In this document: positions 1 through 50,193 of the stretch, piece after piece
Layout: each line of letters opens with the position of its first letter
Position numbering within the stretch: the first letter of the stretch is position 1
NCBI GenBank assembly: GCA_013360395.1
Contig: JABWBQ010000017.1
Coordinates: 1-50,193, forward strand
Length of the DNA: 50,193 nucleotides
Origin: Flavobacteriales bacterium
GTDB taxonomy: Bacteria; Bacteroidota; Bacteroidia; Flavobacteriales_F; PHOS-HE28
Direction: 5' to 3'
Position numbers and translations under genes: made by a program
Notes under the pieces: generated by a model
What the model saw: only the letters and a program-made list of their open reading frames with translations
The model's database searches: none
What the model was told of the DNA's origin: nothing

Positions 1-2
1 CC

Positions 3-797
3 TGCGCCGACTGGATCGTGGCGCGCCTGAAAGCCTCGGGCGCCACCGTCACCGAGCAGCGCGGCCGCGTCACCGCCTTCAACGGCAACCCGCTGCCCCT
101 GCGCAACATCATCGGCAGCTGGCGCCCCGCGGCCCGCGACCGCATCCTGCTGCTGGCGCACTACGACACGCGGCCCTTCGCCGACCAGGACGAGGAGCGT
201 CGCAACGAGCCGATCCCCGGCGCCAACGACGGGGGGAGCGGGGTCGGCGTGCTGCTGGAGATCGCACGCCACCTGGCCGCGGTCGCGGATACGGCCATGC
301 TCGGGGTGGACATGCTCTTCACCGATGTGGAGGACTACGGGGAGCCCACCGGTGCCATGACCATGGAAGGTAACAGCATCGACACCTGGGCGCTGGGCAG
401 CCGGTATTGGGCGATGAACCCGCACGTGCAGGGCTACACCGCGCGCTTCGGCGTGCTGCTGGACATGTGCGGGGCCCGCGACGCACGCTTCTACCAGGAA
501 TCGATCAGCATGCAGTACGCCCCCCAGGTGGTGCGCAAGCTCTGGCGCACGGCCGCCGCGCTGGGGCACGGCGACCGGTTCGTGGCCGAGACGCGGCACT
601 TCGTGGGCACCGACGACCACCTGCCCATCAACGAGCTGCTGCGGATCCCCACCGCCGACATCATCGAGCATCACGAGGGCACGCGGGCCTTCCACCCCAG
701 CTGGCACACGCACGACGACAACATGGACGTGATCGACCGCGCCACCTTGCAGGCCGTGGGCTCCACGGTGATGGAGGTGGTGTGGAAGGAGCGGTGA
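3..797 (+). CDS. M28-family zinc peptidase / glutaminyl-peptide cyclotransferase-like (5' partial)
   Basis: The reading frame is open to the left edge, so the N-terminus, probably with a signal peptide, lies outside the window. Visible M28-type metal-binding motifs in order are HYDTRP, GANDGGSG, a D-V-E-D-Y-G-E-P segment, LLDMCGARD and, near the C-terminus, the WHTHDDNMDVID segment. The last is typical of glutaminyl cyclases and related M28 enzymes. The family either releases amino acids from peptides or cyclises N-terminal glutamine, usually in the periplasm or on exported proteins. Sequence reading alone cannot choose between the two activities. The gene ends 19 bases before the next start on the same strand, so the two may be co-transcribed. 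Confidence 0.82.
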   Translation, partial: CADWIVARLKASGATVTEQRGRVTAFNGNPLPLRNIIGSWRPAARDRILLLAHYDTRPFADQDEERRNEPIPGANDGGSGVGVLLEIARHLAAVADTAMLGVDMLFTDVEDYGEPTGAMTMEGNSIDTWALGSRYWAMNPHVQGYTARFGVLLDMCGARDARFYQESISMQYAPQVVRKLWRTAAALGHGDRFVAETRHFVGTDDHLPINELLRIPTADIIEHHEGTRAFHPSWHTHDDNMDVIDRATLQAVGSTVMEVVWKER

Positions 798-816
798 GGC
801 GGCGTATTTTCCGGAC

Positions 817-2262
817 ATGACACCTGGTTCATCGGGCTTTCCACCCGGGGTGGTGCGCTGGACCGGACGAGCACTGCTGGTGCTCGCGGCCGTGACCCCG
901 GTCTCGGTGAAGCTCTACACCCCTGGTGTGGACCTCGAGGTGATCACCCCGGTGGAGCCGCTGGTGGCTTGTTGCGGACTTGGACTGCTCGCGCTGCTCG
1001 TCCGCCACCCCAAGGCGCTGTGGAAGGCGGGTCTCCGCGTTGCCCGACCGACCGTCGTCGCTGCGGCCGCGCTCGTGCTGATCGCCGCGCTCTCCGCATC
1101 GGCCAGCGGAATGCCGGTGGTGGCCTGGAAGGCCTTTACGGTCCGGGCGGCATATACCGCCGTCCTTCTCGGGCTGCCCCTGCTGGTGCTTCAGCGGGAC
1201 ACACGTTGGTTGATCCGCGCCCTCGATGTCCATGCGGCCAGCTTCACGATGGTGTTGTTGTGGGCCTTGTGGGTACAGACGGGGACCGGGTTCGACCGGG
1301 CCGGCGCGGGCTACACGGCGTTCCCGTTCTACACCGACCATACCGTGCATTCGGCGGCATTGGTCTTCGTGCTCTCCTGGGTGATCGGTCGCACGGCCGT
1401 GCTCTGGCGGTCCGTTCGATCCTGGCAACGCCTGCTGCTTGTGATCTGGGGCATGGTTCTGCTGTTCGGGCTCTGGGCGTCCTTCTGCAGGGCGGCGTGG
1501 CTCAGTGTTGGGGTGGTGCTGGTGCTGCTGCCGGTCGCATTGCTGCCCCAACGCTGGCGTGTGATCGCCGCCGTCGCCACTCTGCTGGCGATGGCAACGG
1601 TGCTTCTCCTGCTCTGGCGGTCACCGGCCGGTCAGACGATCCATGGCAACTCCGACGATGCCGGTGTGCGCGAAAGCCTGCTTTCCATCACCAACACCTC
1701 GACCGACGCGAGCAACCGGGAACGCCTGAACCGATGGCGGTGCGCGGTGCGGATGTTCAAGGCCGATCCATGGCTGGGCACTGGACCGGGCACCTACCAG
1801 TTCCTCTACGTGGCCCATCAGCGGCCCGAGGAGATGACCTACCTCAGCGTACGCGAGCCCGGCTCAGCATCACGGATCAAGCGGACATGGAGCCTGACCC
1901 CGGACACCTTCGTCCGCAGCAACCCCCAGACGCTCTACGACAGTGGGGGAACGGCGCATTCGGAGTACTTTCTCGCGTTGGCCGAACTGGGCATCACAGG
2001 GTTCGTGGCCTGGTGCGCGCTGCTGGGCTGCGTGTTGTGGTGTTCGCGGCGCACTTGGTGGGGTCCGATGCCGTTCCATATCCGGGTCACGGGGCTGGTG
2101 GTGGGGGCGGCCATGGCCGCCTACGGCATCCACGCCCTGTTCAACAACTACCTGGATGATGCCAAGCTGGCCTTCCCGTTCTGGACGATGATCGCCGTGC
2201 TTCAGTTGGTCAGATCGTTCGTGCCAGGGGATCGCTCCCTGTCGAACGCGCGCCAGTCCTGA
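817..2262 (+). CDS. O-antigen ligase/polymerase-like (Wzy_C/WaaL type) membrane protein
   Basis: This 481-residue polytopic membrane protein has about ten to twelve hydrophobic segments. It also has a long soluble loop at roughly residues 270-385, which contains LGTGPGTYQF and a later AHSEYFLALAELGITGF motif. A long periplasmic loop with a conserved H-x-x-x-L-x-x-x-x-E-x-G-like motif is characteristic of the O-antigen ligase/polymerase superfamily, which joins or polymerises glycan on undecaprenyl carriers. The start at 817 is supported by a weak promoter-like box (TATTTTCC, 805-812) four bases upstream. Its last 61 bases overlap the 3' end of the convergent Wzz-like gene. It could be a polymerase or a ligase; the glycan is unknown. 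Confidence 0.72.
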   Translation: MTPGSSGFPPGVVRWTGRALLVLAAVTPVSVKLYTPGVDLEVITPVEPLVACCGLGLLALLVRHPKALWKAGLRVARPTVVAAAALVLIAALSASASGMPVVAWKAFTVRAAYTAVLLGLPLLVLQRDTRWLIRALDVHAASFTMVLLWALWVQTGTGFDRAGAGYTAFPFYTDHTVHSAALVFVLSWVIGRTAVLWRSVRSWQRLLLVIWGMVLLFGLWASFCRAAWLSVGVVLVLLPVALLPQRWRVIAAVATLLAMATVLLLLWRSPAGQTIHGNSDDAGVRESLLSITNTSTDASNRERLNRWRCAVRMFKADPWLGTGPGTYQFLYVAHQRPEEMTYLSVREPGSASRIKRTWSLTPDTFVRSNPQTLYDSGGTAHSEYFLALAELGITGFVAWCALLGCVLWCSRRTWWGPMPFHIRVTGLVVGAAMAAYGIHALFNNYLDDAKLAFPFWTMIAVLQLVRSFVPGDRSLSNARQS

Positions 2263-3239
2263 ATCCAGGTGGGGCCCTGTTTGTGCCAGAGCACCATTAA
2301 CACCAAGGCCAGGACGGTGACCAAGCCCGACATGGTGACGGTGGTCAGGGCGGCCTTCAAGCGTGGAGAGGTCACGAGATCGGGCTCGGCTTTCCTGATC
2401 AGGGTGAGCGGGGGCAGGGCGTCACGCGCCAACCCGGCGCGGGCGGCCTCGGCCACCATGAGCCTGCTGAACAGGTCCTCCTTGGTGCGCGCCAGGGCGG
2501 CGATAATGGACATGAACTGAAGATCCAGATGCTCCCGCAGGGTGTCGTTCAACGGCGGGCCGACCGAGGTGGTGCGGGTCCGGTCGATGAGCCCAAGCAG
2601 GTGATCGGCCTGCTCCTGACCGCGCCGCTCGGCCCGGTTCACCAGGTCCTCCTGCTGGGCCAGTTGATGCTCGATCCGGTCGCGGGTCTCCCGATCGGTG
2701 AGGCGAAGCAGTTCGTCGTGGATGGCCATGGCCATCGCGGCGGCCAGGTCCCGGTCCCTGTCGGATACGGTGATGCGCAGGGTATTGGGGTCGATGATGT
2801 CGGCACGGATGTTCCGCTCGAGGTACAGCCGGACCAATTGTTCGGCGAAGCGATGGTCCGGGTCGATCCCATAATGGACGCGAAGGTTGAAGGTGTCCAC
2901 CAAACGGTCCAGCACCGCCGACCCCGTCGCCAAGTGCTGAAGGCGGGTGACCGTCAGGTTTGGCGCGAAATTCCGTTCCGGCCCACGCGGCTGTCCGGTG
3001 GGTTCAGGCGCTGCCCAGATCACGATGTGCGAGCGGTAGGGCACCGGAAAGATCGCGAGGTAGGTGCCCGTGAAGAGCGCACAGAACGCTGCAATGCCGC
3101 ACAGGACCCAGCGCCGTGCCTTCAACATGTCCGTCACCGATGCATGTTCGCGCGGGGTCACCCCCGATCGTTGTCGCGCTGTCGGGGGTGAGGAGATGGA
3201 TGGCATCTCCACCTCTTGAAGCTCGGAACCAGCAGGCAT
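2202..3239 (-). CDS. Wzz/chain-length-determinant-like polysaccharide co-polymerase
   Basis: The protein has an N-terminal membrane segment (about residues 40-62, WVLCGIAAFCALFTGTYLAI), a long periplasmic part rich in charged helix, and a second membrane segment near the C-terminus (about residues 295-320). This two-helix hairpin topology with a coiled-coil middle is that of Wzz-type co-polymerases, which set glycan chain length. There is no cytoplasmic tyrosine-kinase domain. I chose ATG 3239 because a TATCTTGC box (3247-3254) lies just upstream. Alternatives are 3284, which nearly touches the upstream terminator, and 3206, which is preceded by GAGG. The gene lies tail-to-tail with, and overlaps, the O-antigen ligase-like gene, which supports a shared glycan pathway. 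Confidence 0.68.
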   Translation of the reverse strand: MPAGSELQEVEMPSISSPPTARQRSGVTPREHASVTDMLKARRWVLCGIAAFCALFTGTYLAIFPVPYRSHIVIWAAPEPTGQPRGPERNFAPNLTVTRLQHLATGSAVLDRLVDTFNLRVHYGIDPDHRFAEQLVRLYLERNIRADIIDPNTLRITVSDRDRDLAAAMAMAIHDELLRLTDRETRDRIEHQLAQQEDLVNRAERRGQEQADHLLGLIDRTRTTSVGPPLNDTLREHLDLQFMSIIAALARTKEDLFSRLMVAEAARAGLARDALPPLTLIRKAEPDLVTSPRLKAALTTVTMSGLVTVLALVLMVLWHKQGPTWIQDWRAFDRERSPGTNDLTN

Positions 3240-3286
3240 GGCTGTCGCAAGATAACCGCACGGGGTTGAACCGCGATACGGCATCT

Positions 3287-3333
3287 CACGAACAGGAAGG
3301 GCCCACCGAACCGGTGGGCCCTTCCTGTTCGTG
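3287..3333 (-). terminator. 22-bp perfect hairpin terminator after the T9SS VCBS gene
   Basis: Two 22-base arms (3287-3308 and 3312-3333) are perfectly complementary around a 3-base AAC/GTT loop. The hairpin begins 8 bases after the stop codon of the gene at 3342 on the minus strand and precedes the Wzz-like gene. There is no separate U-tract. The U-rich part (CCTTCCTGTTCGTG) is itself within the descending arm. Confidence 0.8.
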
Positions 3334-3341
3334 ACCGCCCC

Positions 3342-5327
3342 TCAGCGTTTCACAAAGCGTTCCTGCAGCAACACGCCGTCCAGCGCCACCTGCACCACGT
3401 ACACGCCCGGGGCGATGTCCGCGATGTCCAGCACGGGCTCGTGGAGCATGGTGCGCCGCACGGGCTGCCCGGAGGCGTTCAGGATGGTGGCCGTGGCGTT
3501 GCGCAATGGGCTCTCCGCGCTCAGGTACAGCAGGTCCGCCGCCGGGTTGGGATAGGTGTTCAGCCGCGGCTGCGGGGGTGTGGCGGCAAGGCCCGTGGAA
3601 AGACCTTCGATCACATGCACCGTGCCGTTGACCGCCGGGGTGCTGACGATGTCCACGATGCCGCTCGGCCAGTAAATGGTCACCTGGTCCACCTGGTTCT
3701 CCGACCCGAGCCCGAAGTGGGCATTGAGCGTGCTCATGTACCGGAAACCGTCGCCGCTGCGGATGTCCCGGATCTGCGTGCCGGTGGGCGTCAGGATCTC
3801 CACGCGTGCCCCGATGCCGTTGGTGTTGCTCACCGTGCCCTCCAGGGTCACCTTCAGCCAGTTGTTGCCGGTGAGCGCGTTCAGGTGCACGGTGCCGCTG
3901 TTCACGATGTCCAGGTAGCCGTCGTTGTTCAGGTCGCCCACCGGTCCGTTGGTGGGGACCACGGTGTGCGGGCTGAAGGTCATGTCGCCGTTGTTGCGCA
4001 TCAGCCTGCCCCCGCCCAGCACATCCAGCCAGCCGTCGTTGTCGAAGTCGTGCGTGATCCATTCGATGCTCATGCCGGTGAGCGCGTCGAAGCCCGAGGC
4101 GGAGGTCACGTTGGTGAAGGTGCTGCCGTCGTTGCGCATCAGCTTGTGGCCGCCGTTGGTGAAGGAGCTCGCCCCCTGCACCACGTCCATGTCCCCGTCG
4201 TTGTCGTAGTCGCCCCAGGCCGAGCTCCAGCTCTGCTGGTTGTCCGCGAGGTTCATCAACGCGGCCACCTCGGTCCAGGTGCCATCGCCGTTGTTGCGGT
4301 GCAGCTGGTCGATGTTGGCCGGTCCGTTACCGCCGCGGCACTTGGCGATGAACAGGTCCACGTCGTGGTCGTTGTCGTAGTCCACCCAGATGCTGCCGTA
4401 GTTGCCCCCGTCGTACGTGTCGCCCAGGCCACCTTGGTAGTAGGTGAGGTTGCCCTGCCCGTCGTTGAGGTAGTACACGTTGGGCTCCACGTCGTGGCAG
4501 ATGAAGGCGTCGAGATGGCCGTCGTTGTTGATGTCCACATAGTTGGACCGCTGGCAGAAGATCCACTCGGGCTGGGACATTTCGGTGTAGCCGGTGGCAT
4601 CGGCATTGGCCAGCATGAAGGTCGCTCCGCCGCCGGCGTAGAGCAGGTCGTTCTGCCCGTTCCCATCCAGGTCGCCGGCCGCCAGGCTCCAGCTGGGGCT
4701 GTTGTCGGCCTGGGTGGTGGGGAACACCGTCTGCACCAGCCCGCCGCCGGATTGTTGATGGCCGATCGTGATCTGGGTATCGGTCACGCGCACCACATCG
4801 TCCAGGTGGTCGCCGTTCATGTCCACGGCGGCCAGGCTGCTGCCGCTGCTGGCGGGCAGGGTGAGGGGGGTGAAGCTGAACACCGGGACCACCAGGGGCG
4901 CTTCGGTCAGCGAGAAGGCGAAGCCGCTGGCGCTCCAGCGGTTGTCGAAGGCGATGTGGTACGTGGTGCCGGCCGCCACGTTGAAGCTGACGAGCGCCGA
5001 GAGGTTGGGACCCGAGTCGTCGTCGCCGGCCAGGCAGGACAGTGCCCCGCAGCCGCCCGTGTACACATGCACGCGACTGTCCGTCACCGGGCCGATGGCC
5101 GTGTTGATGGTGACGGTGTAGGCGCCGGTGGGGGTGTAGCTGTACCACTCGCCGGCCGTGGCGCCGGCGCCGTTCGGGGCGCACACCGGAGTGGGCACCT
5201 GGCTGCCGTCCACATTGGGCACGGTGTGAACGCCGGCAGTGATCGGCACGGCCGTGGCACAGGTGTTCTGGGCCGCGGTGGGCAGGGCGGCGGCCAGGGC
5301 CGCAACGAGAGGAAGGTGGTGTTTCAT
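3342..5327 (-). CDS. T9SS-sorted VCBS/FG-GAP and ASPIC/UnbV repeat protein
   Basis: The 661-residue exported protein starts with a signal peptide (MKHHLPLVAALAAALPTAAQ). Residues of about 30-150 look like a pre-peptidase-type beta domain. Then come about seven VCBS/FG-GAP calcium-loop motifs such as DMNGDHLDD, DLDGNGQND, DYDNDHDVD, DYDNDGDMD, DFDNDGWLD and DLNNDGYLD, which together form an integrin-alpha-like propeller. An ASPIC/UnbV-like region (about 489-570, GNNWLKVTLEG to VTIYWPSG) follows, and the C-terminus (about 582-661, NTYPNPAADLLYLS to QERFVKR) is a type A T9SS sorting domain. The product is therefore expected at the cell surface or in the medium. Its ATG lies 11 bases after the diheme cytochrome gene, implying one transcript. 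The substrate is unknown. Confidence 0.88.
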   Translation of the reverse strand: MKHHLPLVAALAAALPTAAQNTCATAVPITAGVHTVPNVDGSQVPTPVCAPNGAGATAGEWYSYTPTGAYTVTINTAIGPVTDSRVHVYTGGCGALSCLAGDDDSGPNLSALVSFNVAAGTTYHIAFDNRWSASGFAFSLTEAPLVVPVFSFTPLTLPASSGSSLAAVDMNGDHLDDVVRVTDTQITIGHQQSGGGLVQTVFPTTQADNSPSWSLAAGDLDGNGQNDLLYAGGGATFMLANADATGYTEMSQPEWIFCQRSNYVDINNDGHLDAFICHDVEPNVYYLNDGQGNLTYYQGGLGDTYDGGNYGSIWVDYDNDHDVDLFIAKCRGGNGPANIDQLHRNNGDGTWTEVAALMNLADNQQSWSSAWGDYDNDGDMDVVQGASSFTNGGHKLMRNDGSTFTNVTSASGFDALTGMSIEWITHDFDNDGWLDVLGGGRLMRNNGDMTFSPHTVVPTNGPVGDLNNDGYLDIVNSGTVHLNALTGNNWLKVTLEGTVSNTNGIGARVEILTPTGTQIRDIRSGDGFRYMSTLNAHFGLGSENQVDQVTIYWPSGIVDIVSTPAVNGTVHVIEGLSTGLAATPPQPRLNTYPNPAADLLYLSAESPLRNATATILNASGQPVRRTMLHEPVLDIADIAPGVYVVQVALDGVLLQERFVKR

Positions 5328-5338
5328 GGCTTGACGGG

Positions 5339-6439
5339 TCAGGGACAGGGTGGGCCGAGGGTGTTGATCCACTGGTCGATCAGGGCCAGGCCCTCACGGT
5401 GCACGAGGGTGCGGCCCAGCAGGGGCATCCGCACGGCGGCGTCGGTGGAGCCCAGGCGCAGGTGCATCATGGAGCGTGCCGTGTCGCCGGCGGCCACGAT
5501 GTACGTCATGGCCGGGTCGATGGGGTCGTCCGGCGGCACGCACACCCCGAGGTTCGCCGGGTCGTGCGTGTCCTGATAGGCCAGCCGCAGCGGGCGGTAG
5601 TCGCAATGGCGCTGGTCCGCGTGGCAATGGGCGCACTGCATGTCGAGGTAGCCGCGCACGCGGTCCTCCAGGGGCAGCGTGATGTCCTTCCAGTCCGGTG
5701 TGGCCGCGATCCCCGGCGGGAGCCCCGGCGCCAGGTAGCCTTCCTGCACCCACCGGTCCAGCTGGTTCATGGTGCCGTCCGCATAGACCATGTCCGCGTT
5801 CAGGTTGCGGGGCAGGGGCCCGATGGGCAGCGGGTCGGTGTTCACCTTGTGGCAGGTGAAGCACTCGGAGGCCGAGGGGATGCGGTAGGTCGTGCTCATC
5901 GCCCCGTGCTCGGCGTCGGTCCAGCTCACGGGCAGGTAGCCCCCGCCCATGTCCAGGTGGGCTTCGGTCTGCTCGGGGTTCCAGATGTAATTGGCGAACT
6001 CCCAGGCACCGTTGCGGCGGAACATCATCCGGGTCTCGATGATGCGGCGTTCCCCGTCCGGCGCCACGTTGTCGTACCAGATGTTCTTGAGCAGCACGGC
6101 GCCTTCCTCGAAGTCCAGGGGCACATGGTCGCCTGCGTAGTGGGCCTGGACACCCTCGGGCATCCACACGTAGCGGCTCTTCAGGGCGTGGTCGGTGAAC
6201 AGGGTGTTGATGGGTGCGAAGGGCAGCACGCCTTCGTTGGGTTCCAGCCGGTCGAGGGGGCCGGTGAAGAAGCGGTAGGTGCTCAGGGTGGGGTAGGGCA
6301 CGTCCGCCAGGTCGAAGACGACCGGTGCAGCGGCGGGGCCTGGCGCGGGTTCCAGCACCTCGTGCGCACAGGCCGCCAGCACGATCGTGCCCACGCAGGC
6401 CGCACCCAGGCCCGGTGGAACGCGGAGGCGGGACGGCAT
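5339..6439 (-). CDS. SO2930-like diheme c-type cytochrome lipoprotein
   Basis: The protein has a lipoprotein signal (VLAAC lipobox close to the N-terminus) and two heme-binding motifs, CFTCH and CAHCH. The region LSTYRFFTGPLDRLEPNEGV and the ending LIDQWINTL resemble the SO2930/HNE_0200 family of diheme cytochromes of unknown function. It would sit in the periplasm or on a membrane face and carry or donate electrons. Starts at 6445 or 6439 are both possible. The promoter-like box at 6449-6456 is so close that 6439 is preferred, giving 366 residues. It is the first gene of a two-gene unit with the T9SS VCBS protein. A very long overlapping frame that continues antisense to polA is not real. 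Confidence 0.8.
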   Translation of the reverse strand: MPSRLRVPPGLGAACVGTIVLAACAHEVLEPAPGPAAAPVVFDLADVPYPTLSTYRFFTGPLDRLEPNEGVLPFAPINTLFTDHALKSRYVWMPEGVQAHYAGDHVPLDFEEGAVLLKNIWYDNVAPDGERRIIETRMMFRRNGAWEFANYIWNPEQTEAHLDMGGGYLPVSWTDAEHGAMSTTYRIPSASECFTCHKVNTDPLPIGPLPRNLNADMVYADGTMNQLDRWVQEGYLAPGLPPGIAATPDWKDITLPLEDRVRGYLDMQCAHCHADQRHCDYRPLRLAYQDTHDPANLGVCVPPDDPIDPAMTYIVAAGDTARSMMHLRLGSTDAAVRMPLLGRTLVHREGLALIDQWINTLGPPCP

Positions 6440-6448
6440 ACCCATGAC

Positions 6449-6456
6449 CGAAGATA
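6449..6456 (-). promoter_or_regulatory. Bacteroidota-type -7 box (TATCTTCG) for the diheme cytochrome gene
   Basis: It matches TAnnTTTG at all but one fixed position. It lies 9 bases before ATG 6439 in the divergent region between this gene and polA. No clear -33 TTG was seen. Confidence 0.45.
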
Positions 6457-6529
6457 GACGCTCCATCCCGTTCCGCCGACGCCTGGCTGTCGGCCGGCCG
6501 GTGTTCCACGGTCGGCCTAACTTGCCCGC

Positions 6530-9391
6530 ATGTCCGACGCCACCCCGTCCGCGCCCCCATCCACCGAGGCGGACAAGCGCCTGTTCCTGCTGGATGCCTT
6601 CGCCCTCATCTACCGGGCCTACTTCAGCTTCATCCGGGCGCCCCGGGTGAACAGCAAGGGCTTCAACACCAGCGCGGCGTTCGGGTTCACCACCACGCTG
6701 CTGGACCTGATCAAGCGTGAACAGCCCACGCACCTCGCCGTGGTCTTTGATACGTCCGCGCCCACCGACCGCCACCTCGAGCACACCGAGTACAAGGCCA
6801 ACCGGGAGGAGATGCCCGACGACATCCGCAGCAACGTGCCCTACATCCGGCGGATCATCGAGGCGCTGAACATCCCCGTGCTGGAGAGCGACGGCTACGA
6901 GGCCGACGATGTGATCGGCACCCTGGCGAAGAAGGCCGAGGCCGAGGGATACACCACCTACATGGTGACCCCGGACAAGGATTTCGGCCAATTGGTCACC
7001 GACCGGATCATCATGTACAAGCCCGGGCGCGGTGGCGATCCGCCCGAGAAGCTGGGGCCCAGGGAGGTGTGTGAGCGCTGGGGCCTGCAGCGCACCGACC
7101 AGGTGAGGGACATCCTGGGCCTGATGGGCGATGCGGTGGACAACATCCCGGGCATACCGGGCATCGGGGAGAAAACGGCGATGAAGCTGGTGCAGCAGTT
7201 CGGCAGCCTGGAGGGTGTGATCGAGAACGCGGACAAGCTGAAAGGCAAGCAGCAGGAGAACGTGATCGCCTTCGCCGAGCAGGGCAGGCTGAGCAAGAAG
7301 CTCGCCACCATCCTGATCGACGCGCCGGTGGCACTGGACCACGACGCGCTGCGCTTGGAGGCGCCGGACAAGGACAAGGTGCTGGAGGTGTTCAGCGAGC
7401 TGGAGTTCCGGACCCTGGCCGCGCGGGTGCTGGCCCCGGCGGACCCGGGCGGGGCCGATGCAGGCCGGTCCACGGCGCCGCGCAAGGGCCGGCCCGCCGC
7501 CGCCCAGCAGGACCTCTTCGGCACCGAGGTGGACGCTGCGGGCAACGTGCAGGTGAAGGAGTTCGCCACCATCGACACGGTGGGGCACCGCTATCTGCTG
7601 GAGGACACGGACGAGAAGATGTACATGCTCGCGGCACAGCTGAGGAAACAGCCGCGGTTCTGCTTCGACACCGAGACCACCGGCACCGACGAGCGCACCG
7701 CGGAGCTCGTGGGGCTCGCCTTCAGCTTCAAGGCGCACGAGGGCTATTACGTGCCCGTGCCCGCCGATCCGGACGAGGCCCGGCGCATCGTGGGGATCTT
7801 CAAGCCCGTGCTGGAGAACGAGGCCATCGGCAAGGTGGCCCAGAACGCCAAGTACGACATCCGCGTACTGGCGCGCTACGGCGTGGAGGTCCGTGGACCG
7901 CTCTTCGACACCATGGTGGCGCACTTCCTGTTGAAGCCCGACCAGCAGAAGCACGGCATGGACTTCCTCAGCGAGACCTACCTCGGCTACCGCCCGGTGA
8001 GCATCACCACGCTGATCGGCGAGAAGGGCCGGGGCAAGGTGCAGCGGAGCATGCGCGATGTGGACATCCAGGCGGTGAAGGAATACAGTGCGGAGGATGC
8101 GGATGTGACCTGGCAGCTCGCACAGCGGTTCGAGCCGCTGCTGAAGGCCGACGCGGTGGACGGGCTCTTCAACGACGTGGAGATGCCGCTGGTGCACGTG
8201 CTGGCCGACATGGAGAGCGAGGGCATCCGCATCGACATCCCGGCCCTGCGGCAGTTCAGTGCCGAGCTGGGTGCGGACCTGGTGCGGCTGCAGGACGAGA
8301 TCCACCGGGCCTGCGGCCTGAACTTCAACATCGACAGCCCGAAGCAGCTGGGCGACGTGCTCTTCGAGACGCTGAAGCTCGGTGGCGACAAGGTGAAGAA
8401 GACGGCCAAGACCGGGCAGTACCAGACCAGCGAGGACATTCTGCAGGAGCTGAGCGGCGCGCATCCGGCCGTTCCCCTCATCCTGGACTACCGCAGCCTG
8501 CGCAAGCTGAAGGGCACCTACGTGGACACCCTGCCCGAGGCCGCCGACCCCGTGACGCACCGGGTGCACACCAGCTACCTGCAGACCGTGGCCGCCACGG
8601 GCCGGCTGGCCAGCAACGACCCCAACCTGCAGAACATCCCCATCCGCACCGAGAAGGGTCGTGAGATCCGCAAGGCCTTCGTGCCGCGCGATGCGGACCA
8701 CCTGCTGCTCAGCGCCGACTACAGCCAGATCGAGCTGCGCATCATCGCCCACATGAGCGGCGACCGCAACATGCAGGAGGCCTTCCGCCAGGGGCTGGAC
8801 ATCCACGCGGCCACGGCCGCCAAGGTCTTCAACGTGGACATCGCCGCGGTGACGCGTGAACAGCGGGGCCGCGCCAAGGCGGTCAACTTCGGCATCGCTT
8901 ACGGCCAGGGGGCCTTCGGGCTCGCGCAGAACCTGGGCATTCCACGCACCGAGGCCCGGGCGATCATCGACGACTACTTCGCACAGTTCCCCGGGGTGCG
9001 CAACTACATGGACGAAATGATCGGCTTCTGCCGCACCCACGGGTACATCAAGACCCTCATGGGGCGCCGGCGTTACCTGCCGGACATCACCAGCGCCAAC
9101 AACACCGTGCGGGCGCAGGCCGAACGCATCGCCATCAACGCGCCCATGCAGGGCAGCGCGGCCGACATCATCAAGGTGGCCATGGTCGCCATCCACCGGG
9201 GGATCAAGCAGCAGGGCCTGCGCAGCCGGCTGTTGTTGCAGGTGCACGATGAACTGGTGCTCGACGTGCATCGGTCGGAGATGGAGACCGTGCGGACCTT
9301 GGTGCGTGCGTGCATGGAAGGTGCCATGGCGCTGGACGTGCCGCTGGTTGTTGACATGGGCGTGGGGAAAAACTGGCTGGAGGCGCACTGA
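6530..9391 (+). CDS. polA: DNA polymerase I
   Basis: This is a full-length 953-residue family A polymerase, used in repair and in processing Okazaki fragments. Residues of about 15-310 form the 5'-3' exonuclease (YEADDVIGTLA, TPDKDFGQLV, GIPGIGEKTA). Residues of about 365-545 form the 3'-5' exonuclease with FDTETTGTD near 380, NAKYDIRVL and YSAEDADVTW, so the proofreading residues appear intact. The polymerase domain follows with motif A (LLSADYSQIELRI, about 724), motif B (RGRAKAVNFGIAYGQG, about 778) and motif C (LLQVHDELVLDV, about 900). The start at 6530 gives the expected length. A degenerate box, TAACTTGC at 6518-6525, lies four bases upstream. The gene is divergent from the diheme cytochrome gene. 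Confidence 0.98.
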   Translation: MSDATPSAPPSTEADKRLFLLDAFALIYRAYFSFIRAPRVNSKGFNTSAAFGFTTTLLDLIKREQPTHLAVVFDTSAPTDRHLEHTEYKANREEMPDDIRSNVPYIRRIIEALNIPVLESDGYEADDVIGTLAKKAEAEGYTTYMVTPDKDFGQLVTDRIIMYKPGRGGDPPEKLGPREVCERWGLQRTDQVRDILGLMGDAVDNIPGIPGIGEKTAMKLVQQFGSLEGVIENADKLKGKQQENVIAFAEQGRLSKKLATILIDAPVALDHDALRLEAPDKDKVLEVFSELEFRTLAARVLAPADPGGADAGRSTAPRKGRPAAAQQDLFGTEVDAAGNVQVKEFATIDTVGHRYLLEDTDEKMYMLAAQLRKQPRFCFDTETTGTDERTAELVGLAFSFKAHEGYYVPVPADPDEARRIVGIFKPVLENEAIGKVAQNAKYDIRVLARYGVEVRGPLFDTMVAHFLLKPDQQKHGMDFLSETYLGYRPVSITTLIGEKGRGKVQRSMRDVDIQAVKEYSAEDADVTWQLAQRFEPLLKADAVDGLFNDVEMPLVHVLADMESEGIRIDIPALRQFSAELGADLVRLQDEIHRACGLNFNIDSPKQLGDVLFETLKLGGDKVKKTAKTGQYQTSEDILQELSGAHPAVPLILDYRSLRKLKGTYVDTLPEAADPVTHRVHTSYLQTVAATGRLASNDPNLQNIPIRTEKGREIRKAFVPRDADHLLLSADYSQIELRIIAHMSGDRNMQEAFRQGLDIHAATAAKVFNVDIAAVTREQRGRAKAVNFGIAYGQGAFGLAQNLGIPRTEARAIIDDYFAQFPGVRNYMDEMIGFCRTHGYIKTLMGRRRYLPDITSANNTVRAQAERIAINAPMQGSAADIIKVAMVAIHRGIKQQGLRSRLLLQVHDELVLDVHRSEMETVRTLVRACMEGAMALDVPLVVDMGVGKNWLEAH

Positions 9392-9434
9392 GCCGGGGTC
9401 GGTGGGGCCGGACCTTTACCGCAGACTGGACCCC

Positions 9435-10331
9435 ATGATGCACACCTCCCGGACCGTGTGGCCCATGCTGGCCGCATTGGCCTTGCTGGTCGCCTGCGGC
9501 GGCGGCGACGGCGGCCAACAGGACACCCTGAACGTGCCCGACGCCTCCGATTCCGCCGCCCAGGCCGACCGTATGCGCAAGACCCGCAACATCTTCTACA
9601 ACATCCCGTCCCCCATGGAGACGGCGGCGTTGCTCAAGAAGGCCGGTGCCGAATACGACAAGGCCATCCTCAACGACGTGAAGAACGTGGACCGCTACAC
9701 CGCGGCCAGCAAACAGGCGCTCAACCTGGGCATCTACGGGGCCGACCTGAGCTACACCAGCGTCAACAACCAGACCCAGGAGAGCATGTTCTACACCAGC
9801 TGCGCCAAGAAACTGGCCGACCGGCTGGGGGTGAGCAATGCCTTCAACGACACCACGCTGGAGCGGATGGAGAAGAACATGAACGACCGCGATTCGCTGC
9901 TGGGCATCATCAGCGAGACCTTCTGGAACGTGGACGCCTACCTCAAGGAGAACGAACGGGGCAACATCAGCGCGCTCATGATCGCCGGCGGCTGGGTGGA
10001 GGGCCTGTACATCGCCACCCAGGTGGCCAAGGCCAACGCCACCCCCGAGCTGCGTCAGCGCATCGCCGAGCAGCGGCTCAGCCTGGGCGACCTGCTGGGG
10101 CTGATGGACACCTACGTGGGCACCGACGAGGCGCTGGCCGGCGCCAAGGCCGACCTGAAGGCCCTGGCCGAGCTTTTCGGTCCCCCGGCGGAGGCCGGTT
10201 CCGCCCAGGTGACCCAGGACAACGGGGTGGCCGTGATCGGGGGCGGCCAACCGGCCGTGACCCTCACCGATGACCAGTTGAAGGCGATCACCGAGAGGAC
10301 CGCCGCCATCCGCAACGCCTACATCAATTGA
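9435..10331 (+). CDS. uncharacterised helical lipoprotein
   Basis: This 298-residue protein has a lipoprotein signal ending in LALLVAC, then a G/D-rich linker and a mostly helical body (for example MEKNMNDRDSLLGIISETFW and ALMIAGGWVEGLYIATQVAK). I do not recognise a named domain. Two consecutive ATG codons (9435 and 9438) could serve as the start; I took the first. The gene follows polA by 43 bases and is followed after 8 bases by another exported unknown, so the two probably form an operon and may work together at the envelope. No catalytic motif is visible, and a structural or binding role is only a guess. Confidence 0.75.
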   Translation: MMHTSRTVWPMLAALALLVACGGGDGGQQDTLNVPDASDSAAQADRMRKTRNIFYNIPSPMETAALLKKAGAEYDKAILNDVKNVDRYTAASKQALNLGIYGADLSYTSVNNQTQESMFYTSCAKKLADRLGVSNAFNDTTLERMEKNMNDRDSLLGIISETFWNVDAYLKENERGNISALMIAGGWVEGLYIATQVAKANATPELRQRIAEQRLSLGDLLGLMDTYVGTDEALAGAKADLKALAELFGPPAEAGSAQVTQDNGVAVIGGGQPAVTLTDDQLKAITERTAAIRNAYIN

Positions 10332-10339
10332 GCCCCGCC

Positions 10340-10783
10340 ATGACCGCCATGCGAACGATCCTCGCCCACGCAGCCCTGGCCGGTGCTCTCCTGCTGGCCG
10401 CAGGGACCGCCCAGGCACAGTGCCGCAGCTTCGCCAAGAACAAATGCGTGCCCGAACTGGCACCGTACAAGTTCAACGAGTCCTTCAACGCCGCCCAGCT
10501 CGCCCCTGGTGAGGAGGCCGAGGTCAACCTCACCTTCTACAGCGGCCAGGAGTACCGGGTGATGGTGTGCGCGCACCCCATCCTCGGCGAGGTGAACTGG
10601 AAGCTGGTGGACGCCTCCAACAAGATCGTGTTCGAGAGCCTGGCCGATGAGCCCAAGCACCACTTCGACCTGCGCATGGCCTCCACCCAGCAGATGAAGG
10701 TGGTGGTGTGGGTGCCGGGCAAGGCACGCACCGACATGGTGCATGTGGGTTGCGTGGCGATCCTCGTGGGCTTCAAGGAGTGA
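10340..10783 (+). CDS. small exported protein of unknown function
   Basis: The product has a cleavable signal peptide (hydrophobic stretch ending AAGTAQAQ) and a mature part of about 120 residues with four cysteines (in CRSFAKNKC, MVCAHP and VGCVA), which may form disulfides. The mature part looks beta-rich (EAEVNLTFYSGQEYRVMVC, GEVNWKLVD, MKVVVWVPG). I do not recognise the family. ATG 10340 is chosen over an upstream TTG (10328), because it starts just before the signal peptide and leaves 8 bases after the upstream lipoprotein stop. A strong hairpin terminator follows, so this closes the two-gene unit. Confidence 0.75.
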   Translation: MTAMRTILAHAALAGALLLAAGTAQAQCRSFAKNKCVPELAPYKFNESFNAAQLAPGEEAEVNLTFYSGQEYRVMVCAHPILGEVNWKLVDASNKIVFESLADEPKHHFDLRMASTQQMKVVVWVPGKARTDMVHVGCVAILVGFKE

Positions 10784-10803
10784 CCCCGGGCAAGTTCCCG
10801 TGT

Positions 10804-10838
10804 GCACGAAGGCCCGGTCAACGACCGGGCCTTCGTGC
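10804..10838. terminator. bidirectional hairpin terminator between convergent genes
   Basis: The two 16-base arms (10804-10819 and 10823-10838) pair perfectly around an AAC loop, between the stop at 10783 (+) and the stop at 10857 (-). It resembles the hairpin at 3287-3333 in its GAAGG-CCC core and loop. It can serve both genes. Confidence 0.82.
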
Positions 10839-10856
10839 GTGCTGGCGGAGCGTGGG

Positions 10857-12953
10857 TCACTCCCGGGTGAAGCGGGCGAGCTGCGTGCGGCCGTTCCGGT
10901 GCACCACGGCCACGTACATGCCGGGCGAGAGGTCCTCCACGGGTAGGTCCATGCGCACAGGGCCTGCGGGCAGCTTGTGCTCGGGCAGCCGGGCCACCAG
11001 GCGGCCCACGGGGTCCAGCACCTCCACCTGCACCGCGCCGCCCTCGGGCAGGTCCATCACCAGGCTTGCGGTGGTACCGGCGGGGTTGGGCACCACCAAC
11101 GGTGCCCCGCCGTTGGCCGCTACTTCGTCAATGCCCACCGGGCCGCCGTTCACGTTGATGTGGTCGATGAACAGGTTGTTGCCCCCGTCGCTCTCGAAGC
11201 GGAACTTGAAGCGGAAGTCGCCCACGTGGTATGCGTTGCTGATGTTGTCCACCACCGACTCGGCCCACTGGCCATCGCCGTTGGGCGTGAAGGGACCGGC
11301 CTGCAACGGTGCGGTGCTGAGCACTCCGTTGCCGTACAGGATGTCCCGCATGCTCCAGGTGGCGCCGCAGTCCTTGCTCACGAACACCTTGAGCACATCG
11401 TTGTTCTGGGTGTTGCGCTGCGCGTAGGCATAGCGGTAGGAGAGCACGATGTCCGTGGCATTGCTCATGTCCAGGGTGTTGCTCACCAGCTCGTCCACCT
11501 GGCCGGCCTGGCTCACGTAATTGTTCAGCCGCACGCTCTTGGCGCTCTGGAACCCGGCGGTGCCCACCAGTTGGAAGGTGCCGTTGCTGCCCAGATCGTT
11601 CACCGCCCAATCGGCATTGGGCATGGTGGTGGCGGACTCGAATCCTTCACTGTAGGGCACGGCCAGGCCGGTGGCGGGCATCACCATCATGTAGTCGTTC
11701 ACCTGGGTGCTCACCTGGTCGTTGCCGTTGCCCGCCACCAGGGTCACGGGGTACAGCCCGGGCGTGGCATAGGTCACCGTGGGGTTCTGGTCGGTGCTGG
11801 AGGCCGGCGTGCCGCCCGGGAAGGTCCATTCCCAAGTGGTGGCGCCGTGGTAGCTGATGTCGGTGAACTGCACGGTGCCCCCGGCGCACACCTCGCGCAG
11901 GTCGCTGGTGAAGGCCGCTGCGCAAAGCACGTTGACGCCGGTGGTGCCGGTGGCCGCCAGGTTGGCGGGCTGCCACAGCTGGTTGCGCTGGGCGGTGCCC
12001 GAGTTCAGGGCGGCGTGCATCCGGGCCTTCTGGCCTTCGGTGAACATCTTCGAACAATAGGAGTACTCCATGTAGTTCTCCACGTTGTCCAGCGGGCTGT
12101 TGCACGAGGCGCCGGAGAGGTTGCAGCTCATCCAGCCCACGGTGTTCGGCGTGTCCGCCACGTTGTCGTCCTCGTTGCAGTTGCTGAGCAGCCCCGGTTC
12201 GTTGGTGGGGCCCCAGCAGTGGGACAGGTTGATCCAGTGGCCCACCTCGTGGGTGAGGGTGCGCGACCGGCCGGGGCTGCTGGTGCCGATGCTGCCCGTG
12301 TAGCTGTGCAGCAGCACGATGCCGTCGGCGCCCGCCGCCCATGGGTTGTTGACCATGCCCGGCGTCAGCGTATAGCCGGCCGCCCCGTCCGCGTAGGCGC
12401 AGACCCACACGTTCAGGTACTTGTTGCGCGGCCATTGGATCAGGTCCTTCATGGTCTGGGTGCCGTCGTTGGTCAGCACGCTTTGCACGCGATTGATCCC
12501 GCTGGTGCAGTTGCCGTCGGGGTCCAGCTGGGCCAGGCGGAAGGTGATGCCCACATCGGCCACGATGCCCAGGAACTCGGGCCGCACGTTGTCCCAATCG
12601 TCGTTCAGCTTGTTGAAATCGTCGTTCAGTACGCGGATGGCGTCATGCACCTGGGCGTCACTGATGTTCTCCGGTCCGTTGTTGTGGATGATGTGGAACA
12701 CCACCGGCAGCACGTAGTTGTTGCCGCCGCGCTCCGCATCGCCCACCTGGGTGTATTGCTGGGTGAAGGCTTCCAACGCGGCCTCGTCCTGGGCGACCTG
12801 CAGGAGCCGCTGCGGGTCGTTGTGGTGCAGGGGGGCCAGGTGCTCCAGGCCGTGCGTGCTGCAGTGGAAGGGCACATCCTGTTGGGCGGTGGCGGGGCCC
12901 AAGGGGGCCAGGACCGCCAGCAACAGCGGCCCGAGGAAAGGCTTGTGGTTCAT
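10857..12953 (-). CDS. T9SS-secreted M43 (pappalysin-like) metalloprotease with PKD domain
   Basis: The 698-residue precursor starts at ATG 12953 (signal peptide from MNHKPFLGPLLLAVLAPLG to ATAQ). The catalytic domain holds the metzincin zinc motif HEVGHWINLSHCWG near residue 234 and the Met-turn NYMEYSYC near 291, with paired cysteines around them as in M43 enzymes. A PKD domain follows (about 335-420, TTWEWTFPGGTPASS), then a jelly-roll-like region starting PYSEGFES. A type A T9SS sorting domain comes last (VVPNPAGTTASLVMDL to RTQLARFTRE). It is a secreted or surface protease. A -7-like box (TATTTTG, 12984-12990) and a GC hairpin (12964-12983) lie in its upstream region. Confidence 0.92.
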   Translation of the reverse strand: MNHKPFLGPLLLAVLAPLGPATAQQDVPFHCSTHGLEHLAPLHHNDPQRLLQVAQDEAALEAFTQQYTQVGDAERGGNNYVLPVVFHIIHNNGPENISDAQVHDAIRVLNDDFNKLNDDWDNVRPEFLGIVADVGITFRLAQLDPDGNCTSGINRVQSVLTNDGTQTMKDLIQWPRNKYLNVWVCAYADGAAGYTLTPGMVNNPWAAGADGIVLLHSYTGSIGTSSPGRSRTLTHEVGHWINLSHCWGPTNEPGLLSNCNEDDNVADTPNTVGWMSCNLSGASCNSPLDNVENYMEYSYCSKMFTEGQKARMHAALNSGTAQRNQLWQPANLAATGTTGVNVLCAAAFTSDLREVCAGGTVQFTDISYHGATTWEWTFPGGTPASSTDQNPTVTYATPGLYPVTLVAGNGNDQVSTQVNDYMMVMPATGLAVPYSEGFESATTMPNADWAVNDLGSNGTFQLVGTAGFQSAKSVRLNNYVSQAGQVDELVSNTLDMSNATDIVLSYRYAYAQRNTQNNDVLKVFVSKDCGATWSMRDILYGNGVLSTAPLQAGPFTPNGDGQWAESVVDNISNAYHVGDFRFKFRFESDGGNNLFIDHINVNGGPVGIDEVAANGGAPLVVPNPAGTTASLVMDLPEGGAVQVEVLDPVGRLVARLPEHKLPAGPVRMDLPVEDLSPGMYVAVVHRNGRTQLARFTRE

Positions 12954-13086
12954 GATCGGGGACCGCCCGCGAAAGGGCGGGCGCAAAATACTGGGACGGG
13001 CCATGCCAACGGCCGGTCACCCCTCCCGCATTTCGTCCCCATCCTTGGGATCCGAGCCCCAAGGAACCCGGCTCCGCCGACCCGCT

Positions 13087-13113
13087 GCGACCAGCGGTGC
13101 CGCGGCTGGTCGC
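13087..13113 (-). terminator. hairpin terminator after the PLP enzyme gene
   Basis: A 9-base stem, GCGACCAGC (13087-13095) with GCTGGTCGC (13105-13113), lies 13 bases after the stop of the minus-strand gene at 13127. A second 8-base stem (13042-13049 with 13058-13065) lies further downstream. Neither has a U-tract. Confidence 0.55.
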
Positions 13114-13126
13114 CATTTCCCGGGTC

Positions 13127-15806
<2,680 letters not shown>

Positions 15807-15849
15807 GCGCAGCACCCGGGCCGCGGGAGGGAGCGTTCCTGTGGTGATC

Positions 15850-15864
15850 CGGCGACATTCGCCG
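15850..15864 (+). terminator. possible weak terminator after gdhA
   Basis: A 6-base stem CGGCGA/TCGCCG with a 3-base loop lies 44 bases after the gdhA stop, with no U-tract. The rest of the 150-base gap holds only the promoter box of the next gene. Confidence 0.3.
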
Positions 15865-15931
15865 CCCGGTCCGGGGTGTCAAGATCCCAAGCCCATCGGC
15901 GACCCGGCTTGGTACGCACCGGACCGCGGCC

Positions 15932-15939
15932 CACCTTTG
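15932..15939 (+). promoter_or_regulatory. -7-like box (CACCTTTG) for the propeller protein gene
   Basis: Only the first base departs from TAnnTTTG. It lies 16 bases before ATG 15956. Confidence 0.4.
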
Positions 15940-15955
15940 GGCCAAACAAGCCCGG

Positions 15956-18900
15956 ATGCGCGCCGCCCTTCCTCTTCTGTTCCTGTTCCTCCACGACCTG
16001 CACGCCCAGGTGCAGCCGGTCACCCCGCAGCCCGCCGCCGAACTGCCGACATGGGTGCAGTTGATGTACGCACCCGATGCCGACCCCGGTGCCGTCCAGG
16101 CCGCCTACGACGCCTATTACGCCACGCATCCCTTCGTCAAGAACGGCCACACGCAGTACTTCAAGCGCTGGAAACGCAGCATGGGGCGTACCCTGGTGCC
16201 CATGGACCCGGCCCAGCGTGCCACCTACGCCCAGGACCTGCGCCGCTACCTGGATGCCTGCGAAGCCCTGCAAGCCGACCGCGCCGCCAACTGGAGCTGC
16301 ATCGGCCCGTTCGACTGGGACCATGGCGCGGCCGCCAAGAGCTACGCCTGCGGCGCCGCCCACGTGTACACCGTGGAGCAGAGCCCCGCCAACGCTAACC
16401 TGCTCCTGGCCGGCACGGCCAGCGCCGGCGTGTGGAAGAGCACCGACAAGGGCCTCAACTGGACCAACGTGTCCAAGGGCATGGTGATCGGCTCGGTGGT
16501 CAGCGTGGAGCTCGACCACATCGTGCAGAACACGGCCTACTTCGGCGCCTCGGGCGACCTATGGAAGACCACCGACGGGGGCACCACGTGGACGAGCGTC
16601 GGCGACGCGGCGTTCCAGGCCGCCGACCACGACATCAACGACATCGTGCTGCACCCCATCAACAACCAGGTCCTGTTCGTGTGCAGCAGCCAGGGCCTGT
16701 ACCGCAGCACCAACGGGGGCTCCGCCTTCACCCAGGTGCAGACCGGCACCTGGCAGGAGCTCGAATTCAAGCCCGGGGACCCCAACACCGTGTACGCCAT
16801 CAAGCAGACCGGCAACCGCACCGAGTTCTGGCGCAGCACCAACAGCGGGGTCAGCTTCACCCAGGTGGGCACCAACTGGCCCCTGCCCACCAGCCCCGAC
16901 GAGCAGGAACGCACCGAGATCGCCGTGAGCGTCGCCGCACCCAACACCGTGTATGCCCTCTGCACCGGTGTGGCCGACGGGGGCAGCGGGCTGTACGGCA
17001 TCTACAAGAGCACCGACAATGGCAGCACCTGGAGCTTTCAGTGCTGCGGCACGGGGCCCGGCGGGGTGCCCTCGCCCACCAACCTCAACCTCATGGGCTG
17101 GGATGATGCCGGCCAGGACGACGGCGGCCAGTACTACTACGACCTGGCCCTGGCGGCCGATCCGGCCAACGCCAACAAGCTGCAGGTGGGCGCGGTGAAC
17201 CGCTGGGTCAGCACCGACGGTGGTGCCACCTTCACCTGCCCGGCCAAGTGGAGCCACAGCAACAAGGTGGACTATGTCCATGCCGACATCCACGACATCC
17301 GCTACTACGGCACCGACCTGTGGGTGGCGTGCGACGGCGGCATCTTCCACAGCACCGACGGTGGCGCCACCTTCACGCGCCGCATGAACGGGATCGCGGG
17401 CACGGATTTCTGGGGCTTCGGCCAGGGCGGATGGACCGGTGCGCAGGTGATGCTCGGCGGCACCTACCACAACGGCACCCTGCTGAAGGACAACAACGTG
17501 TACCTGGGCGGATGGGTGAGCACCGACGGCGGCGACAACTACCGGGGCTTTGTGCATCCGCAGTACGACCGCCGTGCGCTGAGCGACTACGGGTACAAGG
17601 TGCTCAGCGGCGACCGCACCGTGGACAACAGCAACGGCCCCTGGTCGCGCCAGCCCAACGCCAGCTACATCACGGGGGAGAGCAGCGAGGTGGCCTGGCA
17701 CCCCAACCTGGTGAACAGCGCCTTCGTGGGCGAGGGCAACAGCCTGTGGCGCACCGACGATAACGGCGGCTCCTTCGTGCAGGTCCACGACTTCGGGGCC
17801 AAGGTCACCGCCATCGAGGTGTCCTTCAGCGACCCCAACACGCTGTACGTGTGCACCTACCCGGGCTGGTGGGACGTGAAGAAGGTCTGGCGCAGCACCG
17901 ACGGCGGCGCCAACTGGACGGACATCACCCCGTCCAGCGCCCAACTCAGCGGCAACACCTGGGTGCCCTACGACATCGCCGTGAGCGGCACCGACCCGCA
18001 GACCCTGTGGCTGGTGCGCACCTCGCAGTACGGCAACTCGCCCGTCCTCGACGGTCACGTGGTGTACCGCAGCACCAACGGCGGAGGCACCTGGACCAAC
18101 ATCACCGATGCGAACCTCAACGGTGAATGGCCCACCAACATCGTCCACCAGCTGGGTAGCGATGGGGGCCTGTACATCGGCACCCGCCGTGCGGTGTACT
18201 TCCGCCGGGATGCGGCGCCCGCATGGACCCTCTGGAACGCGGGCCTGCCCGCCCGGACCTTCAGCACCCGCCTGCTGATCAACTACCGCGAGGGCAAGGT
18301 GCGCAACGGCACCGACCGCAGCGTGTGGGAGAGCGCCGTGGAGGTGCCCGGCCAGCCGCTGGCCAACTTCTGCGCCGACCGGCGCACGGCCACCTGCCTG
18401 GCGCCCGACATCCAGTTCTGGGACAACAGCGCGCTCCACGGCAGCGGCGCCACCTGGAGCTGGAGCTTCCCCGGCGGCTCGCCCGCCACGAGCAGCGTGC
18501 GCGCGCCGGTGGTCACTTACAGCACCCCGGGCAGCTACGACGTCACCCTCACCGTCACCGACGTCCACGGCACCAGCACGCGGACCATCCCGGGCTTCAT
18601 CACCGTGCCGGCGGGCGGGGTCGCCACGCCGGTGCTCGCCAACGGCGAGGACCAGTTGACGGTGCCCGCGGGCTGGCTGCTGGAGAACCCCGACGGGCTG
18701 GAGACGTGGTCCAACATGGCGCTCAACATCGGGCCGGACGGCAACCCCACCCGCGCCTGGCGTATGGACAACTACTACTACAACGCGCCCGGACAGCAGG
18801 ACCGGCTGGTGAGCCCCGTGGTCACACTGGCCGGCAGCGCCGGCACCCGGCTGCAGTTCCACCACGCCTACAAGCAGTACGGCAGCGGCTACGACGACGG

Positions 18901-19885
18901 CCTGCGTGTGGAGATCAGCACCGATTGCGGACAGGGCTGGACCACGCTGTACTACGAGGAGGGCGCCGCCCTGTCCACCACCACCACGGGCAGCAGCCCC
19001 TGGGCCCCGGGGGCTGCCAACCAGTGGGAGTTGCACGACCTCGACCTCAGCGCCTACGACGGCCAGCAGGTGGTGCTCCGCTTCTCCGCCGTGAACGACT
19101 ACGGCGACCGGCTGTACCTGGACAACATCGCCATCCTCAACGGAGGCCTGCGCGTGGCCGTGAAGCTCATGCTGGAGGGGCCCTACGACGCGAACACCGG
19201 ACGCATGCGCGACCTACTGCGCACCAACGGGCTCATCCCCGCGGCCGAGCCCTACACCGCGTTGGGCTTCACCCAGGCGGCCGATGGGGGCGGGGAGGTC
19301 CTGCAGCCCGGCATCACCGGCATCACCGGTGACGATGCCGTGGTGGACTGGGTGCTGGTGGAACTGCGCGACGCCGTGAACCCCGCCACCATCGTGGCCA
19401 CGCGGTCGGCCCTGGTGCAGCGTGATGGGGATGTGGTGGCCGAGGACGGTGCCTCGCCCGTGGCCCTGCTGGCGGTGCCCGGCAACTACCACCTGGCGGT
19501 ACGCCACCGCAACCACCTGGGCGTGATGTCGGCCGCTCCCCTCACCCTGTCCAACGGGACCACCGCGCTGGACCTAACCCTCGCGGGCACGCCCACCTGG
19601 GGTACGGCCGCACGCAAGGCGGTGAACGGGGTGCAGGTGCTTTGGACCGGCAACGCACTGCCCGATGCCATCCTGCGCTATGCCGGGGGGAACAACGACC
19701 GCGACCCCATCCTGGTGGCCGTGGGCGGCACGGTACCCACGGCCACCCTGGCGGGCTATCGGGTGGAGGACACCAACCTGGACGGCTGGGTGAAGTACGC
19801 CGGCGGCGCCAACGACCGCGACCTGTTGCTGGTGAACATCGGCGGCGCGGTGCCCACGGGCACACGCACGCAACAACTGCCCTGA
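15956..19885 (+). CDS. large secreted BNR/sortilin-like propeller protein with PKD domain and NDRD tail
   Basis: This 1309-residue exported protein has a signal peptide (MRAALPLLFLFLHDLHAQ). Residues of about 130-800 carry many repeats of the BNR/VPS10 type (WKSTDKGLNWTNVSKG, WKTTDGGTTWTSVG, YRSTNGGSAFTQV, WRSTDGGANWTDI), which build beta-propellers. A PKD domain follows (about 820-885, ATWSWSFPGGSPATSS), then a jelly-roll or MAM-like region (about 900-1065). The C-terminal part, from about 1070, ends in two NDRD repeats rather than a recognisable type A T9SS domain. The fold suggests binding to surfaces or glycans; no catalytic site is evident. The secretion route is inferred from context only. 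Confidence 0.87.
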   Translation: MRAALPLLFLFLHDLHAQVQPVTPQPAAELPTWVQLMYAPDADPGAVQAAYDAYYATHPFVKNGHTQYFKRWKRSMGRTLVPMDPAQRATYAQDLRRYLDACEALQADRAANWSCIGPFDWDHGAAAKSYACGAAHVYTVEQSPANANLLLAGTASAGVWKSTDKGLNWTNVSKGMVIGSVVSVELDHIVQNTAYFGASGDLWKTTDGGTTWTSVGDAAFQAADHDINDIVLHPINNQVLFVCSSQGLYRSTNGGSAFTQVQTGTWQELEFKPGDPNTVYAIKQTGNRTEFWRSTNSGVSFTQVGTNWPLPTSPDEQERTEIAVSVAAPNTVYALCTGVADGGSGLYGIYKSTDNGSTWSFQCCGTGPGGVPSPTNLNLMGWDDAGQDDGGQYYYDLALAADPANANKLQVGAVNRWVSTDGGATFTCPAKWSHSNKVDYVHADIHDIRYYGTDLWVACDGGIFHSTDGGATFTRRMNGIAGTDFWGFGQGGWTGAQVMLGGTYHNGTLLKDNNVYLGGWVSTDGGDNYRGFVHPQYDRRALSDYGYKVLSGDRTVDNSNGPWSRQPNASYITGESSEVAWHPNLVNSAFVGEGNSLWRTDDNGGSFVQVHDFGAKVTAIEVSFSDPNTLYVCTYPGWWDVKKVWRSTDGGANWTDITPSSAQLSGNTWVPYDIAVSGTDPQTLWLVRTSQYGNSPVLDGHVVYRSTNGGGTWTNITDANLNGEWPTNIVHQLGSDGGLYIGTRRAVYFRRDAAPAWTLWNAGLPARTFSTRLLINYREGKVRNGTDRSVWESAVEVPGQPLANFCADRRTATCLAPDIQFWDNSALHGSGATWSWSFPGGSPATSSVRAPVVTYSTPGSYDVTLTVTDVHGTSTRTIPGFITVPAGGVATPVLANGEDQLTVPAGWLLENPDGLETWSNMALNIGPDGNPTRAWRMDNYYYNAPGQQDRLVSPVVTLAGSAGTRLQFHHAYKQYGSGYDDGLRVEISTDCGQGWTTLYYEEGAALSTTTTGSSPWAPGAANQWELHDLDLSAYDGQQVVLRFSAVNDYGDRLYLDNIAILNGGLRVAVKLMLEGPYDANTGRMRDLLRTNGLIPAAEPYTALGFTQAADGGGEVLQPGITGITGDDAVVDWVLVELRDAVNPATIVATRSALVQRDGDVVAEDGASPVALLAVPGNYHLAVRHRNHLGVMSAAPLTLSNGTTALDLTLAGTPTWGTAARKAVNGVQVLWTGNALPDAILRYAGGNNDRDPILVAVGGTVPTATLAGYRVEDTNLDGWVKYAGGANDRDLLLVNIGGAVPTGTRTQQLP
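19670..19858 (+). repeat. tandem NDRD repeat in the propeller protein C-terminus
   Basis: Two in-frame copies occur (19670-19741 and 19790-19858). Both contain YAGG-x-NDRD followed by a hydrophobic VGG/IGG turn and PT. Between them lies a calcium-loop-like D-T-N-L-D-G segment (19769-19786), which recalls dockerin loops. Confidence 0.7.
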
Positions 19886-19916
19886 GGGCGTTGTTCAGGG
19901 TGATCCGACGAGGGGT

Positions 19917-20327
19917 TCAGCAGAACTCCTCGTAGGCCATCCGCAGGTTGTCCGCGATCATCTCCGCGCTGCGGCCCTCGATGTGGTGGCGCTCCAGGAA
20001 GTGCACCAACTTACCGTCCTTCAGCAGGGCCATGCTGGGGCTGCTGGGCGGGTAGGGCAGGAAATGCTTACGGGCCTGCATCGTGGCCTCGCCATCCACC
20101 CCGGCGAACACCGTCACCAGCCTGGCGGGGCGTTTGGGGCCGTTCAGGCTCAGTTTCACACCGGGACGCGCCGCACCTGCCGCGCAGCCGCACACGCTGT
20201 TCACCACGCACAGCACCGTTCCGGGGCCGGTCAGGGCCTTGTCCACTTGTTCAGGGGTCTTGAGTTCCTCAAAGCCGACGCTGGTCAGGTCGGTCTTCAT
20301 CGGGGCTACGAGCTCAGGGGGGTACAT
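19917..20327 (-). CDS. BrxA/BrxB-family bacilliredoxin (YphP/YqiW-like)
   Basis: This 136-residue thioredoxin-fold protein belongs to the family that, in Bacillus, removes bacillithiol from oxidised proteins. The active-site motif is CGC in VVNSVCGCAAGAARP, as in BrxA/BrxB. The flanking segments LVTVFAGVDGEAT, YPPSSPSMALLKDGKLVHFLERHHIEG and the C-terminal MAYEEFC also fit the family. The N-terminus MYPPELVAPMKTDL aligns with the known family start, so 20327 is preferred over the internal ATG. A perfect TACATTTG box lies 40 bases upstream. Bacillithiol use in this organism is inferred from the family. Confidence 0.9.
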   Translation of the reverse strand: MYPPELVAPMKTDLTSVGFEELKTPEQVDKALTGPGTVLCVVNSVCGCAAGAARPGVKLSLNGPKRPARLVTVFAGVDGEATMQARKHFLPYPPSSPSMALLKDGKLVHFLERHHIEGRSAEMIADNLRMAYEEFC

Positions 20328-20367
20328 CGGTACTTCTTGGGTTTCGGGTCGTTCCTCGGAACGGCTG

Positions 20368-20375
20368 CAAATGTA
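20368..20375 (-). promoter_or_regulatory. -7 box (TACATTTG) for the bacilliredoxin gene
   Basis: Exact match to TAnnTTTG in the 188-base gap between the bacilliredoxin gene and the upstream barrel-protein gene, implying a short leader. Confidence 0.55.
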
Positions 20376-20515
20376 CGCGGTGCTGCGGGGGGCGTGACCG
20401 GGAGGGACGGGCTTCGGAGCGCGCGCACAGGGCCTTCAGGCCACCGGGTCGCGGCCGCGGGAACTTCTCTCTTGCGCGTGTGGCCCGGGGAGCAGGGTTT
20501 GCGGCGTTCGGTCCC

Positions 20516-21202
20516 TCACCGGCGCAGGTCTTCCAGCGCCTCACGGGTGAACAGCCGCAGACCCAGTTGATAGATCGGCGCGGTGAGCTGCTCGTCCAGG
20601 CCCTTGCTGCGGGCCACGAGGCGGTAACCCCAACCCAACTGGAAGGCCGCATAGCGCCAGAACCGGTACTGCACGGTCATCAGCGGTTCGTAGACCCAGA
20701 GCGTGGTGCGCTGCAGCACGCGGCGATCGCCCGCCAGGTCCTCATAGGTCAGCGAACCGCGCCCCACGCCCACCTGCACGGGGATGGACACCGACCAGCG
20801 GCGGCGCTGCAGGAAGGTGTAGCTGATGTACGGTGCCAGGTAGCCCATGCGGAGCCGTGTGGGCGCCACCCGCTCGTTCCCATCCTCCGGAACGGTGCGA
20901 TCCTTTTCCACCTGGGTGAGCAGGAACTGGTAGCCCAGGCCGTAACGCAGGCGGCCGCCGTGCTCGAGCCCCACCCGGACACCCGCGACGGTCACGCCAC
21001 GGTTGCTGATGAAGGAGCCCCGCGTGTCCAGCCCCAGGTTCCAGCGCGGCCGTTGGTGCAGCAGGTGGCCCAGGCTGTCGAGCAACTGCGCCGGTACCAG
21101 GCAGGGCAGCAGCAGGGCCAGGCACAGGGAGGTGGCAATGCGGCACCGGGGCCCTGCCGTGGTGTGGCGGTTCACTGGCCGGTGCGTGGACCGTGCGCGC
21201 AT
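20516..21202 (-). CDS. putative outer-membrane beta-barrel protein
   Basis: The 228-residue product has an N-terminal hydrophobic stretch (IATSLCLALLLPCLVPAQ) preceded by about 20 polar, arginine-rich residues, so the true start may be a little downstream of ATG 21202. The mature part consists of alternating amphipathic strands rich in aromatic residues (LRYGLGYQFLLTQ, LRMGYLAPYISYTFLQ, WSVSIPVQVGVGRG, FQLGWGYRLVARS), as in small outer-membrane barrels. I do not recognise a named family. It lies downstream of the coxA terminator and has no clear promoter box, so weak read-through or an unrecognised promoter is possible. Confidence 0.62.
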   Translation of the reverse strand: MRARSTHRPVNRHTTAGPRCRIATSLCLALLLPCLVPAQLLDSLGHLLHQRPRWNLGLDTRGSFISNRGVTVAGVRVGLEHGGRLRYGLGYQFLLTQVEKDRTVPEDGNERVAPTRLRMGYLAPYISYTFLQRRRWSVSIPVQVGVGRGSLTYEDLAGDRRVLQRTTLWVYEPLMTVQYRFWRYAAFQLGWGYRLVARSKGLDEQLTAPIYQLGLRLFTREALEDLRR

Positions 21203-21220
21203 CAGGGCTTGCCGGAAAAT

Positions 21221-21252
21221 GGAATGTCCGCACCCAAAGGTGCGGACATTCC
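21221..21252 (-). terminator. terminator of the act-cox respiratory operon
   Basis: The two 14-base arms (21221-21234 and 21239-21252) pair perfectly around a 4-base loop, 19 bases after the coxA stop. On the minus strand the stem is followed by ATTTTCC, a short U-tract. Confidence 0.85.
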
Positions 21253-21271
21253 AACGGCCGTGGTGCCATGC

Positions 21272-23071
21272 TCAGCCGTGCTCCTCCGCTTCGCCGTGCT
21301 CCAGTGGAACGGTCTGCGGCACGAAATCCTCCGCCTTGCCCGGCTTGCTGTAGTCATACGGCCAGCGGTGCACCGTGGGGATGGCGCCCGGCCAGTTGCC
21401 GTGGATGTGTTCCACCGGCGTGGTCCATTCCAGGGTATTGCTCCTCCAGGGGTTCTGCACCGCCTTGGGGCCACGGAACACACTGTAGAAGAAGTTGTAG
21501 AGGAACAGCAGCTGCGCCAGGCCGCCCAGGATGGCGAACAGGGTGATCAGTACGTTGAGGTCCATCACCCCCTCGAACATGGGGAACTCCGAATAGCTGT
21601 AGTAGCGGCGCGGGGCACCGGCCAGGCCCACGAAGTGCATGGGGAGGAACACCCCGAAGGCGGCCACGAAGGTGAGCCAGAAGTGCACGTAGCCCAGCTT
21701 GGTGTTCATCATGCGGCCGTACATCTTGGGGAACCAGTGGTACACCCCGGCGAACATGCCGAAGATGGCGCTCACACCCATCACCACGTGGAAGTGGGCC
21801 ACCACGAAGTAGGTGTCGTGCACCTGGATGTCCAGCGCGCTGTCCGCCAGGATGATGCCCGTGAGGCCGCCGGCGATGAAGGAGGCCACCAGGCCGATGC
21901 TGAAGAGCATCGCCGGGGTCATCACCAGGTTGCCGCGCCACAGGGTGGTCAGGTAGTTGAAGACCTTGACGGCGCTGGGGATGGCGATCAGCAGGGTGGT
22001 GAACACGAACACCGAGCCCAGGAAGGGGTTCATGCCGCTGATGAACATATGGTGGGCCCAGACCAGGAAGCTCAGGAAGCCGATGGTGAGGATCGAGCCG
22101 ATCATGGCGCGGTAGCCGAAGATGGGCTTGCGGGCGTTGGTGGCGATCACCTCCGAGGTGATGCCCAGGGCGGGCAGCAGCACGATGTACACCTCGGGGT
22201 GCCCCAGGAACCAGAACAGGTGCTGGAACAGCAGGGGGCTGCCGCCCACATGGTCCAGCGCCTCACCGGCCACGTGGATGTCGCTCAGGTAGAAGCTGGT
22301 GCCCAGGCTGCGGTCCATCAGCAGCAGCAGGGCCGCGCTCAGCAGCACGGGGAAGCTCAGCAGGCCCACCACCGCGGTGGCGAAGAAGGCCCAGACGGTG
22401 AGGGGCATGCGGGTCATCTTCATGCCCTTGGTGCGCAGGTTGAGCACCGTCACCACATAGTTGAGGCTGCCCAGCAGCGAACTGGCGATGAAGATGGCCA
22501 TGCTCACCAGCCAGATGGTCATGCCGGCACCGGAGCCGGGCATGGCCTGCGGCAGTGCGCTCAGCGGCGGGTACACCGTCCAGCCCGAGCTGGCAGGACC
22601 GCCTTCCACGAACAGCGAGGCCAGCATCAGCACCGAGCTCAGGAAGAAAAGCCAGTAGCTCAGCATGTTCAGGAAGCCGCTGGCCATGTCGCGCGCGCCC
22701 ACCTGCAGGGGGATCAGCAGGTTGCTGAAGGTGCCGCTGAGGCCGGCCGTGAGCACGAAGAACACCATGATGGTGCCGTGGATGGTCACCAGGCCCATGT
22801 ACATGTTGGGGTCGAGCACGCCCTTGGGCGCCCACTTGGAGCCCAGCAGGAACTCCGAGAGGGCGAAGCTCTCGCCGGGCCAGGCCAGTTGCAGGCGGAA
22901 CAGCAGGCTCATCATGAACCCGATCACCGCCATGATGATGGCCGTGATCAGGAACTGCTTGCTGATCATCTTATGGTCCTGCGAGAAGATGTACTTCGAC
23001 ACGAAGCTCTCCTCGTGGTGGTGTTGCGCATGCCCGGCGTGGGCGTGGGGAGCGGTGGCTACGGATCCCAT
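21272..23071 (-). CDS. coxA: cytochrome c oxidase subunit I (aa3-type heme-copper oxidase)
   Basis: This 599-residue membrane subunit holds the heme a and heme a3-CuB sites that reduce oxygen to water and pump protons. Ligands seen are H98 (TIHGTIMVFF), the CuB and cross-linked tyrosine motif H291-P-E-V-Y295, the H340-H341 pair (VWAHHMF) and H426/H428 (VVAHFHVVMG). Proton-channel residues D128, E293 and K369 are in place, so it fits the A1 class of heme-copper oxidases. The N-terminus is histidine-rich (HAHAGHAQHHHEES). It is the last gene of the act-cox operon, 19 bases after coxB, and is followed by a terminator. Subunit III and IV genes are not in the window. Confidence 0.97.
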   Translation of the reverse strand: MGSVATAPHAHAGHAQHHHEESFVSKYIFSQDHKMISKQFLITAIIMAVIGFMMSLLFRLQLAWPGESFALSEFLLGSKWAPKGVLDPNMYMGLVTIHGTIMVFFVLTAGLSGTFSNLLIPLQVGARDMASGFLNMLSYWLFFLSSVLMLASLFVEGGPASSGWTVYPPLSALPQAMPGSGAGMTIWLVSMAIFIASSLLGSLNYVVTVLNLRTKGMKMTRMPLTVWAFFATAVVGLLSFPVLLSAALLLLMDRSLGTSFYLSDIHVAGEALDHVGGSPLLFQHLFWFLGHPEVYIVLLPALGITSEVIATNARKPIFGYRAMIGSILTIGFLSFLVWAHHMFISGMNPFLGSVFVFTTLLIAIPSAVKVFNYLTTLWRGNLVMTPAMLFSIGLVASFIAGGLTGIILADSALDIQVHDTYFVVAHFHVVMGVSAIFGMFAGVYHWFPKMYGRMMNTKLGYVHFWLTFVAAFGVFLPMHFVGLAGAPRRYYSYSEFPMFEGVMDLNVLITLFAILGGLAQLLFLYNFFYSVFRGPKAVQNPWRSNTLEWTTPVEHIHGNWPGAIPTVHRWPYDYSKPGKAEDFVPQTVPLEHGEAEEHG

Positions 23072-23090
23072 GGTTCGGCGGGTCGTGGGT

Positions 23091-24359
23091 TCAGGGCTTC
23101 AGGGCGGCGGTGGCGTCGGTGCTGTCCGCAGGGGCGGCGGTGCTGTCCGTCGGCGCCGGGGGCGCGGGTGTGGGTGCGACGGCCATCGGCGGGGCCTGGA
23201 AGGGCTTGGTGCGGGCCTGGGCATACCAGGCGTCGTAGGTGCCCTGGTCCTCCACCACCAGCGGCATCTGCATGTTGTAGTGGCTGGCCCCGCAGATCTT
23301 GTTGCAGAGCAGGATGTACTCGAAGGCCTCGTTGCCCGTCACCTGCCGCATGCTGTCGGTGGTGATGGTGGGCACCATCTTGAAGGTGGTGGTCATGCCC
23401 GGCACGGCGTTCATCTGGGCGCGCAGGTGGGGGATGTAGGCGCTGTGGATCACGTCGCGGCTGCGGATCAGCAGGAGCACCTCCTTGCGCAGCGGCAGGT
23501 GGAACTCCTTGGTCACCACATCGTCGGCCCCGTGCATGTAGGCGCTGGCCTCGCCCTTCTCGGCGATGTCCTGCTCCATGAGGGTGCGCAGGTTCACGAT
23601 GCGGCCGGCCTGGCGCTCGATGCCCGCGATGCGGTCGCGGATCTCCTCCGCCCTGCTGTCGGGCAGGATGGCGTGTTGCAGCAGGGAGTCGAGCCCGGCC
23701 TTTTCGGCGGCCAGCGCGGCCAGGCGGATGGCGATGCGCTCCTTGGTGACGATGCCCAGCGGGTTCTCCCCGTCGATCAGGCGGAAATCGGTGGCGCCCA
23801 GCATGCCGTCATCGCCCGGGTAGCGCGCCGTCCAGTCGAACTGCTTGGCGTACAGCTCCACCTGCAGCGCATCGGGGGCGGCCGGTCCGGTGATGTCCTG
23901 CCAGGTGCGCAGGCCATAGATGATGATCACCGCCAGGAACGAGGCGGGCACCACCGTCCACACCAGCTCCAGCTTGTTGTTGTGCGCGTAGTAGTAGGCC
24001 TTGCGGTCGGCGCGGTAGGCGTATTTGCCGGCGAACCAGAACAGCAGTGTGCTGGTCACGAAGAAGACCAGCAGGATGATGGCCCAGTTGAAGTTCATCA
24101 GGGTGTCGATCTCCTCACCGTGCGCGCTGGCCGCCACAGGCAGCATCTCGTCGGCGTAGGCCCAGATCAGCCAGATGAAAAAGGCGTAGTACACCACCAT
24201 GAACACCCACCAGAGGGTGGCGTTCATGCGGTTATCGGCCGGGGAGATGTCCTCCTCACGTTTGCCGCGCAGTTTCGAGGTCAGTTCATAGACCCGCGCC
24301 AGCTGGGCCACCGCCAGGATGGCCAGGACCAGGACCAGGAGGATCAGCAGCTTCGTCAT
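23091..24359 (-). CDS. coxB: cytochrome c oxidase subunit II (CuA subunit)
   Basis: The 422-residue subunit accepts electrons from cytochrome c at the dinuclear CuA centre. The CuA ligands are complete: H305, then C352-NKI-C356-GAS-H360-YN-M363. There are four hydrophobic segments (about 3-20, 47-68, 91-112 and 133-152), so one more than the usual two plus a leader-like helix. A helical, charged insert of about 90 residues (190-280) splits the cupredoxin-like domain. The C-terminal tail is low-complexity (P, A, T, D, S). No heme c motif is fused, so it is not caa3-type by sequence. It lies between actF and coxA with short spacers. Confidence 0.95.
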   Translation of the reverse strand: MTKLLILLVLVLAILAVAQLARVYELTSKLRGKREEDISPADNRMNATLWWVFMVVYYAFFIWLIWAYADEMLPVAASAHGEEIDTLMNFNWAIILLVFFVTSTLLFWFAGKYAYRADRKAYYYAHNNKLELVWTVVPASFLAVIIIYGLRTWQDITGPAAPDALQVELYAKQFDWTARYPGDDGMLGATDFRLIDGENPLGIVTKERIAIRLAALAAEKAGLDSLLQHAILPDSRAEEIRDRIAGIERQAGRIVNLRTLMEQDIAEKGEASAYMHGADDVVTKEFHLPLRKEVLLLIRSRDVIHSAYIPHLRAQMNAVPGMTTTFKMVPTITTDSMRQVTGNEAFEYILLCNKICGASHYNMQMPLVVEDQGTYDAWYAQARTKPFQAPPMAVAPTPAPPAPTDSTAAPADSTDATAALKP

Positions 24360-24401
24360 CGTTCGCCTGTTGGGATACCCTCGGGTACGGGTGTTCGTTC
24401 G

Positions 24402-25610
24402 TCAGATGGAATGGTGCACGGCCTCCTCCAGATAGGGGTGCTGCACCGGGGTGAGCGGGGCCTTGGTGAGCGTGGTGAGCACGGTGTGGATCAGCAGGCC
24501 CAGGAAGAGCAGGAACATGCCCACCTCCAGCAGGCCCACGCCGTGGAAGTGGTGGCCCAGCGCGCCGGGCATCACGATCTGCAGCACGTCCAGCCAGTGC
24601 CCCACGATGATCACCGCCCCCACGCCGATCAGGAAGCGGGGGTTGCGCTTGGCGTCGCGGCTCATCAGCAGCACCATGGGCACGGCGAAGTTGATGAAGA
24701 ACATGGTCCAGAGCAGACCCGGGTGGTGGTCGATGCGGGACTGGAACCAGGTGACCTCCTCGGGGATGTTGGCGTACCAGATCAGCATGAACTGGCTGAA
24801 CCAGAGGTAGCTCCACAGGAAGCTGATGGCGAACACCCACTTGCCCATGTCGTGGACGTGGCTGTTGTTCACCTGGGGCATGTAGCCCTTGCGGCGCAGG
24901 TAGAGCACCAGCACCACGGCGGTCACCATGGCGCTCACCCACATACCGCTGAACACGTACCAGCCGAAGAGGGTGCTGAACCAGTGCGCATCGATGCTCA
25001 TCAGCCAGTCCCAGGCCAGGATGCTGCTGAACACGGCGAAAAGGACCAGGAACAGGGCGCCGCGACGGTACATCAGCAGATGGCGCTTCACCAGGGCCTC
25101 GCCGCTCAGTTCATCCAAGGCCAGGCTCTGCTTGCGGAACCAGCGCGCGAAGAGGATGAAGGTGGCCATGTAGGCGATGGTGCGCACCCAGAAGAAGGGC
25201 AGGTTGAGGAAGGCGCTCTTGCCGGCGATCAGCGCATCGTAGTGCTCGGCGTTGGTCGGGTCGGTCACGCGCGGGTCCATCCAGTGCCAGATGTGGTGGA
25301 GCCCCAGGCTGCCGGCCGCCAGGCACAGCACCACCACGCCGGCCCCGATGGGCAGGAAGCCCAGGATGCCCTCGTACACGCGCTTGACCATCACGCTCCA
25401 GGCGGTCTCGGTGGCGTTCTGCAGCGCATAGAAGAACAGGGTGCCCAGCGCGATGCCGAAAAAGAAGAAGCCGTTCACGAAGAGGTTAGCCCAGGTGCGC
25501 TGATGGTGGTCGGTATGGTCGCCGAGGATGCCGATGACGGTGGCCGCGGCACCGATCGCCATGAGCGCGATGCTGATCGTGCGGGCCCGTTTGCTGAAGG
25601 TGAAGTTCAT
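24402..25610 (-). CDS. actF: alternative complex III subunit ActF
   Basis: This 402-residue polytopic membrane protein has about ten hydrophobic segments. Characteristic stretches are GFFFFGIALGTLFFYALQ, AWDWLMSIDAHWFSTLFGWY and FLWSYLWFSQFMLIWYANIP, as in the ActF (NrfD-related, quinol-oxidising complex) family. Within alternative complex III it forms part of the membrane domain, probably taking part in quinol binding or proton movement. ATG 25610 starts MNFTFSKRAR and lies 23 bases after the actE stop. A longer frame upstream is rejected because it runs into actE. It is followed after 42 bases by coxB. Confidence 0.93.
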   Translation of the reverse strand: MNFTFSKRARTISIALMAIGAAATVIGILGDHTDHHQRTWANLFVNGFFFFGIALGTLFFYALQNATETAWSVMVKRVYEGILGFLPIGAGVVVLCLAAGSLGLHHIWHWMDPRVTDPTNAEHYDALIAGKSAFLNLPFFWVRTIAYMATFILFARWFRKQSLALDELSGEALVKRHLLMYRRGALFLVLFAVFSSILAWDWLMSIDAHWFSTLFGWYVFSGMWVSAMVTAVVLVLYLRRKGYMPQVNNSHVHDMGKWVFAISFLWSYLWFSQFMLIWYANIPEEVTWFQSRIDHHPGLLWTMFFINFAVPMVLLMSRDAKRNPRFLIGVGAVIIVGHWLDVLQIVMPGALGHHFHGVGLLEVGMFLLFLGLLIHTVLTTLTKAPLTPVQHPYLEEAVHHSI

Positions 25611-25633
25611 CGCTGGTCCTTGTTCGTGCGGGT

Positions 25634-26314
25634 TCACTTGGCGGCGGTGGCGGTGCTGTCGGCGGCGGGCACCGGCGTGTCGCGCAGGAGCTTGCCGCCG
25701 TTCTGAAGGTACTGCACGTAGCGGGTCACAGCCCAACGCTCCTCCTTGTCCAGCTGCGAGGCATGGCCGCCCATGGCCACGTTCTTGCCGTAGGTGATGC
25801 TGTGGAAGATCTTGCCCTCGGGCATATCCTTCAGGATGGTGAGGTAGCTGGGCGGCGGCGGATAGTTGCCGTTCTTGACCACGCTGCCGTCGCCCTCGCC
25901 CTTGGCGCCATGGCAGTGCAGGCAGAACTTGTCGTAGATCACCTTGCCGCGGTCCACCACGGGCTGGGTCATGGGCAGGGGGCTCTTCAGCTCCAGGCCG
26001 GCCCGCTCATAGCCCTCCTGCGTGGCGGGGTAGGGGTAGTGGAAGTTGAAGGCCGCCTTGGCGGGGTCGAAGCTGAAGGGCACCGTGCCGGCCACCGGCA
26101 GGCGGGCGCTGGGGGTGGAGCGCTGGGCCGCAGCCTTCTCCTCGCCCACGAGGTAGGGGTCCTGGCCGGGGTCCACGTAGGCCTCCACCGAGGGGCTGCG
26201 GTACATGTCGGGCATGTACTCGATGCCGGGGCTGTTGGGATCGCCCCCGCAGGCCTGCAGCAGGGCTGCGGCGAGCAGGGCGGGGATGACGGCGGTCGGG
26301 TGCGGCTTGCGCAT
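25634..26314 (-). CDS. actE: alternative complex III subunit ActE, monoheme cytochrome c lipoprotein
   Basis: The 226-residue protein has a lipoprotein signal with lipobox LLQAC (cysteine 22) and a C-terminal cytochrome c domain with one CLHCH heme motif near residue 127 and likely axial methionine in a later MGG segment. In alternative complex III, ActE carries an exit heme that passes electrons to the oxidase or to a soluble carrier. It is the fifth gene of the operon, with only three bases between the actD stop and its start. The C-terminus is alanine/threonine-rich, like that of CoxB. Confidence 0.95.
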   Translation of the reverse strand: MRKPHPTAVIPALLAAALLQACGGDPNSPGIEYMPDMYRSPSVEAYVDPGQDPYLVGEEKAAAQRSTPSARLPVAGTVPFSFDPAKAAFNFHYPYPATQEGYERAGLELKSPLPMTQPVVDRGKVIYDKFCLHCHGAKGEGDGSVVKNGNYPPPPSYLTILKDMPEGKIFHSITYGKNVAMGGHASQLDKEERWAVTRYVQYLQNGGKLLRDTPVPAADSTATAAK

Positions 26315-26317
26315 GGC

Positions 26318-26848
26318 TCAGCGTTCGCGTTCGTTGATCTCCAGGACCGGTGTGCCGCGCAGCAGGCCCACGATGGCCTCGGCGCCCAGGTGGTTGTCCT
26401 CGGTGCGCACCTCCATGATGAACTTGTCGTCGGTGCTGCGCGGGTCGGGGTTGCGCGCCGGCATGCCCGGCAGCGTCTTGTTGCGGATCAGGTAGGTGAT
26501 GGCCATGCCGTGCGCCGCGCAGAACACGGTGAACTCGAAGGCCACCGGGATGAAGGCCGGCAGGTTCTGGTACAGCGTGAAGCTCGGCTTGCCCCCGATG
26601 TTCATGGGCCAGTCGTAGATCATGAAGTACCAGAAGCCCAGCATGGACAGCGCCAGGCCGGTCATGCCGTACATGAAGGAGGCGATGGCCAGGCGCGTGC
26701 GCTTCACGCCGATGATCGGGTCCAGCCCGTGCACCGGGAAGGGGCTGAACACGTCGCGCACCTTGACGCCTGCGCCCACCAGCGTGCGCGCGGCGCCTTT
26801 CAGCACCTCGGGGTCATCGTAGACCGCGTAAACGACCTTGTTGGCCAT
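26318..26848 (-). CDS. actD: alternative complex III subunit ActD (DUF3341)
   Basis: The 176-residue protein has two hydrophobic helices (about 58-78, FMYGMTGLALSMLGFWYFM, and about 95-122) with a cytoplasm-facing N-terminal part (VVYAVYDDPEVLKGAARTL) and a short C-terminal part. This is the architecture of DUF3341/ActD, a structural subunit of alternative complex III without cofactors. The start lies four bases after the actC stop. Confidence rests on family likeness plus its position between actC and actE. Confidence 0.93.
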   Translation of the reverse strand: MANKVVYAVYDDPEVLKGAARTLVGAGVKVRDVFSPFPVHGLDPIIGVKRTRLAIASFMYGMTGLALSMLGFWYFMIYDWPMNIGGKPSFTLYQNLPAFIPVAFEFTVFCAAHGMAITYLIRNKTLPGMPARNPDPRSTDDKFIMEVRTEDNHLGAEAIVGLLRGTPVLEINERER

Positions 26849-26852
26849 GGGC

Positions 26853-28238
<1,386 letters not shown>

Positions 28239-28256
28239 GGGTCCGGTCGGTTTTCC

Positions 28257-31200
28257 TTAGGCGTGATGGGCTTGGGCGGTCTCCTCGATGTTGCGCACCT
28301 TGGCCAGGTAGCTCACGTTCGGCTTCACGCCGATCTCCTCCAGGGCCATGTACGCACGCTCCTCGCCGTGCAGCTTGGTCACGCGGCTGGCCGTGTCGTT
28401 GAGGTCGCCGAACACGATGGCGCCTGTGCCGCAGGCGGCGCTGCAGGCGGTCTGCACGGCGCCGTCGGCCAGCGGGGTGCCGGCCTTCTTGGCCTCCAGT
28501 TTGCCGGCCTGGATGCGCTGTACGCACATGCTGCACTTCTCGATGACGCCGCGGCTGCGCACCACCACGTCCGGGTTCAGCACCAGGCGGCCCAGTTCGC
28601 TGCCGGCCGGGTTGGTGGCCGAGAACTTGTCCGTGAGGTAGTTGAACCAGTTGAAGCGCCGCACCTTGTACGGGCAGTTGTTGGCGCAGTAGCGCGTGCC
28701 CACGCAGCGGTTGTACGCCATCTGGTTGAGGCCCTCGTTGCTGTGCATGGTCGCCACCACCGGGCACACCGTCTCGCACGGCGCGTGGTTGCAGTGCTGG
28801 CACATCATGGGCATGAAGACCACCCGCGGCGTCTCGCTGGGCACCTCCATGTCCAGGTACATCTCGATCTTGCCGAGGCCCTCCTCCTTGGCGCGCTCCT
28901 TGGTCATGTCGGAGCTGAAGTAGCGGTCGATGCGCAGCCAGTGCATCTCGCGGCTGCGCCGCACCTCGTCCTTGCCCACCACCGGCACGTTGTTCTCGCT
29001 GGTGCAGGCGGTGACGCAGGCCCCGCAGCCCGTGCAGGTGTTCAGGTCGATGCTCAGGCCCCAGCGGTGGCCCACGCCTTCCACGGCATGCTCCTCCCAG
29101 AGGTCGAACTCCTTCACCGGCAGCCGGTCGCGGGCGTCAATGGCCCCGTCCTTGTTCACGTCCTCATGCACCGCCAGCTCGTGCTGGTGGTTGTAGGTGC
29201 CCTTGGGGTCGTGCTTGGCCCAGGTGGACAGGGTGGTCTCCTTGACCACGCTGTGCCGGTCCATGTGGGTCAGGTGCGTCTGGGTGATGGCGATCGGGTA
29301 GGTGGTGCCCGTGGGGGTCACCGCCACGTTGCCCACGGCCATGCTGGCCGTGCCGTTCACCAGGGTCACGAAGGGCCAGGCGTTGCGGCCCACCGGGGTC
29401 GCGGTGCCGTCCGCGTTGGGCAGGCATGCGGCCTTGCCCACCTTCTCACCGTTGGCGCCGCGGCCGTAACCCACCGCGATGGCGATGGTGCCGGCCTTCT
29501 GGCCCGGGGCGGGCACCACCGGCAACTGCAGCTCCGCGCCGTTGGCCGACACGGTGACCACGCTCGCCGGGCTCTCCTGGCCCAGGTAGGTCTGCAGGCC
29601 CAGCCGCTTCATGTCGCTCGGGGCCATCAGCACGTAGTTGTCCCAGGTCACCTTGGTGAGCGGGTCGGGCAGCTCCTGCAGCCACGGGTTGTTGGCATGG
29701 CGGCCGTCGCCGATACCCTCCTTGGTGTAGAGCACCAGTTCCCATTCGCCACCGGCGGCGTTCTTGCCGGCCGCAGCGGCGGCGGCGGCCACGTCCCCGG
29801 CGAAGGGCACGGGGGTGTTGGCGTTGGTGTAGGCCTCGTACACCCCGTCGTGCAGGCTGTTCTGCCACACGGAGTTGAAGGGCGGCAGGGTGGCGGCGTC
29901 GGCGCGGGCGGCCAGGGCGGCCTCCCAGGTGGACTTGATCAGGTCGTGATAGCTGCCTGTGGCACCGGACCAGCGCAGAAGGCTCTCCTGCCACTGGCGC
30001 GTATCGAACAGCGGGCGGATCACCGGCTGGCTCAGGGCGTAGCGGCCCACCTTGGGCATGTGGTCGTCCCAGGCCTCCAGGTAGTGGTGGTCCGGGCAGG
30101 CCCACTGGCACAGGCTGGCCGTCTCGTCGGCGTGGGTGCTCATGCACACGGTGAGGTCCACCTTGGCCAGGCCGGCCTTGAAGTCGGCGGCGTTGGGCAG
30201 GCAGTAGGCCGGGTTGGTGCCGGCGATCAGCAGGGCGCCCACCTGTCCGGCGTTCATGTCCTTCACCAGCTGGGCCATGGCGGCGTCGTCGCCCTGGAAG
30301 AACCAGCTGTGGTTGGCCAGGTCGATGGTGCTGCCGTAAGCGCCCAACAGGTCGTTGGTGCGGTTCACCAGCACCTGCACGGCCTCGTCGTTGCTGCCAC
30401 AGAGCACCAGGGCCTTGCCCTTGGCGGCCCACAGCGCATCGGCGGCGGCGGCCAGTTGCGGATGGTCCAGCCCCCCACCGGCCGTGCCCGCGCCGGCTTT
30501 GCGGGCCACCGCGTCGTGCAGACCGATCACCGAACGGGCCAGCTCGCTGGGCTTGATGGCCACGCGCTCGTCCGCGTTGGCGCCCGTGATGCTCATGCGC
30601 GTTTCGAACTGCCAGTGCTTGCTCATGGCCCCGTCCTCGGGGCGACGGCGGCTGGCGTACTGCCAGGCATGCTCGGTGGTGCTGCCCCAGCTGCTCAGGA
30701 AGTCGCAGTCCATGGACACCAGCACGTCGGCCTTGGTGAGGTCGTAGGAGGGCATCACCCGCAGGCCGAAGCTCTTCTCGTTGGCCTTGGTGACGCCGGC
30801 ATGGCTGATGCTGTCGAATTGCACATGGTCCACCGGCGCACCGGAGGCCGCGGGCTGGCCTTCGGCCGCAGGCTTGGCACCGAAGCGGTTGCGCAGCTGG
30901 CCGATGGCCGCCTTGGCGCTGGGGCTGATCAGGGTGGGGGTGAGCACCACGATGCGCTTGCCGGCGGTGCTGAGCTCGGCCAGTTTGCCGGCGATCACCT
31001 TGTCGGCCTCGGCCCAGGTGGAGGCCGTCATGCCCTCGGCGCCCTTCATCATGGGGCCTTGCAGGCGCTCTCCGTCGTAGAGCGACAGCACCGAGCTGTT
31101 GATGCGGGCGTTGATGGTGCCCTTGTCCAGCCTGGGGTTGCGGTTGATGCCGTGGCGCGGGTTCCCCATGATATGGATGGGGCGCCCCTCGCGCGTTTTC

Positions 31201-31526
31201 ACCAGGATGCTGGCATAGTCCTGTCCGTCGTAGTAGGTGCTGGCGTACCAGGTGGGCACCCCGGGCACGATCTCCTCGGGCTTGTTGACGTACGGGATGC
31301 TCTTGATCACCGGCGTCTCGCAAGCCGCCAGGCTGGCGGCGCCCAGGCCGAAGCCCAGGAACTTCAGGAAGTCGCGGCGGCCCGTGGTGGCTCCGGTCAG
31401 GCCCTTGTCGGCCAGCATCTCATCGATGGGCATCGGGGCGCGGAACTCATCGTCCCGGCCTTTGGTCGCTTCGGCGACCTGGTCCAGCTGGGCCAGGTCC
31501 TGCCAGTAACGCTTGGTGCTCGACAT
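28257..31526 (-). CDS. actB: alternative complex III subunit ActB (molybdopterin-oxidoreductase-like and iron-sulfur fusion)
   Basis: The 1089-residue protein joins a large N-terminal domain of the molybdopterin-oxidoreductase fold to a C-terminal ferredoxin-like part. A Tat-like signal is present (GRRDFLKFLGFGLGAASLAAC). Four cysteine clusters lie in the last third: CTGCGACVTACTSENN, CQHCNHAPCETVCP, CVGTRYCANNCP and CSMCVQ. They would bind four iron-sulfur clusters that carry electrons from the quinol site to the ActA hemes. The N-terminal part in this family does not bind molybdenum. I chose ATG 31526 (MSSTKRYWQDL), 17 bases after the actA stop. Confidence 0.95.
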   Translation of the reverse strand: MSSTKRYWQDLAQLDQVAEATKGRDDEFRAPMPIDEMLADKGLTGATTGRRDFLKFLGFGLGAASLAACETPVIKSIPYVNKPEEIVPGVPTWYASTYYDGQDYASILVKTREGRPIHIMGNPRHGINRNPRLDKGTINARINSSVLSLYDGERLQGPMMKGAEGMTASTWAEADKVIAGKLAELSTAGKRIVVLTPTLISPSAKAAIGQLRNRFGAKPAAEGQPAASGAPVDHVQFDSISHAGVTKANEKSFGLRVMPSYDLTKADVLVSMDCDFLSSWGSTTEHAWQYASRRRPEDGAMSKHWQFETRMSITGANADERVAIKPSELARSVIGLHDAVARKAGAGTAGGGLDHPQLAAAADALWAAKGKALVLCGSNDEAVQVLVNRTNDLLGAYGSTIDLANHSWFFQGDDAAMAQLVKDMNAGQVGALLIAGTNPAYCLPNAADFKAGLAKVDLTVCMSTHADETASLCQWACPDHHYLEAWDDHMPKVGRYALSQPVIRPLFDTRQWQESLLRWSGATGSYHDLIKSTWEAALAARADAATLPPFNSVWQNSLHDGVYEAYTNANTPVPFAGDVAAAAAAAGKNAAGGEWELVLYTKEGIGDGRHANNPWLQELPDPLTKVTWDNYVLMAPSDMKRLGLQTYLGQESPASVVTVSANGAELQLPVVPAPGQKAGTIAIAVGYGRGANGEKVGKAACLPNADGTATPVGRNAWPFVTLVNGTASMAVGNVAVTPTGTTYPIAITQTHLTHMDRHSVVKETTLSTWAKHDPKGTYNHQHELAVHEDVNKDGAIDARDRLPVKEFDLWEEHAVEGVGHRWGLSIDLNTCTGCGACVTACTSENNVPVVGKDEVRRSREMHWLRIDRYFSSDMTKERAKEEGLGKIEMYLDMEVPSETPRVVFMPMMCQHCNHAPCETVCPVVATMHSNEGLNQMAYNRCVGTRYCANNCPYKVRRFNWFNYLTDKFSATNPAGSELGRLVLNPDVVVRSRGVIEKCSMCVQRIQAGKLEAKKAGTPLADGAVQTACSAACGTGAIVFGDLNDTASRVTKLHGEERAYMALEEIGVKPNVSYLAKVRNIEETAQAHHA

Positions 31527-31543
31527 GCGGCGCAGCGGTGTTC

Positions 31544-32875
31544 TTAGTAGTGGCACTTGGCGCATTCCCAGCCACCAAGCTCCTTCACGGTGATCTTCTC
31601 GTCCTCCAGGTACTGCTTCAGCTCGCGATGGCCCAGCTTCTCGTCCTTCTCCAGGCGGGCCATGATCTCGTCGTAGTAACCGTTACCGGCCATCTTCACC
31701 TCCTTGTCCTTGTGGCACTGGATGCACCAGCCCATGGTCAGGGGGGCCCATTGCTCGGCCTGGTCCATCTGTTCATCGATGGGGCCGTGGCATTCCTGGC
31801 ATTCCAGCTTGCCCACGGCCACGTGCTGCTCGTGGCTGAAGAAGGCGAGGTCCGGCAGGTTGTGCACCTTCACCCACTGGATGGGTTTGGGGGTGCCCGT
31901 GTAGGCCATGCCGTCCCAACCGGTGGCCTCGTGGATCTTCTTGATCTCGGCGTTGCTCCACGGGTTGCGCTGCGATTCGGTCACGGCCTGGTGGCAGTTC
32001 ATGCACACGTTGGCGCTGGGGATGCCGGCATGCTTGCTCTTCTCGGCACCGCTGTGGCAGTACTGGCAGTTGATGGCCAGGTTGCCCTTGTCGGCCTTGC
32101 CCGCGTGCAGTGTGTGGTCGAAACGAATGGGCTGTTCGGGTTTGTAGTGCGCCACGGTGTCGCCGCCGTACACCCCGATGGTGAGCGCCCAGTCCCAGGC
32201 CGCCGTGATGCCCCAGGTGAGCAGCAGCAGGCCCAGCACCGAGGCGAAGACCTTGTTGTGCCAGACCCAGTTCTTGAATCCCTGCCAGGCCGTGCGGTCC
32301 GGCAGCGGGCCCTTGCCCTCGGCCTCGCGCACCGCATTGTTCAGGCTCTTGCGCACACCGCCCAGGCTCAGGGCCACCACCAGCAGCAACAGCCCGATCA
32401 CCAGCACCCAGGGCCAGAAGGACACCTCCTGCGGTTCACCGGCCGGCGCCGGGGTGCCGGCCGCAGGGGCCTTCGCCGCAGCGGGCGCGTAGTTGTCCGC
32501 GTAGTACAGCACCGCATCGATCTCCTCGTTGCTCACCGCCATGGGCGTCATCAACGCCTTGTTCCACTTGGCGAAGAGCTCGTTGGCATAGGGATTGCCG
32601 CTCTTGATCACATCGGTGCTGTTGCGCACCCAGGCATAGATGTCCCCCTTGCCCTCCCAACGGGCCCTGGCCCCCTTGAGCGCCGGACCGGTCATGTCCT
32701 TGTCCGGTTTGTGGCAGCTGGCACAGTTGCCTTTGAAGACCTTTTCCCCGGTGGCGTACAACGCAGCGTCCGCCGGCTGGGCCAGCGAAGGCGCAGCGGT
32801 CAGCGTGAGTGCTAGGACGAACAATGCGTGGAACAGCCCGGGCGAACGGAAGGAGAACCTTGATTGACGCGGCAT
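31544..32875 (-). CDS. actA: alternative complex III subunit ActA, multiheme cytochrome c with extra N-terminal heme domain
   Basis: The 443-residue protein has a signal-like N-terminus and six CxxCH motifs: C51, C270, C291, C359, C384 and C438. The first lies in a class I cytochrome-like domain (about 35-130, ending MTPMAVSNEEIDAVLYYAD), followed by an A/P-rich linker and two membrane helices (about 152-172 and 208-230). The other five form the pentaheme ActA part, with the last motif (CAKCHY) at the very C-terminus. It is the first gene of the operon and would relay electrons from ActB towards ActE or the oxidase. ATG 32875 places the signal peptide correctly. Confidence 0.94.
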   Translation of the reverse strand: MPRQSRFSFRSPGLFHALFVLALTLTAAPSLAQPADAALYATGEKVFKGNCASCHKPDKDMTGPALKGARARWEGKGDIYAWVRNSTDVIKSGNPYANELFAKWNKALMTPMAVSNEEIDAVLYYADNYAPAAAKAPAAGTPAPAGEPQEVSFWPWVLVIGLLLLVVALSLGGVRKSLNNAVREAEGKGPLPDRTAWQGFKNWVWHNKVFASVLGLLLLTWGITAAWDWALTIGVYGGDTVAHYKPEQPIRFDHTLHAGKADKGNLAINCQYCHSGAEKSKHAGIPSANVCMNCHQAVTESQRNPWSNAEIKKIHEATGWDGMAYTGTPKPIQWVKVHNLPDLAFFSHEQHVAVGKLECQECHGPIDEQMDQAEQWAPLTMGWCIQCHKDKEVKMAGNGYYDEIMARLEKDEKLGHRELKQYLEDEKITVKELGGWECAKCHY

Positions 32876-32917
32876 TCCGGACGTTTTATGAAGGGGTACC
32901 CCCTCTTTGGACCGGCG

Positions 32918-32925
32918 CAAAAATA
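32918..32925 (-). promoter_or_regulatory. -7 box (TATTTTTG) for the act-cox operon
   Basis: Exact match to TAnnTTTG, 42 bases before the actA start, in the 164-base divergent region shared with the SPOR-protein gene. No convincing -33 TTG is visible. Confidence 0.55.
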
Positions 32926-33025
32926 AACGGCGGCGCTTACCGCGAACGGGCGCCAGTCGGGGAACAGGAGCCGGTCATGTTATTTAGGATCATTCTAAAC
33001 ACGGTCGCGCTGCACAGGGCGCCAA

Positions 33026-33033
33026 TACCTTTG
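33026..33033 (+). promoter_or_regulatory. -7 box (TACCTTTG) for the SPOR-protein gene
   Basis: Exact match to TAnnTTTG, exactly 6 bases before ATG 33040, so transcription would begin at or next to the start codon. Confidence 0.65.
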
Positions 33034-33039
33034 TGCGTC

Positions 33040-33453
33040 ATGCATCGCCGCCTTGGGTCCACCTTGTTCGCCGTTCTGGTGGCGGGCTTCGTGGCCGCCC
33101 AGGACGGGGAGGACACGAGCGCGGTGCGTTGGACCGGTGAGGCGCGGGCGCTGCGTTTCCTGGCGGACTACCCCACCCTGGAGCACGTGATCGATGGCTA
33201 CCGGGTGCAGATCCACCTGGGCAGCAAGACGGACGCGGTGAAAGTGCGCGGGGCCTTTTTGCAACGGCATCCGGACGTGCCGGCCTACCTGAGCTACCTG
33301 GCGCCCAACTTCCGGATCCGGGTGGGCGACCTGCGCGACCGCGTGGAGGCTGAGCGCCTGCGCAACGAGCTGCGCGGCGAATACCCGGGTTGCTACGTGG
33401 TGCAGGACCGGATCGCCCCGCCGCCGCTCCCGGCACGTTCGCCAACGCCCTGA
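33040..33453 (+). CDS. small exported SPOR-like domain protein
   Basis: The 137-residue protein has a signal peptide (MHRRLGSTLFAVLVAGFVAAQ) and a domain of about 80 residues (VIDGYRVQIHLGSKTDAVKVRG to YVVQDRIAPPPL). Its two beta-alpha-beta units look like a SPOR domain, which binds denuded peptidoglycan at division sites. The promoter box at 33026-33033 sits six bases before ATG 33040, which rules out the longer in-frame extension starting at 32809. It ends in a proline-rich tail. The neighbour downstream is an outer-membrane protein, but a separate promoter box suggests separate transcription. Confidence 0.78.
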   Translation: MHRRLGSTLFAVLVAGFVAAQDGEDTSAVRWTGEARALRFLADYPTLEHVIDGYRVQIHLGSKTDAVKVRGAFLQRHPDVPAYLSYLAPNFRIRVGDLRDRVEAERLRNELRGEYPGCYVVQDRIAPPPLPARSPTP

Positions 33454-33460
33454 CAGGGCG
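33446..33460 (+). terminator. possible hairpin terminator over the SPOR-protein stop codon
   Basis: A 6-base stem (CGCCCT/AGGGCG) with loop GAC spans the stop codon. A second imperfect 8-base stem (33480-33501) follows in the same 176-base gap. No U-tract is present. Confidence 0.35.
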
Positions 33461-33537
33461 ATCACCTTGCGTGCAGGGTGGGTGGCGCCGTACGCCCACC
33501 CTTGGGCTTCGTTCCCTGCCGGTTCACTACCTTGGCG

Positions 33538-33545
33538 GCCCCTTC
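33538..33545 (+). promoter_or_regulatory. -7-like box (TACCTTGG) for the DUF6089 gene
   Basis: One mismatch from TAnnTTTG, with a leader of about 80 bases before ATG 33630. Confidence 0.4.
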
Positions 33546-33629
33546 GCCGGACCGCCATGGGCGGCCCGATGCCCTGTGCGCCTGGCGTGGTCCGGGGTGG
33601 TCGTCGGTCCTTCGAAGGGACAGCACCGC

Positions 33630-34604
33630 ATGCGGAACGCAGCCACCGCCCTACGCCATGTGCTGCCGGTACTGGCAGCCTGTGCCTGCGTTCCCGCCAC
33701 GGCGCAGTACTTCCGCACCACGGACTACTGGAAGACGCACCGCAACGAGATCACCATCGGGTTGGGTGCTTCCAACTTTCTGGGCGAGCTCGGCGGTCGC
33801 GACCAGATCGGCAGTTCGTTCATCTGGGACCTGGAACTGAGCCAGACGCGTCCGGCCTTCAGCATCGCCCACCGGTACTACATGCGGGAGAAGCTCTGCC
33901 TGCGCACCCAGCTGGCCTACGGGGTGCTGGCCGGGAACGACAACCTCACGGAGGAGCCCGCGCGCAAACGGCGCAACCTGTCCTTCCGCTCGGATGTCGT
34001 CGAACTGGCGATGTTCCTGGAGTACCACCCGTACACCGAGGAGCTCGGCCACCTGTACGACATCCGCGGGGTGAAGGGGCAGCGGTCCTCGCGGGTGGGT
34101 GTGTACGCTTTCCTCGGCGTGGGCGGCCTCTACTTCAACCCCAAGGCCAAGTTCAACAACGCCTGGGTGGAGCTGAAGCCGTTGCGCACCGAAGGCCAGG
34201 GCTTGGAAGGCGGTCCGGACGAATACAGCAACTTCAGTCTGTGCATCCCCATGGGCATCGGCATCCGCAAGCAGCTCACCAAGCAGCTGAGCGTGGGCCT
34301 GGAGATGCAGTACACCAAGACGTTCACCGACTACATCGACGACGTCAGCGGCACGTATTACGACAACGAGCTGGTCGCCGAGGCCAACGGGGGTGCGGGC
34401 AGCCCGTCGGGTGCCATGGCGGCCTTCCTCGCCGACCCGCAGCCCGAGCCGATGCGTTACCATGCGGGCGAACAGCGCGGCGATCCGGACGACCTGGACG
34501 CCTACCTCTTCCTGCGAGCCCATCTGCACTACAAGCTGTACAAGTACAAGACGCGCAGCAAGAAGTACCGCACGCGCCTGCGCCGCCAGAAGATCGTGTT
34601 CTGA
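33630..34604 (+). CDS. DUF6089/PorG-like outer-membrane protein
   Basis: The 324-residue protein has a signal peptide (ending ACACVPATAQ) and a barrel-like body that begins with EITIGLGASNFLGELGGRDQIG. That motif is typical of the DUF6089 outer-membrane family, which includes PorG, a component linked to type IX secretion. Later strands include YAFLGVGGLYFNPKAKF, SLCIPMGIGIRKQLTKQLSVGLEMQY and the C-terminal basic stretch KYKTRSKKYRTRLRRQKIVF. The PorG assignment is my recollection of the family and is tentative, but it would fit an organism that exports the T9SS-tagged proteins seen here. The 259 bases after it hold no gene, only the infB terminator. Confidence 0.75.
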   Translation: MRNAATALRHVLPVLAACACVPATAQYFRTTDYWKTHRNEITIGLGASNFLGELGGRDQIGSSFIWDLELSQTRPAFSIAHRYYMREKLCLRTQLAYGVLAGNDNLTEEPARKRRNLSFRSDVVELAMFLEYHPYTEELGHLYDIRGVKGQRSSRVGVYAFLGVGGLYFNPKAKFNNAWVELKPLRTEGQGLEGGPDEYSNFSLCIPMGIGIRKQLTKQLSVGLEMQYTKTFTDYIDDVSGTYYDNELVAEANGGAGSPSGAMAAFLADPQPEPMRYHAGEQRGDPDDLDAYLFLRAHLHYKLYKYKTRSKKYRTRLRRQKIVF

Positions 34605-34814
34605 GCGCGGACCGGCCGATGCGCGCCTGCCCGTGCCGCCACCGGCCGGCGGACCCCTGCGACCACTTCCCGTATGGGCCGGCCTTGAGCCCGTGACCCT
34701 GCCCCCGGTCGTCGACGCCGCAGTGCCGATGGATGGAGCGGCCATCGCTGCACCGTGCACGGCCTGATGCCGCTGGGACCGGGAGCGCGGGCAACGGCCT
34801 GTGCCATGAACGTG

Positions 34815-34843
34815 GCAGGGCCGCCCACCGGACGGCCCTGCCG
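34815..34843 (-). terminator. hairpin terminator of the rimP-nusA-infB operon
   Basis: The stem GGCAGGGCCG (34815-34824) with CGGCCCTGCC (34834-34843) lies 20 bases after the infB stop on the minus strand. No U-tract follows it. Confidence 0.65.
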
Positions 34844-34863
34844 ATGGTTCCGTGGGCCGGCGA

Positions 34864-37539
34864 TCAGCCGTCGAGGGTCTGCTTCACCTCCACGAGCTCG
34901 AAGGCCTCGATATGGTCGCCCACCTTGATGTCGTTGAACTTCTCCACGTTGAGGCCGCACTCGTAGCCGTGGGTCACCTCCTTCACGTCGTCCTTGAAGC
35001 GTTTGAGGCTGCCCAGGTCGCCGGTGTACACCACGATGCCGTCGCGGATCACGCGCACCTTGTTGGTGCGCTTGAGCTTGCCGTCGAGCACGAAGCAGCC
35101 TGCCACGGTGCCCACTTTGCTGATGCGGAAGGTCTCGCGCACCTCGGCCGTGCCGGTGACCTTCTCCACCTCCTTGGGCGCCAGCATGCCCTCCATGGCC
35201 TGCTTGATCTCTTCGATGGCGTCGTAGATGATGGAATACAGGCGGATGTCGATCTCCTCGGTCTCGGCCAGTTTGCGGGCGCCCGGGGTGGGCCGCACCT
35301 GGAAGCCGATGATGATGGCGTCCGAGGCGGTGGCCAGCAGCACGTCGCTCTCGGCGATGGGGCCCACGGCCTTGTGGATGACGTTGACCTTGATCTTCTC
35401 GGTACTGAGCTTGAGCAGCGAGTCGGTGAGGGCCTCCACCGAACCGTCCACATCGCCCTTGACGATGATGTTGAGCTCCTTGAAGTCGCCGATGGCCAAG
35501 CGGCGGCCGATCTCGTCCAGCGTGATGTGCTTGTGGGTACGGATGCCCTGCTCACGCTGCAGCTGCTGGCGGCGCGTGGCGATCTGGCGGGCCTCCCGCT
35601 CGTCCTCCAGCACATAGAAGTGGTCACCGGCATTGGGTGCCCCGTCCAGGCCCAGGATGGACACGGGCGTGGAGGGCCCGGCCTCGTTGACGGCCTGCCC
35701 GCGCTCGTTGAACATGTTGCGCACCCGCCCGCTGAACTGGCCTGCGAGCAGCACATCGCCCTTGCGCAGGGTGCCGCCCTCCACCAGGATGGTGGTGACG
35801 TAGCCGCGGCCCTGCTCCAGGGTGCTCTCGATCACCACGCCCACGGCCCGTTTGCCGGGGTCGGCCTTCAGGTCCAGCAGCTCGGCCTCCAGCAGCACCT
35901 TGTCCAACAGGTTGTCGATGCCGATGCCCTTCTTGGCACTGATCTCCTGGCTCTGGAACTTGCCGCCCCACTCCTCCACCAGGATGTTCATCTGGCTGAG
36001 CTCCTCGCGGATCTTGTCGGGGTTGGCCCCCTCCTTGTCGATCTTGTTGAGGGCGAAGACCATGGGCACCCCGGCGGCCTGGGCGTGGTTGATGGCCTCG
36101 CGCGTCTGCGGCATCACACTGTCGTCCGCCGAGATGACGATGATGGCGATGTCGGTGACCTGTGCACCGCGGGCACGCATGGCGGTGAACGCCTCGTGGC
36201 CCGGGGTGTCCAGGAAGGTGATGTGCCGGCCGCCCTTGAGCTGCACGCTGTAGGCGCCGATGTGCTGGGTGATGCCCCCGGCCTCGCCGGCCACCACATT
36301 GGCGTTGCGCACGTGGTCCAGCAAGGAGGTCTTGCCGTGGTCCACGTGTCCCATGACGGTGACGATGGGCGGGCGCGGCACCATGCGGCGCTCGTCGTCG
36401 GGTTCCACCGGGATGTTCTCCTGCACCTCGGCGCCCACGAACTCCACCTTGAAGCCGTACTCGTCGGCGATCACCGAGAGGGTCTCGGCGTCGAGGCGCT
36501 GGTTGATGCTCACCATGAGGCCCAGGCTGAAGCAGGCCTTGATGATGTCGGTGACGGGCACGCCCATCATGGAGGCCAGTTCGCTGGCGGTGACGAACTC
36601 GGTGACCTTGAGGGTCTTGCCGGCCAGTTCGCGGGCGGCCTGTTCCTCCTCGAAGCGTTGGAAGCGCTCGGCGCGCTTGTCGCGGCGGATCTTGGCGCCC
36701 TTGCTCTTGCCGCCGGTGAGGCGGGCGAGGGTCTCGCTCACCTTGCGCTTCACGGCGTTCTCGTCGAGCTCGCCGGGGCGGCCGCCGGGCCGGTTGGCCG
36801 CATCGCGCTGCTCCTGCTGCACGGCGCGGTCCACGTTCACGGGACCGGGTTTCACGATGCGTTTGCGGCGGCCGCGTTCGCCACCCTGGTCGCCCGTGCG
36901 GTCGGCCGGTTTGCGCTCCTTCTGCACGGGCAGCTCGATCTTGCCCACGGTCTTGGGGCCGGTGAGCTTCTCGGCACGGGCCCGGATAAGCTCCGGCTCG
37001 GCCGGGGCAGGCGGAGGTGCGGCGGGTGTCGGGGTGGCCGGGGGGGCGGGTGCAGCGGGAGCCGGGGGCGCCGTGTCCTTGGGGGCCTCCTCCTTGGGAG
37101 CCTTGTCGCGGGTGGCCGGGGCCTCGGCGGCTTTCTTGCGCGGGCTGAGGTCGATCTTGTCCAAGACCTTCACCGTCGGCTTTTCCACCCGGGCCTTGAT
37201 GGTCTCGGGCGCGGAGGCGGCGGTCGGGGCGGGGGCAGGCGAGGCGGGTGCGGCGGGTTCCTCGGCGGCAGGGCGCGCGGCGGTCTTCTCCGGGGCCAGG
37301 CTGATGGTCTCGCGTTCCTGCCGCAGCTGCACGGTGGCCTTGCTCTGCTCCTTGATCGCCTTGTCGGTGCCGAACTCGGCCAGCAGCAGGTCATAGAGCT
37401 CCCCGGGGAGCTTGGTGTTGGGGTTGCTCTCCACCTTGTGGCCCTTCTTCTCCAGGAACTCCAACACGGTCTGGACCGCAAGGTTGAACTCGCGGGCCAC
37501 CTTGCTCAATCGCACGCCTTTGTCCGCTGCTTCGCTCAT
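34864..37539 (-). CDS. infB: translation initiation factor IF-2
   Basis: The 891-residue GTPase places initiator tRNA on the 30S subunit and promotes subunit joining. The N-terminal domain ([30 protein letters not shown]) is followed by a long P/A/E-rich linker (about 80-300). The G domain starts near residue 395 with [12 protein letters not shown], then [12 protein letters not shown] and [11 protein letters not shown]. The C-terminal domains follow ([18 protein letters not shown] and [23 protein letters not shown]). It is the third gene of the rimP-nusA-infB unit, 44 bases after nusA, and is followed by a hairpin terminator. The length is usual for the Bacteroidota. Confidence 0.98.
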
Positions 37540-37583
37540 TCGGTTCGCGTTGTCCTTTCGCCTTTCTCCGTGCGGTCCCCGGC

Positions 37584-38822
37584 TCAGCCTTCCAGCTCGG
37601 CCTTCAGGATCCGCACCACTTCATTGATGGTCTCCTCCTCCAGGTCGGTGCGCTTCACCAGCTCATCGACCGGGATGTCCAGCACACTGCGCGCCGTGTC
37701 GCAGCCGATGGCCTTGAGCTCGTCGAGGATCCAGTGCTCGATCTCGTCGGCGAATTCCTCCAGGTCCACATCGTCGGTGACCTCGTCGGTCTCGCGGTAC
37801 ACGTCGATCTCGTAGCCGGTGAGGCGGCTGGCCAGTTTGATGTTGTGCCCGCCCTTGCCGATGGCCAGGGCCACCTGGTCGGGCTTCATGTACACCTCGG
37901 CGCGCTTGTGCTCGGCGTCCAGTTTGATGTTGCCGATCTTGGCGGGGCTCAGGGCACGCTGGATCAGCAGCTGCTCGTTGCCGGTGTAATTGATCACGTC
38001 GATGTTCTCGTTGCGCAGCTCGCGCACGATGCCGTGGATGCGGCTGCCCTTCATGCCCACGCAGGCGCCCACCGGGTCGATGCGGTCGTCGTAGCTCTCC
38101 ACGGCCACCTTGGCGCGCTCGCCGGGCTCGCGCACGATGCGTTTGATGGTGATCAGCCCGTCGGCCACCTCGGGCACCTCCTGCTCGAACAGCTTGGCCA
38201 GGAACTCCGGCGCGGTGCGGCTCAGCACCACCACCGGCGTGTTGTTGCGCATCTCCACCTTCCACACCACGGCCCGCACGCTGTCGCCCTTTTTGAAGAA
38301 GTCGCTCTTGATCTGCTGGTCCTTGGGCAGGATCAGCTCGTTGCCCTCGTCGTCCAGGATCAGGGTCTCACGCTTCCACACCTGGTACACCTCGCCGGTC
38401 ATGATCTCGCCCACCCGCTCCTTGTACTTGTTGTAGAGGTGGTCCTTCTCCAGTTCGAGGATGCGGCTCTGCAGGTTTTGCTTCAGGCTCAGGATGTTGC
38501 GGCGGCCGAAGTCGGCGATCTTCACTTCCTGGCTCACTTCCTCGCCCACCTCGAAGTCGGGCTCGATCTTGCGGGCCTCGGCCAGCTCGATCTCCAGGTT
38601 GTCGTCCTCGCTCATGCCGTCCTCGACGATCTTGCGGTTGAGCCAGATCTCCAGGTCACCCTTGTCGGGGTTGATGATGATGTCCACGTTGGCTTCCTCG
38701 CCGAAGCGTTTCTTCACCACTCCCCTGAATACGTCCTCCAGGATGCCCATCATGGTCACCCGGTCGATGTTCTTGAGGTCCTTGAATTCCCCGAAGGATT
38801 CGATGAGGTTCACGGTGCTCAT
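37584..38822 (-). CDS. nusA: transcription termination/antitermination factor NusA
   Basis: The 412-residue protein binds RNA polymerase and nascent RNA and modulates pausing, termination and antitermination. The N-terminal domain covers about residues 1-130, an S1 domain follows ([20 protein letters not shown], about 136-200), and then two KH domains ([20 protein letters not shown] and [20 protein letters not shown]). There are no C-terminal acidic repeats, as is usual outside the Gammaproteobacteria. The gene lies 7 bases after rimP and 44 before infB. The terminator-like hairpin in the operon leader could make NusA control its own synthesis, which is an inference. Confidence 0.97.
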
Positions 38823-38829
38823 GGCACGG

Positions 38830-39294
38830 TCATTTGAACTTTAGGCTGGCTTGTGTGGAAAGGATGTCGGCGAAGGGCAGTGCGAGCACCTCGGGGCCGA
38901 ACTTGTCCGGCCGGCCCTTGACCTTGCTGTGGACCAGCGGCAGCAGGTGCAGGGCGGTGCTGTCCACGGCCTCCAAACGGCCCTCCAGGGCACGCCCGTC
39001 GGCGAGCTTCACCACCACCAGGCGGCCGATGTGCTTGGTGTACTGGGCGGGCACCTTGAAGGGGCGGCCCATGCCCGGGCTGCCCACCTGCAGTTCCAGG
39101 TCGTGCCCCTGGGCGTCCAGGTCGGCGCGCAGGGCACGGTTCAGCGCAACCAGCTGCTCCAAGGTGATGGCTTGGGGGTCGTCCACCTCCACCACCACCT
39201 TGTCGCCCGGTCGCACCTCCACGTCCACCAGGAAATGGCCGGTGCCCGCCAGATGGCGCTCCACGAGTTGCCGCATGCTCCCTGCGTCGATCAT
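38830..39294 (-). CDS. rimP: ribosome maturation factor RimP
   Basis: This protein of about 154 residues assists 30S assembly. Family motifs are FLVDVEVRPGDKVVVEVDDP, LDAQGHDLELQVGSPGMGRPF (the conserved SSPG-like region) and the C-terminal KVKGRPDKFG. ATG 39294 is used here. A GTG two codons upstream (39300) is an equally possible start. It heads the conserved rimP-nusA-infB operon, with 7 bases to nusA. Its leader of about 65 bases contains a canonical terminator hairpin downstream of a promoter box. Confidence 0.93.
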   Translation of the reverse strand: MIDAGSMRQLVERHLAGTGHFLVDVEVRPGDKVVVEVDDPQAITLEQLVALNRALRADLDAQGHDLELQVGSPGMGRPFKVPAQYTKHIGRLVVVKLADGRALEGRLEAVDSTALHLLPLVHSKVKGRPDKFGPEVLALPFADILSTQASLKFK

Positions 39295-39319
39295 CGTCAC
39301 GGACGGTCGGGGAACAAAA

Positions 39320-39339
39320 AAGAGGGGCCGTCCCCTCTT
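39320..39339 (-). terminator. intrinsic terminator / possible attenuator in the rimP leader
   Basis: An 8-base stem (AAGAGGGG, 39320-39327 on the plus strand, with CCCCTCTT, 39332-39339) has a 4-base loop and is followed on the minus strand by a run of six T. It lies after the ABC transporter stop but also downstream of the TACCTTTG box at 39363-39370, so it may attenuate the rimP operon. Confidence 0.82.
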
Positions 39340-39362
39340 CCTCGCTCATCCGACTGACGGGG

Positions 39363-39370
39363 CAAAGGTA
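39363..39370 (-). promoter_or_regulatory. promoter (TTG-N19-TACCTTTG) of the rimP-nusA-infB operon
   Basis: Exact -7 box, with a TTG on the minus strand at 39390-39392, 19 bases upstream, which is the spacing known for Bacteroidota promoters. It sits directly after the stop codon of the ABC transporter. Confidence 0.68.
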
Positions 39371-39399
39371 CGCATCCGCCGCGATCGGCCAAGCGGGCC

Positions 39400-41229
39400 T
39401 CAGGCGAAGGCCTGCATGTCGCACAAGCGCCGGTAGTGGCCGCCGGCGCCGTGCAGTTGGGCATGGGTGCCCCGTTCCACGATGGCGCCGTCCACCACCA
39501 CGCAGATCTGGTCGCAGTGCTGGATGGTGCTCAGCCGGTGGGCGATCACCAGGCTGGTGCGCCCTTCCATCATCTTGAAGAGGGCATCCTGCACCAGGCG
39601 CTCGCTCTCGGTGTCCAGGGCGCTGGTGGCCTCGTCCAGGATCAGGATGGGGGGGTTCTTCAGCACGGCCCGGGCGATGGCCAGGCGTTGCTTCTGGCCG
39701 CCGCTGAGGCGGTTGCCCATGTCGCCGATGTTGGTCTGGTAGCCCTGTTCCAGCCGCATGATGAAGTCGTGCGCATTGGCGATGCGCGCCGCACGTTCGA
39801 TGTCGGCGGTGGCCACCCCGGGCTGCCCGAAGGCGATGTTGTTGGCCACCGTGTCGTTGAACAGGATGCTGTCCTGGGTCACGATGCCCATCAGGGCGCG
39901 CAGGTCCTTGAGCCGCAGGTCGCGCACGTCGATACCGTCGATGCGCACACTGCCGCCGGTGACGTCGTGGAACCGCGGGAGCAGGCCGGCGAGGGTGCTC
40001 TTGCCGCCGCCGCTGGTGCCCACCAGCGCCACGCTGCGCCCCTTGGGCAGTTCCAGGTCGATGGTGCGCAGTACGGGCCGCTCGTCGTAGGCGAAACGCA
40101 CGCCCTCGAAGGTCACCCGGTCGGCGAAGGTCGCGATGGGCCGGGCATCAGGCCGCTCCTTCACGCTGTTCTCCACGGCCAGCAGGTCGAAGATGCGTTC
40201 GGCGCTGGCGCCGCCCTTGCGGATCCAGTAATAGCCCGTGGTGAAGCTCTTGGCGGGCGCCAGCAGCTGGCTGAACAGGATGATGTAGCCGATGAAGGCC
40301 CCACCGCTCAGGGTGGCGTCCTGCCCGATCACCAGGCTGCCGCCCAGGTACACCAGCACCACCATCACCAGCGCGCCGAGGAATTCGCTGAGCGGCGAGG
40401 CCATGTCGCGCCGCCGCAAGGTGAACACGTTGAGCCGGTTGAGCATCTCGTTCTCGCGGCGGAAGCGTCGGCGCATCTGCTCCTCGCCGTTGAAGGCCTT
40501 CACCACCCGCATGCCCGTGAGGGTCTCCTCCACCGTGCTCAGCAGGTCGGCCGCCTTCTGCTGGGCGCGCAGGCCCTCCTTGCGCAGGCTCTTCCCGATG
40601 CGGCCGATCAACAGCCCGCTCAACGGCAGCAGCAGCAGGGCGATGAGGGTGAGCTTCCACGAGATCCCGATCATCAGCGCCAGGGAGAGCAGGATGGTGA
40701 GCGGCTCGCGGAACACCATCTCGATGTAGTTCATGATGCTGAACTCCACCTCCTGCACATCGCCGGTGATGCGCGCGATGGTGTTGCCCTTGCGCTCCCC
40801 GGTATGGAAGCGCATGGGCAGGTCCAGGATCTTGTCGTAGACCTCGTTGCGCAGGTCCCGCACGGCCCGGTTGCGCAAGATGCCGATGGCCCACAGGGCG
40901 AAATACCGCAGCAGGTTCTTCAGCAGGAAGCACAGGGCCACCACCACACAGATGAACACCAGGCCGCCCATCCGGCCATGCTCCTCGATGTAGGCCGCCA
41001 TGCGCCAGTTGAAGAGCTCGGGCAGCCGCTTGAGCCCCTCCACGCTCAGGCCCACGTCGGGGCGCGCGGTGGGCGGCGGCGCCTGGCCGAACAGCAGGTT
41101 GAGGAAGGGGATGAAGACCAGCAGCGACGCCAGGTGGAACACCGTGCTGCCCAGGTTGAACAACACGTTGAGCACCGCGTACCCCCGGTAGGGCCGCGCA
41201 TAACGCAGGACGCGGAAGAAGTTGCGCAT
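39400..41229 (-). CDS. MsbA-type ABC exporter (fused permease and ATPase)
   Basis: The 609-residue half-transporter has six membrane helices (about 15-330) and a C-terminal nucleotide-binding domain. Visible motifs are Walker A GTSGGGKST near residue 405, the signature LSGGQKQRLAIARA, Walker B ILILDEATSALD and the H-loop VIAHRLST. By family it exports lipids or other hydrophobic molecules as a homodimer. The lipid A flippase MsbA is the closest well-known type, but the substrate cannot be read from sequence. ATG 41229 (MRNFFRVLRYARPY) lies 31 bases after an exact TACCTTTG box. It is divergent from rbfA. Confidence 0.9.
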   Translation of the reverse strand: MRNFFRVLRYARPYRGYAVLNVLFNLGSTVFHLASLLVFIPFLNLLFGQAPPPTARPDVGLSVEGLKRLPELFNWRMAAYIEEHGRMGGLVFICVVVALCFLLKNLLRYFALWAIGILRNRAVRDLRNEVYDKILDLPMRFHTGERKGNTIARITGDVQEVEFSIMNYIEMVFREPLTILLSLALMIGISWKLTLIALLLLPLSGLLIGRIGKSLRKEGLRAQQKAADLLSTVEETLTGMRVVKAFNGEEQMRRRFRRENEMLNRLNVFTLRRRDMASPLSEFLGALVMVVLVYLGGSLVIGQDATLSGGAFIGYIILFSQLLAPAKSFTTGYYWIRKGGASAERIFDLLAVENSVKERPDARPIATFADRVTFEGVRFAYDERPVLRTIDLELPKGRSVALVGTSGGGKSTLAGLLPRFHDVTGGSVRIDGIDVRDLRLKDLRALMGIVTQDSILFNDTVANNIAFGQPGVATADIERAARIANAHDFIMRLEQGYQTNIGDMGNRLSGGQKQRLAIARAVLKNPPILILDEATSALDTESERLVQDALFKMMEGRTSLVIAHRLSTIQHCDQICVVVDGAIVERGTHAQLHGAGGHYRRLCDMQAFA

Positions 41230-41260
41230 ACCCAGGGACCCCGCTGCCGCAGGGCGGGCC

Positions 41261-41268
41261 CAAAGGTA
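41261..41268 (-). promoter_or_regulatory. -7 box (TACCTTTG) for the ABC exporter gene
   Basis: Exact match to TAnnTTTG in the 77-base divergent region shared with rbfA. Confidence 0.58.
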
Positions 41269-41292
41269 GCCGCCCACGCCGCGGCGGGCCGG

Positions 41293-41300
41293 TATCTTCG
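41293..41300 (+). promoter_or_regulatory. -7 box (TATCTTCG) for rbfA
   Basis: One mismatch from TAnnTTTG. It ends exactly 6 bases before ATG 41307, implying a leaderless or nearly leaderless mRNA. Confidence 0.55.
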
Positions 41301-41306
41301 CGGCCC

Positions 41307-41645
41307 ATGGACAGCATCCGCCAGAACAAGGTGAACAGCCTGCTGCAGGAGGAGCTCGCCGGCATCTTCCAATTGGAGGCTCCGCGCCTGCTGCCCGGCA
41401 CCCTCATCACGGTGAGCGCCGTGCGTGTCAGCCCCGACCTGGGCGTGGCCAGGGCCTACCTCAGCCTCTTCCCCGTGAAGGACAAACAGGCCGCCCTGGA
41501 CCGCATCCGCGGCGAGGCCCATCACCTGCGCGGGCTGCTGGGGCGGCGCATCGGCCGGCAGGTGCGCGTGGTGCCCGAACTCCATTTCCACATCGACGAT
41601 TCCCTCGACCGTGCCGAGGAGATCGACAAGCTCCTGAAGCAGTAG
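41307..41645 (+). CDS. rbfA: ribosome-binding factor A
   Basis: The 112-residue KH-like protein is needed for late 16S rRNA processing and 30S maturation. Family features are the start MDSIRQNKVNSLLQEELAGIF, the segment ITVSAVRVSPDLGVARAYLS and the ending RVVPELHFHIDDSLDRAEEI. The length is usual. It is the first gene of a possible run with the methyltransferase and LolC/E-like genes. Its start lies six bases after a promoter box, which would give little or no 5' leader. Confidence 0.95.
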   Translation: MDSIRQNKVNSLLQEELAGIFQLEAPRLLPGTLITVSAVRVSPDLGVARAYLSLFPVKDKQAALDRIRGEAHHLRGLLGRRIGRQVRVVPELHFHIDDSLDRAEEIDKLLKQ

Positions 41646-41727
41646 AACGTGCCAGGAGGGCTGCGGCCCGCGCCATACCCGACCGCCCCGTTCGACACCC
41701 ACCCACATCGGTAACCCGCGAAGGGCG

Positions 41728-42537
41728 ATGCAATACGACCCCGTCAAACGCCAGCTCGGCTCCTTCTTCAACCGCGCGCCCCTCCTGCGCAAGCTGTTCT
41801 ACCGCCTGCTGGACCTGCTGCTGCTGCGCGCCTGGCATGTGCACAAGGAATTGCGCGCCTGGGCGAAGGACAAGCACGACAAGGCCGTCCACCTCTACGA
41901 TGCGGGTGCGGGCTACGGCCAGTACAGCTACTGGCTCAGCGGCCGCCTGCCCCGGGCGCGGATCACCGCCATCGACGTCAAGGAGGAGCAGGTGGCCGAC
42001 TGTAACGGGTTCTTCCGCGCCATCGGCCGCCCGCAGGTGACCTTCCAGGTGGGTGATGTGACCCGGTTCCAACAGCCGGCCAGCTTCGATCTGGTGGTGT
42101 GCGTGGACGTGATGGAGCACATCCTGGAGGACGAGGCGGCGCTGCGCTGCTACAGTACCTCGCTGAAGCCGGGCGGCATGCTCCTCATCAGCACGCCCAG
42201 CGACCAGGGAGGCAGCGATGTGCACGATGCGGGGGAGGGCTCCTTCATCGAGGAACACGTGCGCGACGGCTATAACATCGAGGACCTCAAGGCCAAGTGC
42301 CTGCGCAACGGGTTCGCCCGGGTGGAGGCCCGCTACAGCTATGGGGCGCCCGGCAGGCTCAGCTGGCGGCTCAGCATGAAATGGCCGCTGCTGATGCTGA
42401 ACACAAGCAAGCTCTTCTTCGTGGTCCTGCCGTTGTACTACCTGGTGGCCTATCCTATCGCCTGGGTGCTCAACCTGCTCGATGTGTCCATGGAGCACCG
42501 CACGGGCACCGGGCTGATCGTGAAGGCGTGGCGGTAG
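41728..42537 (+). CDS. class I SAM-dependent methyltransferase with hydrophobic C-terminal segment
   Basis: The 269-residue protein has a SAM-binding motif I (YDAGAGYGQYSYWL, about 57-70), an acidic motif II (ITAIDVKEEQVADC) and FDLVVCVDVMEHIL (about 122-135). The N-terminal 40 residues are basic and helical. Near the C-terminus a hydrophobic stretch of about 30 residues (LLMLNTSKLFFVVLPLYYLV onwards) suggests membrane attachment. The methyl acceptor is unknown. A lipid-like or quinone-like substrate is possible but unproven. It lies 82 bases after rbfA. Confidence 0.8.
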   Translation: MQYDPVKRQLGSFFNRAPLLRKLFYRLLDLLLLRAWHVHKELRAWAKDKHDKAVHLYDAGAGYGQYSYWLSGRLPRARITAIDVKEEQVADCNGFFRAIGRPQVTFQVGDVTRFQQPASFDLVVCVDVMEHILEDEAALRCYSTSLKPGGMLLISTPSDQGGSDVHDAGEGSFIEEHVRDGYNIEDLKAKCLRNGFARVEARYSYGAPGRLSWRLSMKWPLLMLNTSKLFFVVLPLYYLVAYPIAWVLNLLDVSMEHRTGTGLIVKAWR

Positions 42538-42610
42538 GCCCGGGGGCGGGCGGCGCCATCCGCCGTTCGCACCGTGTTCCGCACAGGCGCCCCGCACCGA
42601 TCTTCACGCC

Positions 42611-43855
42611 GTGAACCTCCCGCTCCGCTTCGCACGACGCTACCTGCTGGCCTCCCGCAAGGCCACGGGACGGCGGGCCAACGCGGTGAACCTGATCACC
42701 TGGATCAGCATCGTGGTGGTGGCCGTGGTCACCGGCGCCATGGTGGTGGTGCTCAGCACCCTGAACGGCATCAACCGGTTGGTGGATTCCATCTACAGCC
42801 CCTTCGACCAGGACCTCACCATCACGCCCGTGCGGGGCAAGACGCTCGCGCGCGACAGCCTCGACGTGGAGGCGCTGCGCACGGCCGCCGGGGCCGAACG
42901 GGCCAGCTGGGTGATCGAGGAGAACGTGCTGCTGCAGTGCAACGGCCAGCAGGCGGTGGCCACCCTGAAGGCCGTGGAGCCGCAGTACCTGGGCATGAGC
43001 GGCATGGAGCGGCACCTCTTCAGCGGAGAGCCGGTGCTGGAGGGGGCGCAGGGCCCCACCGCGTTGCTGGGGCTGGGCCTGAAGATGGACCTGGGCGTGC
43101 CGCTGGACGACGGCGTGCTCACCCCCCTGCGCATCAGCGCACCGGTGCGCGGGCGCAAGCTGAGCACCTACCGGCGGGGGGCGTTCGAACAGGCCGACCT
43201 GGCGGTGAGCGGCACGTTCAGCATCAACATGGAGTTCGACACGCGGTATGTGCTGGTGCCGCTTGAACTGGGTGCCGCGCTGCTGCACTACGGGCGGGAG
43301 GCCAGCGCGCTGGAGCTCCAACTGCCCCCCCGTGCCGACGCCGACCGGGCCGCCGGGGTCCTGCGCACCGCGCTGGGCGATCGCTACCTGGTGCGCACCC
43401 GGCATCAGAAGAACGCCCTGATGTACAGCACCAACGCCAGCGAGAAGTGGTTCACCTTCGTGGTGTTGAGCTTCATCGGCCTCATCGGGGCCTTCAACAT
43501 CATCGCGTCGCTGACGATGATGATGATCGACAAGCAGGGCGACATGCGCACCCTGATGGCGCTTGGTGCGGACGAAGGCATGGTGCGGCGCGTGTTCCTC
43601 TTCGAGGGCCTGCTGATCACGGGCGTGGGTGCGGCGGCGGGCCTGGTGCTCGGGCTGGGGACCTGCTGGGCCCAGCAGCGGTTCGGGCTCCTCACCCTCA
43701 GCGGGTCGGTGGTGGACAGCTACCCGGTGGAGGTGCTGCCGGCCGACCTGCTGCTGGTGGTGGGGGCCGTGGTGGCGATCGGCCTGCTGGCCACCTGGCT
43801 GCCGTTGCGCGCGCTGAGCCGGCGCTTCCTCTACGCCACCGCCGCCAGGGCGTAG
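42611..43855 (+). CDS. LolC/E-type FtsX-like ABC permease
   Basis: The 414-residue permease starts with GTG and has one N-terminal membrane helix (about 28-55), a large extracytoplasmic domain (about 60-275) and three C-terminal helices with the FtsX motif MMIDKQGDMRTLMALGADEG. This topology matches LolC/LolE and related MacB-type mechanotransmission transporters, which extract lipoproteins for the outer membrane. The cognate ATPase is not adjacent. Its last 25 bases overlap the 3' end of the convergent Dus gene. A role in lipoprotein release is inferred from the family. Confidence 0.87.
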   Translation: MNLPLRFARRYLLASRKATGRRANAVNLITWISIVVVAVVTGAMVVVLSTLNGINRLVDSIYSPFDQDLTITPVRGKTLARDSLDVEALRTAAGAERASWVIEENVLLQCNGQQAVATLKAVEPQYLGMSGMERHLFSGEPVLEGAQGPTALLGLGLKMDLGVPLDDGVLTPLRISAPVRGRKLSTYRRGAFEQADLAVSGTFSINMEFDTRYVLVPLELGAALLHYGREASALELQLPPRADADRAAGVLRTALGDRYLVRTRHQKNALMYSTNASEKWFTFVVLSFIGLIGAFNIIASLTMMMIDKQGDMRTLMALGADEGMVRRVFLFEGLLITGVGAAAGLVLGLGTCWAQQRFGLLTLSGSVVDSYPVEVLPADLLLVVGAVVAIGLLATWLPLRALSRRFLYATAARA

Positions 43856-44823
43856 GCCGCCTTCACCTCATCGAGGATGGCCTCCAGGGTGGCCGGGTCG
43901 CGTTCGGTGCACAACCGCAGCCGAAGCTCCTTCACGTTCGGCAGGCCCTTGAGGTAGCTGCCGTAGTGGCGCCGCATCTCCACCACGCCCTCCCACGGAC
44001 CCTTCCAGGCGATGGAGGTGCGCAGGTGCTCCCGCACGACCTCCACACGCTCCGCCACGGAAGGCGGGGGGCGGTGGGTGCCGGTGGCCAGGTAGTGCTT
44101 GATCTCCCCGAAGATCCACGGGTGGCCGATGCTGGCACGGCCGATCATCACCCCGTCCACCCCGTAGCGGGCACGGTTCTCCACGGCTTTCTCCGGGGTG
44201 TCCACATCGCCGTTGCCGAAGATGGGGATGTGCATGCGCGGGTTGTTCTTCACGGCGCCGATCAGCGTCCAGTCCGCCGGGCCCTTGTAGAGCTGCGCTC
44301 GGGTGCGGCCATGGATGCTCAGCGCGGCGATGCCGATGTCCTGCAGGCGCTCGGCCACCTCGACGATGTTCCTGCTCCTGTCGTCCCAGCCCAGGCGCGT
44401 CTTCACCGTCACGGGCAGCTTCACGGCCTTCACCACCTTCTCGGTGAGGCGCACCATCTTGTCCACGTCCAGCAGCAGGCAGGCACCGGCGCCCTTGTTC
44501 ACCACCTTGTGCACCGGGCAGCCGTAGTTGATGTCGATGAGGTCCGGGCCGGCGGCCTCGGCGATGCGGGCGGCCTCCTCCATGGCGTCCTCGCCGCCGC
44601 CGAAGAGCTGGATGCCGATGGGGCGTTCGGCCTCGAAGATGTCGAGCTTTTTAAGCCCCTTGGCGGCCTTGCGGATCAGGCCTTCGCTGCTGATGAACTC
44701 GGTGTACATCAGGTCGGCCCCATGCTTCTTGCACAAGGCACGGAAGGGCGGGTCGCTGACGTCCTCCATGGGGGCCAGCAACAGCGGGAATTCCGGCAGT
44801 TCGATGGGGCCGATGCGGGGCAT
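43831..44823 (-). CDS. dus: tRNA-dihydrouridine synthase (DusB-like)
   Basis: The 330-residue flavoenzyme reduces specific uridines in tRNA D-loops to dihydrouridine. Family motifs are LAPMEDVSDPPFRALC (FMN site, near the N-terminus), QLFGGGEDAM, DLIDINYGCPVHKVVNKGAGA with the catalytic cysteine, KTRLGWDD, LSIHGRTRAQLYKGPADW and GVMIGRASIGHPWIF. ATG 44823 (MPRIGPIELPEF) lies 15 bases after an exact TACCTTTG box. A longer frame would run through the promoter. It converges on, and overlaps, the permease gene. A tRNA-Ser gene lies upstream on the same strand. Confidence 0.95.
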   Translation of the reverse strand: MPRIGPIELPEFPLLLAPMEDVSDPPFRALCKKHGADLMYTEFISSEGLIRKAAKGLKKLDIFEAERPIGIQLFGGGEDAMEEAARIAEAAGPDLIDINYGCPVHKVVNKGAGACLLLDVDKMVRLTEKVVKAVKLPVTVKTRLGWDDRSRNIVEVAERLQDIGIAALSIHGRTRAQLYKGPADWTLIGAVKNNPRMHIPIFGNGDVDTPEKAVENRARYGVDGVMIGRASIGHPWIFGEIKHYLATGTHRPPPSVAERVEVVREHLRTSIAWKGPWEGVVEMRRHYGSYLKGLPNVKELRLRLCTERDPATLEAILDEVKAAYALAAVA

Positions 44824-44838
44824 GGGCGATGCGTCCGG

Positions 44839-44846
44839 CAAAGGTA
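44839..44846 (-). promoter_or_regulatory. -7 box (TACCTTTG) for the dus gene
   Basis: Exact match to TAnnTTTG, 15 bases before ATG 44823, between the tRNA terminator and dus. Confidence 0.6.
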
Positions 44847-44903
44847 CGGGGGCGGGTGGGGCGGGGTCCACGGCGCGGCCTTCCGGCGCTCCCGGAACGA
44901 ACA

Positions 44904-44923
44904 CGCCCCGCTTGCGCGGGGCG
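44904..44923 (-). terminator. hairpin terminator of the tRNA-Ser gene
   Basis: An 8-base stem CGCCCCGC/GCGGGGCG with a 4-base loop begins 3 bases after the tRNA CCA end on the minus strand and is followed by TGTTCGTTCC. Confidence 0.75.
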
Positions 44924-44926
44924 GCT

Positions 44927-45017
44927 TGGCGGAGAGAGAGGGATTCGAACCCCCGATACCCTGTTAAGGTATACGCACTTTCCAGGCGCGCGCCTTCAAC
45001 CGCTCGGCCATCTCTCC
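44927..45017 (-). tRNA. tRNA-Ser(GGA), CCA end encoded
   Basis: The minus strand folds as a class II tRNA. The acceptor stem GGAGAGA pairs with TCTCTCC. The D stem is GCC/GGC, and the anticodon stem CGCGC/GTGCG encloses loop CTGGAAA (anticodon GGA). A long variable arm (ATACC/GGTAT) and a T arm with loop TTCGAAT follow. The discriminator base is G, followed by a genomic CCA (44927-44929). It lies between ansA and dus with its own promoter-like box and terminator. Confidence 0.97.
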
Positions 45018-45028
45018 GAAAAGGGCCA

Positions 45029-45036
45029 CGAAGTTA
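45029..45036 (-). promoter_or_regulatory. -7 box (TAACTTCG) for tRNA-Ser
   Basis: One mismatch from TAnnTTTG, 11 bases before the mature tRNA 5' end and 17 bases after the ansA stop. Confidence 0.45.
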
Positions 45037-45053
45037 CGAAAGGCGTCCATGGC

Positions 45054-46082
45054 TCACCCCGCGCTCATCTCCCCGCACAGGGGCTGCAGGAAGCGCTCGC
45101 GCAGCGGGCCGTCGCCGTAGCCCTGGCCCAGCAGGAACATGAGCTTGGTGACGGCCGCCTCCACGGTCATGTCGTGGGCGCTGAGGATGCCCATGTCCAC
45201 GAAGGCCCGGCTGGTGAGGTAGCGCCCCTGCTCCACGCGCCCGCCGATGCACTGGGTGGTGTTCACCAGCAGCACGCCCCGCCCGACGGCCTCGCGCAGG
45301 GTGTCGAGGAAGGCCGCCTCGGTGGGGCCGTTGCCGCTGCCGAAGGTGGTGAGGACCACCGCACGCAGATCGGGTGTGGCCAGGGCGTGCCGCACCCAGT
45401 CCGGACGGATGCCCGGGAAGAGCCGCAGCACGCCCACGTGGTCGTCCACGGCGGTATGCACCTTCAGCGGACCCGGGCGGAGGGGCAGTATGGCGTGGCG
45501 GTCGTAGCGGATGTGCACCCCGGCCTCGGCCAGCCTTGGGTGGTTGGGGCTGCGGAAGGCCTCGAAGCGTTCGGCATGCACCTTCACCGTGCGGTTGCCC
45601 CGGTACAGGCTGTATTCGAAGTACACCGCCACCTCGGGCACCACGGGACGGCCGTTCTCCCAGGCCGCGGCGATCTCGATGGCGGTGATCAGGTTCTCCC
45701 GGGCATCGGTGCGGATGGTGCCGATGGGCAGCTGCGACCCGGTAAGGACCACGGGTTTGGCCAGGCCCTCCAGCAGGAAGCTCAGCGCGCTGGCGGTATA
45801 GGCCATGGTGTCGCTGCCGTGCAGCACCACGAAGCCGTCGTAGCGGTCGTAGTGCTCGCCGATGATGCGCGCCACACGCACCCAGTCCGCGGGCCGCATG
45901 TCGCTGCTGTCGATCGGCTCCGGGAAGGCCACCGAGCCCAGCTTCACCCCGATGCGTTCCAGTTCGGGCACCTGCTCCTCGAGGTGTTCGAGGTCCATGG
46001 GGCGAAGGGCGCCGGTGCGCGGATCGGCCCACATGCCGATGGTGCCTCCGGTGTAGATGATGAGGACGGAACGCTGGCTCAT
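45054..46082 (-). CDS. ansA: type I L-asparaginase (cytoplasmic)
   Basis: The 342-residue enzyme hydrolyses asparagine to aspartate and ammonia. The catalytic motifs are the first threonine loop (IIYTGGTIGMW, about residues 8-18) and the second (VVLHGSDTMAYTASAL), followed by VLTGSQLPIGTIRTDAREN. There is no signal peptide, which fits the cytoplasmic class. Its ATG overlaps the tatD stop in the sequence ATGA, so translation is probably coupled. A longer frame through tatD (starting at 46583) is the tatD shadow and is rejected. Confidence 0.95.
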   Translation of the reverse strand: MSQRSVLIIYTGGTIGMWADPRTGALRPMDLEHLEEQVPELERIGVKLGSVAFPEPIDSSDMRPADWVRVARIIGEHYDRYDGFVVLHGSDTMAYTASALSFLLEGLAKPVVLTGSQLPIGTIRTDARENLITAIEIAAAWENGRPVVPEVAVYFEYSLYRGNRTVKVHAERFEAFRSPNHPRLAEAGVHIRYDRHAILPLRPGPLKVHTAVDDHVGVLRLFPGIRPDWVRHALATPDLRAVVLTTFGSGNGPTEAAFLDTLREAVGRGVLLVNTTQCIGGRVEQGRYLTSRAFVDMGILSAHDMTVEAAVTKLMFLLGQGYGDGPLRERFLQPLCGEMSAG

Positions 46083-46846
46083 CGGCCGAAGAGGTTCGTG
46101 GCGTTGGCGGTGGTGATGCGTGCGATCTCTTCCACGGTGCGGCCGGTGGTCCTGGCCAGCTCGGCCGCCACCAGCGGGATGTACGCGCTCTCGTTGCGCT
46201 TGCCGCGGTGGGGCACGGGCGCGAGGTAGGGCGCATCGGTCTCCAGCACGCAGCGCTCCGGGCCCAGTTCGGCCATCACGCCGGCCAGGCCGCTCCTCGG
46301 GTAGGTGATCACCCCGCCGATGCCCAGCAGGAAGCCTTCCAAGGCCAGCACCCGGCGCCCCTCGGCCGCCGTGCCGCCGAAGCAGTGGAACACCCCGCGC
46401 AGGCTTTCGTCCTTCTCCTCCTCCACGATGGTCACGGTCTCCTCGAAGCTGTTGCGGCAGTGGATCACCACCGGCAGGCGCAGCGCCTTCGCCCACCGCA
46501 GATGCTGGCGGAACACATCCTGCTGCTGCTTGAGCCAGGTCCTGTCCCAGTACAGGTCGATGCCGATCTCGCCCACGGCGCAATACCGGCCGCTGCGCAG
46601 CTCGCGCTCCATCACGGCCATGGCCTCCGTGTTGTGCTCACCCACCGAACAGGGATGCAGGCCCATCATGGGGAAGCAGCGTCCGGGGTGCGCGTCGGCC
46701 AGGGCGTTCATGGCCGCGATGCTCTCCACATCGATGTTCGGCAGGAACAGCCGGGTCACGCCGGCCTGCAGGGCGCGCTGGAGCATGGCCTCGCGGTCGT
46801 CCTCGAACTGCGCACCGTACAGGTGGGCGTGGGTGTCCACGAACAT
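46079..46846 (-). CDS. tatD: TatD-family metal-dependent hydrolase/DNase
   Basis: The 255-residue TIM-barrel hydrolase has the metal ligands of the family: H-x-H in MFVDTHAHLYG, glutamate in CAVGEIGIDLYW, histidines in PVVIHCRN and GVFHCFGG, and aspartate in VLETDAPYLAP. TatD enzymes act as 3'-5' DNases or related phosphodiesterases. The start at 46846 gives the standard N-terminus and lies exactly six bases after an exact TACTTTTG box. It is followed by ansA with a four-base ATGA overlap. A much longer frame upstream is antisense to the GT9 gene. Confidence 0.95.
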   Translation of the reverse strand: MFVDTHAHLYGAQFEDDREAMLQRALQAGVTRLFLPNIDVESIAAMNALADAHPGRCFPMMGLHPCSVGEHNTEAMAVMERELRSGRYCAVGEIGIDLYWDRTWLKQQQDVFRQHLRWAKALRLPVVIHCRNSFEETVTIVEEEKDESLRGVFHCFGGTAAEGRRVLALEGFLLGIGGVITYPRSGLAGVMAELGPERCVLETDAPYLAPVPHRGKRNESAYIPLVAAELARTTGRTVEEIARITTANATNLFGR

Positions 46847-46852
46847 GCGCCG

Positions 46853-46860
46853 CAAAAGTA
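46853..46860 (-). promoter_or_regulatory. -7 box (TACTTTTG) for tatD-ansA
   Basis: Exact match to TAnnTTTG, 6 bases before the tatD ATG, suggesting a leaderless transcript. Confidence 0.62.
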
Positions 46861-46886
46861 GACCGTGCCCCGGGCCTCGCGGTGCG

Positions 46887-46921
46887 GTGCGGCACGGACG
46901 GGCGCGCCGGTCGTGCCGCAC
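46887..46921. repeat. 10-bp inverted repeat in the tatD / GT9 divergent promoter region
   Basis: The arms GTGCGGCACG (46887-46896) and CGTGCCGCAC (46912-46921) are perfectly complementary and 15 bases apart. They lie between the promoter boxes of two divergent genes. This could be an operator or simply a GC-rich hairpin. Confidence 0.5.
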
Positions 46922-46937
46922 GTGCCCCGGCAACGCG

Positions 46938-46945
46938 CAACTTTG
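46938..46945 (+). promoter_or_regulatory. -7-like box (CAACTTTG) for the GT9 gene
   Basis: Only the first base departs from TAnnTTTG; it lies 42 bases before ATG 46988. Confidence 0.4.
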
Positions 46946-46987
46946 CATGCGCGGGGCCTTCACGATCGACCTCGTGAACGCCGGTCC

Positions 46988-47968
46988 ATGAAGATCCTCG
47001 TCCTGCGCTTCTCCTCCATCGGCGACATCGTGCTCACCAGCCCGGTGCTGCGTGGCCTCAAGGAGCAGGTCCCCGGCGCGGAGGTGCACGTGGCCACCAA
47101 GGCCGCCTTCGCCGACCTGCTGCGCTTCAGCCCGCATGTGCATCAGGTGCATGCCCTCCACGGCGGGGACCTCGGCGACCTCATCGACCGCCTGAAGCGG
47201 GAGCGTTTCGATCGGGTGATCGACCTGCACCACAACCTGCGCACGGCCCGGATCAAGCGTGCCCTGGGGGTGAAGGCGCACAGCTTCCACAAGTTGAACA
47301 TCGAAAAGTGGCTGCTGGTGAACCTGCGGATCGACCGCATGCCCCGCGTGCACATCGTGGACCGCTACCTGGCCACGGCGGCGCACCTGGGCGTGAAGAA
47401 CGACGGCCGCGGGCTGGAGCTGTTCATCCCCGCGGACCGGGAGGTCGGCCCCGAAGCATTGCCCGGGAGCCACCGCGCAGGCTACGTGGCGATGGCCATC
47501 GGTGCGGCCCACGCCACCAAGCGCCTGCCCGTGCACCGGCTGGTGGAGCTCGCCGCCCTGGTGCCGGGCCCCCTGGTGCTCATCGGTGGTGCGGGCGACC
47601 GGGAGGTGGCGCAGGCCATCGCCACGGCCGTGGGCGGGCGGGTGTTCGATGCCACGGGCCGCTTCGACCTGCTGGGGAGCGCCTCGTTGATCCGCGGGGC
47701 CCGGGCCGTGATCGCCCACGACAGCGGGGCCATGCACATCGCCTGTGCGTTCCAGCGCCCCGTGGTGAGCATCTGGGGCAGCACCGTCCCCCTGTTCGGC
47801 ATGGGGCCCTACATCCCCCTGCATCCCGAACGTGCGCACCTCAGCGAGGTGGAAGGGCTTTCGTGCAGGCCCTGCAGCAAGATCGGCTTCGCGCAATGCC
47901 CCAAGGGCCATTTCCATTGCATGGAGCGGCAGGACCTTCGGCGGATCGCCGACCTTGCCTCCCGATGA
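46988..47968 (+). CDS. glycosyltransferase family 9 (heptosyltransferase-like)
   Basis: The 326-residue enzyme begins MKILVLRFSSIGDIVLTSPVL, the typical start of ADP-heptose:LPS heptosyltransferases. It continues with FDRVIDLHHNLRTARI, AIGAAHATKRLP (acceptor/donor loop), LIGGAGDREVA and the signature VIAHDSGAMHIACAFQRPVVSIWGST in the C-terminal Rossmann domain. The C-terminal cysteine-rich segment (LSCRPCSKIGFAQCPKGHFHC) is also usual. By family it adds heptose or a related sugar to the LPS core at the inner membrane. It overlaps the next gene by four bases (ATGA). Confidence 0.92.
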   Translation: MKILVLRFSSIGDIVLTSPVLRGLKEQVPGAEVHVATKAAFADLLRFSPHVHQVHALHGGDLGDLIDRLKRERFDRVIDLHHNLRTARIKRALGVKAHSFHKLNIEKWLLVNLRIDRMPRVHIVDRYLATAAHLGVKNDGRGLELFIPADREVGPEALPGSHRAGYVAMAIGAAHATKRLPVHRLVELAALVPGPLVLIGGAGDREVAQAIATAVGGRVFDATGRFDLLGSASLIRGARAVIAHDSGAMHIACAFQRPVVSIWGSTVPLFGMGPYIPLHPERAHLSEVEGLSCRPCSKIGFAQCPKGHFHCMERQDLRRIADLASR

Positions 47969-48327
47969 GCTGGGAGATCTACATCCAGGACCTGCCCGAT
48001 GTCGCCACGGTGCGGGACATCCCCGAGGGTTTCAGGCCGCGGCCCATCGGCGAGCGGCAGCAGCTGGCCGAGCGGATCCGCGCGGTCTTCCCCATGGCCG
48101 AGGCGCAGGACAACGACTGGTTCTTCGTGAGGGCGCCCGAGATGGACCTGAGCCTGCAGTTGCACATGGAGGATGCCCGGCGGGTGCGCTACATCGTGGT
48201 CCATGTGCACGGAGGTGCGCTGAGCGCCTGCGGGGTGGCGGCCTTGTTGCGTGCGCTGGACCTGCGTGCGCTGGACACGGCCACGGGCGACCTGTTCGAT
48301 GCCCGGACGCTGGAGGAAGGGCTGTGA
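47965..48327 (+). CDS. conserved-looking small protein of unknown function
   Basis: The 120-residue protein has no signal peptide. It starts MSWEIYIQDLPDVATVRDIP and has a WFFVRAPEMDLSLQLHMEDA strand pattern followed by YIVVHVHGGALSACGVAALLRAL, which suggests a compact alpha/beta fold. I recall similar proteins starting MSWD-x-F in other bacteria, without known function. The start overlaps the GT9 stop (ATGA), so translational coupling is likely. Whether it has any role in LPS synthesis is unknown. Confidence 0.72.
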   Translation: MSWEIYIQDLPDVATVRDIPEGFRPRPIGERQQLAERIRAVFPMAEAQDNDWFFVRAPEMDLSLQLHMEDARRVRYIVVHVHGGALSACGVAALLRALDLRALDTATGDLFDARTLEEGL

Positions 48328-48350
48328 CCCCGGGGTCCGTGCCCGGTCAC
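48324..48350. terminator. possible short convergent terminator
   Basis: A 6-base stem GTGACC (48324-48329) with GGTCAC (48345-48350) spans both convergent stop codons. It is weak and lacks a U-tract. Confidence 0.3.
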
Positions 48351-48865
48351 TCGAAGAGCGCCTTCAGCTCGGTGGCCTCGCCGGGCTTCATCTTGCCGCT
48401 CAGGATCAACCGCAGTTGTCGGCGGCGCAACGCGCCATCGTACCGCCGCTGTTGCTCCTCGTTGCCCGGCACGGCATCGGGCACCACGGTGGGCTGGCCC
48501 GTCTGGTCCACGGCCACGAAGGTGTAGATGGCGCTGTTGCACTTGATCTTCATGCCCGTCACCGGGTCCTCCACCCACACGTCGGCCCACACCTCCATGC
48601 TGCTGTTGAACGCGCGGCTCACGTTGGCGCGGATGGTCACCAGGTCGCCCAACTTGATCGGCCGGTCGAAGCTCACGTGATTCACCGCCACGGTGACCGA
48701 GACGCGCTTGCAGTGGCGGTGGGCGCTGATCGCGCAGGTGATGTCCAGCCACTCGAGCAGCCGCCCGCCGAACAGGTTGCCCTGCGTGTTGGTGTCGTTG
48801 GGCAGTACGAAGTGCGTGGTCTCCGCCAGGCTCTCGTCAACCGCCTTGCTTCCAAGAGGGTTCAT
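48347..48865 (-). CDS. hotdog-fold acyl-CoA thioesterase (YciA-like)
   Basis: The 172-residue cytosolic protein has the hotdog thioesterase pattern. FVLPNDTNTQGNLFGGRLLEWLDITCAI contains the loop and the catalytic aspartate region, and VAVNHVSFDRPIKLGDLV and a later VWVEDPVTGMKIKC strand follow. The family hydrolyses fatty acyl-CoA thioesters, often as hexamers, and adjusts membrane lipid pools. The ATG overlaps the stop of the upstream WD40-like gene (ATGA), so the two are expressed together. Confidence 0.88.
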   Translation of the reverse strand: MNPLGSKAVDESLAETTHFVLPNDTNTQGNLFGGRLLEWLDITCAISAHRHCKRVSVTVAVNHVSFDRPIKLGDLVTIRANVSRAFNSSMEVWADVWVEDPVTGMKIKCNSAIYTFVAVDQTGQPTVVPDAVPGNEEQQRRYDGALRRRQLRLILSGKMKPGEATELKALFE

Positions 48866-49500
48866 GGGCGATCGTAGAAAAGGACGCGGCCATCATCGGT
48901 GCCGGTGATGAACTGCGTGCCGTTGAACAGGCAGGGCGCCCGGTGGTGCGGGTCCTTGTTCTCCGGGAACCGCAGCTGCTGGAGCACCTTGCCCGCAGCA
49001 TCCCGGAACTCCACGCCACCCTGTGCCACCGCCACGGCCGTCACCGTACCATCCTGTGCCTGCAGCTGCTGGTAGAACCGGTCGAAGGTGCTGTTCTTCA
49101 GGTCCAGCCCCATGGCCTTCACGGCCCGTGGGTCGGGGATCCAGTTGTGCTCGTGCAGCATCTTGTCCTGTTTGCCGCTGCGCACGTCCCACACTTCACG
49201 CTTGCCGCTGTGGCCGATCAGCACCACCAGTTCGCCGTTGTTGTTGAAGGCCGCGTGATACACCGCCGTGCTTCCGTCCTGGGCGTAGGGGAAGGCATGC
49301 ACACGCCGGGCCCCTTCGATGTCCCACAGCTCGGCGCCCTTGTCGGTGCCCACCAGGATGCGGTCGCCCTTGGGCGCCACCGCCAGGCAGGTCACCTGGC
49401 TTTTGGCCAGTTTCAGGGTCCGGGTCGCAGGCTCCTTCACCACTTGGGCGGTGAGGGGGAGCGCGGTGGCCAGCAAGGCGGGCAGGAGCAGATGGCGCAT
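48862..49500 (-). CDS. exported WD40-like partial propeller protein
   Basis: The 212-residue protein has a signal peptide (MRHLLLPALLATALPLTAQ) and about four WD40-like repeats (VTCLAVAPKGDRILVGTDKG, AELWDIEGARR, VYHAAFNNNGELVVLIGH, REVWDVRSGKQ, and FITGTDDGRVLFYD near the end). That is too few for a closed seven-blade propeller on its own, so it may dimerise or be a reduced form. A binding role is probable; no catalytic residues are seen. ATG 49500 lies 41 bases after an exact TACTTTTG box. It is coupled to the thioesterase gene by an ATGA overlap. Confidence 0.72.
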   Translation of the reverse strand: MRHLLLPALLATALPLTAQVVKEPATRTLKLAKSQVTCLAVAPKGDRILVGTDKGAELWDIEGARRVHAFPYAQDGSTAVYHAAFNNNGELVVLIGHSGKREVWDVRSGKQDKMLHEHNWIPDPRAVKAMGLDLKNSTFDRFYQQLQAQDGTVTAVAVAQGGVEFRDAAGKVLQQLRFPENKDPHHRAPCLFNGTQFITGTDDGRVLFYDRP

Positions 49501-49541
49501 CGTTCGGGGATGGGTCCCCTTTGCCGGTGGCACGGGGGCGC

Positions 49542-49549
49542 CAAAAGTA
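49542..49549 (-). promoter_or_regulatory. -7 box (TACTTTTG) for the WD40-like/thioesterase unit
   Basis: Exact match to TAnnTTTG in the 76-base gap before ATG 49500. Confidence 0.55.
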
Positions 49550-49576
49550 GTGCGTGCGTTGCGGGCCCCGGGTGGG

Positions 49577-50191
49577 TCAGCGCACCAGCAGCCAGGCGCC
49601 CGCAACGGCCCCCTGCTGCAGTTCGGCCAGTGCGGCAACCGCCTCGGCCCGGCTGGCATAGCTGGCCACCGCCACGCGATGAAGCCCGCGATGCTGGTCG
49701 AGGATCCGGGCCTGGAACCCGCGTTGCGTCATGTCCGCCACGTAGTTGCGGGCGTTCTCCTCGATGCTGAAGCAGCCCCCGATCACATGGAAGCGGGCTT
49801 CGGGCACCACCGGCACGGCCACATGGGTGGAATCGACCGCGGCCACCGGCGCATCGCCCAAGTGTACCGGCGTGGGCGGATGCCCTTCGCCCAGCAGGGA
49901 GAGCTGCACCACGCCATGGCCTTCGGGGACCGGGACATGGAAGGCCGTGTCCTCCTCGACCACGGGTGCGACACCACCGTGGCGGGGCGCGTACTTGGAC
50001 GGCTCCTCGCCCCAAAGCAGCAGGCCGCTGCGCTGCGTGTCGTTCCAGCTGTGCCGCACGAGGTAGCCCGCGCCCACCAGGAACAGCAGTCCGGTGGCGG
50101 CAGCGGCGGCCCACAGCAGGGGGTGGCGCCCATCGTCGGCCGGTCCGGGCGCGGTGGGCATGGCACGCACCACCGGACCTGCGCCGGTGGG
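49577..50191 (-). CDS. SPOR-domain membrane protein (N-terminus outside the window)
   Basis: The visible part has a transmembrane helix (LLWAAAAATGLLFLVGAGYLV), a proline-rich spacer and a C-terminal SPOR domain (FHVIGGCFSIEENARNYVAD, GFQARILDQHRGLHRVAVAS, AEAVAALAELQQ), which binds septal peptidoglycan. The frame stays open to the window edge, so the N-terminus is missing. In the Bacteroidota, proteins of this shape often carry N-terminal HU/CCDC81-like domains, but those would lie outside. A short start at 50161 is possible. Confidence 0.8.
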   Translation of the reverse strand, partial: PTGAGPVVRAMPTAPGPADDGRHPLLWAAAAATGLLFLVGAGYLVRHSWNDTQRSGLLLWGEEPSKYAPRHGGVAPVVEEDTAFHVPVPEGHGVVQLSLLGEGHPPTPVHLGDAPVAAVDSTHVAVPVVPEARFHVIGGCFSIEENARNYVADMTQRGFQARILDQHRGLHRVAVASYASRAEAVAALAELQQGAVAGAWLLVR

Positions 50192-50193
50192 TT

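Follow-up and report, generated by a model that had tools for sequence, protein, structure and literature searches.

A probable attenuator hairpin in the rimP-nusA-infB leader of Bacteroidia that tracks nusA rather than rimP

What does a terminator-like hairpin do when it stands between a promoter and the rimP-nusA-infB operon? The locus that raises this question lies in a GC-rich (67%) genome that is kin to uncultured Flavobacteriales; the window, by which we mean the whole stretch of DNA that was analyzed (50,193 nucleotides), is one entire contig. A sequence-only reading of the window had placed a promoter, an 8-bp hairpin with a six-T tract, and then rimP on the minus strand, and it weighed two accounts of them, namely, an attenuator or, as the simpler reading, the terminator of the upstream ABC transporter transcript with a promoter that merely overlaps it. 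Read along the minus strand, the order is the ABC transporter gene (stop at 39400), the promoter, the hairpin with its six-T run, rimP, nusA, and infB, and in the window as well as in relatives the hairpin and T run are located in the 5′ leader of the operon. The features are as follows.

39400..41277, minus strand: ABC transporter gene (PF00664, PF00005), upstream of rimP on the same strand
39363..39392, minus strand: Bacteroidota-type promoter TTG-N19-TACCTTTG (sequence match; TAnnTTTG kept at the same place in relatives)
39355..39359, minus strand: putative transcription start region, placed by the usual spacing of such promoters, a few bases past the −7 box
39320..39339, minus strand: hairpin AAGAGGGG-ACGG-CCCCTCTT, 8 bp (folding energy, −12.6 kcal/mol; compensatory changes in relatives)
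39316..39321, minus strand: six-T run, putative intrinsic terminator (two Ts double as stem bases)
38830..39294, minus strand: rimP, encoding RimP (PF02576, PF17384, NF002531)
37584..38822, minus strand: nusA (TIGR01953, 382 bits, above the cut-off)
34864..37539, minus strand: infB, encoding IF-2 (TIGR00487, 796 bits, above the cut-off)

The promoter described by the sequence-only reading is present as TTG (39392-39390), a 19-base spacer (39389-39371), and the −7 box TACCTTTG (39370-39363), and a search of both strands found a single match to TTG-N19-TAnnTTTG in the window. Transcription of the operon would start near 39357. The hairpin lies where it had been reported, with its 5′ end 23 nt past TACCTTTG on the minus strand; it consists of AAGAGGGG (39339-39332), the loop ACGG (39331-39328), and CCCCTCTT (39327-39320) and can be extended to 16 pairs, including G-U pairs (−23.7 kcal/mol). 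The span first given for the element, 39294-39392, runs exactly from the TTG to the ATG of rimP at 39294, which comparison with relatives supports as the conserved start; the GTG six bases upstream (39300) is not conserved. The claim that no other hairpin in the window has a long U tract also holds when this is defined as at least five Watson-Crick pairs, at least four of them G-C, followed by a run of at least five Ts.

Folding of the 89-nt leader gave −43.3 kcal/mol (z score, −4.05), which was better than 200 of 200 dinucleotide shuffles, and the terminator score of the leader (stem plus T run) was above those of all 60 shuffles made for that comparison. The 3.68-Mb genome contains a single exact match to the hairpin pattern. 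The hairpin was missing from the output of a pattern scanner, apparently because extension of the stem with G-T pairs overran the T tract. Two further features of the window leader were seen: an outer helix (GTCGG with CCGAC) that could lengthen the hairpin (39294-39363), and a 5′ segment resembling CGTCAGTCGGCGGA that is common to much of the genus.

Leaders were then gathered by anchoring on NusA, from the genus, from named public genomes, and from genomes sampled evenly over the class Bacteroidia. Alignment of leaders from related rimP operons, proposed as a check by the sequence-only reading, found box and then hairpin kept in that order: by inspection, promoter, hairpin, and rimP follow one another in about 73 of the 78 class-sampled genomes, which represent some 45 families. 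Within the genus, the hairpins are near letter-identical (AAGAGGGG-ACCG-CCCCTCTT plus T6, 22 to 31 nt past TAnnTTTG). A covariance model (R1) matched the leader hairpin in 94 of 95 sources at E values of up to 10, a count that includes the 17 AT-rich relatives on which it was trained and which match by construction; the one source without a match is a contig that starts inside rimP, and only three matches fell outside leaders in 726 kb. R1 scored the window at just 17.4 bits and had many matches away from rimP in whole genomes; because of its short length and its bias toward AT-rich leaders, it was dropped as a genome-wide finder in favor of NusA anchoring. A MAFFT alignment of the leaders (A1) was left out, as it put the 5′ arms in the wrong positions.

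Base pairing was examined in 100 aligned, non-redundant hairpins of the class. All 100 have GGG/CCC, on whose GGG they were anchored. The second outer pair (stem pair −2) was paired in 98 of 100 hairpins (64 expected by shuffling), the fourth pair in 98 of 98 (83 expected), and the fifth in 86 of 87 (55 expected), counts that are somewhat inflated by a stem search that favors paired stems and by the GGG anchor. GC predominates at the fourth pair, where AT and CG also occur, and the second outer pair occurs as GC, AT, CG, TA, or GT, a variety that, even with the inflated counts, would be difficult to account for if the stem were not maintained. A T-rich tail follows 96 of the 100 hairpins, including those of a 67% GC genus in which the T run stands out; a few have poor T tails (L162, L173, L187, and L207). 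The gap from promoter to stem has a median of 24 nt, the hairpin is always 3′ of the TAnnTTTG box, and in many genomes it ends close to the start codon.

This sample bears directly on the reading that the hairpin is merely the terminator of the ABC transporter transcript and that the rimP promoter overlaps it by chance. In the window, the transporter gene is on the same strand, its stop precedes the hairpin by about 60 nt, and there is no other terminator between them. However, the transporter gene is upstream of rimP only in the closest relatives, and the hairpin is kept where the upstream neighbor is a different gene, a tRNA, or a gene that points away; even within the genus, the upstream gene varies while the hairpin stays nearly identical. 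The absence of the hairpin that this reading predicts where relatives lack the transporter was thus not seen. Among AT-rich loci bearing the element (less than 50% GC, with some genomes represented twice), the upstream gene, taken as the nearest unannotated open frame of at least 80 amino acids, is divergent in 66 of 109, so that there is no upstream transcript to terminate there, and the end of a same-strand gene is no prerequisite for the hairpin. The fixed position 3′ of the TAnnTTTG box is likewise at odds with chance overlap. We therefore reject transporter termination as the reason for conservation and consider it a very improbable account of the hairpin, which in this genome may nevertheless incidentally stop read-through from the ABC transporter gene. 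In several Bacteroidales, the order is promoter, tRNA-Gln, hairpin, and rimP (tRNA-Gln at L076:3399-3470, L087:3396-3467, L088:1188-1259, L097:3399-3470, and L104:3407-3478; also in L075, L082, L085, and L089).

Which gene of the operon the hairpin belongs to can be judged from genomes in which the operon has changed. RimP was not found in seven genomes that are 95 to 100% complete, from three families (G204, G239, G260, and G268 of f47; G210 of f53; G228 and G262 of f71), using Pfam and a Bacteroidota RimP profile with working controls; the profile was added since PF02576 alone is insensitive and missed 14 members of the window's genus. It appears that rimP has been lost altogether in three Bacteroidia families and that nusA directly follows the leader. 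Five of the seven (the four f47 genomes and the one of f53) have a TAnnTTTG promoter and a strong hairpin, e.g., GAAAGGGGGATTTGACAAAGTCCCCCTTTTC or AAAGAGGGGAACAACTCCCCTCTTTTTT, directly before nusA; in f71, the hairpin is weak in G228, and none was found in G262. Conversely, the hairpin is missing in three distant rimP-bearing genomes (G241, G226, and G257) and in a 0.5-Mb genome, which, together with f71, suggests that the loop is dispensable in some lineages. Loci L219, L220, and L221 (f76 and f69; NusA 43 to 44% identical) have rimP and no leader hairpin, and in f69 the start codon comes almost directly after the −7 box.

These genomes amount to a natural experiment: rimP-less genomes keep the hairpin before nusA, and a few rimP-bearing genomes are without it. 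On this comparison of gene content, what the hairpin tracks is nusA (or nusA-infB), not rimP. In every one of the 143 loci that extend far enough, infB comes after nusA, so the two are inseparable as candidate targets of the hairpin. The comparison moves the probable target of control from rimP to nusA-infB.

Beyond the class, a terminator-like hairpin scored above dinucleotide shuffles (P ≤ 0.05) in 17 of 20 leaders from other classes of Bacteroidota, at the same place and mostly with different stem sequences. In f15 (L243, L244, and L245), from another class, the polarity is reversed, with the C-rich 5′ arm first (TCGCCC...GGGCGA), which resembles the first terminator of the E. coli rimP leader; L237, L238, and L239 (f12, f24, and f17) have two tandem terminator-like hairpins before rimP, resembling the arrangement in Gammaproteobacteria. 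That the terminator form is kept while the letters drift would point to a generic terminator that the elongation machinery reads, not to an RNA-binding site recognized by its sequence. The latter point concerns a further explanation, according to which the hairpin is a site or structure other than a terminator, bound, for example, by NusA, RimP, or a ribosomal protein, that steers translation or stability of the mRNA. Its proximity to the start codon in many genomes and the invariant GGG/CCC core within the class would fit such a role, but the nearly universal T run, retained even at 67% GC, and the different core in other classes do not, and the rimP-less genomes exclude RimP as a necessary partner. 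We regard this explanation as very unlikely.

We consider it probable, from the sequence comparisons, that the element is a promoter-proximal attenuator of rimP-nusA-infB, through which NusA most likely exerts negative feedback. The attenuator proposed by the sequence-only reading gains support from the conserved order of promoter, hairpin, and gene, which survives both a change of the upstream gene and the loss of rimP. Transcription would start a few bases past TACCTTTG, and the GC-rich hairpin and U run would be made within about 42 nt. A fraction of the RNA polymerase complexes would stop at the U run and free a short leader RNA, and the remaining complexes would read on into rimP, nusA, and infB. 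NusA prolongs pauses and boosts hairpin-dependent termination, so a rise in NusA would increase early termination and lower the amount of operon mRNA. The idea that NusA feeds back on its own operon reportedly goes back to E. coli genetics of 1985 and was later generalized by sequence surveys, and we infer autoregulation by NusA from such precedents and from the hairpin kept at nusA in rimP-less genomes. Premature termination at the hairpin likely occurs; that NusA sets its level is less certain.

The hairpin could also be a constitutive partial terminator that keeps basal expression of the operon low, with no useful modulation by NusA. An antiterminator above chance was not found in 31 leaders (upstream pairing score, 13.7, versus 13.6 for shuffled sequence), and no aptamer is visible, both of which fit a constitutive terminator, as does the drift of stem letters between classes with the terminator form unchanged; the antiterminator result agrees with the attenuator reading as well. 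A link to NusA fits better with the presence of the hairpin at nusA in genomes that have lost rimP and with the precedents for NusA feedback, and we judge constitutive termination to be unlikely. A candidate antiterminator (GGCGG:CCGCC) that had been seen by eye in the window's genus was rejected, as it was no better than shuffled upstream sequence. A broader and more tentative version of the NusA feedback reading, which could be true almost as readily as false, is that the leaders form a phylum-wide sensor of NusA dosage, i.e., a drifting terminator whose efficiency is tuned to NusA and which is selected via nusA (or infB), not rimP. If true, this would be a phylum-wide feedback loop made from a bare terminator, with neither aptamer nor antiterminator.

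The kind of element is already known, namely, the rimP-leader attenuator. A survey that described this leader in Firmicutes and Gammaproteobacteria placed it first among attenuators by frequency and proposed NusA as its regulator (Naville and Gautheret 2010, PMC2965389); the text of that survey makes no mention of Bacteroidetes. As there, the Bacteroidia leader belongs to the same operon and has a short G-rich/C-rich hairpin and a T run before rimP, with no visible antiterminator. The core reported in the survey is GGGc:gCCC, whereas that in Bacteroidia is GGGGAC:GTCCCC or GGGG:CCCC; in contrast to the surveyed leader, the Bacteroidia hairpin is at most about 42 nt from a TAnnTTTG promoter, is kept before nusA without rimP, and has a stem sequence that is not kept in other classes of Bacteroidota.

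The Rfam family RF01770, the gammaproteobacterial rimP leader (metY-rimP-nusA-infB in E. coli, which scores 102 bits), had no match in the window at the gathering threshold (47 bits) or at E values of up to 10 and none in relatives, and no known Rfam family was matched by the Bacteroidia leader in the window or relatives. In RF01770, the last hairpin (GGGC...GCCC plus T7) stands directly before rimP, as here, and the operon has an upstream tRNA gene, like the tRNA-Gln of many Bacteroidales, whose placement resembles that of metY before rimP in E. coli although the tRNA is apparently different. The family comprises two tandem hairpins over 102 positions, whereas the Bacteroidia leader has one hairpin. 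The E. coli operon is under the control of NusA, one of its own products, and carries two terminators ahead of rimP (PMC6511841). In Streptococcus agalactiae, RNA-seq placed termination in the rimP-nusA leader 31 nt past the start, and NusA feedback was proposed (PMC4448216); the terminator is near the start in both cases, experimentally so in that Firmicute and by sequence alone here. In Flavobacterium psychrophilum, a structured element 5′ of rimP that is conserved among Flavobacteriaceae and has no Rfam match has been reported, and the main text lists it without sequence analysis or mechanism (PMC9723704); going by that description, the same gene in the same phylum very likely carries the same element. 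As far as the literature shows, the description of a putative terminator across Bacteroidia, with no Rfam match, is new, as are the findings that other terminators apparently take its place in sister classes and that it stays before nusA once rimP is lost. The Bacteroidota case thus extends the leader to a phylum outside the text of the 2010 survey and outside Rfam.
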